Shown in pieces: positions 1 to 64,000 of a DNA stretch of 64,000 nucleotides (positions within the stretch are counted from its first letter, which is position 1; every line of letters begins with the position of its first letter). The translations under genes were made by a program, and so were the position numbers. The notes beneath the pieces were generated by a model. The model searched no databases. It was not told the DNA's origin and saw nothing but the letters and a program-made list of their open reading frames with translations. Source of the stretch: Streptomyces sannanensis (GTDB lineage: Bacteria > Actinomycetota > Actinomycetes > Streptomycetales > Streptomycetaceae); NCBI RefSeq assembly GCF_039536205.1, contig NZ_BAAAYL010000004.1, positions 48,934 through 112,933 on the forward strand, read 5' to 3'.

Positions 1-1
1 G

Positions 2-364
2 GTCACCAGCTGCTCGCTGATCGACTCCGGGACGGGCGAGTCCGCCGTGAACCTCACGGGCTGGTACGGCGATTGGACGGACAAGCCCTTCGAGAGGCTA
101 CTCTCGGCCAACGTGCGGATCCCGAAGGGGCACAGCTCCCGCGACGCCCTGCTCGGCGAGCGCTTCGGCCGCGCCAAGGCCCGATGTGCCGGGGAGTCCG
201 CCAACTTCCTCGCCAACAGCTACGCCCGGGACAGCTTGCGATCGGTGCTGCCGATGAGCGAGGTGCGACGCCTCCTCAACGAGTTCGCGGCGGACCAGGC
301 CGAGCGCCGCGGCTGCACCGGCCTGGAGCTCCCCGGCCGCACCGTCCACACGGACTTGCACTGA
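2..364 (+). CDS. C-terminal part of a hypothetical protein, cut by window edge
   Basis: The frame is open from the first bases of the window to a TGA at 362-364, so only the last 120 residues are visible. The segment begins VTSCSLIDSGTGESAVNLTG and continues as a mixed Arg/Ala/Glu-rich stretch ending RTVHTDLH. A GTG at 47 could be an internal codon rather than the start. The Cys followed by small polar residues resembles the mature part of exported Streptomyces proteins, but no signal peptide can be seen because the N-terminus lies outside the window. I do not recognise the family. Confidence 0.5.
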   Translation, partial: VTSCSLIDSGTGESAVNLTGWYGDWTDKPFERLLSANVRIPKGHSSRDALLGERFGRAKARCAGESANFLANSYARDSLRSVLPMSEVRRLLNEFAADQAERRGCTGLELPGRTVHTDLH

Positions 365-400
365 CGGCCCCGCTCGCTCCAGTGAAGCGGCGGCACGGAG

Positions 401-510
401 ATGCTCATACTGAGCTTCGACAACGAGGAGGAGAAGGCGCTGTTCACCCCCGAGGTACAGCAGGAGCTGCTCGACCTCATGGGCCTGCTCGGCGCCATGC
501 CCCGGGCACG
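401..510 (+). pseudogene. N-terminal fragment of a small hypothetical protein
   Basis: An ATG preceded directly by GGAG opens a frame reading MLILSFDNEEEKALFTPEVQ and then a Leu-rich helix (about 35 convincing residues). It then runs into sequence that is coding-like only on the opposite strand, as a helicase-type fragment. The composition suggests a real 5' gene end joined to unrelated DNA. Family not recognised. Confidence 0.35.
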
Positions 511-900
511 AGGACCGCGCCCACCACGTCGTCGCCCAGCTCGGCGATGGCGAGCACGCCACGGGCGCCATGTCCCTCGTGCCGCCCGACGTCGCCGCCA
601 AATCCTTCCCGCACCAGCTCCCGCAGCGCGGCGTAGTGCCGCTGCCAGTCCGCCGGCCACGCCGGGTCCCAGTGCTCATCGATCTTGCGGAGCGCGGCTT
701 CCCATTCGGGGTGTCCGTCCAGGGCGCCGGGGCGACGCCTGTTCGATAGCCACTGTCCCAAAGGCCGGTCAAGAGCAGCCGCGGTGCGGGGCGCACAGAG
801 GCTCCAGTGCTGCTCGTAGTAGGCGCGGGCCGTCTCGAGGTTCTTCTGGAAGCGCTCATCCGCGACGCTCCACACCATGCCGAGCTTCTCCAGCGCCGGG
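497..900 (-). pseudogene. Fragment of a helicase-associated-domain protein
   Basis: On the minus strand the frame reads LEKLGMVWSVADERFQKN, then YYEQHWSLCAPR, PLGQWLSNRRRPG and WPADWQRHYAALRELV. This W..H..L..P / lg.WL...R / W..DWQ pattern is the helicase-associated repeat found at the C-terminus of large Streptomyces DEAD/DEAH-type helicases. Only about one repeat remains; there is no helicase core and no credible start, and both ends join unrelated sequence. It is a relic, not a functional gene. Confidence 0.6.
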
Positions 901-925
901 TGGCTTTATCGATGACTCACGACAG

Positions 926-1060
926 TGTGGCGAGGCATCGCCACTCGCTACGACAAGACCCCAGCCAGCTACCTCGCCGGCCTCTACCTTCGAGCCTCAA
1001 TGATCTGGATCAAGGACCTCGCTCGAACCACTCCTTGATCACAACTCGATACGCGCCCTA
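926..1060 (+). mobile_element. 3' remnant of an IS5-family (IS427-type) element
   Basis: This stretch encodes RGIATRYDKTPASYLAGLYL followed by RASMIWIKDLARTTP and a stop, the C-terminus of the transposase of the complete element at 22711-23812. It ends in the same terminal sequence (TTGATCA..ACTCGATACGCGCCCTA). Everything 5' of about 926 is missing, so it is a dead relic in the opposite orientation to the full copy. Confidence 0.8.
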
Positions 1061-1121
1061 GAGTGCTCTGGTCGCAAACGTTCGCCGGGTTGATCACGCG
1101 TGGTCAAGTAGTGTCAAGGCT

Positions 1122-1595
1122 GTGGAGACGACACATCGGCCCGCCGTGCGGGTGATCTGCCTGGATGCTGCCCAGCGCCTACTCCTTCTCCACTGGCGTG
1201 ATCCGTTTGACGGTGTGATGCTCTGGGAGCCGCCTGGTGGCGGCATCGAGCCGGGCGAGACACCGCTGATCGCTGCTCGGCGGGAGCTGGCGGAGGAAAC
1301 CGGTCTGGACCCCGCTGCGGTCCGTGACCGGTCTGTGTCAGTCGAACGGGACGTTCGGTGGAACGGGAAGCGGTATGTCGGGCCGGAGGATTTCTTTGTG
1401 GCCTATTTTGCCGAGGAGCGGCCGACGTTGAATCCGACCGGCCTCCTCCCCGAGGAGCAGGTCAATCTCCACAAACACGCCTGGGTCGCGTGGTCGGACC
1501 TGAACACGTTGGCGGATCGAATCGAGCCGCCGACATTGATGTCCGTTCTCGCTGCCCTTGTACCGGACGGTCCTTGGCGTGACCTGGTGCGTTGA
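1122..1595 (+). CDS. Nudix hydrolase
   Basis: A 157-residue single-domain protein of the Nudix superfamily, which hydrolyses nucleoside diphosphates linked to another moiety, using a divalent metal. A full Nudix box is visible at about residues 39-61: GGIEPGETPLIAARRELAEE followed by TGL, matching GX5EX7REUXEEXGU with both metal-binding Glu residues. The GTG start at 1122 fits the family length; no strong Shine-Dalgarno sequence is visible. Both flanks are IS debris, so the gene appears isolated. The substrate cannot be inferred. Confidence 0.88.
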   Translation: METTHRPAVRVICLDAAQRLLLLHWRDPFDGVMLWEPPGGGIEPGETPLIAARRELAEETGLDPAAVRDRSVSVERDVRWNGKRYVGPEDFFVAYFAEERPTLNPTGLLPEEQVNLHKHAWVAWSDLNTLADRIEPPTLMSVLAALVPDGPWRDLVR

Positions 1596-1599
1596 CCGG

Positions 1600-1866
1600 G
1601 AACCCTTCGGCCATACAGCCTTCGCGAGTGGGCGTCCTCCCCAGCGGATGCCTCTTTCGCTGCGGCTACGGGCGCGTTCTCGGCGTTGTGCGGCGAGGAC
1701 ATCAGGGTGACGTGCGTGTGCGTTGCGCCAGCGCAGGTAGCGGTGGAGTTCGCGGGTCTGGACGGTGTGGTTGGGGTGGTTCGAGTTGGCCAGGGTGAAC
1801 TTCCGCAGTGGCCCGAAGTGGGCCTCGATGGGGTTGGCCCAGGAGGCGTTGGTCGGGGCGAAACAC
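1600..1866 (-). mobile_element. C-terminal fragment of an IS630-family transposase
   Basis: The minus strand reads TNASWANPIEAHFGPLRKFT, then HPNHTVQTRELHRYLRWRNA and a basic tail RSERGIRWGGRPL. The NPIE motif carries the last catalytic Glu of IS630-type DDE transposases. The N-terminal two thirds are absent. The fragment is joined at 1866 to an IS3-type fragment in the opposite orientation. Confidence 0.65.
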
Positions 1867-2069
1867 ACTCCTTCAACGCAACGTTCAAACGCGAGACGCT
1901 CCAGGGCCGGAAAAGCTGGTCCAGCGAGCGCGAGGCCCGCCTCGACGCGTTCCGCTGGCTTCACCGCTACAACACCCGACGCCGTCACTCCCGCCTCGGG
2001 CAACGCAGCCCGATCGCCTACGAGACAGCGTCCGGAACGACATCAACTACGCTGACACCAGCCGCATAA
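1867..2069 (+). mobile_element. C-terminal fragment of an IS3-family OrfB transposase
   Basis: The plus strand encodes NATFKRETLQGRKSWSSERE, then FRWLHRYNTRRRHSRLGQRS and PIAYE. This is the characteristic end of IS3-family OrfB (the E in FKRE is the last DDE residue; YN..R.H..LG..SP is the conserved tail). A stop follows at 2067. No upstream part of the gene remains. Confidence 0.75.
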
Positions 2070-2165
2070 CCCGTGTCCAGGATTCGGGGTCAGGCTCCCC
2101 CCTCGGGCCCGGTGACACCCCCCCAGGTCATCCGTTCGACAAGGGGCAACAGTCATGCCGGGCCC

Positions 2166-2210
2166 GGAGGCCAGCGGCCCTCTTTCAGGACCGCGAAAAA
2201 CATAACGGGG
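2166..2210. repeat. 45-bp dispersed repeat, copy 1
   Basis: A 45-bp sequence beginning GGAGGCCAGCGGCCCTC and ending GCGAAAAACATAACGGGG recurs at 49053-49097 with one mismatch. Here it abuts the broken 5' edge of an IS5-family remnant. Its AT-rich AAAAACATAA core stands out in this GC-rich DNA. Its function is unknown. Confidence 0.75.
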
Positions 2211-2682
2211 CTCACACCGGACCTTCGCCGGTCGACCGCGGCCGTCCGGGAACGAAGCACCACCTGATCACCGACCGGAACGGAACTTCCCTTGCGATGT
2301 CCCTGACCGGCGGAAATCGCCACGACGTCACGCAGCCGATGCCTCTGCTGGACGCGATCCCGCACATCCGCGGGACCCGTGGCCGCCCCCGTCACCGGCC
2401 CAGGCGCCTGTTCGCCGACCGGGGCTACGACTACGACAAGTACCGCCGCCTGATCCGGGCCCGGGGCATCACACCGAAGATCGCCCGCAGAGGCACCGCT
2501 CACGGCTCAAGCCTGGGCAAGACCCGCTGGGTCGTCGAGCGCACCTTCGCCTGGCTCCACCAGTTCAAACGGCTACGGACTCGCTACGAGATACGTGCCG
2601 ATCTCCACCTCGGTCTGCTCCAACTCGCTTGCAGCATCATCTGCTTGCGACGACTTCGAAGGTCATTCTGAAACGATCGGTA
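2207..2682 (+). mobile_element. 5'-truncated IS5-family element (copy 1)
   Basis: The plus strand encodes the C-terminal ~150 residues of an IS5-family transposase: TKHHLITDRNGTSLAMSLTG, LFADRGYDYDKYRRL, then RWVVERTFAWLHQFKRLRTR and a stop at 2669-2671. It ends in TGAAACGATCGGTA, matching the right terminus of the complete copy at 3352-4241. The 5' half and left terminal repeat are missing, replaced at about 2207 by the 45-bp repeat. Confidence 0.8.
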
Positions 2683-2851
2683 AGCCGCGAGAACGCCACG
2701 GCCCCACCTCTTCCGGAGATTGTGACCAACGTCATCTCTGTGAACCACATGCGCGCGGGGACCGTCTTACGACCGGATGCCCTCGAGAAGCGACAGCTGG
2801 ACGCGGCGACCATGACCGCGCTTCCACGGGCAACAACGGGAAAGGATACTC

Positions 2852-3220
2852 ATGAAACTGACAGTCAAAACCGCGGTGGCAGCGGCAGCCATCGCCTCCA
2901 CCGCCGTACTGACGGCTCCGGGAACCGCGTCGGCTGACCCCATGGACGCCTGTATGGGAGGTATGGTCTGCCTCTTCGACGGCCACAACAACACCGGGGA
3001 CATGGTGCAGCTCTATCCGGTGGACACCCCCAACATCGGTTGGGCGTGGAACGATCGGGCCAGTTCGGTGTGGAACCGCAGCGGCGGTCAAGTCTGCATC
3101 TGGACCCATGCCGGCTACGACGGCTACTACTTCAGCATCCCGGCGGGCGCGAAGCAGGAACTTCTGTTCCTCTACGACAACGCGGTGTCTTCCTTCTCGG
3201 TCAGTGGCTGCGGAGGCTGA
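2852..3220 (+). CDS. Secreted peptidase inhibitor family I36-like protein
   Basis: A 122-residue exported protein. Residues 1-29 form a Sec signal peptide: basic start MKLTVK, Ala-rich core, ASA cleavage motif before DPMD. The mature part has the beta/gamma-crystallin-like pattern of the Streptomyces I36 inhibitor family: VCLFDGHNN, ASSVWNRSG, VCIWTHAGYDGYYFSIPAG. It contains four Cys residues that probably pair. The ATG at 2852 follows GGGAAAGGA at a good distance. The known family role is inhibition of extracellular proteases; the target here is unknown. The gene lies between two same-orientation IS5-family copies and could have moved with them. Confidence 0.82.
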   Translation: MKLTVKTAVAAAAIASTAVLTAPGTASADPMDACMGGMVCLFDGHNNTGDMVQLYPVDTPNIGWAWNDRASSVWNRSGGQVCIWTHAGYDGYYFSIPAGAKQELLFLYDNAVSSFSVSGCGG

Positions 3221-3351
3221 GCCGGCTGGTTGACCGAACCCGCCATCCACCCGCGCTTCGAGGGAGGACGGCGGGATTTGGCCGGATGGCGCCCCGCGTG
3301 GGACACCGTCGGCGAATTCGGCGGTGGTCGCCAGATGACCCAGGGGACTGC

Positions 3352-4241
3352 AACTGATCGTTTCATCAGGTCTGTGGCGGGTCTTGGCAGTGGGGCCGCG
3401 TAACGGCAAGGTTCTGCAGGTGTCGGACGATCTTGTGCCTGATGACCTGTGGGAGCGCATCGCCCCGCTGCTCCCGCCCCGGCCTCCCCGTCGACGGCGG
3501 TACCCCGGGCGGTTTTGCCGACGGACGACCGCGCCGCGCTGCGTGGCATGGTCCATGTCCTGTGCAAGGGCGTGAGCTGGAAAGATGTGCCCGCGGAGCG
3601 GACAGGGTGCAGCGGGGTGACGGCCTGGCGGCGGCTGCGGGACTGGATCGAAGTCTGCGTCTGGCCCCGCCTTCACGCCGTCCCTCTCGCCGAACTACGG
3701 AAGGCCGGCCTGCTGGACATGGATGACGCCGCGGTCGACGCTTCGCACGTCAGAGCCCTCAAAGGGGGGCTCATACCGGACCTTCGTCGGTCGACCGGAC
3801 ACGGCCGGGCAGAAAGCACCATCTGATCGTCGGCCGACACGGCACACCGCTCGCCGTCTCGCTGACCGGCGGAAACCGGCACGATGTCACCCAGCTCATT
3901 CCCCTCCTGGACGCGATTCCGCCCATCCGCGGGCTGGTCCGCCGGCCCCGTAGCCGCCCCCGACGCGTGTTCGCCGACCGCGGCTACAACTTCGACAAGT
4001 ACCGCCGCATCCTCCGGGCCCGCGGCATCACACCCAAGATCGCCCGTCGCGGCGCTCCGCACGGCTCAGGACTGGGCAAGACTCGCTGGGTCGTCGAGCA
4101 GACCTTCGCCTGGCTCCACCAGTTCAAACGTCTCCGCATCCGCTACGAGATACGCGCCGACCTCCATCTCGGTCTCCTCCAACTCGCATGCGGCATCATC
4201 TGCTTGAGACGACTCCGAACCTCATTTTGAAACGATCAGTT
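3352..4241 (+). mobile_element. IS5-family element, full length with 14-bp inverted repeats
   Basis: The element is bounded by perfect 14-bp inverted repeats AACTGATCGTTTCA at 3352-3365 and 4228-4241 (890 bp in all). It contains one transposase gene spread over three frames. It lies in the same orientation as the truncated copy at 2207-2682. The right terminal repeat supplies the stop codon of the convergent MerR-type gene. Confidence 0.85.
3411..4230 (+). pseudogene. IS5-family transposase in three frames
   Basis: The protein can be followed through three frames. Part 1 reads VSDDLVPDDLWERIAPLLPP; part 2 (after about 3515) reads RAALRGMVHVLCKGVSWKDV and the catalytic-region sequence MDDAAVDASHVRALKGG; part 3 (from about 3765) reads KHHLIVGRHGTPLAVSLTGG, VFADRGYNFDKYRR and WVVEQTFAWLHQFKRLRIR. 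The first shift, near a GGGCGGTTTTGCC stretch, looks like a decay mutation. The second coincides with an AAAGGGGGGC run and could be a programmed -1 frameshift, as known for OrfA/OrfB in several IS5-family groups. Confidence 0.75.
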
Positions 4242-5180
4242 AGAGGTCGGGCCCCTCGAAGTCGAAGGTGCACTGTCGGCTATCGAGATCGACAGTCCGT
4301 CGGTCAGCCATCTATGAGCCACCGTCATATTCAGCACGCGCCCGCCGGTGACGGTGCCGACCAGGGCCCAATAGCGTTCCAGGCGGGGGTCGAAGCCGGA
4401 TGACCTCGACACCATCCCATGCAGGTATTCGCGGAAGGCGGGGGTGTCCGGCTCCCGCCGGGCTCGTGCGTGGGCGGATACGAAAGCGTTCACCGCATCC
4501 CCGGCGCTGGGCGGCAGACCCTGGGCCAAAGCGGCGGCCGTCAGAACGGCAGCATCGTCGATCTCCCTGTAGAAGGCCGGGGCGTCCCTCATCTCTTCGT
4601 CGTGGTCCTGGGTCCAGCGGGTGAAACTGGGTGTGGAGACGAGCAGATGAAGCTCGGCGTAGGCCAGGACCGTAGCGGGATCGGGGTCCTGCGGCGGGTC
4701 GGGTGACAGCATGGCAATCATGATGTCGAGCCGGCGCTTGGGCATGGCCGCGGACAGCTCGCGATACCAGTGATCGGTGAGAGTGCGATGCGCCTGCGGG
4801 AGCCGCTGCACGCGAGAGAGGATCTCCAGACGTCGGAGCCGTTCCTCGCTCGGGCAGTCGTCCAGAGACTTGAGTGTGGCCTGGCGCCACCGCAGTTCGG
4901 TTAGTCGTTCCTGCACCACTTCGAGCTCGGTTGCCACCAGTTCGCCGAAGGAGCACTCACCAGTGACCACCTGCGTGATGGTCGCGATTGGAGTGTCCAG
5001 CGCCCGTAAGCGCCTGATGAGACGGATCCGCTCCCACGCCTCAGGACCGTAGCGTCGATGACCACCGGCGCTACGGCCAGCCACAGGCAGCAGACCGCTG
5101 TCGGAGTAGTAGCGGAGGGTCTTCACCGGGACCCCCGTTCCGGCCGCGAGTTCACCGATGCTCCACGTGTCTTGCGTCAC
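4236..5180 (-). CDS. MerR-family transcriptional regulator
   Basis: A 314-residue regulator. Residues 5-75 form a MerR winged helix: WSIGELAAGTGVPVKTLRYY, then SDSGLLPVAGRSAGGHRRYG. A coiled dimerisation helix follows, with a long C-terminal effector-type domain of unknown ligand. I chose the GTG at 5178-5180 because it puts the HTH at the N-terminus; the frame stays open upstream into the divergent gene. It is divergent from the carboxylesterase gene and the intergenic region has a MerR-type promoter. Its stop codon lies inside the terminal repeat of the neighbouring IS, so the native C-terminus may have been replaced by IS-derived residues. Confidence 0.88.
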   Translation of the reverse strand: MTQDTWSIGELAAGTGVPVKTLRYYSDSGLLPVAGRSAGGHRRYGPEAWERIRLIRRLRALDTPIATITQVVTGECSFGELVATELEVVQERLTELRWRQATLKSLDDCPSEERLRRLEILSRVQRLPQAHRTLTDHWYRELSAAMPKRRLDIMIAMLSPDPPQDPDPATVLAYAELHLLVSTPSFTRWTQDHDEEMRDAPAFYREIDDAAVLTAAALAQGLPPSAGDAVNAFVSAHARARREPDTPAFREYLHGMVSRSSGFDPRLERYWALVGTVTGGRVLNMTVAHRWLTDGLSISIADSAPSTSRGPTSN

Positions 5181-5186
5181 AGGCTC

Positions 5187-5218
5187 TTGAACCTCCAGTG
5201 CGCGGGAGGTCCTAGCGT
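5187..5218 (+). promoter_or_regulatory. MerR-type promoter/operator facing the carboxylesterase gene
   Basis: A -35-like TTGAAC (5187-5192) and a -10-like TAGCGT (5213-5218) are separated by 20 bp, the over-long spacing typical of MerR-controlled promoters. A perfect dyad ACCTCC-N8-GGAGGT (5191-5210) sits in the spacer. The site starts 7 bp upstream of the merR-like start codon and reads toward 5324. This is inferred from sequence pattern and context only. Confidence 0.6.
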
Positions 5219-5323
5219 ACTGAGCACTGACCGCGTCAGTCCGTACCGTTCCCCACCGCTCGGGCTTGGTACCGGCCTGACCGGCCTCGTCCGATCCCGT
5301 CCGACCAAGAACGGTGAGTACGT

Positions 5324-7015
5324 ATGTCCCCGACCATGACAGCACCGCGTCCACGCCGAAGAGACAGGCTCCGTGCGGTGCTTTTCCCCTTGCTCTGCGC
5401 GGTGGCACTACTCGCAGCCACTGCCGTACCGGCGACCGGCGCACACCCCGGTTCCCCGCACTCCGCAAGACAAAGCGGTACCGTCGTACGGACCGACCAC
5501 GGCCTGATACGCGGCGTGTCACACGGCTCGTACACTACCTTCGGCGGCATCCCCTATGCTGCGCCGCCGACCGGACCGCTGCGCTGGCGCGCACCGGTGC
5601 CCGCCGCCACGTGGCATGGTGTCCGGGATGCGACGACGGCGGCTCAACGCTGTGTGCAGATGCCGACACCAGGCGCGGGCGCGGTCCTCGGGTCGGAGGA
5701 CTGCCTCTACCTCAATGTCACGATGCCGACGCCAAAGCCGGCCGGGCAGAAGCGGCCCGTGCTGGTGTGGATGCACGGCGGTGCGTTCCTGGGAGGTTCT
5801 GGCAGTGACTACAGCACCGAACAACTGGCGGTCCGGGGTGACACGGTCGTCGTCACAGTCAACTACCGGTTGGGTATTTTCGGTTACTTCGGCCACCCCG
5901 AGTTGGGCTCCGCCCCACCGTTCGGCCTGGCGGACCAGCAGGCCGCCCTGCGCTGGGTGCGGGCGAACGCGGAGCGCTTCGGCGGTGATCCGGGCAGTGT
6001 CACGCTGTTCGGCGAGTCCGCAGGCGCCCTCAGCATCTGTGCACATCTCACCTCGCCGACGGCTGTCGGACTTTTCCAGCGGGCCGTGCTCCAGAGCGGT
6101 TCCTGCCTCATGTCCTTCCCACGCGGCGCTCTCGGGCCCGGAATACCGGCGTACGAGCCGTTCGCCTCACAGCGCGATGTTCAGACGGCAGGTGCAGAAG
6201 CCGCCCGGCAACTGGGCTGCACAGCGGGCGGTGGAGACGAGGTGCTGGCGTGCCTGCGCGGGCAGAGCACGGATCGCCTCGCCACCGCACAGCTGATGCA
6301 GTCCTTCAACCGGCCCTCCTTCGGCAATACGCTGCTGCCCGTGGCGCCGGACCAGGCGTTGGCGTCGGGACGCTTCCACCGCGTGCCGATCATTCAGGGC
6401 ACCAACCACGATGAGATGCGGATGTTCGTCGGCCTGTCGCTCGCCGCGTTCCCGATCCGCACCGAGAACGACTATCGGGCCCGTGTGGTGGACGCCTTCG
6501 GGCTTGCAGCCCCAGCCGTCGAGGCGCAGTATCCGGCAGGACACTACCCCACGCCCGCACTGGCCTGGGCCGCGGTGCTGACCGATCGATCCCTCACGTG
6601 CACCACACTGGCAGTTGGCCGGGCCATCGCCGCTCATGCCCCCGGCCTCCCCCTCTACGGCTACGAGTTCAGCGATCCGGATGCTCCTGTCCTCACCGGT
6701 CTGCCAGCGAACCCGGGCTTCCCCTACGGGGCGGCGCACGGCTTCGAGATGCCGTTCCTGTTCTCCTCCTTCCCCACCGAGCGACCACTGACCGACGCCC
6801 AGCGCGCCCTGTCGGACCGGATGGTCGACTACTGGACGAACTTCGCGCACACCGGCAACCCGAACACCCCCGACGCCCCGCTCTGGCCTGTCCTCCGCCT
6901 TTCGTCACCTCTCGCGCAGTCGGTGCAGTCGTTGGCTCCCGGACCAGGCGGAATCCACCCCGTCGATGCGCATTCCGCACACCACTGCTCGTTCTGGGAC
7001 CGCCTGCCTCAGTGA
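5324..7015 (+). CDS. Secreted type-B carboxylesterase
   Basis: A 563-residue alpha/beta-hydrolase of the carboxylesterase/lipase type B family, predicted to hydrolyse carboxylic esters outside the cell. An N-terminal export signal is visible (RRRDRLR, then LLCAVALLAATAVPATGA). The family signature EDCLYLNVTMP is near residue 126, the nucleophile Ser is in FGESAGALS (~231), an acidic residue lies in NHDEM (~363) and the His in GAAHGFEMPF (~471). The length is normal. ATG at 5324 or the in-frame ATG at 5336 could be used; the first has a weak GGTGAG ahead. Divergent from the MerR gene, which probably regulates it. Confidence 0.9.
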   Translation: MSPTMTAPRPRRRDRLRAVLFPLLCAVALLAATAVPATGAHPGSPHSARQSGTVVRTDHGLIRGVSHGSYTTFGGIPYAAPPTGPLRWRAPVPAATWHGVRDATTAAQRCVQMPTPGAGAVLGSEDCLYLNVTMPTPKPAGQKRPVLVWMHGGAFLGGSGSDYSTEQLAVRGDTVVVTVNYRLGIFGYFGHPELGSAPPFGLADQQAALRWVRANAERFGGDPGSVTLFGESAGALSICAHLTSPTAVGLFQRAVLQSGSCLMSFPRGALGPGIPAYEPFASQRDVQTAGAEAARQLGCTAGGGDEVLACLRGQSTDRLATAQLMQSFNRPSFGNTLLPVAPDQALASGRFHRVPIIQGTNHDEMRMFVGLSLAAFPIRTENDYRARVVDAFGLAAPAVEAQYPAGHYPTPALAWAAVLTDRSLTCTTLAVGRAIAAHAPGLPLYGYEFSDPDAPVLTGLPANPGFPYGAAHGFEMPFLFSSFPTERPLTDAQRALSDRMVDYWTNFAHTGNPNTPDAPLWPVLRLSSPLAQSVQSLAPGPGGIHPVDAHSAHHCSFWDRLPQ

Positions 7016-7347
7016 GCCTCCGCGCGTACAGAACCAGGACGGCCCCGGCGCAGAAGCTGATCAGTCTCGTCAGTCACCGGGCCGGCCGACTGCACCGGGT
7101 CCAGGCGCTCGTCCCCGGCACAGGCCGGTGCTGGCGCCTGCCGGCCCCAGGCAGCCGTCTGACGCGCTGACTCGCACTCCTGTGCCGCCGTTCTTCCTGG
7201 CGCAGTCGGCGCTCTCCGTCGCGTGCGTGCCAGGCGTCGACGTCGTTGGGGTTGGCCAGCGCGGCGGGCAGGTCTTCCCTGTGTCGTTCAGAAATGAGTC
7301 GCTGCAGGTCGTAGGGGGTCTGGTGGCGCTCAGGGTCGCGTGGGACG
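7016..7347 (-). pseudogene. 332-bp stretch with a minus-strand coding-like remnant
   Basis: No complete gene is present. On the minus strand from about 7345 to 7160 there is a coding-like charged helical segment: RHQTPYDLQRLISERHREDL, then AALANPNDVDAWHARDGERR and LRQEERRHR. It has no start and merges into unrelated sequence, so it is probably the relic of a plasmid or phage gene next to the IS. I do not recognise it. Confidence 0.35.
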
Positions 7348-8433
7348 ATGCCGCGGGTGATTGTCTCGCTGGTCTATCGGGTGGCGAGGAAGCTGTTGTC
7401 GGTCCCGTTGTTGCTGCTGCGTCGGCAGGTGGCCAAGGACGCCGAACTTCTTGTCCTGCGGCACGAGAACGCGGTGCTGCGCAGGCAACTTGCAGGTCCG
7501 GTGCGCTACGAGCCGGCGGACCGGCTGTGGTTCGCGGCGTTGTCCGCGTTGATACCCCGGCGTCGTTGAGCGCAGGTGTTCCCGGTGACTCCGGGCACCG
7601 TGCTGGCGTGGCATCGAAGGCTCGTGGCGCGCCGGTGGGACTACAGCAAGCGCCGGAGCAGGCCCGGCCGGCCACCGGCCACGAAGGCGGTCAAAGAGCT
7701 GGTGCTGCGGCTGGCCGCAGAGAATCCGCGTTGGGGGTGTCGCAGGATCCAAGGCGAGCTCGCGCGGCTCGGGCATCGGGTCGGAGCCTCCACGGTCTGG
7801 GAGATCTTGACTGTTGCCGGAGTAGGCCCTGCTCCCCGTAGAAGTGGGCCGACGTGGCGAGAGTTCCTGATGGCGCAGGCCGACGGCGTCATCGCCTGCG
7901 ACTTCCTGCACATCGACCTGGTCGATCTTCGCCGGGTCTACGCGCTGGTCTTCCTCGAGCACGGCACGCGCCGCCTGCACATCGCTGGTGTGACCGCGCA
8001 TCCGACCGCGCAGTGGACGGTCCAGCAAGCCCGCAGCCTCGCCGTCGACCTGGGCCTGCGCTTGGAGTCGCTGCGCTTCTTGGTCCGCGACCGGGACCGC
8101 AAGTACACCGAGTCCTTCGACGCGGTCTTCGCGTCCGAGGGCATCGAGACCCTGAAGACGGCGCCGCGGGTCCCACGGGTGAATGCGCACTGCGAAAGGG
8201 TCATCGGGACACTCCGGCGCGAGGCCCTTGACCGCCTGCTGATCCTGAACGAAGCCCACGCTCGACGCGTGCTCGACGTCTACGCCTTCCACTGCAACGG
8301 CCATCGCCCCCACCAGGCCCGGGGACAACTTCCTCCCCTCGCCCAGGAGCACCCGGCGCCCTCGACCGACTTGACCGCGCACCGACTCATCCGCACCCGA
8401 GTACTGGGCGGCGTCATCAACGAGTACAGATAA
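7348..8433 (+). pseudogene. Integrase-core (rve) transposase with an internal TGA
   Basis: One continuous frame of 361 codons is split by a TGA at 7567-7569. The first part reads LLRRQVAKDAELLVLRHENA; the second has an HTH-like segment, AENPRWGCRRIQGELARLGH and a DDE core (CDFLHIDLVDLRRVYAL, VRDRDRKY, HCERVIGTLRREAL). The tail HCNGHRPHQARGQL is typical of this family. Relatives normally have Trp (IPRRRWA) where the TGA sits, so this is probably a TGG-to-TGA nonsense mutation. Terminal repeats were not identified with confidence. Confidence 0.8.
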
Positions 8434-8684
8434 GCGGCTTGACCAGCAGCGATGAGTTTCTGAACGGCACACCGTCAAACGCGCCGAGTCGATCAAGGAA
8501 CATCAAACCCGGCGAGGATAGACGTCAAGCTGACCGTCCGCTTCGCGGTCTGGGAGCAGATCACCGGCACCGCCGGCCTGCCCGCCACGGCCTGAGCGCG
8601 GAGCCGGAACCCGACCCCGGCACGCCCCGACGCTCCGTCAAGCGCCAACATCCTCGACAGCGTGACAACGTCCTCAGGACGCCT

Positions 8685-8919
8685 CACGCGGCAACGCCGA
8701 CGTGGCCGCTGTCGCCCGAATCGCAGGCAGCCCAGGAGACATGGAGGTTCTGGACGCCTACTGTGCCACCGGCTCCCTGCGCCGAGCCACCTGCACTACA
8801 GCGGCGTCGCTCGCCGACTCGAACCGATCGCAAAGACCCTGGGCATCGAACTGACCGAGCTCGCCGGGCTGATGCGGGCCGGGCTCGCCCTCACCGCGTG
8901 GCGGCTGCTCAACGACTGA
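8685..8919 (+). pseudogene. C-terminal fragment of a PucR-type helix-turn-helix regulator
   Basis: Two overlapping frames together give GNADVAAVARIAGSPGDMEV, LDAYCATGSLRRAT and then LHYSGVARRLEPIAKTLGIE, LTELAGLMRAGLALTAWRLL. This is the C-terminal HTH of PucR-like regulators (lr.aA..L..h.sSvarRLe.i...LG). A frameshift near 8790 and loss of the N-terminal part make it a pseudogene. About 240 bp between the IS and this relic (8434-8684) show no recognisable gene. Confidence 0.6.
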
Positions 8920-9107
8920 GGCAGATGAGTTTGGGCTCGCTTCACGTGTGTCCGGAAATCACTCTACTCAGCAATCCTTACATTCTCTTTAATGTTGCGG
9001 ACATGTCACCCGGGGTCGACCCGGACGACGATTGCGAACCCCTGTAGCCCAAACCCCCCACGTGGTCTGAGACATCCCGGTTTGCCCCGGCAAGGAGGCA
9101 ATGTCCC

Positions 9108-12100
9108 ATGCAACGTACACGACGAAGAACCCTACAAGCGGGACTGGTGGCAGTCCTGGCCATGTTGGCCCTGCTCGTCGGTGGCCTACCAGCCACGGCG
9201 AAGCCCGCCGCACCCGTAGCCCGGCCGTCCGCGAAGGCGAAGGTACGCGACGCGGTGCAACACGACCTCTCCCCAAAGCTGCGTGACATCTCCGCGAAGC
9301 CTGGCGGTACCAAGCGCGGCAGCGCCAAGCCCTCCGTGCAGCCGGCCCATTCGCTGGATCGCGCCGTCGTCAACCCGTCCGCGAAGGAGGGCAGCAGCCA
9401 GGTCCAGCGTGGCTTCACCGCCAGCCAGGTACCCGAGTTCAAGGCCAACTTCGAGGGCGTCGGCAACGTCGACGGGGTGCTGCCGCCGGACACCAACGGC
9501 GATGTCGGCCCCAACCACTACGTCCAGATGGTCAACCTCCACTACGCCGTGTTCGACAAGAGCGGCAACAAGCTGCTCGGACCACTGCCGGGCAATGCGG
9601 TCTTCGCCGGCTTCGGCGGACCGTGCGAGACCAGGAACGACGGCGACCCGGTGGTCCTCTACGACGAGACCGCCGATCGTTGGATGATCACCCAGTTCGC
9701 CCTGCCGGGCGGATCCGCCGGCAACCACCAGTGCATGGCGATCTCGCAGACCCCGGACCCGACCGGGGCCTTCTACCGGTACGACTTCCTCTACCACCAG
9801 ACCCGGATGAACGACTACCCGAAGTACGGGATCTGGCCGGACGCCTACTACATGACCACCAACGAGTTCGCGCCGTCCTTTGTCGGCGCCGGAGCGGTGG
9901 CCTTCGAGCGGGAGAAGATGCTCACCGGCCAGCCGGCCCGGATGGTGTACTTCCACCTCGGTCCGGACTTCGGCGGCCTGCTGCCAGCCGACGCAGAGGG
10001 CCAGGCGCCGCCGGCCGGGGCACCCAACCCGTTCGTCATGTTCGACGACGACGCGTGGGGCACCTCGCCCACCGACCGGCTGCTGATGTGGGACTTCCAC
10101 GTCGACTGGACCAACCCGGCGAACTCCACTTTCGGCAACAACCTGGCCCCGAACCGGTCCCTGGAGACCGCACCGTTCGACTCGAACATGTGCAACGGCG
10201 CCCGGTCCTGCATCCCGCAGCAGGGCACCTCGGCGCGGCTGGACGCGATCGCCGACCGGTTGATGTACCGGGCGGCCTACCGCAACTTCGGCGACCACGC
10301 CTCCATGGTGCTCAACCACACCGTGGATGCCGGCGGCGACCACGCCGGCGTACGGTGGTACGAACTGCGCAGCAACTCGCCCGCCGATTGGGCTATCCAT
10401 CAGCAGGGCACCTATGCGCCGGACGGCGAGAACCGGTGGATGGCCAGCGCGGCCATGGACGTATCCGGCAACATGGCCATCGGCTACTCGTCATCGGGCA
10501 GCACGTCCTTCCCGTCGATCCGGGTGGCCGGGCGACTCTCCGGTGACCCGCTGGGCGAACTGGGGCAGAGCGAGCGGACCCTGATCGCCGGGACCGGCGC
10601 ACAGACCCACTCGGCGGCCCGCTGGGGCGACTACAGCTCGATGTCGGTGGACCCGACGGACGGCTGCACGTTCTGGTTCACCTCCGAGTACATGTCCCAG
10701 ACCAGCTCCGCCAACTGGCAGACCCGCATCGGTGCGATGAAGTTCCCCAACTGCGTGAACGGCCCGCGGGGCGAGGTGACCGGCAAGGTCACCAAGTCCG
10801 GTGGCGGAGCGATCGCCGGTGCGACGGTACGCGTCGGCGGTAGCGGCACCGTCACCGATGACCAGGGCGGGTACAAGCTGACCCTGCCGGCTGGTCAGCA
10901 CGAGGCGACCGCTTCGGCATTCGGCTACGCGTCGAAGTCCGAGACGGTGACCGTGCCCGACAGTGGCACGGTGACGGCGAACTTCGCGCTCGACCCGGTT
11001 CCGCTGAGCAAGGTCAGCGGCGTGGTGAAGGACGGCTCCGGGCATGGCTGGCCGCTCTACGCGCGCATCGACGTGGCCGGCAAGCCAGGCGGCCCGGTCT
11101 TCACCGACCCGGCGACCGGCGCGTACAGCGTCGATCTGCCGCAGGGGGCCGAGTACGGCCTGACGGTCAAGGCGATGTACCCGTCTTACCAGCAAGGCAC
11201 GGCACAAGTCACCGTCAGTGACAGCAACCTGGTGCGGAACTTCGACCTGGCGGTCGCGACCTCCTGCGACGCCACCGGGTACAAGACCGGCTACGGCGAA
11301 CCGGTCGTCACCGAGCAGTTCGATTCCGGGGACACGCCGGCCGGCTGGAGCGTGGTGAACACCACCCCCAACGGCGGCTGGAACTTCACCGACCCGAGGA
11401 ACCGGGGCAACCTCACCGGCGGCAGCGGCAAGTACGCCATCGCGGACAGCGACAACGCCGGTTCCGGCAAGCCGATGGACACCGCGCTGATCACCCCGGC
11501 GATGGACCTGTCCGCCGTACCGGCACCGGTGCTGCGGTTCAACAGCGACTACCGGGCGCTCGGCGGGTTCGCCGACGTCGACGTGAGCGTTGACGACGGC
11601 ACGACCTGGAAGAACGTGTCGCACTGGACCAGCACCAGCCGGCGTGGCCCGGTGCTGGAGGAGATCCCGGTGCCGCAGGCGGCCGGGAAGTCCGGCGTGC
11701 GGATCCGGTTCCACTACCAGGCCACCTACGCATGGTGGTGGGAGCTGGACAACGTGTCGATCGTCAACCGGTCCTGCGACCCGATCCCGGGTGGTCTGGT
11801 GGTCGGCCGGGTGCTGGACGGCAACACCGGCGCCGGGCTCAACGATGCGACAGTGACCAGTGAGGACAAGCCGGCGGAGAAGGCGGTGACCGGGCCGACT
11901 CCGGACGACGCCAAACTCGGCGACGGCTTCTACTGGATGTTCTCGACCCTGACCGGGAACCACCCGTTCACCGGGGCGAAAAACCAGTACAAATCGGTCA
12001 CGTCCACGATAGATGTGGCGGCTGACCGGGCCACGCGGGAGGACTTCGCACTCAAGGCGGGCCGGCTGACCATCACCCCGCCATCGGTGGAGAGCACCCT

Positions 12101-13661
12101 GACGCTGGGCCAGACCAAGACGGCGACGACGACAATCCGCAACGACGGCACCGCACCGGCCACGTTTGAGCTGTCCGAGCGGGCCGGCGACTTCGACAAG
12201 CTCGGTACGCGTGGCGCGCGCCTGCAGAACCTCCGGGTCAAGGGGGGCGGCGTATCGCCCGCCTGGCGGGGCGACAGCAAGCCCGGCGACGTCCTGGAGC
12301 CGACCCCGTACGCGCCGCCGTGGAACAACACGGCCAACTACCCGATCAAGGTCATGGACAACGCCGTGGCCGCGTACGACGGAAAGGTGTACTCGGTCGG
12401 CGGAACCGACGGCGCCGCCAACCTCGCCAACAGCTACGTGTACGACCCGGCGGCGAACACCTGGACGAAGATCGCCGACATGCCGGCGGCCCTGGAGAAG
12501 CCGGCAGCGACGTTCGTCGACGGCAAGCTCTACGTCTTCGGTGGCTGGGACCCGGCGGGCAACGTGTCGGCAAAGGTCTACGCCTACGACCCCGGTACCA
12601 ACGCGTGGGAGACCCGGGCCGGCACCAACCCGGCCCCGCGGGCCGCGCCCGGCATCGGGGTGGTCGACGGCCAGATCTACCTGGTCGGCGGCTGCGTGGA
12701 CGGAAACTGCAACAAGTCCAATGTGACCGTCCGGTACAACCCGGGGGCCAACACGTTCACCACGGTCGCCGCGTACCCGGTCGCGGTGGCGTGGCAGGGC
12801 TGCGGCGGGATCGACGGCACGCTCTACTGCGCCGGCGGCAACGGGCCGACGACGCTGAAGAGCACGTACGCCTACAACCCGGGCGCGAACGCCTGGACCC
12901 AGATGGCCGACCTGCCGGTCGACTTCTGGGGGGTGGCCGCGGACACTGCGAACGGCCTGCTGTTGGTCTCCACCGGTGTCATCAACAACTCCACCACGGT
13001 CACCAACCAGGGCTGGGCGTACGACCCGGCGGCCAACTCCTGGTCGGCGCTGCCCAACGCCAACTTCGCCCGCTACCGGGCGGGTGCGGCGTGCGGGTTC
13101 GTCAAGGTCGGTGGCTCGACCGGCGGCTTCACCCCGACGCCGGACAGCGAACTGCTGCCCGGTTTCGACCAGTGCGCCACTGTCACCGACGTACCGTGGC
13201 TGTCCGCGTCCCCGACGTCGGCGACGCTGCAGCCCGGGCAGAGCATCACGGTGAACGTGAAGTTTGATGCCTCCACGGCGGCGGGTGTGCAGCAGCCCGG
13301 CAAGTACACCGCCCAGCTCGGCATCAAGTCGGACACCCCGCCCGTGGCACCGATCGACGTGACGATGACCGTGCAGCCGCCCAAGGACTGGGGCAAGGCG
13401 ACGGGCGTCGTCACCGGCGTCGACTGCCGTGGCAACAGCACCGCGCTGCGCGGGGCGACCGTCCAGATCAACGGCAAGAAGGGCTGGACCCACACCCTGA
13501 AGACCGATGCGGATGGCCGGTACGTCATCTGGGCTCCGAGGGACAACCCCGTCGAGATCATCGCGGCTCAGGATGGCTGGAAGCCGCAGTCCAGGCTGGT
13601 GAACCTCAAGGCGGGCGAGGCGGTGACCACCGACTTCGCCCTCCGCCCCACCGCTTGCTGA
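9108..13661 (+). CDS. Large secreted multidomain protein with Kelch and carboxypeptidase-regulatory-like repeats
   Basis: A 1517-residue exported protein. Residues 1-32 form a signal peptide (RTRRR, hydrophobic core, ATA site). Residues ~115-545 are a large N-terminal domain (VLPPDTNGDVGPNHYVQMVN, WGDYSSMSVDP). Carboxypeptidase-regulatory-like beta-sandwich repeats follow at ~551-700 and ~885-980. A jelly-roll-like segment (EQFDSGDTPAGWSV) lies at ~725-890, an Ig-like segment at ~985-1040, Kelch repeats (YDGKVYSVGG, VDGKLYVFGG, VDGQIYLVGG) at ~1078-1345, and a final sandwich repeat at ~1430-1517. No sorting signal or membrane anchor is visible. AAGGAGG at 9090-9096 supports the ATG at 9108. 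Probable role: surface or extracellular binding; any enzymatic activity is unproven. Confidence 0.85.
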   Translation: MQRTRRRTLQAGLVAVLAMLALLVGGLPATAKPAAPVARPSAKAKVRDAVQHDLSPKLRDISAKPGGTKRGSAKPSVQPAHSLDRAVVNPSAKEGSSQVQRGFTASQVPEFKANFEGVGNVDGVLPPDTNGDVGPNHYVQMVNLHYAVFDKSGNKLLGPLPGNAVFAGFGGPCETRNDGDPVVLYDETADRWMITQFALPGGSAGNHQCMAISQTPDPTGAFYRYDFLYHQTRMNDYPKYGIWPDAYYMTTNEFAPSFVGAGAVAFEREKMLTGQPARMVYFHLGPDFGGLLPADAEGQAPPAGAPNPFVMFDDDAWGTSPTDRLLMWDFHVDWTNPANSTFGNNLAPNRSLETAPFDSNMCNGARSCIPQQGTSARLDAIADRLMYRAAYRNFGDHASMVLNHTVDAGGDHAGVRWYELRSNSPADWAIHQQGTYAPDGENRWMASAAMDVSGNMAIGYSSSGSTSFPSIRVAGRLSGDPLGELGQSERTLIAGTGAQTHSAARWGDYSSMSVDPTDGCTFWFTSEYMSQTSSANWQTRIGAMKFPNCVNGPRGEVTGKVTKSGGGAIAGATVRVGGSGTVTDDQGGYKLTLPAGQHEATASAFGYASKSETVTVPDSGTVTANFALDPVPLSKVSGVVKDGSGHGWPLYARIDVAGKPGGPVFTDPATGAYSVDLPQGAEYGLTVKAMYPSYQQGTAQVTVSDSNLVRNFDLAVATSCDATGYKTGYGEPVVTEQFDSGDTPAGWSVVNTTPNGGWNFTDPRNRGNLTGGSGKYAIADSDNAGSGKPMDTALITPAMDLSAVPAPVLRFNSDYRALGGFADVDVSVDDGTTWKNVSHWTSTSRRGPVLEEIPVPQAAGKSGVRIRFHYQATYAWWWELDNVSIVNRSCDPIPGGLVVGRVLDGNTGAGLNDATVTSEDKPAEKAVTGPTPDDAKLGDGFYWMFSTLTGNHPFTGAKNQYKSVTSTIDVAADRATREDFALKAGRLTITPPSVESTLTLGQTKTATTTIRNDGTAPATFELSERAGDFDKLGTRGARLQNLRVKGGGVSPAWRGDSKPGDVLEPTPYAPPWNNTANYPIKVMDNAVAAYDGKVYSVGGTDGAANLANSYVYDPAANTWTKIADMPAALEKPAATFVDGKLYVFGGWDPAGNVSAKVYAYDPGTNAWETRAGTNPAPRAAPGIGVVDGQIYLVGGCVDGNCNKSNVTVRYNPGANTFTTVAAYPVAVAWQGCGGIDGTLYCAGGNGPTTLKSTYAYNPGANAWTQMADLPVDFWGVAADTANGLLLVSTGVINNSTTVTNQGWAYDPAANSWSALPNANFARYRAGAACGFVKVGGSTGGFTPTPDSELLPGFDQCATVTDVPWLSASPTSATLQPGQSITVNVKFDASTAAGVQQPGKYTAQLGIKSDTPPVAPIDVTMTVQPPKDWGKATGVVTGVDCRGNSTALRGATVQINGKKGWTHTLKTDADGRYVIWAPRDNPVEIIAAQDGWKPQSRLVNLKAGEAVTTDFALRPTAC

Positions 13662-13727
13662 GAGGAGTCTGATCCACCGGGCCCGCGCCGTTCACCGGAC
13701 GCTGTTGGTTAATTCGGGCCCTGCGTG

Positions 13728-13770
13728 ACGTCGGCCTTCAAGACCTGGTTGTGGTCTTGAAGGCCGACGT
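13728..13770. terminator. Perfect 18-bp hairpin after the large secreted-protein gene
   Basis: ACGTCGGCCTTCAAGACC (13728-13745) is followed by a 7-nt loop and its exact reverse complement (13753-13770). It lies 66 bp past the stop at 13661. A bidirectional terminator is the simplest reading. It is also directly upstream of an IS1182-type fragment, so it might instead belong to that element's end. Confidence 0.55.
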
Positions 13771-13776
13771 TGTCGT

Positions 13777-14040
13777 ATGGGGTGGGTGCGGATGTCGATG
13801 CAGCCCAAGGGTTCTGGGGAGATCCCGGCGGAGACGGTGCGGGTGGCGCGGGCCGCTTTCCCGAAGGGAAGCCTGGCAATCCGGGGCCGGGACGAGCTGG
13901 GGCCGTTGTTCACGGACGAGGAGTTCGCGGACCTGTTCCGGCGCGGGGCAAGCCTGTCTGGTCACCGGGGCGGCTGTCGCTGGTGCTCGTGTTGCAGTTC
14001 GTCGGGGGCCTGACCGACCGTCAGGCGGCGGAATGGGAGC
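13777..14040 (+). mobile_element. N-terminal fragment of an IS1182-family transposase
   Basis: The plus strand encodes SMQPKGSGEIPAETVRVARA, AFPKGSLAIRGRDELGPLFT and DEEFADLFRRG, then after a frameshift near 13950 LVLVLQFVGGLTDRQAAE. This is the conserved start of Streptomyces IS1182-type transposases. It ends at about 14040. The next ~320 bp (14040-14362) are GC-rich sequence in which I recognise nothing. Confidence 0.7.
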
Positions 14041-14362
14041 TCAGCGGCCCGGGGGCAGGCTGGGGCGCGTGCCGGCGCAGTGCAGCCGCCCCCGGGTCCT
14101 GGACTGGGGCCCGGGCGGGCACTGGGGGAGGGTGCGTCGTCGTGGGTTACTGGCGCGCCGCCACCGTCGCGAACGGACGGTCCGCGCGGTCCTGGCCCGG
14201 GTGGGAGGACAGGAACGGGCGGGCCGAGGCGAGCGGGCGCACGGAAGCGAACGGACGGGACTTCAGCGGGCGCTGGTTCATCGGGGCTCCTCGCAGAAGG
14301 ATCGAAGTGCCGGACAGGGGTCTTCCTGTACTGGCCGAGGAGGGAGCAACTCCGGTTGGCGC

Positions 14363-14500
14363 CGCGACGACCACGGAGACTGGCATGCAGCCGCCCAAAG
14401 GCACCTTTTCAACCGCATGCTCGGCCAGCTCTACCATTGCCTCCAGTACGGCCGCTGCTTCGACGAAGCTGTGGCCTTTCCAGCACGAGCCCCGCCGTCT
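14363..14500 (+). mobile_element. C-terminal fragment of an IS110-family transposase
   Basis: The plus strand reads HGDWHAAAQRHLFNRMLGQL followed by YHCLQYGRCFDEAVAFP. This matches the C-terminus of the complete IS110-type transposase at 59421-60686 (GDRHVAAQRNLFNRFMGML). Nothing upstream belongs to the gene, so it is a short relic. Confidence 0.65.
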
Positions 14501-14525
14501 CGCAGGTGGTCTGAACGCGGAAACC

Positions 14526-14732
14526 TCAGCGGAGTCCGGCGGCGTGCCGAAGCTTCGCCCGGCCGTCAGGGCTGATCAGGTCCTCCGGCAGCATCGCCAC
14601 CACACTCGCGTGCTCCGCGAACACAGCCTTGCACTGCTCACGCCCGGGATGATCGCTGTCGCTACCGAACCACCGCACTTCGGGATGTACGAAAGAGCCA
14701 GAAAGCAGCCGATCCGGCCCGTAAAGCGGCAT
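14526..14732 (-). pseudogene. N-terminal fragment of a hypothetical protein
   Basis: From an ATG at 14732 the minus strand reads MPLYGPDRLLSGSFVHPEVR, WFGSDSDHPGREQCKAVFAE and a further ~28 residues before running into IS110 debris. The segment looks like real coding sequence truncated at its 3' end. Family not recognised. It is divergent from the FAD-protein gene at 14774. Confidence 0.4.
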
Positions 14733-14773
14733 ACTGGTGCCTTCTGACGACGAAGTGACCAGGGGGCGCATCA

Positions 14774-16201
14774 GTGAAGTCTGCGGAGAAAACGGGTCGT
14801 CAGGGTGCGGGCGGCGGACGGGGCGCGCGGCATGCCGTCGTCGTGGGCGGGAGCCTCGCGGGGCTGCTCGCGGCGCACGTCCTTGCCGGGCATGCCGACC
14901 GGGTGACCGTCGTCGAGCGCGACCGGTTCCCGGACGGCGCAAGGCCGCGGCCCGGCGTACCGCAGGGCCGGCATCCGCATGTTCTGCTGGAGGGCGGGCA
15001 GGTGGCCCTGGAGTCGCTGCTGCCGGGCTTCCTGGCGGAGCTGCGGGCGGCGGGGGCACCGCGCCTGGGCATGCCGTCGGACATGGTGCAGAGGCAGAAC
15101 GGGCGCTGGTTCCGGCGGCTGCCCGCGACGACGCACATCTACACCGGTTCCCGCGGGCAATTGGAGGAGCTGGTGCGGCGGCGCGTCCTTGCCGACCCGG
15201 TGATCAGCGTGATGGAGGGGACCGATGCCGTCGGGCTCCTCGGCGACGCCTCGCGCGTGCGGGGCGTGCTGCTGCGGGAGCGCTCCGGTGACGTCCGGGG
15301 GGAGCAGCAGGCCCTTGAGGCCGACCTGGTGATCGACGCCTCCGGCGGCGGTACGAAGGCCCAGCAGTGGCTGACAGCGATCGGGGCCGAGGCCGCGCAC
15401 GAGGAGACCATCGACACAGGTCTCGCATACGCCTCCCGCGTCTACCGCGGCAGGAGCGGCGTCCTCGACGGCGACACCTGCGGCTACTACGTCTACCCGA
15501 GCCCCGCCCAGGTCCACGCCGGTGGCGCGCTGCCGCTGGAGGACGGCACCCATCTGGTCATCGTGTCGGGGCTGCGCGATGACGAACCGCCCACGGACGA
15601 CGACGAGTTCGTGACGTACACCAAGAAGAGGCTGCCGCATCCGCTCCTGCACCAGTGGCTGGACGAGGCCGAACCGCTCTCGCCGGCGTTCGGCTACCGG
15701 CGGACCGCGAACATCCGCCGCCGCTACGACCTGCCCGGCCGCCGCCCGGCCGGCTTCCTTGCGACCGGCGACGCCCTGTGCAGGTTCAACCCGATCTACG
15801 GGCAGGGCATGGCCGTCGCCGCGATGAGCGCCCTCGCCCTGCGCGACGCGCTGGCCGATCCGCGCCGGATCCCCACGACGCGGCGCGTGCAGAGGGCACT
15901 CCTCGCGGCGTCCCGGCAGGCGTGGGACATCTCCGCCGGGGCGGACCGCACGATGCCGGGTGCGGTGGGCACTGCCGCAGCCGCCAAGCCGGCGGACCGC
16001 GTCGCCGACTGGTACCTGCGGCGCGTTCTGGAGCGCTACCCCGGCGACCCCGTGGTGGGGCCCGTCTTCCGCTCCGTACTGGCCCTCTGCGCACCCGTCA
16101 CCGCCCTGTTCGCTCCGCCCGTGGCCCGGGCCGTCCTCTTCCGCCCGCCCGCGCCGGCACCCACCGAGCCGCCGACAACGCCGGAGGAGCCCCGGGCTTG
16201 A
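14774..16201 (+). CDS. FAD-dependent oxidoreductase
   Basis: A 475-residue flavoprotein of the p-hydroxybenzoate hydroxylase/geranylgeranyl reductase-like fold. The FAD-binding Rossmann motif VVVGGSLAGLLAAHVLAGHA lies at ~22-41, a second dinucleotide-binding motif DLVIDASGGGTKA near 180, and the FAD-ribityl motif FLATGDALCRFNPIYGQGM near 325. The GTG at 14774 has AGGGGG 8 bp upstream. The C-terminal ~120 residues are helical with a Pro-rich end. No operon partner lies close enough to fix a substrate; a ~268-bp dispersed repeat lies directly downstream. Family assignment is firm, substrate unknown. Confidence 0.85.
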   Translation: MKSAEKTGRQGAGGGRGARHAVVVGGSLAGLLAAHVLAGHADRVTVVERDRFPDGARPRPGVPQGRHPHVLLEGGQVALESLLPGFLAELRAAGAPRLGMPSDMVQRQNGRWFRRLPATTHIYTGSRGQLEELVRRRVLADPVISVMEGTDAVGLLGDASRVRGVLLRERSGDVRGEQQALEADLVIDASGGGTKAQQWLTAIGAEAAHEETIDTGLAYASRVYRGRSGVLDGDTCGYYVYPSPAQVHAGGALPLEDGTHLVIVSGLRDDEPPTDDDEFVTYTKKRLPHPLLHQWLDEAEPLSPAFGYRRTANIRRRYDLPGRRPAGFLATGDALCRFNPIYGQGMAVAAMSALALRDALADPRRIPTTRRVQRALLAASRQAWDISAGADRTMPGAVGTAAAAKPADRVADWYLRRVLERYPGDPVVGPVFRSVLALCAPVTALFAPPVARAVLFRPPAPAPTEPPTTPEEPRA

Positions 16202-16259
16202 GCGAGGCCGGCAGCTGATGGCCTTGTCCGCGCCGGTCCACGTGCGTCGGCCTCGAAGC

Positions 16260-16527
16260 CGGCAAATCGGCGGCGATGCGCCTGACACCCACCAGGGGCC
16301 CGAACGAGTGACTTCCCGGCGGTGGGCACCCGGCTGTATGGCAAAACGGTCGATCGTAGGCATGCCTGGACGTACGCCCCGCTCGCCGCGGAAACCCAGG
16401 GTCTGTCCGGAGTCGCGATCAACATGCTCCGATTCGGACTCGGCCAGGTCGCGGCGCAGGAGGCCCCAGGGCGCCTGCCGCCGCGCACGCGTGGCGGACA
16501 TGGCCGGACGGGTGAACGACCGGGCCG
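16260..16527. repeat. ~268-bp dispersed repeat, copy 1
   Basis: A block beginning CGGCAAATCGGCGGCGATGC and ending GAACGACCGGGCCG is repeated at 42083-42348 in the same orientation with roughly 90% identity by eye. Copy 1 fills the gap between the FAD oxidoreductase and the nicotinamidase gene. Copy 2 lies just upstream of the lodA-like gene. No obvious terminal inverted repeats or convincing ORF explain it. Confidence 0.8.
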
Positions 16528-16598
16528 TGACGCACCCGACCACAGCGGAAGAGGGTAGACATCCAAGCACGGACTCCCGCGAGGAAAGGCTTACCGCC

Positions 16599-17192
16599 GT
16601 GCGCCGAGCACTGATCATCGTCGATGTGCAGAAGGACTTCTGCGAGGGCGGCAGCATCCCGGTGAAGGGCGGCGCCGACCGGGCCCGCGCCATCGCCGAC
16701 CTGGTCCGGCGCTCGGCTGGCGATGGCTACGCGCACATCGTTGCCACCCGCGACCACCACATCGATCCGGGCGGGCACTTCTCCGACCACCCGGACTTCC
16801 AGAACTCCTTCCCCGTGCACTGTGTCGTCGGCAGCGAGGGCGGCGACTTCCACCCGGAGTTCGCGCCGACCGCCGCCTCCGGGGCCGTCGACGAGGTCTT
16901 CTACAAGGGTGCGCACTCCGCCTCGAAGAGCGGCTTCGAGGGCTCGGCCGCGGACGGCACGTCCCTGGCCGACTGGCTTCGCGCACGCGGCGTCGGCGAC
17001 CTCGACGTCGTCGGCATCGCCACCGATCACTGTGTGAAGGCCACCGCGCTGGACGGCGCGAAGGCCGGCTTTGCCGTACGTGTCCTGCTCGACTACACCG
17101 CCGGCGTCGCCGCCGACACCACCGCCAACGCCATCAACGAACTGCGCCAGGCGGGCGTCGCACTGACCGGCGAACCCGTCGTCCGCGGCTGA
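16599..17192 (+). CDS. pncA: Nicotinamidase/isochorismatase-family amidohydrolase
   Basis: A 197-residue cysteine hydrolase resembling PncA, which deamidates nicotinamide to nicotinate for NAD salvage. Catalytic Asp in IIVDVQKDFCEGG (~8), metal site in ATRDHHIDPGGHFSDHP (~50), catalytic Lys in FYKGAHS (~105) and nucleophilic Cys in IATDHCVKATALDGAKAGF (~145) are all present in order. GAGGAAAGG 10 bp upstream supports the GTG at 16599. The hallmarks favour nicotinamidase over other isochorismatase-fold enzymes. The cytoplasmic enzyme appears monocistronic. Confidence 0.9.
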   Translation: MRRALIIVDVQKDFCEGGSIPVKGGADRARAIADLVRRSAGDGYAHIVATRDHHIDPGGHFSDHPDFQNSFPVHCVVGSEGGDFHPEFAPTAASGAVDEVFYKGAHSASKSGFEGSAADGTSLADWLRARGVGDLDVVGIATDHCVKATALDGAKAGFAVRVLLDYTAGVAADTTANAINELRQAGVALTGEPVVRG

Positions 17193-17433
17193 TCCCCTTC
17201 CGGGGCGGCCAGGCGTGGGCGCTCCCGCACCCGATGGCGCTCGGCGGCCCGCTCGCCCCGTGTCACCTTCGGCTGCCGTGCGGCAGGTTGGATGCCCACG
17301 CTGCGGCTGGGCCGGGCTGGCAGTGACGGTGTTCACCTTAAGTCACATGATCAGCAGAGGTAACCCGGGTTAGCACGGTGATGACGGTGGCGCCGAGGAC
17401 AGTGCCAGGTCGCCCACGATGAGGGGCCGGGGG

Positions 17434-18261
17434 TCAGGCGAAGGACGCCCCGGCTGGAGAGTCGGTCTCTTCGGCATGTGCGAGGGCGGTGTCGAGAAGG
17501 TCGCGCAGGTGGGCGGAGGGCGAAGCGACGGCCGTGGCACGGAGGGCGCTGCTGCCGGCGGGCGGGGCCAATACGGCCAAGCCCGCCGCCGGGTTGTCGC
17601 CGAGGTGCACCGGTTCGCAAGGGGCTGTCATGTCTGGTCGTACGATGAGGAGTTGGCCGCAGGCGCGGTAGTGTCCCAGGACGGCGGGACCGTCCCAGGT
17701 GGGGGCGGGGCCGCCGTATGCGGTGTGCTGGTCGAGGAGGAGCCGGCCGGCGCGGCGGACGGTCAGGCGGGTGGTGAGGTGCCCGGGATGCTCCGCCGTA
17801 CGGCCGCGCAGTAGCTCCTCTCGCAGCACCAGCCGGGCGGTGGAGGCGAGTTCGACGGTGTACGTCTGGTGCAGGGTGCTGCCGCGGGTGTTGATCAGCG
17901 GCTGGGGCAGTCAGTTCAAGGACGCGTCCTCGCCTGCCGTGAGCCGTACGTCGTAGGTGGCGGGGTCGGTCGTGGAGCCGCGCAGGGCGATGGTGACGGC
18001 GGACGTGGCCACGTCCAGGCGGGCCCGTGTGCCGGCTGTGATGCCGAGTGCGAGGCGGTCCCCTCCCAGCGGCGCGCTCATCGCGCCGAGCACGCTGACC
18101 CGTGCGCGTCCGTTGCGGCACCGCAGTCGCCTCAAGTGAAAGGGGCCGTCGCTGTGGAGCAACGGGAGCGTGGTCGTGCGGCCGTTGTGTTCCGCGCGGA
18201 TCCGGGCTGTGGCGTGTACGCCGCTGGGGTGGACAGCGGATTCCTCGCTCGCCCCCGCCAC
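17434..18261 (-). pseudogene. ureD: Urease accessory protein UreD with a premature TGA
   Basis: UreD helps load nickel into urease. The frame reads [40 protein letters not shown] and [14 protein letters not shown], then a TGA at 17911-17913, then in the same frame LPQPLINTRGSTLHQTYTVE, STARLVLREELLRGRTAEHP and on to a stop at 17434. Relatives have Trp at the TGA position (a SLRWLPEP-type motif), so one G-to-A change inactivated the gene. The chosen GTG start at 18261 is approximate because the frame is continuous with the upstream UreG sequence. Confidence 0.75.
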
Positions 18262-18399
18262 GGCGCACTGCGGACTGTTATGCCTGGCGTCGTCGTGCTC
18301 GGCGGGTGCGGCCCTGTGGACGGGATGGGGCGTTTGTCGTGCTGGTCCTGACAGGGGCGCGGAGGCGGTGGTGCGGGTCATGCGGCTGTCCCGGTCCGC

Positions 18400-18798
18400 C
18401 AGGCACGCCAGGCGTGCGTTGACCCAGTCGGCGACGGGGCGGATCCCGTCGGGCTGAGTGAGGCTGGTGAAGACGACGGGCAGGTCTCCGCGCCGGCGTT
18501 GTGCGCCGGATGCCATGGTGCCCAGGTCGGCGCCGACGCATGGTGCCAGGTCGGTCTTGTTGACGATGAGGAGGTAGGCGGTGGTGATGCCGGGCCCGCC
18601 CGTGCGGGGGATGTTGTCACCGCTGGCCACGTCGATCACGAAGACCTGGGCGTCGACGAGGCCGCGGGAGAACGTGGCGGTGAGGTTGTCGCCGCCGGAC
18701 TCGATGAGCACCAGGTCCAGCTCCTGAAGCGTCTCCTCCAACTGTTCCACCGCTTCGAGGCGGACCACTGTGAGGCGCCAGCTGGCAGGGAGCGTCAT
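18400..18798 (-). pseudogene. ureG: C-terminal half of urease accessory GTPase UreG
   Basis: The minus strand reads [59 protein letters not shown] and [13 protein letters not shown]. These are the switch region, the NKTD specificity motif and the C-terminus of UreG. The N-terminal P-loop half is absent, so it cannot act as a GTPase. The frame runs without a stop into UreD, so the two genes are fused by decay. The rest of a urease cluster is not in the window. Confidence 0.75.
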
Positions 18799-18858
18799 TC
18801 GAGCCGTGCGGTATTCCTGCTCTGCCCTGGTGGCTGAGAGGTTCGGGCCGGGGCCTGT

Positions 18859-20052
18859 CTATGGGCGCGGCTGCGGCCCGGTCAGGAGGGCTCTGATGGC
18901 GTTGCGGGCCGGAGGGAGGCCGATGTCGTCGAACCATGAGGTGATGAGGTGGGTGTGGCGCCAGCACAGGTCGTGGTCGACGAGAGCGTTCAAGTAGCGG
19001 TGCTGGGCGGGTGTGAGATGGGTTTCCTGGACGTGGCCGAAAGGGAATGCTGCGGCGAGCAGGGGTCCCCAGTCGTCGGCGATGGTGAGGTTGCTGCAGA
19101 ACGGTACGGAGGCCAGGGCGGCCGGCAGGAGTTCCTCGAAGTCGCTGGTGCGGTCGATGGCCGTGGCCAGAAGGGCGTGTCGCAGGCGGCCTTCGATGTG
19201 CGGAAGTGGGTGTACGGCCCAGGGGTCGGCCGCGGTGGGTTCGAGAAACCAGGAGTCGACGGTCGCCGGATCGAGCAGCGCCTCGAGGACTATTCGCGTC
19301 GCCTCGGCGTTCCCGTTGCAGCCTGGTGACAGCGCCGCGCACGCACGGATGGCGGGGTCAGGGTCGGCGAGCCAACGAGTGCTGTCCTCTCCCCAGGCGC
19401 CGATGGTCAAGACCGCGCCAGCGCGTTCACGCCGAACGGAACTCTCGGAGATCAGCCCCCGCAGTACCTGGGTGGTTTCCGGGATCCGGTCGGCCAGGCC
19501 GGGAGACTGGAGGAGCGCGGTGGTGGCGCCAAGGGCGGCCTCCCGGACCGCGGGGTCGGTGGCCCGGAGATGTGGGAGGACGGCGTCGCAGATCAGGCCG
19601 CGGACAGCGCGGACCGCATCGGTGTCCCGCGGATCGTTGCCGTCGTCCTCGCCGGTCGTCTCGCCGTAGGCGGCCGAATCCGCGATCATGCCCAGCCATT
19701 CCAGCAACGCCGCGCGCAGTGGCCGAGGCCGCTCATCCCAGACGGAGTAGTTGTCGTGGATGGTCATGGTGCGGGAATCGGTCAACACCGCTGCCACGTA
19801 CAGCGCGGCCGGCGCCGTCGCACTGTACAAGGACTCCTGGTGCAGTACGGACATGTCCAGCATGCCCAGCGCTCCCGCTTGAACCTCCGGGTCCTCGTCC
19901 AGGAGCTGGACCAGGCGAATTGGAGTGTCCTGCGCTGGGCCGTAGGCGTGCTCCAGCACGGCCCAGTCGGTGTGTTCGAGCACGGAGCGGGGGTCAGGCA
20001 GTGGGCCACGCTCGGCCCCACCGGAAAACGGGTGCTCATCCTGGGTCGTCAC
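18859..20052 (-). CDS. HEAT-repeat-like hypothetical protein
   Basis: A 397-residue soluble protein with helical repeats, for example AVREAALGATTALLQSPGLA, RRERAGAVLTIGAWGED and DPAIRACAALSPGCNGNAEA. These resemble HEAT/armadillo repeats used as protein-binding scaffolds. Acidic N-terminus, no signal peptide or membrane segment. It is convergent with nothing and separated from ureG by about 60 bp. Function unknown; homologous proteins in Streptomyces are common and uncharacterised. A smaller HEAT-type protein is encoded at 36988-37437. Confidence 0.75.
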   Translation of the reverse strand: MTTQDEHPFSGGAERGPLPDPRSVLEHTDWAVLEHAYGPAQDTPIRLVQLLDEDPEVQAGALGMLDMSVLHQESLYSATAPAALYVAAVLTDSRTMTIHDNYSVWDERPRPLRAALLEWLGMIADSAAYGETTGEDDGNDPRDTDAVRAVRGLICDAVLPHLRATDPAVREAALGATTALLQSPGLADRIPETTQVLRGLISESSVRRERAGAVLTIGAWGEDSTRWLADPDPAIRACAALSPGCNGNAEATRIVLEALLDPATVDSWFLEPTAADPWAVHPLPHIEGRLRHALLATAIDRTSDFEELLPAALASVPFCSNLTIADDWGPLLAAAFPFGHVQETHLTPAQHRYLNALVDHDLCWRHTHLITSWFDDIGLPPARNAIRALLTGPQPRP

Positions 20053-20228
20053 ACGGAAAGCATCACACCTGCCACTGACAAGGCCCCGTGGTCGGAGCTC
20101 GGGAGCGCATCAGTGCCACTGTCGCCGGCGATGCGGGCAGTGTGTGGTGTGCTCAGGTCGCCCGCTTTCCAAGGGGACGGCACGAGAGCTGCCGGTGCTG
20201 TCAGGGGGAGGGGCTACGGTACGTCGTC

Positions 20229-20726
20229 GTGGACACTGACGATCTTGACTATCGGGTCCGGACGCAGTCCGGCTGTATCCCGCCGCATCTGGTCTCCCGG
20301 CTTCTCGAACTCGGCCATGCCGAGGAGGTGGAGTTCTGGGCCGGTCGTGGGGAGTGGTTCTGCGCCCAGGAGTGGGCGCGGCTGCTGGCCTGTCAGGGCC
20401 GCGAGGAGCAGGCGCTGGAGGTGCTCGCCCCGTATGCCGCCACGGGATGGCGGACGGCTGTCAGCGCCACGGCGGAACTGTTGGAGAGCTGGGGGCGAGC
20501 CGACGAGGCTATCGCGCTGTCCCGATCACGTATGGAGGCCGGGCACCCGCTGGCACTGGAGTTCTATGCGCGGATGATCGCCCGGCACGGCCGGGGCGAC
20601 GAGGCATTCGGCCTGCTGCGGCCCCACGTTCAGGACTGGCTCATCGCCGCTGCCCTGACCGACGTCTCGGACAGCGCCGGCCGGGACGACGAAGCGGCCG
20701 CGCTCCAGGACCAGCCCTACCTGTGA
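20229..20726 (+). CDS. Helical-repeat hypothetical protein
   Basis: From the GTG at 20229 the 165-residue product reads VDTDDLDYRVRTQSGCIPPH, then repeated helices such as VSRLLELGHAEEVEFWAGRG, AQEWARLLACQGREEQALEV and ELLESWGRADEAIAL. The A..LL...GR.EEA pattern is tetratricopeptide-like. The frame extends upstream to 20088 but that part looks noncoding, and a GGGAGGGG at 20206-20213 lies ahead of the chosen start. Function unknown. Confidence 0.65.
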   Translation: MDTDDLDYRVRTQSGCIPPHLVSRLLELGHAEEVEFWAGRGEWFCAQEWARLLACQGREEQALEVLAPYAATGWRTAVSATAELLESWGRADEAIALSRSRMEAGHPLALEFYARMIARHGRGDEAFGLLRPHVQDWLIAAALTDVSDSAGRDDEAAALQDQPYL

Positions 20727-20776
20727 CCGGCGGAAAAGGCTGGCGACAGGCCTGATGACCGGGTAGGAAGGGCGCC

Positions 20777-21460
20777 ATGAGCACCTCCGCGCGCCTGCCT
20801 GCCTCCCGGAACCCCGCCGACCGGCGGGTCTTCGTCCGCACCACGCTCGACCTGGGCGATGTACTGCTGCACCCGTGGGGCCGGGAGGCCGCCGAGCCGG
20901 AGACGATGCTGGACGGCTTGATCGCCGCCGCGGCGGACCCGCTGATCGCCCTCTGGAACCCTCTCGCGACAGCCGACCGCAGCGACGCCTTGGTATGGCT
21001 GGAGTCTCGCGACGGAGGCTGGGACCGTGGTGCCAGCGCCTCCTTCGCCGTGCTGACCGCTACCGACGGCGCTTTGCTGGGCAGCGTCACCCTGCGCTGG
21101 GTCGACCGTGCGGATGGCCTGGCGATGATCGGCTACTGGACGTTGCCGGCTGCCCGCGGACGGGGTGTGGCCACACGGGCAACGAGGGCGGTCACCAGCT
21201 GGGCCTTCCGGATGGCCGATGCCCGCCGGATCGAGATCGCCCACGCAGTCGGTAACGAGGCCTCCTGCCGGGTGGCCCACCGTTGCGGCTACCTCCCCGA
21301 AGGCACCCTGCGCGACTCACACCGCTTCGGCGATGGGGCATACCACGACGAGCACCTGCACGCCCGCCTGGCCACCGACCCGGACCCGACCAACCCCACG
21401 GGGGAGCCGACGGTGTACGGCAACCCGACCACCGGACAGGCAAGCGACACGTCACGGTAG
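20777..21460 (+). CDS. GNAT-family N-acetyltransferase
   Basis: A 227-residue acetyltransferase of the RimJ/RimL-like GNAT type. The substrate-side N-terminus is followed by SVTLRWVDRADGLAMIGYWT, the acetyl-CoA loop LPAARGRGVATRATRAVTSW (~127-146) with the R/Q-x-x-G-x-G/A pattern, and the tail VGNEASCRVAHRCGYLPEGT in which N..S..v....GF is typical. AGGAAGGG 7 bp upstream supports the ATG. The acceptor substrate is unknown. An IS630 element begins 60 bp downstream of the stop. Confidence 0.88.
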   Translation: MSTSARLPASRNPADRRVFVRTTLDLGDVLLHPWGREAAEPETMLDGLIAAAADPLIALWNPLATADRSDALVWLESRDGGWDRGASASFAVLTATDGALLGSVTLRWVDRADGLAMIGYWTLPAARGRGVATRATRAVTSWAFRMADARRIEIAHAVGNEASCRVAHRCGYLPEGTLRDSHRFGDGAYHDEHLHARLATDPDPTNPTGEPTVYGNPTTGQASDTSR

Positions 21461-21519
21461 CTGGGCGAAGTCCTCGCCGCAGAACAACTGCCGGCCTGCT
21501 TGTTACTGACCCACGCTCC

Positions 21520-22712
21520 TAGTGGCTCGTCACGCAGCCTTGGCCGGGTAATCGGTCCAGGAACGGATCGGGGAGTCGGGTGCGAAGTTCCTCTTCGGTT
21601 CGGCACGGGCATTGCGCCAGCGGACGTAGGCGCCGATTGCCGCGTTCTGCTCATCGTGGCTGCGGTGGTCGGTGCCGTTGAGGGCGAAGTAGCGCAGCGA
21701 ACTCGGCCTCGATCCAGTTCAGCCAGGAGCCGTAGGTCGGCAGGAACACCAGCTCGACTTCGTTCGCGGCGGCCCAGGCACGGACATTGGCGTGCTTGTG
21801 CGGGGAGAAGTTGTCCAGCACCACATACAGCTTCTCACCGGGCCAGCGCCTGCGCAGGGCCTTGAGCAGGTCGAGGAACTCGCGCCAGCGTTTGCGCCGT
21901 CGGATGCGGTAGTACAGCTTGCCGGTGGCCAGATCGAGGGCGGCGAGCATGTGCATCACACCGTCGTGGCGGTTGTAGGTGGCCCGCAGCCGCTTCGGAC
22001 GCCTCACCGGCCCCCATGCCTTGCCCTTGCGGGGCATCAGGTTCAGCGGCCCGAACTCGTCGACGCATATCACCCGCCCGTCGGCTGGCGGGGTGTCGTA
22101 CAGCGCCAGGATGCGGTGCATCTTGGCGATGAACTGCGGGTCGGTGGACGCCTTCCACGTGGTGGTGGTCTTCCAGGAGACCTTGCCGGCGCGCAGGATC
22201 CGACGCAGAGTCTCCCGGCTGATGACCGCCACCACCTTGTGCTTGGCCAGGTGCTCGGCGAGCTTGCTCAGGCTCCAGGTGGAGAACGCTGTGACCTTCC
22301 AGTCGGCGGGGGACGTCCGGGCGATCAGGCAGATGTGCTCGCGCACCTCGTCACTGATCGTCTTGGGGCGTCCCCCGCTCCATTTTGGGTCCAGCGCGTC
22401 GAACCCCCGCTCGTTGAAGGCGTGGATGACATCGCGGACGTAGTCCTCACCGACCTGCATCAGCGAGGTGATGTCCCTGACCGTCTGGCCCTGGGCGGAC
22501 ATCAGCACCACGATCGCCCGCCGCAGCCTCACCGGGTCCTTCGCGGTCCGGCTGATCCGCTGCAGCCGGCGGCCCTCTTCCATGCTGACCGGCCGGACGA
22601 ACACACTCGGTCGACGCCCCACGACCACCTCCAAGATCAAGTCCTGAAGACAGTTTGCTGGTCGGCGAGAGCAAGGTCGATTACCCGGCCAAGGATGCGT
22701 GACGAGCCACTA
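21520..22712 (-). mobile_element. IS630-family element with ~35-bp inverted repeats and TA duplication
   Basis: Left end TAGTGGCTCGTCACGCAGCC and right end GGATGCGTGACGAGCCACTA are inverted repeats that extend about 35 bp inward with one mismatch. They are bracketed by TA at 21520-21521 and 22711-22712, the classic IS630 target duplication. The right TA is shared with the abutting IS427-type element. Confidence 0.88.
21651..22640 (-). pseudogene. IS630-family DDE transposase, C-terminus frameshifted
   Basis: The 329-residue frame has an N-terminal HTH (VRDITSLMQVGEDYVRDVIH, then WSGGRPKTISDE) and an IS630 DDE core: VICVDEFGPLNLMPRKGKAW (first Asp), LYVVLDNFSPHKHANV (second Asp) and GSWLNWIEAEFAAL (Glu). 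After the Glu the frame slips near 21715: the normal tail (YFALNGTDHRSHDEQNAAI, then YVRWRNARAEPKRNF) continues in another frame to about 21535. The catalytic residues are intact but the missing tail may inactivate it. Confidence 0.8.
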
Positions 22713-22732
22713 GGGCGCGTATCGAGTCGTGA

Positions 22733-23320
22733 TCAAGGAGTGGTTCGAGTGAGGTCCTTGATCCAGATCATTGAGGCTCGAAGGTGGAGGCCGGCGAGGT
22801 AGCTGGCAGGGGTTTTGTCGTAGTGAGTGGCGATGCCTCGCCACGCCTTCAGCTTGTTGATCAGTCGCTCGACGGTGTTCCGCTCCTTGTAGAGGTCGGC
22901 GTCGTGGCTGACAGGCCTACCGCCCTTGCTGCCCTTCTTCTTGCGGTTGGCGGCCTGGTCCTTCTTCTCCGGGATGACGGCCTTGATGCGGCGTTTTCGC
23001 AGGTAGGCACGGTTTCCGCGGGACGAGTAGGCCTTGTCCCCGGCGACCGCGTCGGGCCGAGTGCGCGGACGCCCGACGGGCCCCCGGATCCGTATCTTCT
23101 TGAGCACGGGGATGAACTGTGGGCTGTCTGCGGCCTGTCCTGCGGTCAGGATCAACGCCAGCGGGCGGCATTTACGGTCGCCAGCGACATGGATCTTGCT
23201 GGTCTGCCCGCCCCTGGAGCGTCCGAGCAGGGCGGCTTTCAGTCGGAGTTTGCGTCGGCGCCGGATGCGTCGCCGTTCGTCCCGCTCAGGGCTGTTTCCG
23301 ACTTCCTGTCCGTCTTGCCC
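22733..23320 (-). CDS. IS427-type transposase, OrfB part
   Basis: The C-terminal half reads LLGRSRGGQTSKIHVAGDRK, LALILTAGQAADSPQFIPVL, VAGDKAYSSRGNRAYLRKRR with the second catalytic Asp, and ERNTVERLINKLKAWRGIAT with the catalytic Glu. It overlaps OrfA by frame in the hinge; an exact slippage site was not obvious. The open frame runs further upstream to 23599 but only the part after about 23320 is transposase-like. Confidence 0.78.
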   Translation of the reverse strand, partial: GQDGQEVGNSPERDERRRIRRRRKLRLKAALLGRSRGGQTSKIHVAGDRKCRPLALILTAGQAADSPQFIPVLKKIRIRGPVGRPRTRPDAVAGDKAYSSRGNRAYLRKRRIKAVIPEKKDQAANRKKKGSKGGRPVSHDADLYKERNTVERLINKLKAWRGIATHYDKTPASYLAGLHLRASMIWIKDLTRTTP

Positions 23321-23736
23321 TTCCGTGTCGCCCCCTTTTGTCGGGCCTTCTCCTCCTCGGCGGCGGCCTTCTCCAAGGCGGTGAGCATGTCCTGGTCGAG
23401 GTGCATCCCGGCGGCGTTGTGGTGGGCCCGGGCGGTGGTGGAGTCCACGCTGACCAGGGACAAGTCCACCTCGCCGCGCTTCGCGGCTTCCGCGATCAGG
23501 CCCTCCAGCAGGGCCTCGAAGACGCCGGCGTCTCTCCACTGCCGGAAGCGGTTGTGGACGGTCGGCCAGGCGCCGAACTCCTTCGGCATCTCCCGCCACT
23601 GCCCGCCCGTCCGGAACCGCCAGATCACGCCCGCGAACTGCTGCCGCAGCCGCTCGGGGTACGGACCGTACCTACCGATCGGCAAGTACGGCTCGATGAA
23701 CTCCCATTCGTCATCTGTAAGTTGCACGCGCGTCAT
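23239..23736 (-). CDS. IS427-type transposase, OrfA part
   Basis: A 165-residue N-terminal half: LTDDEWEFIEPYLPIGRYGP, WRFRTGGQWREMPKEFGAWP and SLVSVDSTTARAHHNAAG with the first catalytic Asp in VDST. It ends in a charged hinge (KGATRKGKTDRKSE). The second half is encoded by an overlapping frame downstream, as usual for this group, where one fused transposase is made by frameshifting in the hinge region. Confidence 0.82.
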   Translation of the reverse strand: MTRVQLTDDEWEFIEPYLPIGRYGPYPERLRQQFAGVIWRFRTGGQWREMPKEFGAWPTVHNRFRQWRDAGVFEALLEGLIAEAAKRGEVDLSLVSVDSTTARAHHNAAGMHLDQDMLTALEKAAAEEEKARQKGATRKGKTDRKSETALSGTNGDASGADANSD

Positions 23737-23810
23737 GCAAGACGATCTACCGGACCAGGCCCGACTGCGAGGGCGAATCCCGCAAATTGATCACGACTCG
23801 ATACGCGCCC

Positions 23811-24750
23811 TAGTGTCCTGAGTCTTTGATTCGGTTCAGATATCCGGCGAGGCGTTCGAAGATCTCGTCAGCGGTCTTCGTCCAGACGAAGGGCCTTGGG
23901 TCGTTGTTCCAGTCGGCGATCCAGGCCCGGATGTCTTTCTCCAGGGCTTGGACGTTCCTGTGGACGCCGCGCCGTATCTGCTTGTCCGTCAGCAGTGCGA
24001 ACCAGCGCTCGACTTGGTTGAGCCAGGACGAGCTGGTCGGAGACCTCCTTGTCCAGCTTGGCCAGGAACTTCTTGAACTCCACCGCGCGGTGCCGGCGGT
24101 GCAGCGAGCTGATGACCTCGCCGGTGGCCGCGTTCAGGGCGGCGAACAGGGTCGTCACGCCGCCGCGCAGGTAGTCGTGGGTGCGGCGCTCGGGCATGCC
24201 TGGCATCATCGGCAGCACCGGTGCCGAGCGGTCCAGTGCCTGGATCTGTGACTTCTCGTCCACACAGAGGACGATGGCCCGCTCGGGCGGGTCCAGGTAC
24301 AGGCCGACGACGTCGCGGACCTTCTCGATGAACTGCGGGTCCTTGGAGAGCTTGAAGGTGTCCACCAGATGCGGTTTGAGGCCGAAGGTCCGCCAGATCC
24401 GCGAGATGGTGGACTGGCTCAGGCCGCTGGCCGCGGCCATTTCCCGTGTCGACCAGTGCGTGGCGTTCTTCGGCGTGGTCTCCAGGGTCCGCACGACCAC
24501 CTCCTCGACCTTCTCGTCGCTCACCGTGCGGGGCGGGCCGGGCCGCGGCTCGTCGGACAGGCCCTGGAGCCGGTCGGCCGCGAACCGCTTGCGCCACTTG
24601 GCCACCGTGACCGGGTGGACCCCAAGCTCCGCTCCCACCGCGGTGTTCGAACCGCCGTCAGCGCACACGAGCACGATCCGGCACCGCAACGCCAGAGCCT
24701 GCGAGGACGTTGCCCGCCGCGACCAGCGCAGCAACGTCTCTCGCTCCTAA
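23811..24750 (-). mobile_element. IS630-family element with internal deletion, missing its far end
   Basis: The element abuts the previous one at the TA of 23811-23812 and starts TAGTGTCCTGAGTCTTTGAT. Its minus-strand transposase is NTAVGAELGVHPVTVAKWRK (HTH), STREMAAASGLSQSTISRIW, VLCVDEKSQIQALDRSAPVL (first Asp). Near 24045 about 35 codons, including the expected DNYGTHK-type motif with the second Asp, are deleted, and the frame shifts into SWLNQVERWFALLTDKQIRR. No matching inverted terminus is seen at the 24750 side. It is inactive. Confidence 0.78.
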
Positions 24751-24930
24751 AGATCTTGCTCCGGCCGCCTGACTCACCCCGGATTGCCGGTAAATATCAA
24801 TCGCCATGAACCGGTGCAAGCCGGGCGCGATTCCAAGATCTTCAGGACGCTCATAGGCCGCCCCGCCACCTGGACAAGATCCCCGTGCACGGCCGAACGA
24901 CGTTCAGCAGTGACCATAAGGGGGTTGTCC

Positions 24931-25653
24931 ATGGGTAAGCGCACGGCGAGGAAGGGCGCGCGTCCCGCGCCGTTGTCCGCCGGCCGAGTGCGGGCGGGCT
25001 GGCCTGGCCCTGCAGGCACACGCATCCGACTCGCACGAGTACGGGACACGGACGCGGCCGACACGCTGCTGGACATGGCCGGGGTTCGGCTCATGCCCGC
25101 GTTGCGGTCCGCCATCGAGACCGGTACCTCCGCCTCAGTTCTGCTGGCCGGTCTGGGCGGCACCACGAAGACTTTCTTCGAAACCGCTGTCCTCGCGTTC
25201 ATCACGCAGCCCATGCCCGAGTCGATGTCCGGCATCAGCCTGCCGCTGGTCGCGGTCGCTCAGGACGAGAAGGTGGTGGGCGTGCTGGCTGTCACCGCGC
25301 CCGGAACCATCATCGAAAAGGCGCTGGAGCACGGCTACGAGCCGCATAGGGCCCTGACCATGGGCGTGGCTGTCGCCAAGGTCCACGGCCTGGCGGTCGC
25401 CGAGACGGCCCGCGGCCAAGGTCTCGCCGCCGCCCTACTCAATCGGTCCTGGCAGGTATACGAGCAGCTCGGCTTCCTTGTGCTGTACGGCTCGTACGAC
25501 ACCGAACGCGACCTCGGCGCCTTCTACTCCCGGTGCGGGTACACCGTCCTTGACCCCGGACAGGGATTCTCTCTCGCCCCCATCGACATCCCCTTCGGTA
25601 TCCACGCCGGCCCCAACGAGTGCGTGTTCACCCGCTGGCGCCGCCGCCGCTGA
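24931..25653 (+). CDS. GNAT-family acetyltransferase-like protein
   Basis: A 240-residue protein starting at an ATG 6 bp after AAGGGGGT. The acetyl-CoA-binding segment is VHGLAVAETARGQGLAAALL (Q/R-G-x-G-x-A, about residues 151-170), followed by VYEQLGFLVLYGSYDTER and FYSRCGYTVLDPGQGFSL, the usual GNAT beta-5 region. The first ~35 residues are basic (KRTARKGAR) and may be extra. It follows directly on the broken IS630 element. Acceptor unknown. The 308 bp after its stop (25654-25961) hold no gene that I can support. Confidence 0.72.
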   Translation: MGKRTARKGARPAPLSAGRVRAGWPGPAGTRIRLARVRDTDAADTLLDMAGVRLMPALRSAIETGTSASVLLAGLGGTTKTFFETAVLAFITQPMPESMSGISLPLVAVAQDEKVVGVLAVTAPGTIIEKALEHGYEPHRALTMGVAVAKVHGLAVAETARGQGLAAALLNRSWQVYEQLGFLVLYGSYDTERDLGAFYSRCGYTVLDPGQGFSLAPIDIPFGIHAGPNECVFTRWRRRR

Positions 25654-25961
25654 CCCTCGTCTACGGCCTCCGCTCAGCGTCGCCACGAGCGCGGTTCCAG
25701 CAGCTTCCGCCCCTGGCGAAGGCCTCGGTACGCCGACTGGGGCCTGTACAGCACCAACCGCCGCGGGCGGGCGCCAAACAAGGCACCCACCCCGTTCGCA
25801 TCGGGTGCCCCGGATATGCACCGGGGTAGATCAGCCACCAAGGGCATGGCACCCGACTGGCGCTGCCCCAGGCGCACCGGTTTCATTCCTGGCATCTGCC
25901 GAATCCCCGGCTCAGGGGTGACCGTGAGGCCGTGGACCCCCGGGCAACCACAGGCCGCGGC

Positions 25962-26336
25962 TCAGGGGGCGCGCCAGGACCGCAGGCGGTCGGCGATGTC
26001 GTAAACGTCCAGGCGCAGCGCGCGGATGTCGTTGATCAGATCCCGCCACGGCTCGTACGCCGCTTCCACGGTCTGACCGGATGCCCTGATGTAGGCGATG
26101 GCGACGCCGTAGCCGAAGAACTCATTGCGGGCGGGCAGCGGGCGCAGCAGCACGATCTCCTCGAGCAGCACGGCAGCCCGCCAGTAGGCGTCGGGGTTGT
26201 AGCCCAGCTGCGGCGTATTGACCCGGTGCCGGGCCGCTGCTGCGGCCAGGACGGAGAAGTCGTTGACCGTGAGCTCTTTGCCGAGCAGCTCTTCCTGGCG
26301 GTCCAGGAGCCACCGGTGGTCGATCAGCAGTTCCAC
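25962..26336 (-). CDS. Fic/Doc-type toxin of a toxin-antitoxin pair
   Basis: A 124-residue protein like the small Streptomyces 'Fic family toxin-antitoxin, toxin component' group: MELLIDHRWLLDRQEELLG, FSVLAAAAARHRVNTPQLGY, WRAAVLLEEIVLLRPLPARN and EFFGYGVAIAYIRASG. Canonical Doc/Fic proteins have HxFx(D/E)GN at the ARNEFFGYG position and AMPylate or phosphorylate targets; that His is absent here, so catalysis by the usual mechanism is doubtful. The GTG start at 26336 lies 3 bp after the antitoxin stop, giving a tight two-gene operon. Confidence 0.72.
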   Translation of the reverse strand: MELLIDHRWLLDRQEELLGKELTVNDFSVLAAAAARHRVNTPQLGYNPDAYWRAAVLLEEIVLLRPLPARNEFFGYGVAIAYIRASGQTVEAAYEPWRDLINDIRALRLDVYDIADRLRSWRAP

Positions 26337-26339
26337 AGG

Positions 26340-26579
26340 TCAGGCCGCCCGCCGCGTGTTCTGCGGAAGCCCGCCGAAGTCGCGGTCGAACGCCTCGGCG
26401 ACCCCGGGCTCCGCGATGGCACGCCGGAAAGCGGCCGTGGCCGAGTCCAGCAGCTTGGCATGCTCCTCCTTCTCGGCGAGCTCGGCGAGGTAGTCGCGCA
26501 TGGTCAGCCCGCGCTCTGCGGCCAGGGCCTTGAATCGGTCCCGGGTCGCCGTGTCGATCTTGACGCTTGTATCCTCCAT
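26340..26579 (-). CDS. Antitoxin of the Fic/Doc-type pair
   Basis: A 79-residue protein, MEDTSVKIDTATRDRFKALA then AERGLTMRDYLAELAEKEEH, which has the beta-strand plus two helices of a ribbon-helix-helix DNA-binding domain. A C-terminal tail (FDRDFGGLPQ) probably binds the toxin. As first gene of the pair it fits the usual antitoxin-first order. A perfect dyad directly upstream is a likely site for autorepression. Confidence 0.75.
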   Translation of the reverse strand: MEDTSVKIDTATRDRFKALAAERGLTMRDYLAELAEKEEHAKLLDSATAAFRRAIAEPGVAEAFDRDFGGLPQNTRRAA

Positions 26580-26586
26580 GCCTTGA

Positions 26587-26604
26587 GTATGCCCAACGGC
26601 ATAC
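26587..26604. promoter_or_regulatory. Candidate operator of the toxin-antitoxin operon
   Basis: A perfect dyad GTATGCC-CAAC-GGCATAC lies 8 bp upstream of the antitoxin ATG (26579). A further half-site GGTATTCC follows at 26610-26617 (minus strand reading). Short tandem half-sites of this kind are typical ribbon-helix-helix targets. Inference from position and symmetry. Confidence 0.5.
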
Positions 26605-26617
26605 CGAAGGGAATACC

Positions 26618-27362
26618 TTTTCTCGAAATGAGACTGAGCGCTTCACCTGGCCCGTGAGCGTTGTAGTTGGCCCGTCTGAGCGCTGCTGTTGGCCCGCAGG
26701 GTAGTGGTCGGCTCTCTCACCTGTGGGAATTCACGGAAATCAGGCTGGGCGGCAGCCCGCGGATCGGGCACAGTGGTCACCTGGCGCCGCCTGCGATATC
26801 GGCCGCTCACCCTGCCGTCGCAAGGCCGCGTGGACCCGTGGAGCCCCATACGTTCCGCGGAACTTCTCGTGGCGGTGATCTTCTCGGTCAGCTCCAAGTC
26901 GCGCACCCCGCGGGGACCAGGCCCGCCAGTGCGGCGGACTGGCGGCAGTGTCGAGCCAGCCCGCCGCGCCAGCCTCAGCGTGATGCGGGTGCAGACCGTG
27001 GCGGTATCCGGAACGATGGCCGCGGTCGGCGGCCTATTCCTCACGGCGAGTCCATCCGGCCGTGACACAGCTCGACTACAAGCAGGAATGGCCGCCACAC
27101 GCGGTGCTGCCCCGAGTACATTGCCGTCCAGGGTCGGCCCGGCCCCGAGGCGGTGTGGCAGCCGCCGGCCGCTGCGGACCTCGGCGATGGACGACATCCG
27201 TGCTGGGCTGCCGTAGGACAGGTGCGTTGCCCAGTTCCGTCTGGGCCGCTGACCCGGGCCCACGCGTCATGACGGCTCGTTTTGGCGCGTACCCCGCACG
27301 GTTCTGGAAAGGTCCCATCAGCACATCTCAACGTCAGCCTTAGCCTGAACAGGGGTATATGC
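26618..27362. other. 745-bp stretch without a recognisable gene
   Basis: Open frames exist on both strands, but their products are Arg/Pro/Ser-rich and match nothing I know. The opening 90 bp are an imperfect direct repetition (TTGGCCCG at 26648, 26666 and 26689). I see no RNA gene or terminal repeat here. Confidence 0.5.
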
Positions 27363-27926
27363 ATGAATCTGAAGATCCTCCTCGACAGCGTGACCTGCCA
27401 CGACACCAGGTAGCCTTCGGGAACCGACGAGCTCTTCATCACGGGCGGCGTGATCGCCACGGGAGGTATCGCAGGCTCCGCATCACACCCCGTCCTCACC
27501 ACGCCCAGCGATATCGATGCCGATCAGATGCGCGCGTTCTCCGAAGAGGAGCACGGCATGTTCGACGGAGAGGTCCAGAAGGATGGCCGGCTGCTCATCG
27601 CCCTGACCGCCTGGAACAGCGACATCGCCGGGGACTGGGGCACGCTTTACGCGCCAGCGAAGAAGGGGCTCGCCGCCGGGCTCGCCTCGTACACTCTCAG
27701 TCCCGGCGCCAGCGCCAAACCGGTCGTCGACGTAGTCACCACAGCTATGGGAAAAGTCGTCAGCAGGCTTGACAAGGAGCACCTACTCGGAACCCTGACA
27801 GAAGAAATCCCCATTCGTGACCTGCAGGACGGCGACTCCCGACTGTGGCGGCTCAAGCAGCGTGACGACTGGGGCTCCAGCTGGGACTACATGGTCATTT
27901 ACTCGGTCCACCTCCTGGAGTCGTAA
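27363..27926 (+). pseudogene. Hypothetical protein with an in-frame TAG
   Basis: The frame begins MNLKILLDSVTCHDTR, is interrupted by TAG at 27411-27413, and continues PSGTDELFITGGVIATGG through ALTAWNSDIAGDWGTLYAPA and WDYMVIYSVHLLES to the stop at 27926. The two halves clearly belong together (187 codons), so one nonsense change broke the gene. A later start at GTG 27450 would leave out the conserved-looking N-terminal strands. Function unknown; no signal peptide. Confidence 0.6.
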
Positions 27927-27997
27927 AGAGACGAGGCGGTCGGTCGCCCTGCGGTGTCCGTCTGGTGATCCGGCCGGGTGTGGTCACGCTGCTGGAA

Positions 27998-28195
27998 AGG
28001 GTCGCCAGCGGGGCGGAGGCCGAGAACTGGACGAGATCGGACGCTTTCATCAACGACACCAGAGCCTCCCGGCATTGCGCGGTTGGATTCGCATCCCCGA
28101 GCTACCGAGAGGCCCTGCCTTCATACGCGTACAACGGGAAGATCACCCCGGCGGGAAACCTGTTCGACCCGCACGTTCCATGATCGGCTGAGATA
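27998..28195 (+). repeat. Fragment of an exported-protein-like gene tail, copy 1
   Basis: The plus strand encodes WTRSDAFINDTRASRHCAVG, FASPSYREALPSYAYNGKIT and PAGNLFDPHVP with a stop, followed by the shared noncoding ATGATCGG..GAGATACGGCTT. The same coding end and downstream sequence recur at 58318-58500. Both copies lack a 5' gene part in common. They look like tails of one ancestral gene family left beside mobile DNA. Confidence 0.65.
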
Positions 28196-28377
28196 CGGCT
28201 TTTGATGCCAACCCGGCCGGGGGTGTCCGGCCATTGGCAGCTGCGCGCACCAACGGGGTTGGGCAGCAGGCCACAGGGGAAGTCTCCGTCCGCCGGACCG
28301 TCGACTGAGGTGGAGCCTCTAGGACGTAAGCAATCGCTGTCCGAGTTCAGGGGAAACCCCAGGGGTGGAGTTGAGGC

Positions 28378-30690
28378 ATGGTGGAACGACGCATGTCGGT
28401 TGCGACGCACTGGGGCAGTTTTGTCGCGGTGGTCGATTCCGGTCGGTTGGTGCGGATCGAGCCGAGGGGCGATGACCCCACGCCGTCTCCCATCGGCCCG
28501 GGAATGGTGACAGCCGCCGACGACAGCGCTCGCGTGTTGCGCCCTGCGGTGCGCAAGGGCTGGCTGAACGGCCTGCCGCGCGCCCACGACACGGCCAGAG
28601 GCGCGGACGCCTTCGTGGAGGTGAGCTGGGACGACGCGATCACGCTGGTGAGCGATGAACTCCGGCGAGTTCGTTCACGGCACGGAGATAGCGCGGTGTT
28701 CGGCGGATCCTATGGCTGGGCCAGTGCGGGCGCGTTCCACAACGCGCAGAATCAACTCCACCGCTTCCTGGCGTTGGGTGGAGGATACACCGACTCTCGT
28801 AACACATACAGCACCGCTGCGTTGGAGGTCATCCTCCCTCATGTGATCGGCGGGCATCCGTGGAGCTACCAGTCCCGGATGCCGATGTGGGACGAGATTG
28901 CCGAGAGCTGTGAGCTTGTGGTGGCGTTTGGAGGGCTGGCCCTCAAGAACAGCCAGATCAACCCTGGTGGGCTGGCCAGGCACCAGACGCAGGACCTGCA
29001 GCGCCAGTGCCGTGAGGCCGGGGCACGGTTCGTGAACATCAGCCCCATCCGCAGCGACATGGCCGGCTTCCTGGATGCCGAGTGGCTGCCCGTCATCCCC
29101 AATACCGACACCGCCGCGATGCTCGGCATCGCCCACACGATGCTGGTCAACGGCTGGCACGATGAGGACTTCCTTCGCCGGTGCTGCGTCGGCTTCGACC
29201 GCTTCGCCTCCTACCTGACTGGCGCGCACGACGGCATCCGGAAAGACGCTGCCTGGGCAGCGGAGATCACGGGCATCAGCCGCGATGCGATCACCGACCT
29301 CGCTCGCCGCCTCACCACCCAGCGTTCTCTCATCATGGTCAACTACGCGGTGCAGCGGGCAGACCACGGCGAACAACCGATCTGGATGTCTGTCGTGCTG
29401 GCCGCCATGGCGGGCTCGATGGGCCGGCCTGGCTGCGGCTGGGGCGCAGGTTACGCGACGATGGACGCGACCGGTGTTGCCAGAGGCCGCCCTTTCGTGG
29501 CGACGGTACCGGAGGTTTCCAACCCCGTTCCGGATTTCATCCCTGTGGCAAGGATCGCCGACACCCTGCTGCATCCGGGTGAGACCATCGACTACGACGG
29601 CCGGCGCCTCACGTTGCCCGAGCTTCGCCTGATCTACTGGTGTGGAGGGAACCCGTTCCACCACCACCAAGACCTGCACCGGTTGACCCGAGCCTGGCAG
29701 ACCCCTGACACGGTGGTGGTTCACGAAGCCTGGTGGAACACCACGGCCAAGTTCGCGGACATCGTCCTGCCCGTCGCCACCAGCTTGGAACGCGACGACT
29801 TCGCCGCCGGGTTTTCAGACCCCCACCTCGTCGCGATGCCGAAGGTCCGCGAGCCGGCGGGCGAGTCGCGCACCGACCACCAGATCTTCACCGCCTTGGC
29901 CTCCCGGCTCGGATACGAGCAGGAGTTCACCCAGTCACGCTCCGAGATCGAATGGGTTCGACACCTTTACGAGCAGACGAGGGCCAAACTCAGCGACGAT
30001 GCCGCCTTGCCGAGCTTCGACGACTTCTGGCGAAGCTCCACCGCTGAGCTGCCGGCGTTGACCGGACCGTTTCCCGGCAGCTTCGAGGCGCTCCGCTCAG
30101 ATCCGCAGCGTTTCCCCCTGCCGACACCGTCGGGCCGGATCGAGATCTTCTCCGAGGAGATCGACTCGTTCGGCTACGACGACTGCGCCGGGCACCCGAC
30201 GTGGTTTGAACCAGTGGAGTGGCTTCGTGCCGACCTGTCGGACCGATTCCCGTTGCATTTGATCTCGAATCAGCCCGCCTCACGGCTGCACAGCCAGTAC
30301 GACAACGGTGACCACAGCCTCAGTTCGAAGATCCGTCGCCGTGAGCCCGTGACGATCAATCCGTTGGACGCCGCGTCACGCGGCATCGAAAGCGGCATGA
30401 TAGTACGCGTCTACAACGACCGAGGAAGCTGTCTCGCGGGTGCAGTCCTATCCGACGATGTCATGCCGGGCGTCGTGCAACTGTCCACGGGAGCGTGGTG
30501 GGATCCGGTCCAGCCGGGCTTGAGCGGAACGTTGGACCGCCACGGAAATCCGAACGTTCTCACAGGGGATCGGCCGTGCTCGCGCCTGTCCCAAGGGCCG
30601 AGTGCTCTCAGTGCGCTGGTCGACGTCGAGTGCTACGGCGGCCCTCTTCCCGATATGCTCGCTTATGCACCACCAAATCTCGAACAATGA
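28378..30690 (+). CDS. Molybdopterin-dependent oxidoreductase, BisC/DMSO-reductase type
   Basis: A 770-residue enzyme of the DMSO reductase family, closest in pattern to biotin sulfoxide reductase (BisC)-like cytoplasmic enzymes. The N-terminus lacks a Cys-rich iron-sulfur motif and a twin-arginine signal. The motif GGSYGWASAGAFHNAQNQLH (~103-122) contains the Ser that ligates molybdenum in this subgroup. Other family hallmarks are LIYWCGGNPFHHHQDLHRL and VHEAWWNTTAKFADIVLPVA, with a C-terminal MGD-binding domain (LISNQPASRLHSQYDNG). ATG at 28378 has GGAG upstream. It would reduce an S- or N-oxide substrate; which is unknown. It stands alone. Confidence 0.88.
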   Translation: MVERRMSVATHWGSFVAVVDSGRLVRIEPRGDDPTPSPIGPGMVTAADDSARVLRPAVRKGWLNGLPRAHDTARGADAFVEVSWDDAITLVSDELRRVRSRHGDSAVFGGSYGWASAGAFHNAQNQLHRFLALGGGYTDSRNTYSTAALEVILPHVIGGHPWSYQSRMPMWDEIAESCELVVAFGGLALKNSQINPGGLARHQTQDLQRQCREAGARFVNISPIRSDMAGFLDAEWLPVIPNTDTAAMLGIAHTMLVNGWHDEDFLRRCCVGFDRFASYLTGAHDGIRKDAAWAAEITGISRDAITDLARRLTTQRSLIMVNYAVQRADHGEQPIWMSVVLAAMAGSMGRPGCGWGAGYATMDATGVARGRPFVATVPEVSNPVPDFIPVARIADTLLHPGETIDYDGRRLTLPELRLIYWCGGNPFHHHQDLHRLTRAWQTPDTVVVHEAWWNTTAKFADIVLPVATSLERDDFAAGFSDPHLVAMPKVREPAGESRTDHQIFTALASRLGYEQEFTQSRSEIEWVRHLYEQTRAKLSDDAALPSFDDFWRSSTAELPALTGPFPGSFEALRSDPQRFPLPTPSGRIEIFSEEIDSFGYDDCAGHPTWFEPVEWLRADLSDRFPLHLISNQPASRLHSQYDNGDHSLSSKIRRREPVTINPLDAASRGIESGMIVRVYNDRGSCLAGAVLSDDVMPGVVQLSTGAWWDPVQPGLSGTLDRHGNPNVLTGDRPCSRLSQGPSALSALVDVECYGGPLPDMLAYAPPNLEQ

Positions 30691-30827
30691 CACGAAAGCT
30701 TCCTGTCGCTTCGGGCAAGTTTCCGTGTGTACCACCGTCAAGCGTGGAGCAGGTTGCTCTGGCCGCCGAGAGACTCTCCACTTACCCGCTTTGCGTCTGA
30801 GTAATGACATGAATACTGTGCGCAGTC

Positions 30828-31379
30828 GTGACTGCACTTCAAGACCTCAAGTACGCCCAGTGGTTCAGGGGCGCCGATGTCGACGGCGACGGGTTCATCA
30901 CCCAGCGGGACGTCCGAATGATGAGCGAGCGTTACATCGCCGTCCGCGGTGCCGCGCTGGACTCCGCGACCGCCCGCCTGCTCACCGAGGGGATGGACGG
31001 GTTCTGGGCGAACGTGATCGCCCCGATGGATCAGGATGGTGACGGGAAGGTCGATCTGCGGGAGATGACCGAAGGGTTCAGGCGGGTCCTGACCGACCCC
31101 GCCCTCTACCCGGAACAGATCGAGCCGGTGACCAACTGCTTCTTCGACCTCGTCGACCTCAACGGAGACGGCAAGATCGACCAGGCGGAGTTCCAGCAGA
31201 TGTTCGACTCGGTCGCCGGCGTTCCCGGCGAGGACTGCGCCGCGGTCTTCGCCGCTTTGGACCAGGACGGCTCCGGTGGGCTGGACCGCGCCGAATTCCA
31301 CCAGGCGGTCACAGAGTTCTTCTACGGCAACGACCCGGACGCTGCTGCCAACCACCTGTTCGGCAGACTCGCCGGCTGA
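30828..31379 (+). CDS. EF-hand calcium-binding protein (calerythrin-like)
   Basis: A 183-residue cytoplasmic protein with four EF-hand loops: DVDGDGFITQRD (~17), DQDGDGKVDLRE (~67), DLNGDGKIDQAE (~111) and DQDGSGGLDRAE (~145). All four have acidic residues at loop positions 1, 3, 5 and 12. Size and arrangement match actinobacterial calerythrin-type Ca2+ buffers. The start is GTG at 30828. It follows the molybdoenzyme by ~140 bp in the same direction; co-transcription is possible but not shown. Confidence 0.9.
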   Translation: MTALQDLKYAQWFRGADVDGDGFITQRDVRMMSERYIAVRGAALDSATARLLTEGMDGFWANVIAPMDQDGDGKVDLREMTEGFRRVLTDPALYPEQIEPVTNCFFDLVDLNGDGKIDQAEFQQMFDSVAGVPGEDCAAVFAALDQDGSGGLDRAEFHQAVTEFFYGNDPDAAANHLFGRLAG

Positions 31380-31429
31380 CGGCCCCGGATTCGGCCCAGG
31401 TACGCACGCCCACACCACTGCTGGTCTGG

Positions 31430-31547
31430 GCGTGCGGCGTTCACGCCAGCGTGTCCAGATCTCATCCTGCTGAGCTGGCGAAAACCCGTAGTCACGCACC
31501 TGTGCCTCCACGACTACATGATCATCCGTGGGTGGTGCGTTGATCAC
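31430..31547 (-). mobile_element. N-terminal fragment of a transposase-like protein (IS30-type?)
   Basis: The minus strand reads MINAPPTDDHVVVEAQVRDY then GFSPAQQDEIWTRWRERRTP. The FSPAQQDEIWTRWR stretch resembles the first helix-turn-helix of IS30-like transposases. The rest of the gene is missing. Assignment is weak. Confidence 0.3.
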
Positions 31548-31705
31548 CTGAGGGTGCCATCGTTTGACGACAGGCGGCCGACGCGTCCAATGAATCCGTG
31601 CAATCCAGGGGTTCGCGGCAGCTCGAATCCAATCAGATCCGATGGTGATTGCTGACAGGGTTTGGTGACAGATAGGGTCCGATCTTCCGCACGGAAGGGC
31701 CCTCG

Positions 31706-31806
31706 GTGGCGAACCTGGTCTACAAGCGGGTCTCGACCGACCAGCAGTCGACCGACCGTCAGAACCTCGTCCTGGACGAGGCCGGGATCGAGGACCCGGT
31801 GGTTGG
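31706..31806 (+). mobile_element. N-terminal fragment of a serine resolvase
   Basis: A GTG at 31706 opens VANLVYKRVSTDQQSTDRQN followed by LVLDEAGIEDPVV. The YxRVSTxxQ.T.RQ motif holds the catalytic Ser of resolvase/invertase recombinases. The reading ends where a foreign sequence with an IS-like terminus begins (31824). Confidence 0.7.
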
Positions 31807-31962
31807 CTGCGTAGGTTTCAAGCGGGTTCTGGCACAGATCTTGGGGAGCCGTCGTGGAGGGTGACGGCGTCGTTCGATTGAGAGGGGTTACTGACTTCGG
31901 CGTCTTGAGGTCTCTTTGTCGGACCTGGTGACGGAGCCCACGGTGGCTGGTACGCCGGAGGT

Positions 31963-32502
31963 ATGCGGTATCCAGACGGGGGCGGGCTGACCGCCGGGCA
32001 GCGCAAGCGCCGTGAAGAGGTACGGATACGGGCTGCTGACCTCTATGAGGAAGGCGTGGAAGTCCCGTGCATCGCCCGGGAGTTACGGGTGAGCGAGAAG
32101 TCGGTCTACCAGTGGCGCCGCGCCTGGGAGTCGGGCGGTCGGGAAGCACTGCGCTCCAAGGGGCCTTCGGGCTACGACTGCCGGCTCGGCCCGCACCTGC
32201 AGGCCAAACTCGCCGCCTGGCTGGAGGAGGGGCCGGCCGCGCACGGCTGGACGGACGACCAGGTGTGGACCGCCGCACGGGTACGCACGCTGATCGGGCG
32301 GAAGTTCCACATCTCCTACAGCGTCTCCGGAGTGACCCGGCTGCTGCACCGGATGGGCTACAGCGTGCAGATGCCCGCCCGGCCTGCGACCGAACGCGAC
32401 GAGGACGCGGTCACCGCATGGCGGGAGGCGACCTGGCAGGAGGTAAAAGCCTCCGGGCGGCGACCGGCGCGTTCATCTGCCTCGAGGACGAAGCAGGCGT
32501 GA
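31963..32502 (+). CDS. IS630-type transposase, first frame
   Basis: A 179-residue frame with an HTH: VEVPCIARELRVSEKSVYQW, then KGPSGYDCRLGPHLQAKLAA, and a second winged-helix segment WTAARVRTLIGRKFHISYSV. The DDE core is in the -1 frame. The overlap contains AGGAGGTAAAAGCC at 32450-32463: a run of A preceded by a Shine-Dalgarno-like AGGAGG, the layout of a programmed -1 shift. Terminal repeats TACTGACTTCGGCGTCTT-like at 31888 and ATGCCGAAGTCAGGTAA at 33042 flank the pair. Confidence 0.78.
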   Translation: MRYPDGGGLTAGQRKRREEVRIRAADLYEEGVEVPCIARELRVSEKSVYQWRRAWESGGREALRSKGPSGYDCRLGPHLQAKLAAWLEEGPAAHGWTDDQVWTAARVRTLIGRKFHISYSVSGVTRLLHRMGYSVQMPARPATERDEDAVTAWREATWQEVKASGRRPARSSASRTKQA

Positions 32503-33035
32503 CCGGCCGGCCGCCCAAGGGCCGCACCTGGGGTCGGCGCGGGATCACCCCGACAGTGCGCGTTTCCGGCCGCAGCCGTGGCCGCCTGTCGGTGGCCGGA
32601 CTGCTGTGCTTCAGGCCGGGCCTGCCCGCCCGCCTGTGCTACCGGCTGCGCCGGCACACCGGCCGTAAAGGCGAGCGTCGCTCGCTGAGCGAGACGGACT
32701 GCATCCGCCTGCCCGACGGCGCCCACCAACTGCTCAAGGCCCCGCTCATCGTGGTGTGGGACCGGTTGAGCACCCACACCTCCAAGACGATGCAGGCGCT
32801 CGTGGCCGAGCGGGAATGGCTGACGGTCATCCTGCTGCCCGGATACGCACCCGACCTCAACCCGGTCGAGGGCCTCTGGGCGCACATCAAGCGGAGCCTT
32901 GCCAACCTGGCCGCCCGCACCCTCAGCGAGCTGGAGACCCTGCTCCGCAGACGGCTCAAGGCACTGCAGTACCGGCACACCATCCTCGACGGATTCCTCG
33001 CCGGAACCGGCCTCGCTCGCGACAGACCGAACTGA
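32459..33035 (+). CDS. IS630-type transposase, second frame (DDE domain)
   Basis: The catalytic domain reads GAFICLEDEAGVTGRPPKGR (first Asp), APLIVVWDRLSTHTSKTMQA (second Asp) and GYAPDLNPVEGLWAHIKRSL (Glu), so all three DDE residues are present. The frame itself is open from 32067 but only this part is transposase. Expression needs a shift from the 31963 frame near 32456. An active element is therefore possible. Confidence 0.75.
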
Positions 33036-33155
33036 CCCGAATATGCCGAAGTCAGGTAACGGGCAGTCCGCAGAATGCCCGACGCGCCGGAAGCTTACGG
33101 GGCCATGATCACTCGCCCCGAAGCAGCTCCACCGACCTCGCTATCCGCTGCTGCG

Positions 33156-33800
33156 TCATGACCGACGCAAGGCCCGATCACTGCGCAGCGGTATGAAGTC
33201 CCAGTACAGCCTCTGCTCCTCGTCCACTACCGGCGTGTAGCGGTTGAGGGGCCGAGAGGTCTCGAGAGACGTGGCGATCGCCTCCATGAGCACCGGCAGG
33301 GACGTCCACATCTCGTGCGATACGCGCATGATGCCTTCCACGGCCTCGGCTTCGTGGACGCGCCCCCGGTCGATCTCGGGACGGTGGTCCAGTACGAGGG
33401 GATCCCCGCCGACGTCCCGCGCGATGGGGATCAACTGCGGGTGTCCGTACAGGACGTGGCTAGCCCCGATCTTCATGAAGTCGTAGTCCACCTCCTCTCC
33501 TTTCTCATCCGCCGTGCACTGGTCGTAGAAGCCGGTGAGAAGTTGCCACGCAGCCGCTATCTCGCGTGCACTCATCGGTCTGTAGAACGCCGGCAGCAGC
33601 GAGAATTGCTGGTCGAGGAGACCGTCGTGCCGCAGCAGCGACATCACCAAGGGCCTCAGCAGTGGCCGGCCGATGACGCGTTCGACGGCGGCGATGTCCG
33701 CCGGATCCGCGGGCGGCGCCAGCGCGGCGTAGGTCGCCGGCGCGTGCTCGGCCAGCCAGTTCTCGATTCGCGTCCACGACTCACTGATCGGTGCGGTCAT
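33156..33800 (-). CDS. SMI1/KNR4 (SUKH)-family protein
   Basis: A 214-residue protein starting at ATG 33800 (MTAPISESWTRIENWLAEHA). The pattern PPADPADIAAVERVIGRPLL, RHDGLLDQQFSLLPAFYRPM and MKIGASHVLYGHPQLIPIAR is that of the SMI1/KNR4 or SUKH superfamily. In bacteria these are often immunity proteins for polymorphic toxins, or components of unknown role. No toxin gene is next to it here. It is cargo inside the inverted-repeat unit 31824-34435. Confidence 0.78.
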   Translation of the reverse strand: MTAPISESWTRIENWLAEHAPATYAALAPPADPADIAAVERVIGRPLLRPLVMSLLRHDGLLDQQFSLLPAFYRPMSAREIAAAWQLLTGFYDQCTADEKGEEVDYDFMKIGASHVLYGHPQLIPIARDVGGDPLVLDHRPEIDRGRVHEAEAVEGIMRVSHEMWTSLPVLMEAIATSLETSRPLNRYTPVVDEEQRLYWDFIPLRSDRALRRS

Positions 33801-34017
33801 GGCACGGCATCCTGCCACCTGGTGCTGACAACCTCCTGGGAACAGCCAGACGGTGGCCGTGACCCCAATACATCCGGCTGGGGCCGCCTCTGGGTCGTGC
33901 GAGGGGACTCCACGATGACAGGCGACGACACCCGCCGACCGCTAACCCGCAGGCCAGAGGGGCGGCGGCTGGAGTGCGTGCAGGTCAGGCAGATGCCGCG
34001 TCGCTTCTTCGGCTAAT

Positions 34018-34195
34018 GATCGCGCTCGATGGAGCACAGCACCTCACGTCCGCCCGTCCTCCAGCCACGGCGCCACTGGTAGACCGACTTCTCACTCACC
34101 CGTAACTCCCGGGCGATGCACGGAACTTCCAGCCCGGACGGACCGCGTCACCGGTCCCGACACAGATCCAGACCCCAAGACGCCGAAGTCAGTAA
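34018..34195 (-). mobile_element. Shrunken second IS630-type copy
   Basis: On the minus strand it begins with the terminus TACTGACTTCGGCGTCTTGG and encodes RELRVSEKSVYQWRRGWRTG, matching the element at 31886-33045. Sequence between the terminus and the first helix is partly deleted and the DDE part is absent. Together the two copies flank the SUKH gene in inverted orientation. Confidence 0.7.
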
Positions 34196-34435
34196 GAGAC
34201 GTAAAACGCCGGTTCCTCGCGTACTCCTCTCCATCATGCTCGCCGGACCCGCCCCATCTGGCAGTACTGGACACGTCCCGGCTTTGTCAGGGCCGCTCTC
34301 ACCCTCACCGGCATCACCCGGATCAGGCTGCCCTCAGCTTCAACCCAACTGCTGCGAAAGCGGGTTGGTGCAGGTCTTCCACCTCCACTCGAACCAACAC
34401 GCCTCACGGCGCAACCAAGATCTGTGCCAGAACCC

Positions 34436-34850
34436 GTAACTCACCAACAAAGCCAGACCTGCCAAGTCCTGGGTCGGCAGCCCCTCGAAGTAGTGCAGCA
34501 CGATGGCCGAGCGTTGCATGTTCGGCAGGTCCCGCAGGGCCGACAGAAGCGTGACGTGTTGGACCACGGATTCACTGGAATCGTCGAAGGTCAGGTTCTG
34601 TTCGGAGAGGGCTGCGGTCAACGGGGTGGTGCGGGCATGCCAGCGGTGGCTCGCCCTGGCATTGCGGCGCGCAGCCGTGCTGACAGGCGAGCGGGTTATC
34701 GATGGTGCCCCAGCGGCGCCAGGCGTCGACGAGCGCATCCTGTACGGCGTCCATAGCTGCGCCGTGGCTGCCGTCCTCAATCGAAGAGGCCAGCGATAAA
34801 TACTGTGGCCGAGTCCAGGCCGAAGCAGATGAAGGATCACTGCACATCGG
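34436..34850 (-). pseudogene. Fragmented ECF-type sigma factor
   Basis: Two minus-strand frames give DAVQDALVDAWRRWGTIDNP (region 2-like) and SALRDLPNMQRSAIVLHYFE, GLPTQDLAGL (region 4). The order is right for an ECF sigma factor but there is a frameshift between them, no clear start, and the 3' end is cut at 34436 by the inverted-repeat unit. Confidence 0.65.
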
Positions 34851-35032
34851 TGCTTAGTGGTCGGTTTCGGAAGTCCTTCGGGGGTTGACTTCAACGTTGG
34901 CTTCATGCCTGTCTCGGGCAACTGCCGGGGCTGGTGGCTCTGCTGGACGCGGCCACCTGGCGATCTGAGGCGACTCCGAAACCTGCCTGCCAGACTCCTC
35001 AGCTGTGGGCTGCTGGTATCCGTGGGTTCGGG

Positions 35033-35566
35033 TCAGTGTTGCGGCGTCGTCCGGCTGCGGTAGGACTGCGCGGCGACGAGGAGGCCGATTCCCCAGACCA
35101 GGAACTGGGGGATGCCGTAGGCGACGATCCACCGGCTGAAGATGCCCGGCTCGTTCCACTGCAGGACGGTCAGCACGGCGGCCCAGGCGGTGTACAGCAG
35201 CAGGAACGCCGCGACCGTGAAGGCGGTGGCGGCCAGCGACCGTGGTGGGACCCGGCGTCCCGCCACGACCGGCACCCACTTCGGGAACACCAGGCCCCAC
35301 GGCCGGACCAGGCTCAGTGCCAGCACGCCGGCCATCGCGGCCATCCCGCTCAGCACGAACAGGTAGGGACCGCCGCCGACGGCGTACCAGTCGCGGAACT
35401 TGTCCTCGTCGGCCCACAGAGGGATGCCGAGCGCCCACACCGCGTGCAGCGGGATGAAGCCGACGGTTGCGGAGATCGCAGACGCGTAGGCGGCCCTGAC
35501 GGCCCGCCGCGACGGCAGCGGAATATCGGTTACTGCGGGGCTGCGAAGAACGTCAACCTTGGACAT
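35033..35566 (-). CDS. Putative integral membrane protein
   Basis: A 177-residue protein with four hydrophobic segments: ISATVGFIPLHAVWALGI, YLFVLSGMAAMAGVLALSLV, TAFTVAAFLLLYTAWAAVLT and WIVAYGIPQFLVWGIGLLVA. The N-terminus MSKVDVLRSPAVTDIP is cytoplasmic-looking. AGAGG precedes the ATG at 35566. Probably a small inner-membrane protein, function unknown. It resembles uncharacterised actinobacterial four-helix membrane proteins often found near ECF sigma genes, and a broken sigma factor lies just downstream. Confidence 0.72.
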   Translation of the reverse strand: MSKVDVLRSPAVTDIPLPSRRAVRAAYASAISATVGFIPLHAVWALGIPLWADEDKFRDWYAVGGGPYLFVLSGMAAMAGVLALSLVRPWGLVFPKWVPVVAGRRVPPRSLAATAFTVAAFLLLYTAWAAVLTVLQWNEPGIFSRWIVAYGIPQFLVWGIGLLVAAQSYRSRTTPQH

Positions 35567-35861
35567 GAACGGACCTCTCGGAATGGGGCAACGAAGAACG
35601 CGCTCACGTCGCACTGTTCCAGAGGCACGCCGACCACCACATCCGCGATCAGGTCGACGACCACTCATGCCTGAGAGTGACCCTGGCGTCGGCTTCCTCC
35701 CCTGCGGAGGGGAAGCCGGGCTCCAGCCAGCGGTCATTGTCTTGGGTGGGTGCCCCATGCACCTGCCGTTGGACGTGCGCGGCGTGTCGCATGGGCCAGC
35801 AGCATCCGAGGCGTCAGGCTGCGGTTCGTCGTGATCCACTTCTCTCGATCGGCCTGCCTGC

Positions 35862-36015
35862 CATGCCTGTTGCCGCCGCCCGCCCGATATTTCCGACAGC
35901 CGCCGAGCGGCACCGGTTGAAGAAGGCGGCCTGGGGCCACAAGACACCCCACCAGCCGCGGCAACGCGCTCACATCGTGCTGCTGGCGGCGCGCGGCCGC
36001 TCGAATGCGGCCATC
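35862..36015 (+). mobile_element. N-terminal fragment of an IS630-type transposase
   Basis: The plus strand encodes FPTAAERHRLKKAAWGHKTP then RQRAHIVLLAARGRSNAAI, the conserved N-terminus of one IS630 subgroup (ltaaeR..L...a.....h....RA.ivLlaa.G.sn..Ia). It is cut at about 36015, where group II intron sequence begins. Confidence 0.6.
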
Positions 36016-36075
36016 GACGACTTCACGCCGTCACTGCCGAGCAGTGGCGGCGCCGAGCGCTGCCGCAGCGCCCGG

Positions 36076-36494
36076 GCGAGGTACTGCGACGACTTCGTGG
36101 TCCTGTCGCCAACCAGACAACGGGCCGATATGGACAAGCAGTTGGCGGCGAAAGTGCTGGAAAGACTCGGGATGCGACTGCACCCCTCACCCGAGGTAGG
36201 CAGGGCTTCGATTTCCTCGGCTTCCACCACCGGAAGATGGAATCGTGGAAATGGCGAGGCAGGTTCTACCTGCAACGCTGGCCCTCGGCCAGAGCGATGC
36301 GAGTGCTGCGGGACAAGGTCCGCGCAGCAACCGCCCGCTCGAAGACCGAACGGCCAGTGTCAGCCGTGGTCGCCGACCTGAACCCCGTACTGCGGGGCTG
36401 GGCAGCGTACTTCCGCAACGTGAACTCCGGGCGGAAGTTCAACGCGGTCGATGGCTACGTTGTGCACAGGGCGACGGCGCATGCCAGTCGGTGA
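36076..36494 (+). pseudogene. C-terminal fragment of a group II intron reverse transcriptase/maturase
   Basis: Frame 1 gives RYCDDFVVLSPTRQRADMDK and LERLGMRLHPSPE with the YxDD polymerase motif (here YCDD). Frame 2 gives FYLQRWPSARAMRVLRDKVR, RPVSAVVADLNPVLRGWAAY and FRNVNSGRKFNAVDGYV, the maturase X domain. The fragment then jumps to the terminal HASR. The segment normally between (LAIFASRKH.., RGRNWTTRFTYG) is missing here but is present inverted at 36885-36967. No active protein can be made. Confidence 0.8.
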
Positions 36495-36505
36495 ACGATG
36501 TCGGA

Positions 36506-36538
36506 AAGCCGTGTGCGGGAGAACCGCACGCACGGTTT
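36506..36538 (+). ncRNA. Group II intron domain V
   Basis: About 33 nt starting AAGCCGTGTGCGG and ending GCACGCACGGTTT fold as domain V: AGC catalytic triad near the 5' end, GAGA tetraloop, and a two-base bulge on the 3' arm. It lies 12 bp after the maturase stop, exactly where domain V is expected. A domain VI-like stem may follow. The 5' intron domains are not in the window, so self-splicing is not expected. Confidence 0.7.
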
Positions 36539-36884
36539 GAAGCGGCGGGGACTGGAAACGGAGCGGAAGCCCCGCCAGACGGCATGCGGGTGCTGGTCAC
36601 CGGACGGCCCAGCCCGCCCGTTCCGGACGACGTACCTGTGGGTGGCCGACTGGTGGGCGGCTCCGTGGTTGCGCGTAGTTCGTCGAGCCACCGGCGGGAA
36701 AGTTCGCGGGTGATCGGTTCGAAGAGTTCGGGTTTACGCTCCTGGTCATTGCCGTGCCCGCTGTGCATCGAGGCGGGCAGACGGGCGGCGGCGGGCACCC
36801 TGGGAAGGTGGAGTAGGTGGGGGAGTCGTCCAAGGCTCGTGAGCTGTATGACGCGCTGCGGGCCCTGGAGGCCAAAGCCAAAGG

Positions 36885-36967
36885 CCGGGTGATCCGCCCG
36901 TAGGTGAACCGGGTGGTCCAGTTCCGGCCTCGGAGTCGGTGTTTCCGGCTGGCGAAGATGGCCAACC
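36885..36967 (-). pseudogene. Inverted piece of the same group II intron maturase
   Basis: The minus strand reads LAIFASRKHRLRGRNWTTRF then TYGRITR, the maturase segment that should follow NAVDGYVVHR in the plus-strand fragment. It therefore shows an excision and inversion of an internal piece. The sequence between domain V and this piece (36540-36884) contains a minus-strand coding-like stretch (KPELFEPITRELSRRWLDEL) that I cannot assign. Confidence 0.7.
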
Positions 36968-36987
36968 ACGGTGGTGACTGCCGTGCA

Positions 36988-37437
36988 TCAGCGTGCGGTA
37001 GGGATCTGCTGACTGCCGTGAACGGGTAGTTCAGCGAGGGTGATGTTGGCGGCCTCGCGGATGAACCCGACGGCGTGTTCGAGGAAGGGCTCGATCATCG
37101 TGCGTGCGGCTGGGGCGCGTGTGGCTCCGAGGATCCCGATGGCGTGTTCGAGGAGGTCCGGCGTCATCCCGGCAAGGGCGGGGGCAAGCGCCTCGACGAG
37201 CCGCAGGGGCAGGTCCCGATGCAGGGGCGTCTCACCGATCGAGTTCAGGGCGGACTCCTGGACGGAGTGATCCGGATCGTCGAGTGCAAGCGCCATCAAG
37301 TGACTGACAGCGAGTTCGGCTTCCTGCTGGCCCAGGCTGCCGCAGTGCAGAAGATCGCCGAGGGCGGCGGAGGCGTCATCACGCTCCCGGGCCTCCTGCG
37401 CGGACAGTCGTTCCAGTGCCTCGGTCAGGACGTTCAT
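36988..37437 (-). CDS. Small HEAT-repeat protein
   Basis: A 149-residue protein: MNVLTEALERLSAQEARERD, SHLMALALDDPDHSVQESAL, IGETPLHRDLPLRLVEALAP and LLEHAIGILGATRAPAARTM, giving three to four HEAT-like helix pairs. GAGGAGG 5-11 bp upstream of the ATG at 37437 gives a strong ribosome site. An IS256 relic begins immediately upstream, so its native promoter has probably been lost. Role unknown. Confidence 0.75.
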   Translation of the reverse strand: MNVLTEALERLSAQEARERDDASAALGDLLHCGSLGQQEAELAVSHLMALALDDPDHSVQESALNSIGETPLHRDLPLRLVEALAPALAGMTPDLLEHAIGILGATRAPAARTMIEPFLEHAVGFIREAANITLAELPVHGSQQIPTAR

Positions 37438-37454
37438 GCGGCGACCTCCTCGTA

Positions 37455-37625
37455 ACGCTCCAACAGGCCATGGCCAGCCTGGCGGCCCGGCTGCCGGGCC
37501 CCTTGGTCACCCTTGTGCGGAGCCGCACGGTGGCGAAGGTCGACTCTATGGGGTTCGTAGTCCGCAGATGGATCCAGTGCTCGACCGGGAAGTCGTAGAA
37601 CGCCAGCAGCACCTCGCTGTCAGTC
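37455..37625 (-). mobile_element. Fragment of an IS256-family transposase
   Basis: The minus strand reads DSEVLLAFYDFPVEHWIHLR followed by TTNPIESTFATVRLRTRVTK, GPGSRAARLAMA. The IESTFA.VR.RT..TKG motif is diagnostic for the IS256 C-terminal region with its catalytic Glu. Both ends are truncated between two small genes. Confidence 0.8.
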
Positions 37626-37979
37626 GTCGATGCGTTGAAGGGTCTGCGTGAACTCACCGGTCTGGATCAGGCCGACGAGAACCTGGGTCATGTTGCTGAT
37701 GCCCGCGTCGCGGACGATGAGGCCGTCCGAGCACCAGAAGTAGCTGCCGCCAAGGGCCTCCCCGGTTGCCACCCACCTCTTCATGATGGTCTCCACCTGG
37801 GCGAGGGTGATGACGGTCGCACTCCACCGGGTTCCGTCATTGAGGTCCACGAAGACGTCGATGTTGTCCACCGACTCCAGCTTCTCGCCTGCATTCGGCA
37901 GGAACGCTGCCTCGAAGTGCTCCGTGCGGACTCGATACCAGGGCCCGTCCAATCGGCCTGCTTGCTCGCTGTGGCTCAC
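37620..37979 (-). CDS. Conserved-looking hypothetical protein
   Basis: A 119-residue soluble protein: WYRVRTEHFEAAFLPNAGEK, IDVFVDLNDGTRWSATVITL, YFWCSDGLIVRDAGISNMTQ. It looks like a compact alpha/beta domain with an acidic C-terminus (QRIDD). Start ATG at 37979. Its stop touches the IS256 relic. I do not recognise a function; similar small proteins occur in other Streptomyces. Confidence 0.6.
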   Translation of the reverse strand: MSHSEQAGRLDGPWYRVRTEHFEAAFLPNAGEKLESVDNIDVFVDLNDGTRWSATVITLAQVETIMKRWVATGEALGGSYFWCSDGLIVRDAGISNMTQVLVGLIQTGEFTQTLQRIDD

Positions 37980-38205
37980 CGGGTGAGTGTGCCGGGCTGT
38001 CGGGCAGGTGGCCGTCCGGCTCGTCGGCGGCGTTCAAGCGCCGAGGCTCGGCCGAGCGCGAGGGGCGCAACCGGGTGTCCGACTGCCCTTGCCTGTCGGA
38101 GACCTTGACGGCGCCCGCCTGCCCCTTCCACGTCCCTGTGTTTTGGGGCGGGTTCGCCAGGGCGGGGGCCTGCATCGGGGGGGCACCGGCCCTGGGAGGG
38201 GTGGC

Positions 38206-38931
38206 TCAGATGTTGAGGGTGGTGATGTTCCACCAGCGTTCGTCGGTGAGGTCGAGGGTGATCGGCTCGGGTGCGGTTCCCGGCTTGTGGTGGAGCAGGG
38301 CGTCGTAAGTGCGTTGGGGTAGCGGCCTGGTGGTCCAGGGCTGGCCGTTGTGGCCGTCGTCGGGGACTGCGGGGATGGTGAGTTCGACGGCGTTGGCCAG
38401 GTCGGCCGGGGTGATGCCGTCGGGCGTCCGCGTGAGGGTGATGATCTGCTCGTAGTGCGGGCGTTTGACCAGGCGGTGCGCGATGTGGGCCTCGTTGCCC
38501 TCGCCGTAGATCAGGTAGGTGAGGTGGGGCGGGAAGCCCTCGCTGTCATTGAAGCGGCGGAAGTTGAGTACCCGCTCGATACGGGCGGTGAAGCCCTCCG
38601 AGAGGGGCTCCCAGACGCGGTCTTCGCCGTTGCCGGTCTGGGTGACGCGGTCGAGGCGGGCGGGGTACTCGGTGACGGCGCCGTCGCCGATGGGCGGCAG
38701 CACCATGTCCTGAGTGTTGCGCACGGCGTGCCAGCTGTTGGGGTGCTGCGCCCGGTCCTTGAGGTAGAGCTCGATGATGTCGGTGGGCAGGTCGTACTTC
38801 AGAACGACCTGGTAGCGGTGCTCGGCCATGCCGAACATGGCCAGGTGGTAGCCGAAGACGGTTTCCCGGCCGGCCAGGATGAAGGAGTGGACGGAGGGGT
38901 CCTCGTGCTCGTGTTCGTGACGGGTGGTCAT
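38206..38931 (-). CDS. Third gene of the lod-like operon, function unknown
   Basis: A 241-residue soluble protein starting MTTRHEHEHEDPSVHSFILA. The N-terminus is rich in His and acidic residues (HEHEHED) and could bind metal. The body reads ETVFGYHLAMFGMAEHRYQV, RIERVLNFRRFNDSEGFPPH, YLIYGEGNEAHIAHRLVKRP. No signal peptide or membrane segment. I chose ATG 38931 because it overlaps the stop of the upstream lodB-like gene by 4 bp (ATGA), as the lodB start overlaps the lodA stop; a GTG at 38937 is possible. Tight coupling implies a role in maturing, carrying or using the quinoprotein oxidase. Family not recognised. Confidence 0.72.
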   Translation of the reverse strand: MTTRHEHEHEDPSVHSFILAGRETVFGYHLAMFGMAEHRYQVVLKYDLPTDIIELYLKDRAQHPNSWHAVRNTQDMVLPPIGDGAVTEYPARLDRVTQTGNGEDRVWEPLSEGFTARIERVLNFRRFNDSEGFPPHLTYLIYGEGNEAHIAHRLVKRPHYEQIITLTRTPDGITPADLANAVELTIPAVPDDGHNGQPWTTRPLPQRTYDALLHHKPGTAPEPITLDLTDERWWNITTLNI

Positions 38932-40076
38932 GCGCACTCCATTCCGGTGGGGGGTGGCAGGGTCTTGTGGCGGCGTTGCCAGAACGGCCGCTGTGCCCAG
39001 CGGCGTTCGAGGGCATAGGCGGTGTGGTGGTTGCGCTGGTAGGCCGCGAGCAGGCCGTTCACGTTGTCGCGGTAGGAGTCCAGGGCGGTGGTATCGCCGT
39101 CGAGGTGGGTATTCAGGGCGCCGGCTCCGGTCATACCGGTGTAGAGGGCGGTGAGGATGCCCTGGGAGGAGATCGGGTCGAAGGCGGCGGCGGCGTCCCC
39201 GACGGCGATCCAGCCGTCACCGGTGGCGGTGTCGAGGTGGGAGGAGTGTGCGGGTGCCCGCCGGGGTGTGGCGTCGGTGGGCACGGGGTGGGCGTCGGCT
39301 CGGGCGGCGACGTACCGGGTCTGCCGGAGCAGTTGCGGCAGCGCCGCGCGGTCGTGAAGCGGGGGAGGGGTGAGGTCGGCGTCGGTGAAGTACGCCACCA
39401 GGCGCCGTCCGGTCGGCAGGAGTGCGGTGTACCACCAGCCGTCCGGGGTGGATTCCACCAGGGAGGACGTCTCCGTGTGCGGGGCGGTGGGTGCGGGCGG
39501 CAGCTCCAGGCAGGTGGCGAGCAGCCGGTCGGTGGTTTGGCGGGTGGCGCCGCATCGGGCGGCGATGGCACGGCGGCGGCCGCTGGCGTCGATCAGCCAG
39601 AGGCAGCGCACCAGCCTGGTGGACTGCCGGCTGTGCAGCGTCACTGCCCAGCCGCCGTCCGGCGTACGTCGGTGCGGGCGGATGGCGGTGTGGTCGGCCA
39701 GGGCGGCTCCGGCCGTGCGGGCCGCCTCGCGTAGGCGGCGGTCGAACCGGGCACGGTCGAGGTGCCAGCCGGGTCCGTTGGGGTCGCGGATGAAGTCCAC
39801 GCGACCGAGCGTCGCCGATCCCCACGCGGAGAGGTTGGCGTAGCACGTCAGGTGGCCTTCGACGACGGGCTGTTCACCGACCCCGAGGTCGTGGAGCAGT
39901 GTGCGGGCCGCTGACGGCAGCGCTTCGCCGACCTTGGGTGGCCCGCCGCCGGCGTTGGCGAGCAGCACGGAGCGGCCGGCGCGGGCCAGGGTCAGGGCGG
40001 CGGCGGTGCCGGCCGGGCCGCCACCGGCGACCACCACGTCGTAACGGTCGGCGGCCTGTGGAGCGCGATCGGGCAT
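38928..40076 (-). CDS. LodB-like FAD-dependent monooxygenase
   Basis: A 382-residue flavoprotein with FAD motif DVVVAGGGPAGTAAALTLAR (~13-32), GEALPSAARTLLHDLG (~50-65) and WIAVGDAAAAFDPISSQGIL (~285-304). It resembles LodB/halogenase-type flavoproteins. In Marinomonas, LodB is needed to hydroxylate the Trp of LodA during formation of the cysteine tryptophylquinone cofactor. Its start ATG overlaps the TGA of the lodA-like gene, and its stop overlaps the next start, so the three genes are translationally coupled. Role inferred from partner and fold. Confidence 0.85.
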   Translation of the reverse strand: MPDRAPQAADRYDVVVAGGGPAGTAAALTLARAGRSVLLANAGGGPPKVGEALPSAARTLLHDLGVGEQPVVEGHLTCYANLSAWGSATLGRVDFIRDPNGPGWHLDRARFDRRLREAARTAGAALADHTAIRPHRRTPDGGWAVTLHSRQSTRLVRCLWLIDASGRRRAIAARCGATRQTTDRLLATCLELPPAPTAPHTETSSLVESTPDGWWYTALLPTGRRLVAYFTDADLTPPPLHDRAALPQLLRQTRYVAARADAHPVPTDATPRRAPAHSSHLDTATGDGWIAVGDAAAAFDPISSQGILTALYTGMTGAGALNTHLDGDTTALDSYRDNVNGLLAAYQRNHHTAYALERRWAQRPFWQRRHKTLPPPTGMECA

Positions 40077-42007
40077 CAGACGTTGTTGCGGTAGGGGGCG
40101 ACCTTGTGGATGAAGCCGGCCGTGACCTCTTCGGCGGTGTAGCCGCTCACGGCGACGGCCTGGTTGATCGCGACGGACGCGACCGCCGGGTCGGCGGCCT
40201 GCGGGACGTGCAGGGTGACCAGGTTCCGGGTGGGCGACACGCCCGTCAGGTCGATCGAGGGGGTGGACTCCACCTGGATCCGGTCGGGGAAGTCCTTGGC
40301 GCCGTCGCGTACTTCGACGATGCCGAGCCGGTACCAGTCGTTGACCATCTGGTTGAGCTGGTCGGCGTTCTGTCCCTTAAGCCCGCGCAGCCACACCGCC
40401 CGGCGCTCGAACGCCTCCGTGCGTTCCGCCAGCGACCGGCTCTCGTCGACCACGACCTGGTAGTCCTGCTCGGTCAGCACGTGGTTGGGGACGCGAGCGG
40501 GCCAGAACGTCGGCAGGTAGGGATCGTGGCGGGGGCCGAGCGCGAGCTCGTAGCCGGAGCGGCAGCTGGCCGTGTCGGCCTGCCACGGCACCGCCATCCA
40601 GCGGGTGAGGTCGCCAGGCCCCTGGTCGTACAGCGGGCCGTTGACCGACAGGGCGGTCTCGGGCGTGAGCACCGCGCCGTACGAGGGCTCCGGCTGGTCG
40701 GACAGGCGGTGGCGGATACGGAACGGCGCCGCGTACATCGACGGGTGCCGGATCGGCCAGGTGACCTCGCAGCCGGGGTGGAAGGCGTCGGCGAGGCAGA
40801 AGTCCAGCGCCGCACGATCCAGCGCCTCCGGCTGCTCGCCGACCGCAAGGCCGTCCAGGTCGCGGGCCGGCTGGATGGTGCCCCAGTCGTCTTCGAAGTC
40901 CCCGTCGGCCCAGTACTGGAACATCCGGTACTGGGTCGCCGACAGGGCCATGTGCTGCAGCGGGGTTCTCGGCGGGATTGCCATGCCGTCCCCGTAGAGC
41001 CAGGGCCAGGGTACGGGCGATCCGCCGTCGCGAGCGAAGTCCCGCAGCGCGTTGAACACCTGACGGCGCAGTGCCCTGCGCTCCGGGGAGGTGCTGCTGA
41101 GACGCTTCATGGCCTCAGGTGTCACGAAGGGGGCCAGGCCCTGGTGCCCGTAGAACCCGGCGAAGCCCTGGTTGACCCACTGGTGGTCGCAGAACCGCTG
41201 AAGCACCGGCGCGATGTGCCGGGTGAAGGAGACCTTCTGCGGGAACGGCAGCGAGCCGTTGCCGACGAACACGTCGTGCAGCAGGTCGTACAGGGTACGG
41301 ATGCCCTTCAGCGCCGGCGCGTAGTTCGGCGGTGCGACCACCACCCAGGCCGGGTCGACCGGCAGCTCACGCCCGCCGAGAGTCACGGTCGCGGTGACGG
41401 GACCGTCGCCGGTGTCGTCGTGCCAGCCGTCGTTGTTGGCGTAGGTGTGTACCGGCATGCCGTTGTACGACGCCGACTGGCCGAAACCGCCGAACACCAG
41501 CAGTCGGCCCGCCTCGTCGGTGCGCAGCTCGCCGAGGTAGACCTCCTTTCCCATGAACGTTCCGTTGCAGAAGTGGAAGTCGGGGCCTGAGACGTTCTTC
41601 CCGGTGATGCTGATCGGGCCGGGGTCGATGTGGAGGTCCTTGCGCAGGTCCCCGGTGATCTCCTTGTTGCGAAGCTCGGACGGCTTGGCGAGTGCGGCAT
41701 CCGCGATGTCCAGGGCCAGCTGGAACTGGTACCAGGCGGCCTTCTTGTTCGCCAGGTGCGCCGTCCACCGGATGTCGGCGTTGTCGGGGGTGAGTTCGAC
41801 GACGGCCTCGCCGCGAGCGTTGTAGCCGTAGATCCGGAACCTCGCGACCTCGCGCTTGATAGCCCCGGCGGTGTCCTTGTAGAAGCCCGGCTCCGCGGGC
41901 TGGGGATCGGGCACCTCAGGCCCGATGTAGTACCCCTCCAGCGAGTTCCCCACCCGGGTGATCCCGATGGCAGGGTGGATTGCCGCACGCACGACCTCGT
42001 CAAGCAT
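40076..42007 (-). CDS. LodA/GoxA-like quinoprotein amino-acid oxidase
   Basis: A 643-residue protein of the LodA/GoxA family, oxidases that deaminate amino acids (lysine or glycine in characterised members) and release H2O2, using a cysteine tryptophylquinone made from their own residues. It starts VVRAAIHPAIGITRVGNS, the family opening. The likely cofactor residues are Cys in HPGCEVTWPIRHPSMY (~413) and Trp in MAVPWQADTASCRSGY (~475), 62 residues apart (65 in LodA). Another family block is YLPTFWPARVPNHVLT. ATG at 42007 with GGAGG upstream; no signal peptide. Substrate unknown. Confidence 0.88.
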   Translation of the reverse strand: MLDEVVRAAIHPAIGITRVGNSLEGYYIGPEVPDPQPAEPGFYKDTAGAIKREVARFRIYGYNARGEAVVELTPDNADIRWTAHLANKKAAWYQFQLALDIADAALAKPSELRNKEITGDLRKDLHIDPGPISITGKNVSGPDFHFCNGTFMGKEVYLGELRTDEAGRLLVFGGFGQSASYNGMPVHTYANNDGWHDDTGDGPVTATVTLGGRELPVDPAWVVVAPPNYAPALKGIRTLYDLLHDVFVGNGSLPFPQKVSFTRHIAPVLQRFCDHQWVNQGFAGFYGHQGLAPFVTPEAMKRLSSTSPERRALRRQVFNALRDFARDGGSPVPWPWLYGDGMAIPPRTPLQHMALSATQYRMFQYWADGDFEDDWGTIQPARDLDGLAVGEQPEALDRAALDFCLADAFHPGCEVTWPIRHPSMYAAPFRIRHRLSDQPEPSYGAVLTPETALSVNGPLYDQGPGDLTRWMAVPWQADTASCRSGYELALGPRHDPYLPTFWPARVPNHVLTEQDYQVVVDESRSLAERTEAFERRAVWLRGLKGQNADQLNQMVNDWYRLGIVEVRDGAKDFPDRIQVESTPSIDLTGVSPTRNLVTLHVPQAADPAVASVAINQAVAVSGYTAEEVTAGFIHKVAPYRNNV

Positions 42008-42082
42008 GGGAAGGAATGCCTCCAACGTCCGGGAGCCGAGCCGAGCCGAAAAGAAGACTGTTCGCAGACGGAAGGCTAGGGT

Positions 42083-42348
42083 CGGCAAATCGGCGGCGAT
42101 GCGCCTGACACCCACCAGGGGCCCGAACGAGTGACTTCCCGGCGGGGGGCACCCGGCTGTATGGCGATACGGCCGACCGTAGGCTCGCCTGGACGTACGC
42201 CCCGCGGACCGCGGAAACCCAGGGTCTGTCCGGAGTCGCGATCAACATGCTCCGATTCGGACTTGGCCAGGTCGCGGCGCAGGAGGCCCCGGGGCGCCTG
42301 CCGCCGCACGCGTGGCGGACATGGCCGGACGGGTGAACGACCGGGCCG
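42083..42348. repeat. ~268-bp dispersed repeat, copy 2
   Basis: Counterpart of 16260-16527. It lies 75 bp upstream of the lodA-like start on the other strand and so may contain or have displaced that operon's promoter. It passes directly into a truncated gene that also has a paralogue (48424-49041). Confidence 0.8.
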
Positions 42349-42607
42349 CAGTCGGCGATCGACCTGACGGCGCTGCGGGCATTGAAGACGTCGCGCACCG
42401 ACGTGGAAGCCCTCGATCTCACCGACGAACGGTTGCGCCGTCTCCAGGACGCCTTCACCGAGGCAGCCGACCGGGCCCACGAGACCATGGACCGCTACGC
42501 CGACCGGGAAGACACCGGCAGATCCCACCCGGTGCGCGAGGACGACCAGCGGGCGCACCGACCCGAGCATCCCGGCCCGCACCACGGACGAGAAGCCGGC
42601 CGCCGAG
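42349..42607 (+). pseudogene. C-terminal fragment of a paralogous hypothetical gene (copy 1)
   Basis: The frame reads LTALRALKTSRTDVEALDLT, DERLRRLQDAFTEAADRAHE and HPVREDDQRAHRPEHPGPHH. It closely matches the end of the 48424-49041 gene (LRALKESRTDVEALEFTEEQ, HPVREDDQRAHRPQQPGPHR). The N-terminal part is missing; the frame also fails to stop at the homologous place and runs on. Function unknown; its Glu/Arg-rich helices suggest a coiled segment. Confidence 0.65.
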
Positions 42608-42660
42608 TGCATCCGATGGCGCACCCCCGGTGCATCGTCGGTGCGCACCGACGATGCACC
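42607..42660. promoter_or_regulatory. Palindromic site: 32-bp perfect palindrome plus half-site
   Basis: Bases 42629-42660 form a perfect 32-bp palindrome whose half is GGTGCATCGTCGGTGC. An imperfect dyad GTGCATCCGATGGCGCAC precedes it at 42607-42624. The block follows the paralogous gene tail exactly as the repeated TGCACGACATCG sites follow the other copy at 49106-49201, so both are likely targets of related DNA-binding proteins. Confidence 0.6.
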
Positions 42661-42760
42661 GCACTGAGCCTCCGCCAACTTGAAATTGCAGGTCAAAGCG
42701 CTGGTGTGACGGTCGTTTGGGGGGTGCTCATGCTGGTCAGTGGCGGCAGCCTGCGCAGTA

Positions 42761-42799
42761 GATCATCCGTCAGCCCGCACACCGGCCTGACGGATGATC
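42761..42799. terminator. 13-bp perfect stem-loop
   Basis: GATCATCCGTCAG (42761-42773) and its exact reverse complement (42787-42799) are separated by 13 nt. It lies 46 bp past the stop of the minus-strand glycosidase-like fragment and may be its terminator. Confidence 0.5.
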
Positions 42800-42844
42800 G
42801 GGGGCTGTAGAGCGAGGGTTGGCAGGGCTGGAGGTCTTGGTACT

Positions 42845-43395
42845 TCAGCTGCGTTGGTATCTGGCTGCCATCGTGTGGAATACTTTCTTCGGTTCCCAGC
42901 GCATTTCGTCGAGCATCCGGACGACGCCGTAGGAGCCAAGGTCTTGCCCGCCGGGCCTGCTGTAACCGGCGAAGGTGAACCAGAGCGCGGTGTCCACGCC
43001 TTCCTCCTCGAAGATGTCCAGCAATTCGGTGAGGTAGCGCGCCTGCTCGTCCTCGTCCGGGACCGCGCCGTCGGGCACCTGCCAGGCCATGCCGCCACGT
43101 TCTCCCGCGCCCTGGTACGCACAGGTTCCGTACTCGGTCACCGCGACGGGCTTGCCGTGGGCGAGGTGCCCACGCAGCTCCTCCCGGAAGCTGTCGGCGT
43201 TGTAGGAAGCCCGGTAGGCATCGATGCCGACGAGGTCGAAGGCACTCCAGTCGACGAACTCCCAGGGGGCCGAGGCGTAGGTGACCTGCCCGCCGAAGTG
43301 CGTACGGACGGTCGCGGCGATCTGGGAGAGGAAGTCGTTGAGGCGTTCTTGCACCGGCCCGAGGGAGGACCACCACACGCGCTCGGGGTTCTTGG
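42845..43395 (-). pseudogene. C-terminal fragment of a TIM-barrel glycosidase-like protein
   Basis: The minus strand reads GGQVTYASAPWEFVDWSAFD, LVGIDAYRASYNADSFREEL, GKPVAVTEYGTCAYQGAGER and GVDTALWFTFAGYSRPGGQD. This is the second half of a glycoside-hydrolase-like barrel; the Glu in VTEYG is the probable catalytic acid/base or nucleophile. The N-terminal half is replaced at about 43395 by an ISL3-type transposase fragment. Confidence 0.68.
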
Positions 43396-43411
43396 CCAGA
43401 GGGCGGAACGG

Positions 43412-43855
43412 CTACCGAAGGTGGCGTCGCATCCGAAAGACCCAGGAGCGGGCCGGGCAGACGCACCCTGGCGCAGTCAAGGCTCTCGCCAGGACGACGC
43501 CCAGCGCTGCGAGCATCTGCTGCAGGACAGGTGTCCGGCGGCCGTAGCGGCTGGTCAGCCCGTCTATCTGCTCGGCGAAGGTCACCCGCTGGCACTCGCG
43601 GTTGTCGCAGAAGAGCCGGCGCACTGACAGTTCGATCACCACGCCCCGCCCGTCGCACGGCGCGTCCGCCAGGTGCCGACCGTACCGGCTGTGCACCCGG
43701 CCAGACGACACCCCGCAGCCGGGACACGGCACGAGTACGTCCTCCGGCGTCGACGCTTCGATCATCACGAGGCCGTCCCGTACCTCCATGCACTCGACCC
43801 GCATCCCCACGAGATGCGGGAGCAGAAGGAAGATCTCCTCACACGCTGTCAGCAT
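43412..43855 (-). mobile_element. N-terminal fragment of an ISL3-family transposase
   Basis: The minus strand encodes LLPHLVGMRVECMEVRDGLV, VPCPGCGVSSGRVHSRYGRH, LADAPCDGRGVVIELSVRRL and FCDNRECQRVTFAEQ. CPxCG..S.rvHSry.R.laDlP and F.C.n..C.r..F.E are the zinc-ribbon region of ISL3 transposases. The catalytic domain is absent. Homology ends where the glycosidase-like fragment starts. Confidence 0.8.
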
Positions 43856-44128
43856 CCACCTGGAGATGACGGAGCGTCACCGGTGCACGGAAGCACGATC
43901 GACTTCACGAAATCCGTGCCTGAACCCGATTCAGTTGCCACAAACAGCCGACAGCTGTAGACCCGCAACACTGGCCCGTTGTGGAGGGGGCCTGCCCGTT
44001 CGAGCTGGGCCAGGTGGGCTGACATCCGCTTGAGGAGTTCGATTGGCCCACCCTTCTCGCGGCACTACCGCCAGGATGCGACTCCGTCCCGGACCGTCGC
44101 TGTGCTTCTACATCCGCCGCCGTTGATG

Positions 44129-44500
44129 TCAAGGGTGGATGTCAGGGCAAGTGCGACTCGTTGGCGATCGGGGGCGGTCTTGCAATGCCGCGTATGCCCG
44201 CTCGATCTCGCCCAGATACTGCTCCAGGTGGAAGCGAACCTCCTCGATAGTTCTGCCATCGAGGCCCAGGTACATCAGGTCGGACCAGATGACCGTATCG
44301 CCCCAGAGCCGGACCCGGATGGTCAGCCTGCCCGGACATGAATTGGGCCGCTCTTGGGTCGCCACATCTACCGTGCACGGCATATCCGTCGGATAGAGCG
44401 GTCCACCTGGGCGGAGCAGTCGCCTCGGACCGAGGCTGGCCATCCTGCTATCGCTGCGCGCCACCACGTCGAGACCATCGACGAAGAGGTACGTGTGCAT
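44129..44500 (-). CDS. Hypothetical protein
   Basis: From ATG 44500 the 123-residue product reads MHTYLFVDGLDVVARSDS, RRLLRPGGPLYPTDMPCTVD, RLTIRVRLWGDTVIWSDLMY and EEVRFHLEQYLGEIERAYAA. The beta-rich pattern with FVDGLDVVA and a VIWSD strand resembles a family of small Streptomyces proteins of unknown role. The frame is open upstream to 44614 but without a convincing start. Confidence 0.6.
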   Translation of the reverse strand: MHTYLFVDGLDVVARSDSRMASLGPRRLLRPGGPLYPTDMPCTVDVATQERPNSCPGRLTIRVRLWGDTVIWSDLMYLGLDGRTIEEVRFHLEQYLGEIERAYAALQDRPRSPTSRTCPDIHP

Positions 44501-45233
44501 GGCAGCACATGCCGATGGCCCAGGACACGCGCTGATGAGCAGCGTGCTCACCGCACCATCGCTTTGCCTGTCGGGCACGGTGGCCCTCAGCGTGCGCGGG
44601 GGTCTACGCGACATCCGCCTGAGGTGACGTCATAGGCCGATCGTAGCGGCTACGCCGCGGGCCTCAGTTCCAACCGCCTACTTCTGTGGTTGAGCTGAGC
44701 CTGCCCCGTACAAGCGGTTCGACGCCGGATCAACTTCCGACCGACCTGGCTCCGCGCGCTCGCCGCGACCGGTTTAGGTGACGGTTTCGAACCGCCGACA
44801 TCTGCTTTGTAGCCTGGCGCCGATCTCCGGCCGGTCTTTCCAGGCCGTCGGCGGCGCGGGCCGCGACGCGAGCGGATGTCCGTCAAAGCGGATCAAGCCC
44901 ACTTCGCTGCTGTACCGCAGCGGGCTATCCGCTGAGAGCGTTCACGAGAGCCACGAAGACGTCCACGCCGAAGGCGGCGAGGGGCACACCGTGGAACGGG
45001 CGTGGTTCAGGGCGTCAAGGTGGAGCGCGCCACTGTACGAACGACCTTGACGCCCTGGGCCGCGACTGCTCGGCTCCGCCTGGGGCGAAGGTGGACGGGA
45101 TGGGAGCACACAACGCTCGCCACGATTCGGCGATTCGGTAACCTCGCCGGTTCACTCGACCCGCTGATCTCGTGTTCTTCGAGGGACAGCAGGACGGCCG
45201 TTCTTCACGCTTCGAGGTGTCGAGCAACGTCGC
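44501..45233. other. 733-bp stretch without a recognisable gene
   Basis: No frame here gives a recognisable product. A stem-loop with perfect 14-bp arms CAGGGCGTCAAGGT lies at 45008-45021 / 45044-45057 with a 22-nt loop. The right part (from about 45190) probably belongs to the left end of the following transposable element. Confidence 0.45.
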
Positions 45234-46080
45234 GTGAAGGAACGGCCGCTGGTGAAGAGTCTCGCTCCTGCAGGTCCCGCCGACGCCGCACTGGGCGTCC
45301 TGTCCCACTTTCGTGTCGAGTTCTACGACTGCCTGTACAGCCGCGCGGACGCGCTCTTCGAGCTCACCGACGCGGTGCTGTGCGCGGACGGGCCGGTGAA
45401 AACCCTGGTCGAGCTCTCCTTGGCGGTCGAGCACCGGCGCGGGCACGGTGCGCTGTACGCGGCCCTGGACCGTGGCTGGCTGGAGCCGACACGGTTGCGC
45501 CGCGTGCTGGCGGGCCTGCCGCTGCCGAAGGCGGCTGAAGGGCGGATCGTCCTCGCCGTGGACGTGTCGCACTGGCTGCGACCCGACGCTCCCACCAGCG
45601 GCGACCGGCTCTTCTGCCATGTCTACGGACGCGGCGACCGCAAGACGGACCAGCTGGTGCCCGGCTGGCCCTACTCCTTCGTCGCGGCCCTGGAGTCCGG
45701 CTGCACCTCCTGGGTCGCTCTCCTGGACGCGGTCCGCCTGGGGCCGGCCGACGACGCGACCACCGTCACTGCCGCTCAACTCCGCGATGCTGTCGAGCGG
45801 TTGACGAGCGCAGGCCACTGGAGACCGGGCGATCCGGACATCCTGATCGTGATGGACTCCGGCTACGACGTCGCCTACCTGACCCACGCTCTCGCCGACC
45901 TTCCCGTCGTGCTGGTCGGGCGCCTGCGCTCGGACCGGGTCATGCTCCGCGACCCCGGCCCCGCCCGGCCGGGTCCCCGGGGCGGGCGCCCTCGCCGGCA
46001 TGGCGGCGTCCTCACGTTCAAGAAGCCCGACAGCTGGCACGACCACCGCTTGCGGGCGGCCTGGCGGGAGATGCCGCCCG
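45234..46080 (+). mobile_element. 3'-truncated DDE transposase (IS701/IS4-like)
   Basis: The GTG at 45234 opens MKERPLVKSLAPAGPADAA, then FELTDAVLCADGPVKTLVEL, RIVLAVDVSHWLRPDAPTSG (first Asp in AVDVS), GWPYSFVAALESGCTSWVAL and LIVMDSGYDVAYLTHALADL. This is the N-terminal and central part of a ~480-residue Streptomyces transposase. Homology stops near 46080, so the last third with the catalytic Glu is missing. Confidence 0.7.
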
Positions 46081-46240
46081 CCGCCTCGCCCAGCTCCGGG
46101 TACCCGGCCCCGGCGCGGCCGCCCTGGTCGGCGATCTCCGCAGTCAGGCGCTGCATCTCGCCCACGACCTCGCAAGCGACCGCCAGGTGGGCGAGATGCA
46201 GCCGCTTCGGAGTCGGGGCTGTCGACGCTTTCGCCGGGGC
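46060..46240 (-). pseudogene. Fragment of an HTH-type small protein
   Basis: The minus strand reads KRLHLAHLAVACEVVGEMQR, LTAEIADQGGRAGAGYPELG and EAAGGISRQAARKR. The end is typical of a 'G..w.eIg..lGvSrQAA..R' helix-turn-helix found in small Streptomyces proteins. It is joined to the transposase fragment and has no visible start. Confidence 0.5.
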
Positions 46241-46248
46241 GAGGCGGC

Positions 46249-47448
46249 TCAGCCTTCTGCCCCGACCTCCCACACTCGGGCGAAGTTGACGGCGTACGCC
46301 TCGACCATGCCGGGCTGGGACAGCTCGACCATCGCCTCGTCGTTGCGCTGCAGAGAGGTGGCGTTAAAGTTGTGACTGCCCGTCATCACCCAGCCGCGAT
46401 GGGCGCCGGGGCCGGTCGGGTCGGTGACCACCATGTACTTGGAGTGGATGCGCCCGGCTTTCGTGCTGCCGTCGAGCACCCTGCGCGGAACGCCGGCGGC
46501 GTCCAGCGCCGCCGTGACCTCCGGGTCGGCGATGCCGTGCACGACGCGCACCTCGCATCCGGCCGTCACGAGCTCGGCGAGCCCGTCGACGATCGCGAGC
46601 CGGGTGGCGTCCCACTCGGACTGGCCGATCTCCACGCGGGTGCGGCCGTCCTTCCTGCAGCCGACCTCGGCGAGGCGTTTGGCGATCGGGTCGCGGTCGG
46701 CGACCGGGTAGAACTGGGCGGTCACCTTGCCGCCCTGCATCCCCCCGGTGACGGTGGTGTCGTAGTCGGGGTTCTGCACCTCGGCGGCGAGGTCGTCGAA
46801 GTAGCGGCCGTATCCGGCGAACAGCTTGCGGTTGTCGGGCAGGACGACCAGGTTGTTCCAGTATCGGGTCGAGTTGACGTCGGTGATGTTGTTCGACGCC
46901 TGGACGACGACGTCGCGCTGCCCGCCGACCGACGAGAACAGGGAGAACTTGTTGTGCATTCCTTTGGTGCCCTGGCAGGAGGTCGTGTTGCCCTCGGGGC
47001 TCGGGTGACTGCAGACGTGGACCCAGGACGAGGCCGACTTGTCGGTGCCGAGGGTGTCGATGAGTTTGGCTGCGGCGGGGTTGTCGATCTGATAGCCGTC
47101 GATGACCATGCGGACCTCGACGCCGCGCCGGTGGGCGTCGAGCAGCGCCGCGACGTAGTCGGAGCCCGCGTCGCCCGAGACGACGAACTCGGCGATCTCG
47201 ATCGACTCGCCGGCCGGGGTCTGCTTGATCAGCGAGCAGATGCGCTCGACGACCGCGGTCGGGGTGCCGGCGACTGGGTCGTTGAAGACCGCGTCGGTTC
47301 TGACCGGTACGTCGGCGGCGTTGCGGCAGGCGCTGCGGGCGGGCTCGTCGAGGGCGGCCTGCGCGGTGGGGGCGACCACTGCCTGTGTGCACACCGTGGC
47401 GGCCAGGGCCACGAGGCCGGCTATGGCAACGGAACGTGATCGACGCAT
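46249..47448 (-). CDS. Secreted phospholipase D-family protein
   Basis: A 399-residue exported protein of the phospholipase D/nuclease superfamily. The signal peptide is MRRSRSVAIAGLVALAATVC to AQA (~residue 30). Two HKD-type motifs are visible: GMHNKFSLFSSVGGQRDVVV with NNIT (~165) and RIHSKYMVVTD with GSHNFNATSL (~342), each supplying His and Lys of the active site. CAGGAG precedes the ATG at 47448. It should cleave phosphodiester bonds, of phospholipids or nucleic acids, outside the cell. Its stop lies beside truncated mobile DNA but the C-terminus looks complete. Confidence 0.9.
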   Translation of the reverse strand: MRRSRSVAIAGLVALAATVCTQAVVAPTAQAALDEPARSACRNAADVPVRTDAVFNDPVAGTPTAVVERICSLIKQTPAGESIEIAEFVVSGDAGSDYVAALLDAHRRGVEVRMVIDGYQIDNPAAAKLIDTLGTDKSASSWVHVCSHPSPEGNTTSCQGTKGMHNKFSLFSSVGGQRDVVVQASNNITDVNSTRYWNNLVVLPDNRKLFAGYGRYFDDLAAEVQNPDYDTTVTGGMQGGKVTAQFYPVADRDPIAKRLAEVGCRKDGRTRVEIGQSEWDATRLAIVDGLAELVTAGCEVRVVHGIADPEVTAALDAAGVPRRVLDGSTKAGRIHSKYMVVTDPTGPGAHRGWVMTGSHNFNATSLQRNDEAMVELSQPGMVEAYAVNFARVWEVGAEG

Positions 47449-47559
47449 GGGGTGTCTCCTGTGCGGTGCAGCCACTCCCGAGCGGAGCGGTCAGGAGCGG
47501 ATGTTTCTGAGTCCGCCTGCACGCCAGGTGACGGCATCGCCAACCCGAGGCATCCGGCA

Positions 47560-47720
47560 CGCGAATGATCACGTGTACCGACAAAGTAGCGAGGTTTCGT
47601 GGCAGGCGAGCTGGTGAAGTGCTGCCTCGTCTTGAACTCGCCGAACGTGGAGCGGAGTTGCTCGATCCGCCGCAGTTCCTCCGCCTCGGGCGTCTCAGTG
47701 ACCGGCCCCGGCGCGGATGG
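47560..47720 (-). pseudogene. Short coding-like relic
   Basis: The minus strand reads VTETPEAEELRRIEQLRSTF then GEFKTRQHFTSSPATKPRYF. The composition is gene-like but there is no start or recognisable family. It lies between the phospholipase gene and an IS110 fragment. Confidence 0.3.
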
Positions 47721-47760
47721 CTCGGGCGACCGGGCTCGGGGGGTGCCTCTATGTCTTTCG

Positions 47761-48426
47761 TCAAGCGAGGCGTGGGGTTCTGGGCTCGTAGAAGGTGCCG
47801 TCGCGGAGCATGGCGAACAGGACGCTGATGCGGTGGCGGGCGAGGCGGAGGAGGGCCTGGGTGTGGGTCTTGCCGCGGGCCCGGCATCGGTCGTAGTAGC
47901 CGCGGGAGGCGGGGTCGTGCAGGGCGGCGAACGCGGACAGGAACATCGCGCGTTTGAGCTGTCGGTTCCCGCCGCGGGGTGCGTGTTCGCCGTGGATCGA
48001 GGTGCCCGACTGCTTCGTGGCCGGAGCGAGGCCGGTGTAGGAGGCGAGGTGGGCGGCGGTGGGGAAGCTGGTGCCGTCGCCGACGGTGACCAGCAGGACG
48101 GCGGCGGTTCTGACGCCGACGCCGGGCAGCGACGTCAGGACCTGGGAAAGAGGGTGGGCCTCCAGCAGTTCGTTGATCTGGCCTTCCAGGGCCCGGCGTT
48201 GTTCGTGGACGGCCGCGAGCGAGCTGGCCAGGGACGGGATGACCACGTCGAGGGTGCCGGTGCCCGGAACGACGACGGTCTGTTCGTCGAGCGCGTCGAA
48301 GACGTCGTCGATGAGCTGGGTGGCCATGCGCGGGGCCTTGGGGCGAATCAGCTCGACGAGTCTGCGGCGGCCGGCTTTCCGCAGGGCAGCTGGGGAGCCA
48401 TAGCGTTCAAGCAGCCAGGTGATGGC
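47761..48426 (-). mobile_element. C-terminal half of an IS110-family transposase
   Basis: The minus strand reads LLERYGSPAALRKAGRRRLV, INELLEAHPLSQVLTSLPGV, GVRTAAVLLVTVGDGTSFPT, HLASYTGLAPATKQSGTSIH and GNRQLKRAMFLSAFAALHDP. This is the C-terminal Tnp domain (with its catalytic Ser region) of IS110/IS1111-type enzymes. The N-terminal DEDD RuvC-like half is absent. It interrupts the gene ending at 49041. Confidence 0.8.
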
Positions 48427-49041
48427 CTCCTGGAGCCCGGCTACCGCCTCTACACCGCCCGGTGGGCCCTGTCAGACCTCCCCGCCCGGCGCCGCCCACC
48501 AACCCCCACGCCCGACCCGGACCGGCAGCCCTCGGTCGATCCCGGCGAGTCGGCTGCTTCCCGGCCCCCGGACCAGGAAGCGGGGAAGTGGGAGATACCC
48601 CGCCCCCCACTGAGCTACGACCGGGCCGTCCTCGCCGGCGCGGTGCTGCGGGAGACGCTGCGCACCGCCACCGCCACCGCCGTGCGGGGCCGGGAGTACG
48701 ACGTCGTCCCGCACCAGCAGGCGGCGATGCCCGAGCTGCTCTCGCCCCAGGACGTCGACCCCGCTGGCCCGGAGCCGGGAGACGAGCGCCGGTCGGCGAT
48801 GGCGGCGCTGCGGGCCCTGAAGGAGTCGCGCACCGACGTGGAAGCCCTGGAGTTCACGGAGGAGCAGCTGCGCCACCTCCAGGGTGTGCTCACGAAGGCG
48901 GCCGACCAGGCCCGCGAGACGATGAGCCGGTACGCCGACTGGGAGGACACCACCGCACCGCACCCGGTGCGCGAGGACGACCAGCGTGCGCACCGCCCCC
49001 AGCAGCCGGGCCCGCACCGTGGGCCAGAAGCTGGCCGCTGA
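48424..49041 (+). pseudogene. 5'-truncated hypothetical gene (copy 2 of the paralogue pair)
   Basis: The frame reads GYRLYTARWALSDLPARRRP, YDRAVLAGAVLRETLRTATA, VRGREYDVVPHQQAAMPELL, LRALKESRTDVEALEFTEEQ and HPVREDDQRAHRPQQPGPHR before a TGA at 49039-49041. The upstream part is cut by IS110. The conserved tail is shared with 42349-42607. It looks like a regulatory or plasmid-maintenance gene, but no domain is recognised. Its 3' side leads into the 45-bp repeat and an array of operator-like sites. Confidence 0.6.
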
Positions 49042-49052
49042 GTGCACCCGGG

Positions 49053-49097
49053 GGAGGCCAGCGGCCCTCTTGCAGGACCGCGAAAAACATAACGGGG
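49053..49097. repeat. 45-bp dispersed repeat, copy 2
   Basis: Matches 2166-2210 at 44 of 45 positions. Here it sits in what looks like its native setting, 12 bp after the stop of the paralogue gene and 9 bp before the operator-like array. Confidence 0.75.
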
Positions 49098-49105
49098 CCC
49101 ACCGA

Positions 49106-49201
49106 CGATGTCGTGCACTCTCCGCATGGATGCACGACATCGCCCGGAGTGCACGACATCGTGATGACGATGCACAACATCGCCGGGGACGATGCCGTGC
49201 A
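49106..49201. promoter_or_regulatory. Array of five 12-bp operator-like sites
   Basis: TGCACGACATCG occurs at 49131-49142 and 49150-49161, TGCACAACATCG at 49171-49182, and the reverse complements CGATGTCGTGCA at 49106-49117 and CGATGCCGTGCA at 49190-49201. Centres are 25, 19, 21 and 19 bp apart, about two helical turns. Mixed orientation with helical phasing suggests cooperative binding of a regulator or a partition/replication protein. Confidence 0.65.
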
Positions 49202-49218
49202 TCCACCCCGGGGCACCC

Positions 49219-49602
49219 TCATCGCGCATCGCCTGCAGAGCCTGGACGACGTTCCTTTGGTGCGTCGGCGAGGACCTGGCCGACGAAGTGCGCGATGGTG
49301 CGGGCGATCCCCGGCGCGGCAGCCGCGGGGGCGTGCGTGGCCCACGTGCGGATCGCCATCAGGTAGATGACGCCGGCCTCGTCCAGGACGAAGGAGTCGG
49401 CGCAGGGGTCGGTGTCGTCGGACAGCACGGTCACGGGGAAGACGATCAGTTCCGCGATGCCCGGCAGCAGTCCTGGCAGCTGCTCCACCTCTCGGGCGCG
49501 AGCCGTGCGGCCTGGGCGTCATCTCCGGTCTCCACCGCCAGGATGTAGTCGCAGCCGAGCTGCACCAGGTGCGGGGGCAGTGAGGGAACGATGGGGGACA
49601 TG
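49219..49602 (-). pseudogene. Hypothetical protein with a 2-bp frameshift
   Basis: From ATG 49602 the minus strand reads SPIVPSLPPHLVQLGCDYIL, AVETGDDAQAARLAPE, then at a GAGAGG repeat the frame shifts and the protein continues VEQLPGLLPGIAELIVFPVT, VLDEAGVIYLMAIRTWATHA and HFVGQVLADAPKERR. Removing one AG restores a single ~127-residue protein. A downstream GTG at 49488 could still start the second part. Function unknown. The operator-like array lies just beyond its 3' end. Confidence 0.6.
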
Positions 49603-50235
49603 GGCAGCTCCTGACGTACGGTCGACGTGCCGATCACGGCGACGTCCCCAGCAGGGTCGGCTCGCCAGCCTGTGGACAGAGGACAGAGAACTCTCCCTCC
49701 CCGTCCGGGCGGGACGAATCGGGCTGCAAGGGCCAAACCCGGCCCCCTTGTCCGCCGTGGTCGGCCCGACCACGAGCCCGACCATGACCCCTTGTCCCGG
49801 TCTGCTACCGCCCCGGCCACCGCCGCGTTTCCCCTTGACCACGCTTGCTACCGGCCGCCGTCAGACTGCGGACAAGGGGGTCCCGTGCACGCTGCTTCCT
49901 CCGTCACCGCCCACCCAGGGCGGCCCGGAGCGAAGGAGCCACCGCGATGACCACGCACCGACCACCGGCAGACGCCCAGCGCGCCCGCCCCGACCACAGG
50001 TCCGACCAGCACGGGGCAAGCCGCCCCGGCCTCCTGCGGTGCGCACTTGGGACGCCACTGTGGAACCCACTTTGGTGCCCGACACCGATCCGGCCGGTAC
50101 AGAAGGCCAAGTCGGGGCGCCCGGCCCAAGGCGGCGGGGGCCGGGGTTCCACCGGACATCGAAAGTATCGGGTCCCGCAGGTGGGGGGATCCGTGTGCCG
50201 GCGGGGGCCCCGCCCCCGTTAGGGCCGTTCATGGG
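49603..50235. other. 633-bp stretch without a recognisable gene
   Basis: Frames on both strands give only Pro/Arg/Gly-rich products. CCCCTTGTCC occurs at about 49742 and 49790 and reversed (GGACAAGGGG) at 49867. Two related GCTACCGCCC/GCTACCGGCC motifs lie at about 49803 and 49849. These may be regulatory sites or decay; I cannot choose. Confidence 0.4.
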
Positions 50236-50270
50236 CTGGGGGCCGGGCGCGTTGCGCGCCCGGCCCCCAG
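50236..50270 (-). terminator. 16-bp GC hairpin downstream of the beta-propeller gene
   Basis: CTGGGGGCCGGGCGCG (50236-50251), a 3-nt loop TTG and the exact reverse complement (50255-50270). It lies 16 bp past the stop of the minus-strand gene at 50286, the expected place for its terminator. No U-tract follows, as is common in Streptomyces. Confidence 0.7.
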
Positions 50271-50285
50271 AGATGGATCAATCGT

Positions 50286-51599
50286 CTAGTCGGTGATCTC
50301 TACCTGGACGGTGCCCGTGCCGGACGCATGGTCGGCGTCACCGGCGTAGGTAGCGATGTAGGTGGGGTAGCCCGCCAGCGGTGGGATGTCAGTGAAGGTG
50401 AAGGTGCCGTCGGCTTTGACCTTCGCGGTGGCGATCTGTTCGTCGTTGCGCGTGATGGTGACGACCTTGCTCTTCGGGAACGGCACCAAAGAGGTGAGCT
50501 TCCCGTGCACAGTTACCGACTCGCCGAGTGGCAGTGCCGCTGGGGCGGTGAGGGTGATGTTGCTGTTCGCCTTACGGACGTCGGTGATGATGTCGAGAAT
50601 GACCTCACCGGCGTGAGTGAAGCGGGTGCCGAACAGCTTGGTGCCGTCCGGTGCCCAGGCCACACCCCGTCGCACCAGTTCCATGGAGCCGCCCCGCGAC
50701 ACCGCGATGGTGCGGAACGGGGTGGTCTCACCGCGGCGGTAGACGTAGATGTCCCATTCCCCCGAGGCCGAAACGCCTGCGGCCACCGTTCCATCGGGAG
50801 CGATGGCGACGGCGTTGGGGTACGGGCCGGTGTCGTACTGGGCTTCCTCAGTCAGGTCCGACAGCCGCCACTGCTGGTGGTAGTAGGTGCCGCCGCGCGC
50901 GGTGATCACGCTGCCTCCGTCTGGAGTGACGGCCAGGTCCTCGACGCTGCCGACCTCTTCGGTATAGGCGATCTCCTGAGCAGTGCCGGAGCCCACGTCG
51001 TACACCCGCATTCCCAGCGAGCCTTCACTGTCCGCGGCGACGAGCCGGTCGGGCGCGGCTGGCGACGAGGCGAGCCGGGGCTTGCTGTACCACTGCGGGT
51101 CGTTGTCCAGGCCGACGATGGGGTTGGCTTCGGCGATGCTGATCGATCCGATGCCGCCGCTGAAGGGGGTTGCTTGGTAGGAGAAATACAGTTTGCCGCC
51201 GGAGAGGGCGAGATTCTCCGGTTCGGTGTCGGTCCCGGTGGGGATGCGACGGACCTCGGTCAGGGTACGGGTGTCGATCTCAGCGATCGCGTCGGCCTCT
51301 GGAAGCGCAACGTAGAGGGTGGCCTCATCGGCCGTGAGGCCCATGCCCCGGGCGCCGTCGAGTCCTTCGACGACCTTGATCACCTGGCCGTTGTGGTCGG
51401 TGGCCACCACGGCGTTGTCTCCGGGGGAACTGACGTAGACGTGGTGGCTGTCAGCGAGGGTCTGCCAGTGCGAGACCACCGGCAGCACGATGCTGTCCGC
51501 GGCCTGGGCCGGGCTCGGGCTGACAAACAGAGTCACTGAAGCAGTGAGCGTGGCGAGTGCCATCGCCCCCGCGAGTCTTCGTATGCGCAAGTGCGTCAA
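50286..51599 (-). CDS. Secreted beta-propeller protein with a C-terminal Ig-like domain
   Basis: A 437-residue exported protein. The signal peptide is THLRIRRLAGAMALATLTAS to AQA (~33). Residues ~40-330 hold YVTN/NHL-like blades: NAVVATDHNGQVIKVVEGLD, ATLYVALPEADAIAEIDTRT, VEDLAVTPDGGSVITARGG, PNAVAIAPDGTVAAGV. Residues ~345-437 form an Ig-like repeat (ITLTAPAALPLGESVTVHGK, PTYIATYAGDADHASGTGTV) like those of bacterial surface adhesins. No cell-wall anchor motif. Probably an extracellular binding protein; ligand unknown. Confidence 0.82.
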   Translation of the reverse strand: MTHLRIRRLAGAMALATLTASVTLFVSPSPAQAADSIVLPVVSHWQTLADSHHVYVSSPGDNAVVATDHNGQVIKVVEGLDGARGMGLTADEATLYVALPEADAIAEIDTRTLTEVRRIPTGTDTEPENLALSGGKLYFSYQATPFSGGIGSISIAEANPIVGLDNDPQWYSKPRLASSPAAPDRLVAADSEGSLGMRVYDVGSGTAQEIAYTEEVGSVEDLAVTPDGGSVITARGGTYYHQQWRLSDLTEEAQYDTGPYPNAVAIAPDGTVAAGVSASGEWDIYVYRRGETTPFRTIAVSRGGSMELVRRGVAWAPDGTKLFGTRFTHAGEVILDIITDVRKANSNITLTAPAALPLGESVTVHGKLTSLVPFPKSKVVTITRNDEQIATAKVKADGTFTFTDIPPLAGYPTYIATYAGDADHASGTGTVQVEITD

Positions 51600-51835
51600 C
51601 TCCCCATTGAACGCGTCGACCGCCGTGCGCGATCAACGGGCCAACTGTAGGGCGTGGCACCGACATTGGGCGGTGATAATTCCTGGTGGGCTGGAGGTTC
51701 GACGGCGGCATCGCGCAGATCCGGGCGGGAGTGGTGGTGACCCTCTGAGGTGGGCATCAGGCGCCGGCATGCCTTCGCGCCCGCCGGTCCGGGCCGCGGT
51801 TGCCCGCCAGGAGCCCCGCCGGTCCTGGGCTCTCA

Positions 51836-52933
51836 GAGGGCGTTTAGCGTGGGCGGATTGCCCTTTATCTCCTAGTAAGTTCCTCGCCAAGTTGGTGTGG
51901 TCTCGTCCGTTATGCGCTTGGCGAGGTTGTCGATCGACGCGACGTGGATCATGGCTTCGGAGCTGGTGGCGAGGGTCTCGTGGTCGCGGGCGAGTCGGCG
52001 GTGCATCATGATCCAACCCTTACTCCGCTCTACTACCCAGCGCCTTTTCACGACGTGAAAACCGCGAACTTGGGGGTTTCTTTCGACGACTTCGACGTCG
52101 ATTCCGAGCTGCGCTCCGTGTTCGACGACGGCCTTCTTGAAGCCGGTGTCGACCCAGCTCTTGGTAATGGTCGGGTAGGTTTTCTTGGCCTGATCGAGGA
52201 GGCGTATTCCCAGGGCGTTCTCGAAGAGGCTGGCGGCTGCGACGGTCACGGCGAGGATCAGGCCGATCGTGTCGGTGAGGATGCCTCGCTTCCGGCCCAC
52301 GATCTTCTTCGCGGCGTCGGTTCCCTGGCTGGTCGCGGGCACGTTGGTGGAGGTTTTCACGCTCTGGGTGTCGATGACGGAGGCCGTGGGTTCGGGCTTG
52401 CGTCCCTCTTTGACGCGGGCCAGTCCGGTCAGGTCGTAGTTGAGCTGGGCGAAGATTCCGTCGTCGCGCCAGGCGGCGTAGTAGGCGTAGACGGTGCCGT
52501 GGTTCGGGAAGTCGTGCGGGAGGTATTTCCAGGGGATTCCGGTGCGGTTCACGTAGAGAATCGCGTTGAACACGTCGCGAAGGTCGACTTTGGCCGGCTG
52601 GCCGGTGGGCCTTCGGTCGAGCCTGGCTTTTCGCCATGCCGTCAACGTCGGCTCGATCAAGGCCCATCGGGCGTCAGACAGGTCGCTGGGGTACGGCTTC
52701 CGCTGGCTCACGCCGTAGCGTTGGCGCGGGAGGGTCGGAAGGTGCCGTTCCGCTGATCATCGGGAGGTTCTGCCGCATCTTCACACCAGACGGACTCCCA
52801 GCGACAGGTGCGAGCGAAACGGATGACAGGCTTCAAGCGGCGAGAGGAGGCGAAACTTGCATATAGCTCAGACCGCCCCAAAATGGGTCAGTAATGAAAG
52901 CCGCTTTTCGGAACAGACCTACTAAACGCCCTC
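51836..52933 (-). mobile_element. IS5-family element with 12-bp inverted ends
   Basis: GAGGGCGTTTAG at 51836-51847 and its reverse complement at 52922-52933 enclose the transposase gene. The stop is 25 bp from the left end, as usual, but the right end lies 220 bp upstream of the start codon, more than expected, so extra sequence may have been captured there. The right side cuts the transposase-like gene that continues at 52934. Confidence 0.75.
51872..52711 (-). CDS. IS5-family transposase, intact
   Basis: A 279-residue DDE transposase: YPSDLSDARWALIEPTLTAW, LRDVFNAILYVNRTGIPWKY, TASVIDTQSVKTSTNVPATS (first Asp), GRKRGILTDTIGLILAVTVA, SWVDTGFKKAVVEHGAQLGI (second Asp) and RRWVVERSKGWIMMHRRLAR (Glu). 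Length and motifs are complete with no frameshift, so this is probably one of the few active transposase genes in the window. Confidence 0.88.
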   Translation of the reverse strand: MSQRKPYPSDLSDARWALIEPTLTAWRKARLDRRPTGQPAKVDLRDVFNAILYVNRTGIPWKYLPHDFPNHGTVYAYYAAWRDDGIFAQLNYDLTGLARVKEGRKPEPTASVIDTQSVKTSTNVPATSQGTDAAKKIVGRKRGILTDTIGLILAVTVAAASLFENALGIRLLDQAKKTYPTITKSWVDTGFKKAVVEHGAQLGIDVEVVERNPQVRGFHVVKRRWVVERSKGWIMMHRRLARDHETLATSSEAMIHVASIDNLAKRITDETTPTWRGTY

Positions 52934-53340
52934 TGACGCCGGGGGAGCGGGCGGGGCTTGCGGGAGGGGAGCGGGCGGCGCGCAAGCACGATGTGTTCCT
53001 GGCCCGGCCGCGGGGCTGGCGCAACAAGGTGTGGGAGACCGATCACGTCCAGGCCCCGGTGCTGGTCGACGTCGACGGCAGGGCCCGCAGGCCGTGGATC
53101 ACGTGGTTCACCGACTGCGCGACGAACGCGATCACGGGTGTGGCCGTCACGCCGGGGGATCCGTCGCGGGAGTCGGTGCTGGCCGCGCTGGCGTTCTCCT
53201 ACTACGTCCGCATGCTCGCCAGCGCACCCGAAGGCTTCGACGACGTCACCGACCTGATCGTCCTCGACAGCATCCAGTGGTGCACCCCGGCGCTCGACAC
53301 GGCCGCCCAGACCCGATACCTGCGACTCGTCCAGGACTGA
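52934..53340 (+). pseudogene. Chimeric fragment: Mu/TnsB-type transposase joined to an unknown tail
   Basis: The frame begins LTPGERAGLAGGERAARKHD, then VFLARPRGWRNKVWETDHVQ, VLVDVDGRARRPWITWFTDC, ATNAITGVAVTPGDPSRESV. This is the start of an rve catalytic core of the Mu/TnsB-like type (first Asp in ETDHV). At about 53190 it changes to LAFSYYVRMLASAPEGFDDV, TDLIVLDSIQWCTPALDTAA, which does not fit the family and may be the end of another gene. The IS5 element removed the 5' part. Confidence 0.6.
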
Positions 53341-53441
53341 CCCAACGCCGGGGCGCAGCCGACCCGCTGCGCCCCGCTCCCCACGGCGGGGGAGTGGCAC
53401 CCCTGCCGCAGCCGGAAACACCCACACGAGAGGAGCTCAGC

Positions 53442-53747
53442 ATGTCGGTCACCTTCACCGCCGAACTCACCGGCGAGCCGGTCGACATGAACAACGCCAA
53501 CGCCGCCCGCGTACTGGGCACTCTCGGCTACAGCGAGCCGTACGGCGACGAAGGCGCCGAAATCTTCCTCGGCTGCATCCTGCTCGCGCTCGCCCTCGAC
53601 CCCGAGGACGCCGGGCGTCCCGCCGTCACGGACAGCCGCTTCACCGACTGCGGCCGCCCCCAGGGCTACACCGGGGCGCGGCTGCGCGAGCTGCACCACC
53701 TTGCCGAGTTTGCGCGGGCCCGCAGCCTGCGTATCACCTGGGGCTGA
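53442..53747 (+). CDS. Hypothetical protein
   Basis: A 101-residue acidic protein preceded by GAGAGGAG: MSVTFTAELTGEPVDMNNAN, ARVLGTLGYSEPYGDEGAEI, FLGCILLALALDPEDAGR, ELHHLAEFARARSLRITWG. No known domain. Compact size and strong ribosome site suggest a real gene of the plasmid/ICE type. It follows the chimeric relic by ~100 bp. Confidence 0.65.
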   Translation: MSVTFTAELTGEPVDMNNANAARVLGTLGYSEPYGDEGAEIFLGCILLALALDPEDAGRPAVTDSRFTDCGRPQGYTGARLRELHHLAEFARARSLRITWG

Positions 53748-53874
53748 CGTCCGCCTGCCCCGCCCCCACAGGGGGACGCAGGGAAGCCCTGCCGCGCGGC
53801 CGCGCCGGCCGTCGGGTGGCGGGCGCCCCGCCCCGCCCTCTTTCTGCGGGACCCTGTTGGCGAATTCAGATGTT

Positions 53875-53908
53875 GAGCCCGGTGCGAGCTGAAGCTCGCA
53901 CCGGGCTC
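53875..53908. terminator. 15-bp GC hairpin
   Basis: GAGCCCGGTGCGAGC (53875-53889), loop TGAA and the exact reverse complement (53894-53908). It lies 128 bp after the 53747 stop and 39 bp before the next start, a probable terminator. Confidence 0.65.
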
Positions 53909-53946
53909 TCCTGTCCAGGCCAGTGCTGAGGTGCGAGGATGCGTAA

Positions 53947-54315
53947 GTGGTGACTGAAGCAGAGTGGGAGCGAGTTCAAGGTGAGCTGCGATTCGGTCAG
54001 GTCTTCACTGGCACTGTCGTCCGAGTGCCCAGGCCCGGGGCGATCGGTGTCTTCGTGGACATTGGCCTCAGTGTCGGAGGGTTCGTCGACGTCGTGCTTC
54101 TGCCTCGTCGGCGAAGCGAGGACTGGCCTGCCGAGGGAACAGTGACCGACTTCGAGGTCTGGTGGGTGCACAGCGATCACCAGCAGATACGGCTGAAGCC
54201 CTCTGACCCGCAGTACCTGTGCGAGGACTTCGCCGACTTCGTTGCCCGATTCAGGCCCAATTGGCCATCCGACATCGGCAAAGCCGTAAGGGGTCCGCGG
54301 CCATCAACTCCGTAG
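53947..54315 (+). CDS. S1-domain-like protein
   Basis: A 122-residue protein starting at GTG 53947. FGQVFTGTVVRVPRPGAIGV, FVDIGLSVGGFVDVVLLPRR and EGTVTDFEVWWVHSDHQQIR follow the five-strand pattern of an S1 RNA-binding domain (G..v.G.V..i...GvfVd.g....Gfv). Extra residues at both ends are short. RNA binding is a family inference; partner unknown. Confidence 0.68.
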   Translation: MVTEAEWERVQGELRFGQVFTGTVVRVPRPGAIGVFVDIGLSVGGFVDVVLLPRRRSEDWPAEGTVTDFEVWWVHSDHQQIRLKPSDPQYLCEDFADFVARFRPNWPSDIGKAVRGPRPSTP

Positions 54316-54474
54316 GCGTTGCTCAGCCCTCGCTCTGCTGAAGATCCGCAAAGTGTGAGAAGCCGTATCTCAACCGAACGTGATCGCTTGATTTCTGCTG
54401 GTCAGGCATGGTCTAGCTTGAAATGAGGGAGGCATGCGGCGTCTTGTTTCGGCTCCTTGATCGAGGAGTGCGTG

Positions 54475-54996
54475 ATGGCGTCGGTGCTGGGAATGCTGGA
54501 GGAGCGGGAGACAGCGGCCCGGGTGCGGGTGGAAGGGCTGCGGGAGGAAGTCGCGCGGCTGGCGGGGGTGTTGGAGGCCGCGGAGATCGAGCTGGACCGG
54601 CGGGTGATCGCGCGGGAGGAGCTGGTCGAGGCCCTGGCGGCCTCGGCTGCCGAGACCACCGCCGTGACCGAGGCGGAAACCGTGTCCTCGCCCGCGCCGG
54701 TGCCGGGCTCGATCGTTCCGCCTTGGCGCGAGGGACTGCCGGTGACAGTGCTGGCGCTGGACTACCAGCGGATTCTGGGCGTGCTCGACGAGCGGCAGCC
54801 CGCGGGCCAAGGGCCGCTGAAGGCCAGGGAGATCACGGTTCAGCTGGGCCTGGAGGCAACGTCGGCGAAGGTCGAGGGGGTGCGCTCGAAGGCCCGGCGT
54901 CTGGCGGAGCGCGGGTGGCTCCTGCAGGAGACGTCGGGGGCATTCAGCGTCGGCCGGCGGCCCGTGGCCGTGCCAGACGCCGGCCCATCCGCGTGA
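54475..54996 (+). CDS. Hypothetical helical protein
   Basis: A 173-residue protein: [40 protein letters not shown] (a coiled coil), a Pro-rich linker, then [40 protein letters not shown] and [18 protein letters not shown], which look like a winged helix. GAGGAG 6 bp upstream selects ATG 54475 over an earlier TTG. Such proteins often accompany Streptomyces insertion sequences. Its 3' end overlaps, antiparallel, the end of an IS5-type transposase gene. Confidence 0.65.
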
Positions 54997-55093
54997 CCAT
55001 CGACCACCGGATCATCGCCTCGCTGCTGGCCGGCAACGTCTCGTAGTCCCGGGCCAGTCGGCGCGAATGCATCAGCCACGCGAACGTGCGCTC
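54944..55093 (-). pseudogene. C-terminal part of the split IS5-type transposase
   Basis: The minus strand reads [40 protein letters not shown] to a stop at 54944-54946. The N-terminal part lies at 57585-58232. The serine-recombinase element sits between, exactly between codons V-A-E and R-T-F. Joined, the two parts restore [20 protein letters not shown], the normal family sequence. Confidence 0.82.
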
Positions 55094-55120
55094 CATCGTC
55101 CAAGCACACTGCGCTTATGG
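55091..55120. promoter_or_regulatory. attL-type junction of the serine-recombinase element
   Basis: CTC core followed by the element arm CATCGTCCAAGCACACTGCG. Together with the right junction it reconstructs an attP of about 55 bp whose two arms match at 20 of 26 positions as inverted repeats around CTC, the typical architecture of large serine integrase sites. Confidence 0.65.
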
Positions 55121-55273
55121 ATAGTCAAAGCAGTGAGCGGATGCCGATAATCGGCCGTGAGGGCCTGCAGCGGTTGGTCGCTGTGGCCCGACGGTTGCGG
55201 GGCCGGCTGAGTGACGAGGGGAACGGGTCGTCATGCGCGACGACAGTGACGTCGGCCCCAGAGCCGAATTCCG

Positions 55274-55405
55274 GTGGTGCCGGACGGGCAGGTGTGGGCG
55301 GCGCTGCCGGAGGTGAACCGGCAGGCGGTGGTGGGGCAGTTGGTGCGGCTGGCGAGCCGCGCGTTGTCGGCCGCCGCGATGGCGAGTGAGCGGGACCGGC
55401 GATGA
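55274..55405 (+). CDS. Small frame coupled to the recombinase
   Basis: A 43-codon frame from GTG 55274: VVPDGQVWAALPEVNRQAVV then GQLVRLASRALSAAAMASER DRR and TGA at 55403-55405, overlapping the recombinase ATG (55402) as ATGA. Translational coupling and gene-like composition suggest that it is expressed, perhaps as a helper or directionality protein, or it is the tail of a decayed gene. No ribosome site is obvious. Confidence 0.45.
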   Translation: MVPDGQVWAALPEVNRQAVVGQLVRLASRALSAAAMASERDRR

Positions 55406-57564
55406 CCTCGGTGATGCCGTGGGAGCGGCCCGGCAGCAAGATCGACGACCGTCACCTGCAGCGGCTCGCGGTGATCTATGTCCGCCAGTCCACCCGCCAG
55501 CAGCTCGTCGACCACAAGGAGTCGACCCGGTTGCAGTACGCCCTGGTGGACCGGGCGGTCGCGCTGGGCTGGCAGGCGGACCGGGTCCTGGTGATCGACG
55601 AGGACCTGGGCAAGTCGGGGTCGAGTACGGTCGCCCGCACCGGCTTCCAGCGTCTGGTCACCGAGATCGGGCTGGACCACGTCGGTCTCGTGCTGGGGAT
55701 CGAGATGTCCCGTCTGGCCCGCTCCGGCAGGGACTGGTATCAGCTGATCGAGCTGTGCGCCCTGTCGGGTGCGTTACTGGCGGACACCGACGGGGTCTAC
55801 GACCCGGCCGAGTACAACGACAGGCTGCTGCTGGGGCTCAAGGGCACGATGAGTGAGGCCGAACTTCACCTGATCAAGCAGCGGATGTGGAGCGGGCGCC
55901 TGAACAAGGCCCGCCGTGGCGAGCTGGCCTTCCCCCTGCCCAGTGGCTATGTCCGCCGCCCGTCGGGGGAGGTGGCCCTGGACCCGGACGAGCAGGTGCA
56001 GACCGTGATCCGCCTGATCTTCGCGCAGTTCGAGCGGCTCGGCACATTGCATGGCGTCCTGCGTTATCTCGTCGACCATGACATCCAGTTGGGCATCCGG
56101 CTGCGGGAGGGGCCGGACAAGGGCACCCTGGAATGGCGAAGGCCGAACCGGATGACGCTGCAGAACCTGCTGCACAATCCTGCCTATGCCGGCATCTATG
56201 CCTACGGGCGGCGCCGGGTCGACCCGCGCCGCCAGGACCCGGCCCGGCCGAGCACCGGACGGGTCGTCCGCTCCCGGGACGGATGGCATGTGATGATCCC
56301 GAATGTCCTGCCCGCTTACATCAGCGTCGCCCAGTTCGAGGCGAACGAGGCGAAGCTGGCGGCCAACCGTGCCCGCGCCGAAGCCATGGGCGCGGTGCGA
56401 GGCGGCCCCGCGCTCGCGGCCGGGCTGGTGCACTGCGGACGCTGCAACCGGCGCATGAGCGTGCGCTACCACACCCAACACAGCAAGGCCCTGCCCGAGT
56501 ACGTGTGCGCTCGGGACATGACCAACTACGGCGCGGAGAAGAGCTGCCAGCTGCTCAACTCCGCCTGCGTGGACGCCTTCGTCGAGCAGCAGGTTCTCAC
56601 GGCGCTGACGCCCGCCGCCGTCGAGGTGTCCCTGCGGGCGGCCGACCAGGTCCTGGCCGAGCGGGCCGAGCTGGAACGGGTATGGTCGCAGCGGTTGGAG
56701 CGCGCCGCGCAGGACGCCGACCGGGCCCGCCGCAGCCATCACCTCGCCGAACCGGAGAACCGCCTGGTCGTGCGCCAGCTGGAGAAGGAGTGGGAGGACG
56801 CACTGGCCGTCCAGCAGCGGCTCCGCGAGGACTACGACCGCTTCACCCGCAGCAGCCCGCACATCCTCACTCCGGCCGAACGGCAGACCATCACGGCTCT
56901 GGCCGGCGACATCGAGGGTTTATGGCGTGCGCACAGCACCACGACAGCGGACCGCAAGGAGATCGTCCGCGCGGTCGTCGACAAGGTCGTCGTCACCGTG
57001 CTCGGCACCAGCGAGCGAGTGAAGGTCACGATCGTCTGGGCCGGCGGGACCACTACAGCGGGAGAGGTCATCCGCCCGGTCCAGCGGCTGGAACAGCTCA
57101 GCTACTACCCGCAACTGACCGATCGGATCCGCGAACTCGCAGGCCAGGGCATCGGCGCCAACGGGATCGCCGACCGCCTGGAGACCGAGGGATTCCGGCC
57201 CGCGAAGGGCGGCAAACGGATCTCCGCAGCCACCGTCCGCGACCTCATGCGCCGCCTCGCCTGCCCCGCAGGCCGCGTCCACCGGCACCGCCCCGCACCA
57301 CCTGGCGAGGAGCCCGGCCCGGACGAGTGGTGGCTCAAGCACCTGGCCGCCGAGCTGAACATGACCACCTCCACCCTCTACGCCTGGATCAACCGCGGCT
57401 GGATCACCACCCGCCAGGAGAGCCGCTGGCCCCACCGCCTCATCGCCCACGCCGACCAGCGAGAACTCGCCGAACTCCGCGAACGCCGCACCCGTCCGCC
57501 CGGCTGGTACAGCCGCCGCATCTGGACCGAGACCCCCGAAACAGCAGAGCAACAGACTCCATGA
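55402..57564 (+). CDS. Large serine recombinase
   Basis: A 720-residue recombinase. Resolvase domain ~20-165: AVIYVRQSTRQQ with catalytic Ser30, GIEMSRLARSGRDW, GTMSEAELHLIKQRM. Recombinase domain ~180-300: FPLPSGYVRRPSGEVALDPD, RPNRMTLQNLLHNPAYAGIY. Zinc ribbon ~345-390: VHCGRCNRRMSVRYH plus later Cys in CARDMTN and CQLL. A long coiled-coil insertion follows, then extra C-terminal HTH-like segments (LTDRIRELAGQGIGANGIAD, LNMTTSTLYAWINRGWITT). Longer than phage integrases such as phiC31 by ~100 residues. It should cut and join the CTC-centred att sites flanking its own element. Confidence 0.92.
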   Translation: MTSVMPWERPGSKIDDRHLQRLAVIYVRQSTRQQLVDHKESTRLQYALVDRAVALGWQADRVLVIDEDLGKSGSSTVARTGFQRLVTEIGLDHVGLVLGIEMSRLARSGRDWYQLIELCALSGALLADTDGVYDPAEYNDRLLLGLKGTMSEAELHLIKQRMWSGRLNKARRGELAFPLPSGYVRRPSGEVALDPDEQVQTVIRLIFAQFERLGTLHGVLRYLVDHDIQLGIRLREGPDKGTLEWRRPNRMTLQNLLHNPAYAGIYAYGRRRVDPRRQDPARPSTGRVVRSRDGWHVMIPNVLPAYISVAQFEANEAKLAANRARAEAMGAVRGGPALAAGLVHCGRCNRRMSVRYHTQHSKALPEYVCARDMTNYGAEKSCQLLNSACVDAFVEQQVLTALTPAAVEVSLRAADQVLAERAELERVWSQRLERAAQDADRARRSHHLAEPENRLVVRQLEKEWEDALAVQQRLREDYDRFTRSSPHILTPAERQTITALAGDIEGLWRAHSTTTADRKEIVRAVVDKVVVTVLGTSERVKVTIVWAGGTTTAGEVIRPVQRLEQLSYYPQLTDRIRELAGQGIGANGIADRLETEGFRPAKGGKRISAATVRDLMRRLACPAGRVHRHRPAPPGEEPGPDEWWLKHLAAELNMTTSTLYAWINRGWITTRQESRWPHRLIAHADQRELAELRERRTRPPGWYSRRIWTETPETAEQQTP

Positions 57565-57587
57565 GTGCACTGTGCTTGACAGATCTC
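57561..57587. promoter_or_regulatory. attR-type junction of the serine-recombinase element
   Basis: ATGAGTGCACTGTGCTTGAC then AGAT and the CTC core, just beyond the recombinase start-to-stop. Outside the core, TGCCACCCAGCGC is transposase sequence (codons for RWVA on the minus strand). Confidence 0.65.
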
Positions 57588-58232
57588 TGCCACCCAGCGC
57601 CTGGGCAGCACCACGAACCCCTCCATGTTGTCGGTGCGTTTGACGATCTCCAAGGTCAGCGCGAGTTTCTGACGGCACCAGTCGACGAGGGAGCCGGTGT
57701 AGCCGCCGTCGGCCCAGACGAGAGTGATGTCGCGGTGCAGGCGGCGCAGCCGCATCAGCAGGCCCGCGGCGGCGTCCCGGTCGCCGATGTTCGCGGCGGT
57801 GACCGCGACAACCAGGAGCAGGCCGAGGCAGTCGGTCACGATGTGCCGCTTGCGCCCGGGTACCTTCTTCCCGCCGTCGTAGCCGCGTGAGGAGGCCGGC
57901 ACCGTCGCGGCGGCCCGCACCGACTGTGCGTCGATGATCCCCGCCGTGGGCTCGGCCTCACGGCCTTCGTGTTCCCTCACCCGTGCGCGCAGCCGGTCGT
58001 GGAACTCGGTGATCAGCCCGTGCTCGCGCCAGCGGCGGAAGAAGGCGTAGACGCGGCCCCAGTCGGGGAGTCCGCGGGCATCGCCCGCCACGAGATCCCG
58101 CCCGCGACCAGGTAGCGGATCGCGTCCAGCAGTTGGCGGTGGCAGTAGCCTTCCGGCCGTCCGCCTTTGCCCTGGAGCCAGGCCGGCACCGGCAGCAACG
58201 GCCGGATGGCCGCCCACTCCGTATCCGTCATG
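57585..58232 (-). pseudogene. N-terminal part of the split IS5-type transposase
   Basis: From ATG 58232: TDTEWAAIRPLLPVPAWLQG, QLLDAIRYLVAGGISWRAMP, then a one-base deletion near 58068 shifts the frame, and the protein continues WGRVYAFFRRWREHGLITEF, GIIDAQSVRAAATVPASSRG (first Asp), GRKRHIVTDCLGLLLVVAVT, LVWADGGYTGSLVDWCRQKL (second Asp) and GFVVLPRRWVAE. It was thus damaged both by a frameshift and by the inserted element. Confidence 0.82.
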
Positions 58233-58317
58233 TCCGACGGATACCGGCGTTCCCGGTCGGGACGGTCGGCCGCGTTGCCGTACACGTGCGCGAGGCAATC
58301 ACACGATGGAGCAGCCG

Positions 58318-58500
58318 AGTTGAACTGGACGGGCTCGGACGCGTACAACAACGACACCAGGGCCTCCCGGCACTGCTCGGTTAGATTCGCATCCCCGAGC
58401 TACCGAGGGGCCCTGTCTTCATGCACGCACAACGGGAAGATCACCCCGACGGGAAACCTGTTCGACCCCCACGTTCCATGATCGGTTGAGATACGGCTTC
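58318..58500 (+). repeat. Fragment of an exported-protein-like gene tail, copy 2
   Basis: Encodes NWTGSDAYNNDTRASRHCSV, RFASPSYRGALSSCTHNGKI and TPTGNLFDPHVP, the counterpart of 27998-28195, and shares its 3' noncoding sequence to about GATACGGCTTCTG. It directly adjoins the start side of the split IS5-type transposase. Confidence 0.65.
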
Positions 58501-58605
58501 TGAGCCTCTACCAAGTCGTCCGCGAACTGCAGACCCTGCTCGCAGCCTGGACCGGCGCCTGCCCCACCTGCCACCGCGACATACCAACACTCGCGCCAAC
58601 CTGAC
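58501..58605 (+). pseudogene. Short C-terminal coding relic
   Basis: The plus strand reads LSLYQVVRELQTLLAAWTGA then CPTCHRDIPTLAPT and a stop. The CPTCHRD end looks like a transposase tail, but I cannot assign the family. It lies between the preceding gene-tail repeat and the IS427-type element. Confidence 0.35.
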
Positions 58606-58639
58606 CAAGCACTACTAGGGCCTGTGTGATGTCGTGATC

Positions 58640-58937
58640 AATCGGCTGCTTGCAAGAGATCTTCGAGCCAGATCATCGAAGCACGGAGTTCGAGGCCGGC
58701 GACGTAGCTCTCGGGTGTTTTGTCGAAGCGTGTGGCGATGCCGCGCCAGTCCTTCAGCCGGTTGATCAGGCGCTCGACGGCGTTCCGTTCCTTGTAGAGG
58801 TCGGCGTCGTGGCTGACCGGCCGCCCGCCCTGGCTGCCTTTCTTCTTGCGGTTGGCGGCCTGGTCCTTCTTCTCCGGGATGACCGCCTTGATGTGGCATT
58901 TGCGCGGGTAGGCGCGATTGGCGCGGGACGAGTAGGC
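58640..58937 (-). pseudogene. IS427-type transposase, C-terminal part
   Basis: The minus strand reads SSRANRAYPRKCHIKAVIPE, KKDQAANRKKKGSQGGRPVS, YKERNAVERLINRLKDWRGI (catalytic Glu) and LRASMIWLEDLLQAAD to the stop. It continues from the N-terminal part at 60707: ...AADK|AYSSR... once the IS110 element is removed. Confidence 0.82.
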
Positions 58938-58939
58938 CT

Positions 58940-59420
58940 AATGGGGCGCGAAGGACGGTAAACGAGCCCAGTTCCCCGCCTCCCTGGGAAGGGGTGCTGG
59001 CAGCGCGGAGCCGGCTTTCAGGGCGCGAGCCGAGCCTTTGAGTATGCCCGGACCTTGGAGTCCTTTGACAAGACGAGGTCGGCTTCGCGCCCATCGGTGT
59101 GCTTCGAGATGTTCAGGACGAGGCGGGATCCGCTGGCAAGAGCCTCCAAGCGGTCGCGTTGATGCAGTGAAGGGGCGTCTTTGGCCGCTGTGCTACCGGT
59201 CGGTCCGAGATGCGGTTCGCTGTCCGCAGTCTGAGCCGGTTGTGCGGATTACCTCTCACCTCTGCCTTGAGCTCCCAGCTCTGAAGCAGACCGAGGGCCG
59301 CATGACTCGCTGGGGTTGCGAACGGCTGGTGGGATGACGTGCCTTGAGCACTTCCATTAGGGAGCACGCGCACCCTGCAAGGCTCTGGCCTGGGGAAAAG
59401 CCGCGACGAAGGAGGGCTGG
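58940..59420 (+). ncRNA. IS110 left noncoding region, possible bridge RNA locus
   Basis: No gene is present in 481 bp ahead of the transposase. In the IS110 group the 5' noncoding end is known to encode a structured bridge RNA with loops that pair to donor and target. Several potential stems are visible (for example GGACCTTGGAGTCC near 59050). I could not delimit the RNA or verify its guide loops by eye, so this is an inference from family knowledge. Confidence 0.4.
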
Positions 59421-60686
59421 ATGGAGATCACCGAATTAATGACGCCCGTGTTCTGTGGGGTGGACTGGGCCGAAGACCACCACGACATCGCGCTGGTCGA
59501 TGCCGGGGGAAAGCAACTCGCCAAAGTGCGGATCACTGACGATGCGGCAGGGTTCGGCCAGCTCACCGCCCTGCTCACCGAACACGGCGACAGCGAGGGC
59601 GCCCCGATCCCCGTGGCGATCGAGACCTCTCGAGGGCTCCTCGTCGCCTGCCTGCGGGCCACCGGCCGGCCGGTCTTCGCGATCAATCCGCTGGCGGTCG
59701 CCCGCTACCGGGACCGGCACTCTGTCGCCCGGAAGAAGTCCGACGCCGTCGACGCCGCGGCACTGGCCAACATTCTGCGGACCGACATGGCAGCCCATCG
59801 GCCGCTGCCTGCAGATTCCGAGCTTGTGCAGGCCATTGCCGTGCTTGCGCGGGCCCAGCAGGACGCCGTCTGGGACCGCGGCCAGGCCCACAACAAGCTC
59901 CGCTCACAGCTACGCGAGTTCTACCCGGCCATCCTGGAGGCCTTCGCCCAGCACAAGCACGGTCTGTGTTCACGGGAGGCCCGCACCATCCTGGCCGCCG
60001 CCCCGACACCGACGATGGCCGCGACGCTAACCCGACGGCGGCTGCAGGCCCTGCTCAAGCAAGCCGGCCGAGTGCGCGGCATCCAGGCCGAAGCCGACAG
60101 GATCCACGAGGTCTTCCAGCGTGACTATCTCCACCAGCTTCCGCAGGTCGAAGCAGCTCTCGGCCAGCAGACGTCCGCCCTGCTTCGGCAACTGAACACC
60201 GCCTGCCACAACGCCGACCAGCTCGAAGAAGCCACCGCCCAGACCTTCGACGACCACCCGGATGCGCCGGTCATCCGCAGCTTTCCGGGCCTCGGATCCT
60301 TAACCGGCGCCCGGGTCCTTGCGGAGATCGGTGATGACCGGAGCCGGTTCGCAACGGCCGGTTCGCTGAAGGCCTACGCCGGAAGCGCCCCGGTCACTCG
60401 GGCCAGCGGCAAGAGCTGCGTGGTCATGAGCCGACGGGTCAAGAATCAGCGGCTGGCCGCTGTCGGCTACGTGTGGGCCTTCGTCTCCCTCACCAGGTCA
60501 CCAGGCGCCAGAGCACACTACGACCGTCGCAGGAAAGCCGGCGACCGCCACGTCGCCGCACAAAGGAACCTGTTCAACCGCTTCATGGGCATGCTCTTCC
60601 ACTGTCTCCAGCACGGCCATGCCTACGACGAAGCGACCGCCTTTCCGCACCAGCAGTCAGCACAGCTCTCCGCCGAAGCAGCTTGA
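59421..60686 (+). CDS. IS110-family recombinase (transposase)
   Basis: A 421-residue protein. The N-terminal RuvC-like DEDD domain is visible: VFCGVDWAEDHHDIALVDA (Asp14), PVAIETSRGLLVACLRATG (Glu), and SVARKKSDAVDAAALANILR (Asp pair). A coiled middle follows, then the C-terminal domain: RSFPGLGSLTGARVLAEIGD, AGSLKAYAGSAPVTRASGKS (the conserved Ser region), KAGDRHVAAQRNLFNRFMGM. GAAGGAGG precedes the ATG. It is intact and may be active. A relic of a similar C-terminus lies at 14363-14500. Confidence 0.92.
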   Translation: MEITELMTPVFCGVDWAEDHHDIALVDAGGKQLAKVRITDDAAGFGQLTALLTEHGDSEGAPIPVAIETSRGLLVACLRATGRPVFAINPLAVARYRDRHSVARKKSDAVDAAALANILRTDMAAHRPLPADSELVQAIAVLARAQQDAVWDRGQAHNKLRSQLREFYPAILEAFAQHKHGLCSREARTILAAAPTPTMAATLTRRRLQALLKQAGRVRGIQAEADRIHEVFQRDYLHQLPQVEAALGQQTSALLRQLNTACHNADQLEEATAQTFDDHPDAPVIRSFPGLGSLTGARVLAEIGDDRSRFATAGSLKAYAGSAPVTRASGKSCVVMSRRVKNQRLAAVGYVWAFVSLTRSPGARAHYDRRRKAGDRHVAAQRNLFNRFMGMLFHCLQHGHAYDEATAFPHQQSAQLSAEAA

Positions 60687-60706
60687 CGCTTATCCGCGTG
60701 GGATGT

Positions 60707-61459
60707 CTTGTCCGCGGCGACCGCGCCCGGCCGGGTGCGGGGCCGGCCGACCGGCAGACGGACGCGGATCTTGTTCAGCACGGGGATGAACTGGGGGCTG
60801 TCCGCGGCCTGCCCGGCGGTCAGGACGAACGACAGCGGCCGGCGCTTACGATCGGCGGCGAGATGAATCTTGCTGGTCAGTCCACCGCGGGACCTGCCGA
60901 GCAGGGCTTCCTTCAGGCGGAGCCTGCGTCGGCGGCGGACGCGTCGGCGTTCTTCCCGTTCAGGATCGTTTCCGCCGTCCCGCCCGTTCTGTTCCCCTTC
61001 GTCGCCCCCCTTTTGCCGGGCCTGCTCCTGCTCGGTGGCGGCCTCCTCGAGAGCCTCCATGACGTCCTTGTCGACGAGCATCCCGGCGGCGTCGTGGTGA
61101 GCACGGGCGGTTGTGGAGTCCACGCTGACCAGGGACAAGTCTGTCTTGCCCTGGCGGGCGGCTTCGGCAATCAGGCCCTCCAGCAAGGCAGTGAAGACAC
61201 CGGCATTCCGCCAGACCCGGAAGCGTCCGTAGACGGTCGGCCAGGGCCCGAACTCGCCCGGCATCTCGCGCCACTGCGCGCCTGTCCTGAACCGCCAGAT
61301 CACCTCCTCGAACTGGTCCCTCAGCCGCTCGGGGTACGGGCCGTACTCGCCTATTGGCAGGAACGTCTCGATCAACTTCCACTGTTCGTCGGTGAGTTGC
61401 CTGCGCGTCACGACTGTCTTCCTACCGGATCCGCCTTCCAGACGGATCCGGGTCGACAA
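60707..61459 (-). pseudogene. IS427-type transposase, N-terminal part
   Basis: The minus strand reads RRQLTDEQWKLIETFLPIGE, WRFRTGAQWREMPGEFGPWP, LSLVSVDSTTARAHHDAAGM (first Asp), then in the second half LLGRSRGGLTSKIHLAADRK, GQAADSPQFIPVLNKIRVRL and AVAADK, where IS110 interrupts. Here both halves lie in a single frame, unlike the 22711-23812 relative, so no frameshift would be needed. Confidence 0.82.
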
Positions 61460-61484
61460 AATTGATCACGACATCACACAGGCC

Positions 61485-62438
61485 CTAGTTGTACTGACCC
61501 GTGAGGTTAGGGACGCGGCTGGCGGGTGGTTGGCCCTTGAGCGCGGTGTGTCCGCGGTGGTGATTGTAGGTGTGCAGCCAGGCGGGGTATGCCTCGCGTC
61601 GCTCGGTCTCGCTCCGGTAGGGCTGTGCGTAGGCCCATTCGTCGAGGAGGGTGCGGTTGAACCTCTCGACTTTCCCGTTGGTCTGGGGCCGGTAGGGGCG
61701 GGTCCGCTTGTGTGAAATCCCTTGCTCTGTGAGGCAGTTGCGCCACAGGTGGGATTTATAGCAGGAGCCGTTGTCGGTCAGGACGCGTTCGACGGTGATC
61801 CCGGCCTGGGCGAAGAAGGCGTGGGCCCGCTGCCAGAATCCGACGGCGGTCTCCTTCTTCTCGTCGCCGAGGATCTCGCTGTAGGCGAGGCGGGAGTGGT
61901 CGTCGACGGCGTTGTGCAGGTAGCTGTAACCGACGCCGGAGCGGGTCTTGCGGCCGGCCTGGCGTCCGAGGGTCTTGTGGCCTCCGCCGTCGGGGATGTT
62001 GCCGAGCTTCTTGATGTCCACGTGCACCAGTTCGCCGGGGCGTTCACGTTCGTAGCGGCGTATGACGCGGCCGGTGGCACGGTCCAGGTGGGTCAGACGG
62101 GCCAGGCCGTAGCGGGTCAGGACCCGGTGGACGGTCGCGGGGTTCAGCCCGAGAAGGTAGGCGATGCGGGCCGGCCCCCACCGGCGCAGGACGCGGACCT
62201 TGATGATGCGCCGCTCGGTGCGGGTCGGGGTCCGGCGCGGGCTGCGCTGCGGGCGTGAGGACCGGTCGGTCATGCCTGCCTCGCCCAGCTCGAGGTAGCG
62301 GCCGGCCCACCGCTGGGCTGTCGTGGGTGAGACCTGGAAGCGTTCGGCGGCCCGGCGCAGGGTCCAGCCCTCGTCGACGACGCAGCGGGCCAGGCGCAGG
62401 CGGCCGGTTTCGCTCAGGGGTGCATTACGGTGGGGCAC
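61485..62438 (-). CDS. IS481-family transposase
   Basis: A 317-residue transposase: VPHRNAPLSETGRLRLARCV, VDEGWTLRRAAERFQVSPTT (HTH), and the rve core GELVHVDIKKLGNIPDGGGH (Asp), VERVLTDNGSCYKSHLWRNC (Asp), PYRPQTNGKVERFNRTLLDE (Glu) with the tail YNHHRGHTALKGQPPASRVP. GTG 62438 matches the family start. The stop codon TAG overlaps the terminal TA of the adjoining IS427-type element, so the last residues or left end may have been altered. Otherwise intact. About 270 bp (62439-62706) separate it from fabV without a recognised gene. Confidence 0.88.
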   Translation of the reverse strand: MPHRNAPLSETGRLRLARCVVDEGWTLRRAAERFQVSPTTAQRWAGRYLELGEAGMTDRSSRPQRSPRRTPTRTERRIIKVRVLRRWGPARIAYLLGLNPATVHRVLTRYGLARLTHLDRATGRVIRRYERERPGELVHVDIKKLGNIPDGGGHKTLGRQAGRKTRSGVGYSYLHNAVDDHSRLAYSEILGDEKKETAVGFWQRAHAFFAQAGITVERVLTDNGSCYKSHLWRNCLTEQGISHKRTRPYRPQTNGKVERFNRTLLDEWAYAQPYRSETERREAYPAWLHTYNHHRGHTALKGQPPASRVPNLTGQYN

Positions 62439-62706
62439 GAGGGCCTTTCTGTTGCTGGTGCAGATGTCGCAATCCACACCAGGCCAGAAGGCCCTCACCC
62501 ATTTCAAGATTGGTCAGCCGTGACCCCTGTCACTGTCCACAACCTCCCGAGACAGAACACCTAGTGGGGAACCCTCCAAGCCCGGATAGACATCGTTGTG
62601 CCGGTCAAGATCACCGTGTTCACCCGCACGGCCGCAGACTTGAAGTACGGGGTGGCCGTGGCGGCCGCCGCGTCCTTGTCCGTGACGACACCTGGGACAC
62701 CACACC

Positions 62707-63915
62707 GTGAGCGAACGCGTCATTGCGCCCAAGAGCCGGGGCTTCCTGTTCCTCGACTCCCATCCTGGCGGCTGCCGACAGCTGGTGGACGAGATGTGGC
62801 AGGCCGTCCCCGCCCCGGTCACCGCCGGGGGCGAAGGGCCGGTGGCTCTGGTCATCGGCTCGTCCGCCGGGTATGGCCTGGCCGCTACGATCGCGGGCCT
62901 GGCCCGTGTCGGTATCCGTGGCATCGGCGTGTGCTTCGAGAAGGCGCCCGCGCGGCGCACCGGCACGGCCGGCTGGTATCGCACCGCCGCCACCGCCCGG
63001 CTCGCCCGACAGCACGGGCGGGACATGGTCTTCCTCAATGGCGATGCGTTCAGCGACACGGTGAAGGAGCAGGTTGCCGACCTCCTCGCCGAGCGGTTTG
63101 GGGGACGACTCGACTTCCTGATCTACTCGGTGGCCGCGCCTCGCCGCACCGACCCGGACACCGGCAACGTGTATGCCTCGGTCCTCAAGCCGATCGGCTC
63201 GCCGTACACCACCAAGACCCTCGTCTTCGACGAGTACGGTGCCCCGGAGGTGAAGGAGGTCACCACCGCGCCGGCCGAGGGCGACGACATCGAGCAGACC
63301 GTGGCGGTGATGGGCGGCACCGACTGGGAACGGTGGATCACGTTCCTGGCCGACCGGTCCCTGCTCGCCGACGGCTTCACCACCGCCGCCCTGTCCTACA
63401 TCGGCTCGCCGCTCACCGCGGCGATCTACCGGCAGGGCACCATCGGCGTCGCAAAGTCCCATCTGGAAGCCACCGCACACACGTTGGACGAGCGCCTCGG
63501 CAAGACCCTGGGCGGCCGGGCCGTGACCTCGGTCAACGCCGCTGCCGTCACCCAGTCCTCCACCGCCATTCCCGGCATCGCCCTGTACGTCGGGCTGCTG
63601 CGCGGCGTCCTCGGCGACGCCATGGTGGCCCCGATCGGTCAACTGGTTGAGCTGTGGGACCAGCTGACCGGCGCCCGCCCCCTCAACCTCGACGACGAGG
63701 GCCGGGTCTGCCTCGACACCTGGGAACTCGACCCCGCCGTGCAGAACGCCGTCGCCGAACGCTGGAGCACCGCCACCAGCGACACCATCACCGAACTCGC
63801 CGACCTCGACTGGTTCAGCGACGAAGTCCGCCGCCTCTACGGCTTCTCTGTCCCCGGCGTCGACTACACCGCCCCCGTCGAAACCGACGTTCCCTGGCCC
63901 ACTCTCACCATCTGA
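62707..63915 (+). CDS. fabV: FabV-type enoyl-[acyl-carrier-protein] reductase
   Basis: A 402-residue short-chain-dehydrogenase-like enzyme that reduces the trans-2 double bond of enoyl-ACP (or enoyl-CoA) with NADH, the last step of fatty-acid elongation. Family hallmarks are IAPKSRGFLFLDSHPGGCRQ at the start, cofactor loop VIGSSAGYGLAATIAGLARV (~49-68), FLIYSVAAPRRTDPDTG, and the Y-x8-K active site YRQGTIGVAKSHLEATAHTL with a preceding LSYIGSPLT. Length is normal. GTG start; weak ribosome site. Most Streptomyces use FabI/InhA-type reductases; FabV is known to be insensitive to triclosan, so a resistance or back-up role is possible. Confidence 0.93.
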   Translation: MSERVIAPKSRGFLFLDSHPGGCRQLVDEMWQAVPAPVTAGGEGPVALVIGSSAGYGLAATIAGLARVGIRGIGVCFEKAPARRTGTAGWYRTAATARLARQHGRDMVFLNGDAFSDTVKEQVADLLAERFGGRLDFLIYSVAAPRRTDPDTGNVYASVLKPIGSPYTTKTLVFDEYGAPEVKEVTTAPAEGDDIEQTVAVMGGTDWERWITFLADRSLLADGFTTAALSYIGSPLTAAIYRQGTIGVAKSHLEATAHTLDERLGKTLGGRAVTSVNAAAVTQSSTAIPGIALYVGLLRGVLGDAMVAPIGQLVELWDQLTGARPLNLDDEGRVCLDTWELDPAVQNAVAERWSTATSDTITELADLDWFSDEVRRLYGFSVPGVDYTAPVETDVPWPTLTI

Positions 63916-64000
63916 CCCACGCCACGAACGCCCCCGATCGCGCCGTAAGACGAGGTCGGCCTCTCAGGATTTCGCCCCAGGGAACGTGATGGGTGTGTAA

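Follow-up and report, generated by a model that had tools for sequence, protein, structure and literature searches.

A 64,000-nt stretch of DNA from Streptomyces sannanensis (GCF_039536205.1, contig NZ_BAAAYL010000004.1, 48,934–112,933 of the forward strand; hereafter the window) carries a 2.49-kb element which very probably (about 0.87) is a minimal integrative element of the large serine recombinase (LSR) type that parasitises insertion sequences (ISs). Its attB would be the DNA that encodes the DDE catalytic motif of the transposase, with the crossover at the codon of the catalytic glutamate. This reading was reached by comparing sequences. A first-pass annotation of the window had proposed a mini integrative element with a 720-residue serine recombinase; the element was confirmed and lies inside a complete IS of the IS5 family. 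The features are listed below by window position.

54358..58501, unstranded: complete host IS, IS5 family, carrying the element (inverted repeat search and alignment to an empty copy, L095; the N-terminal piece of the transposase matches NF033580 below cut-off)
54944..55093, minus strand: C-terminal part of the transposase (ORF and junction reading)
55092..55093, unstranded: attL crossover dinucleotide TC, which is GA of the Glu codon on the opposite strand (arm symmetry and other sites)
55094..57585, plus strand: LSR element, 2.49 kb, between the two crossover dinucleotides (junction comparison)
55094..55120, plus strand: left attP arm (20 of 27 mirror matches to the right arm)
55117..55389, plus strand: ORF1, of which only the first part (PIIGREGLxRLxxVAxRLRxR) looks conserved when leaders are compared by eye
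55233..55405, plus strand: ORF2, with a conserved start ATG in one frame and a conserved body (LPEVNRQAVV) in the −1 frame; its stop overlaps the LSR start
55402..57564, plus strand: LSR, 720 aa (PF00239, PF07508, PF13408; Ser in YVRQS, zinc ribbon, long coiled-coil-type helices, extra C-terminal part)
57559..57585, plus strand: right attP arm (mirror matches to the left arm)
57586..57587, unstranded: attR crossover dinucleotide TC (arm symmetry and other sites)
57586..58298, minus strand: N-terminal part of the transposase (..LPRRWVA and GA of the Glu codon; ORF and profile matches), the protein's very start being in another frame

The host IS terminates in AGAAGCCGTATCTCAACC inverted repeats, which agree at every position for 18 bases or more, and TGA flanks it at either end. 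Its transposase is in frame across the element (..LPRRWVA / ERTFAWL..). A relative carries this IS uninterrupted (L095). The copy is 85 and 90% identical to the two flanks in the window, its alignments to them share 4 bases at the junction, and its transposase reads straight through the predicted attB (LPRRWVAERTFAWL). The reconstruction of attB and attP offered in the first-pass annotation is upheld by this reading frame and by the empty copy, which is an intact IS5-type relative of the kind it had suggested looking for. A degenerate form of the site (at most 2 mismatches) was present in 24 of 100 relatives, one of which was the genome that the window comes from, where it lay at a different IS. 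ISs abound in the window: further DDE_Tnp_1 transposases or fragments with attB-like Glu codons lie at 1799–2671, 3727–4227, 51875–52756, 22736–23671 and 58641–58937, and an IS110-type transposase (PF01548, PF02371) lies at 59361–60683, just outside the host IS. An AlphaFold model of the transposase was rejected as evidence (pLDDT 38.8), and a PDB sequence search with an IS4 target gave no match.

To find the ends of the elements, the DNA to the left and right of each LSR gene was searched for arms that mirror each other about one and the same dinucleotide. The best arm pair in the window had 20 of 27 matching bases around TC; the palindromic architecture described earlier, with arms of ~26 bp matching at 20 of 26 positions, was thus retained with a corrected count. 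CTC is common to both junctions, as had been noticed, and was rejected as a three-base core in favour of TC because both the arm symmetry and the other sites point to the dinucleotide. In the 29 copies with two junctions (of 43 tabulated sites), the arms matched at 16–23 of 27 positions, L056 having the weakest (16/27), and for each copy no more than 0.1% of 2000 letter shuffles did as well, a proportion uncorrected for the choice of positions. The symmetry in the other copies was centred on TC, or on GC in one and GA in one, so that the further recombinase copies earlier proposed for comparison were not scattered over unrelated targets devoid of symmetry. Arms by themselves were not a reliable marker of the ends in every locus: chance pairs equalled or exceeded the true pair in L003, L007, L008 and L071, the true pair of L056 fell below the search threshold, and in several loci the best score went to the same arms a few bases out of register. 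The ends in such loci were fixed by the conserved arm sequences and the split gene. A short consensus with at most 3 mismatches occurred at 4 places in the window, a number also given by 7 of 100 shuffles and not clearly above chance.

The domain order of the protein is that of an LSR: an N-terminal resolvase domain with the serine, followed by a recombinase domain and a zinc ribbon with coiled coil. Ser30 and Cys 345, 348, 369 and 382 were invariant in 37 sequences, and the predicted model, which is weak in its first 190 residues, has long helices at residues 387–483. The sites also agree with this class, having a short core common to attP and attB and, in the 29 two-junction copies, attP arms inverted around a dinucleotide; the 720-aa protein would be the catalyst. 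Solved relatives were a resolvase-family protein (3guv) and SPbeta YokA by sequence, and the SPbeta and PhiC31 integrases by fold, the latter at TM-scores that are low because the model is weak. Residues of approximately 640–700 in the C-terminal part (an inferred range) may resemble the Xis/MerR-type winged helices 4j2n (E 0.43) and 8dgl; the scores are non-significant and the Xis-like resemblance of the model is only a hint. No other close copy of the LSR occurs in its genome, where the second match is 34% identical over 102 residues.

Loci were collected in which the LSR was at least 50% identical to that of the window in the best aligned piece, and the merging of duplicates left 49 distinct loci. 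Plasmids are represented by 11 fetched records, chosen from the 523 plasmid records that match the window LSR. Searching further groups gained few additional members; the protein family has at least 7999 matches at E 1e-30. The junction could be read in 46 of the 49 loci (unreadable in L011, L023 and L028), which comprise the 43 tabulated sites together with L044, L082 and L084. The target was visible on one side only in 18 of the 46, including L013, where the contig stops at the right core, and the third base of the Glu codon was out of view in seven of the one-sided loci (L022, L025, L038, L047, L074, L076 and L082).

The crossover dinucleotide was GA of a transposase Glu codon in 44 of the 46 readable loci, with the element antisense in 42 (core TC) and sense in two (core GA; L037 and L082). 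The two exceptions were L004, the one two-junction copy with unlike dinucleotides on its two sides (TG left, TC right, giving Gln or Glu), and L016, which has GC on both sides and the Ala codon GCG. Core and target codon have both changed in L016, which suggests that the core may change together with its target. The transposases belong to seven families, assigned with NCBIfam for the representative targets given below and by eye from the same motifs for the remaining loci.

IS5: NF033580 (window, L055, L019)
IS701: NF033540 (L058, L073, L056)
IS4: NF033592 (L071) and NF033591 (L083)
ISAs1: NF033564 (L037)
IS630: NF033545 (L038, L082)
IS1380: NF033539 (L084)
NF041680 (L017, L034, L044)

Being fragments, several transposase pieces scored below the curated cut-off. 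The profile matches end at a common place in each family. The N-side matches to PF01609 stop at 161–163 of 200 in the five pieces matching it (window, L058, L071, L037 and L055), and the IS701 pieces of L058, L073 and L056 all stop at 321 of 363. The IS630 match stops at 265 in L038 and at 266 of 299 in L082, where the Glu is included, and that of NF041680 stops at 327 in L017 and starts at 328 in L044. We take the Glu of the ISAs1, IS630, IS1380 and NF041680 targets to be catalytic from their familiar motifs. In the IS4 family the Glu of Y-2-R-3-E-6-K is described as the DDE Glu in the available part of PMC2266710. The hosts were mostly Streptomyces and kin, with two Leptolyngbya plasmids (L055, L083) and alphaproteobacterial plasmids (L056, L082, L084) in addition, so that the targets span actinobacteria, cyanobacteria and alphaproteobacteria. 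The earlier suggestion that a transposase gene common in Streptomyces offers many landing sites was right as to their number but too narrow, the target being a Glu codon in seven families and three phyla rather than a single IS5 transposase of Streptomyces.

In the proposed mechanism the LSR would recombine attP, whose arms mirror each other on either side of TC, with an attB formed by the DNA that encodes the DDE motif where its third catalytic residue lies; the crossover would fall on the two bases that open the Glu codon. The inserted element, antisense in nearly every case, would break the transposase at the catalytic Glu and thereby silence that IS. The DNA of the motif recurs in many IS families, which would offer one family of enzymes widespread and repeated sites to land in, ones that the cell can do without.

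The aim at the codon may be set by DNA sequence alone. A matrix of 38 bases (~25 bits) was built from 26 sites, L004, L016 and the one-sided sites having been excluded beforehand; the core GA is the sole invariant part of these sites. When 214 kb (the window and 12 loci) were scanned, 5 background matches reached the median site score, one of which was a junction while the other 4 fell at Glu codons of proteins matching DDE_Tnp_1 (one weakly, E 0.0017). The scan thus indicates that DNA sequence can pick out such Glu codons, given that the training sites are transposases and the scanned DNA is transposase-rich. Some sites scored low when left out of the matrix (L083, 1.2; L037, 9.6; L071, 12.2), with 430 background matches at the lowest score, and one matrix therefore does not describe all of the enzymes. 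Codon-phase analysis of attB gave no clear signal.

Two genomes bear on how the elements travel. The chromosome of S. olivoreticuli holds a 2513-bp element twice (L018, L019), with 0 mismatches, in different ISs whose transposase flanks are 38–44% identical position by position, and the element must therefore move by itself. Genome G1027 (L099, L100, L113) holds three copies, without a mismatch, of a 4043-bp unit in which the element occupies the Glu codon of an IS4-family IS. Each unit lies between its own 8-bp direct repeats, read by eye as three different target duplications, which implies that the element also rides its host IS. Searched with the N-terminal part of the transposase, this genome yielded 3 matches (E 1e-40), each next to a split copy, and no uninterrupted transposase. 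Most likely the IS moved with its passenger, either because a transposase acted in trans or because the passenger had left for a time; the less likely alternative is that three identical IS copies were invaded separately.

These units are also what one would expect if a single old insertion into an ancestral transposase had been passed down with the IS, as is the alignment of the whole IS and element of L005 to those of the window over 4161 bp at 89%. The target families likewise cluster on the LSR tree (46 rows), with 19 changes of label against a shuffled mean of 30.9. The same tree is partly discordant, as the least possible number of changes is 15 and neighbours lie in different families (L018 in IS5 beside L034 in NF041680; L032 in IS701 beside L071 in IS4), and L095 shows the host IS of the window without the element. 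Single descent is false for at least L018 and L019, where identical elements occupy two different ISs, and as a general account we regard it as extremely improbable. From the tree, LSR lineages appear to keep one target family for a while and then to switch.

A relaxed, multi-targeting LSR that used many loosely matching sites, with the harmless insertions in transposases surviving, would account for the variable attB of near-identical enzymes (21 to 35 of 42 bases shared by pairs among five elements at least 92% alike), and multi-targeting LSRs are described in the accessible portion of PMC10083194. Survival cannot, however, select one codon inside a transposase, and the same codon was used in 44 of 46 loci and seven families; this explanation is unlikely. 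Guidance of target choice by more than the LSR's reading of DNA, for example by a leader RNA or by contact with the transposase, would suit the wide range of targets and the leader of 247 to 335 bases found ahead of the LSR in the 36 copies compared. It fits poorly with one identical element using two sites of different sequence, and we consider it less probable still, if not quite so improbable as descent from one insertion. Recognition of the Glu codon by the recombinase itself is thus the explanation preferred here.

The element had been said to hold almost nothing besides the recombinase and a coupled frame of 43 codons. Hardly any cargo was indeed found: no structural or transfer genes, by which a phage or ICE would be known, occur in the 2.5-kb element, whose content is the LSR and two short leader frames. 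The 43-codon frame proved to be the conserved end of a small gene (ORF2) with its conserved start in another frame, and a further short conserved frame (ORF1) starts at 55117. ORF1 begins where the left arm ends on its inner side; compared by eye, most copies keep the motif P.IG..GL..L. The body of ORF2 was anchored in 35 leaders, in 30 of which an ATG or GTG stands in the next frame 7–9 codons before C_CCC, a count taken with no shuffled control; in 8 leaders the body's own frame has no start. L027 lacks the start, L039, L073 and L079 lack C_CCC in that frame, and ORF2 of L056 has an in-frame ATG of its own, making a shift unnecessary. The conserved C_CCC before the LSR is probably the site of a −1 programmed frameshift, proposed for the window at CCCC 55256–55259. 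A +1 frameshift from ORF1 into ORF2 was rejected, the conserved start and C_CCC fitting a −1 shift better. A PHROG search gave no match to the leader frames, and a part for ORF1 and ORF2 as directionality factor or regulator is a guess.

More distant LSRs (34–46% identity) lie in different targets, which were read from the right flanks with inexact boundaries. These were rve transposases (L041, L049, L080, L066), IstA (L048, L064, L065), IS3-type transposases (L050, L075, L077), group II intron reverse transcriptases (L042, L069), IstB (L057), TnpB of IS66 (L085), a tyrosine recombinase (L063), a PGA_cap gene (capsule-type protein, PF09587; L046) and a DinB/MST gene (L043). Pfam was used to check 8 of the 15 mobile-element cases together with L046 and L043, the rest being assigned by eye; the scores of L041 and L063 were below cut-off, and L061, L062, L067, L068 and L081 were unreadable. 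The notion that the whole superfamily inserts only into mobile elements was rejected on account of L046 and L043. The recombinases of L042 and L069 lie in the same sense within their reverse transcriptase genes. Six loci (L041, L048, L049, L075, L077 and L080) have an extra gene upstream of the recombinase, helix-turn-helix-like by eye (..GGPxALVPGKPGPKGPxKLT..HPRSIERALARRR).

Tentatively, and with more doubt than belief, these enzymes might be seen as a large guild of LSRs, possibly with thousands of members, that have specialised as parasites of mobile elements, each lineage reading the codons of a catalytic or otherwise conserved motif as DNA. As excision would give back the intact Glu codon, the element could serve its host IS as a switch that can be reversed. 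The targets would then be the Glu of DDE in the window clade and, in the distant kin, the stretch leading up to the Glu in transposases of the integrase-core type (IS3, IS21 and others), the reverse transcriptase of group II introns, IstB and TnpB of IS66. Codons for catalytic residues have been proposed as safe harbours for introns and inteins. If the main reading is true, the recombinase would recognise on DNA a functional motif that very different genes have in common, and would constitute a natural homing system against transposases. It would make testable how an LSR tolerates a varied attB, whether IS activity in genomes is curbed in this way, and whether mobile DNA in general finds safe harbour at catalytic-residue codons. 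Since a split codon often shows where an element ends, a family with so many matches is also useful for finding new recombinases and their sites.

Among the papers listed in a literature search on serine recombinases in transposases, which covered open-access published work, none reports an aim at transposase catalytic codons. With the large serine integrases of the PhiC31 and SPbeta YokA type the element shares PF00239, PF07508 and PF13408, a symmetric attP and a 2-bp core; it differs in its 720-aa enzyme with an extra C-terminal part, in having hardly any cargo, and in a target that is a codon conserved across gene families. The element was not seen in a phage: 113 phage records matched, none of the 113 covering 80% of the query and all being below 60% identity. 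The multi-targeting, TndX-like LSR clade, as far as the available text of PMC10083194 describes it, may resemble the present one in that close enzymes use different target genes. One identical element here lies in two target genes, and the closest kin of the window, taken without clustering at 50% identity, are all in IS5-type transposases. The worked example in that text has a T/A-rich motif around TT and names no transposase preference, whereas the motif of the window element is a catalytic codon, and DUF4368, common though not universal in multi-targeting LSRs, was not found in the window LSR by Pfam. The same portion of that systematic study reports other target genes, among them clusters of LSRs on a single conserved host gene such as Mg chelatase or prolyl isomerase; there too a conserved coding site is hit, whereas the targets here are enzymes of other mobile elements in several families. 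IS607 transposases also use a serine recombinase to move a small element, but, in the passages available from PMC4058570 and PMC6188088, have an inverted domain order and minimal target specificity; the DNA-binding domain does not precede the catalytic domain in the window enzyme, which has the LSR order and precise sites. In lifestyle the nearest parallel, judging from the accessible part of PMC4238363, is the group II intron RmInt1 in ISRm2011-2, a mobile element whose natural site is an IS transposase gene and which limits that IS. RmInt1 is a retrohoming RNA, spliced from the transcript and seated in one IS, whereas the window element would act by DNA recombination in seven families.
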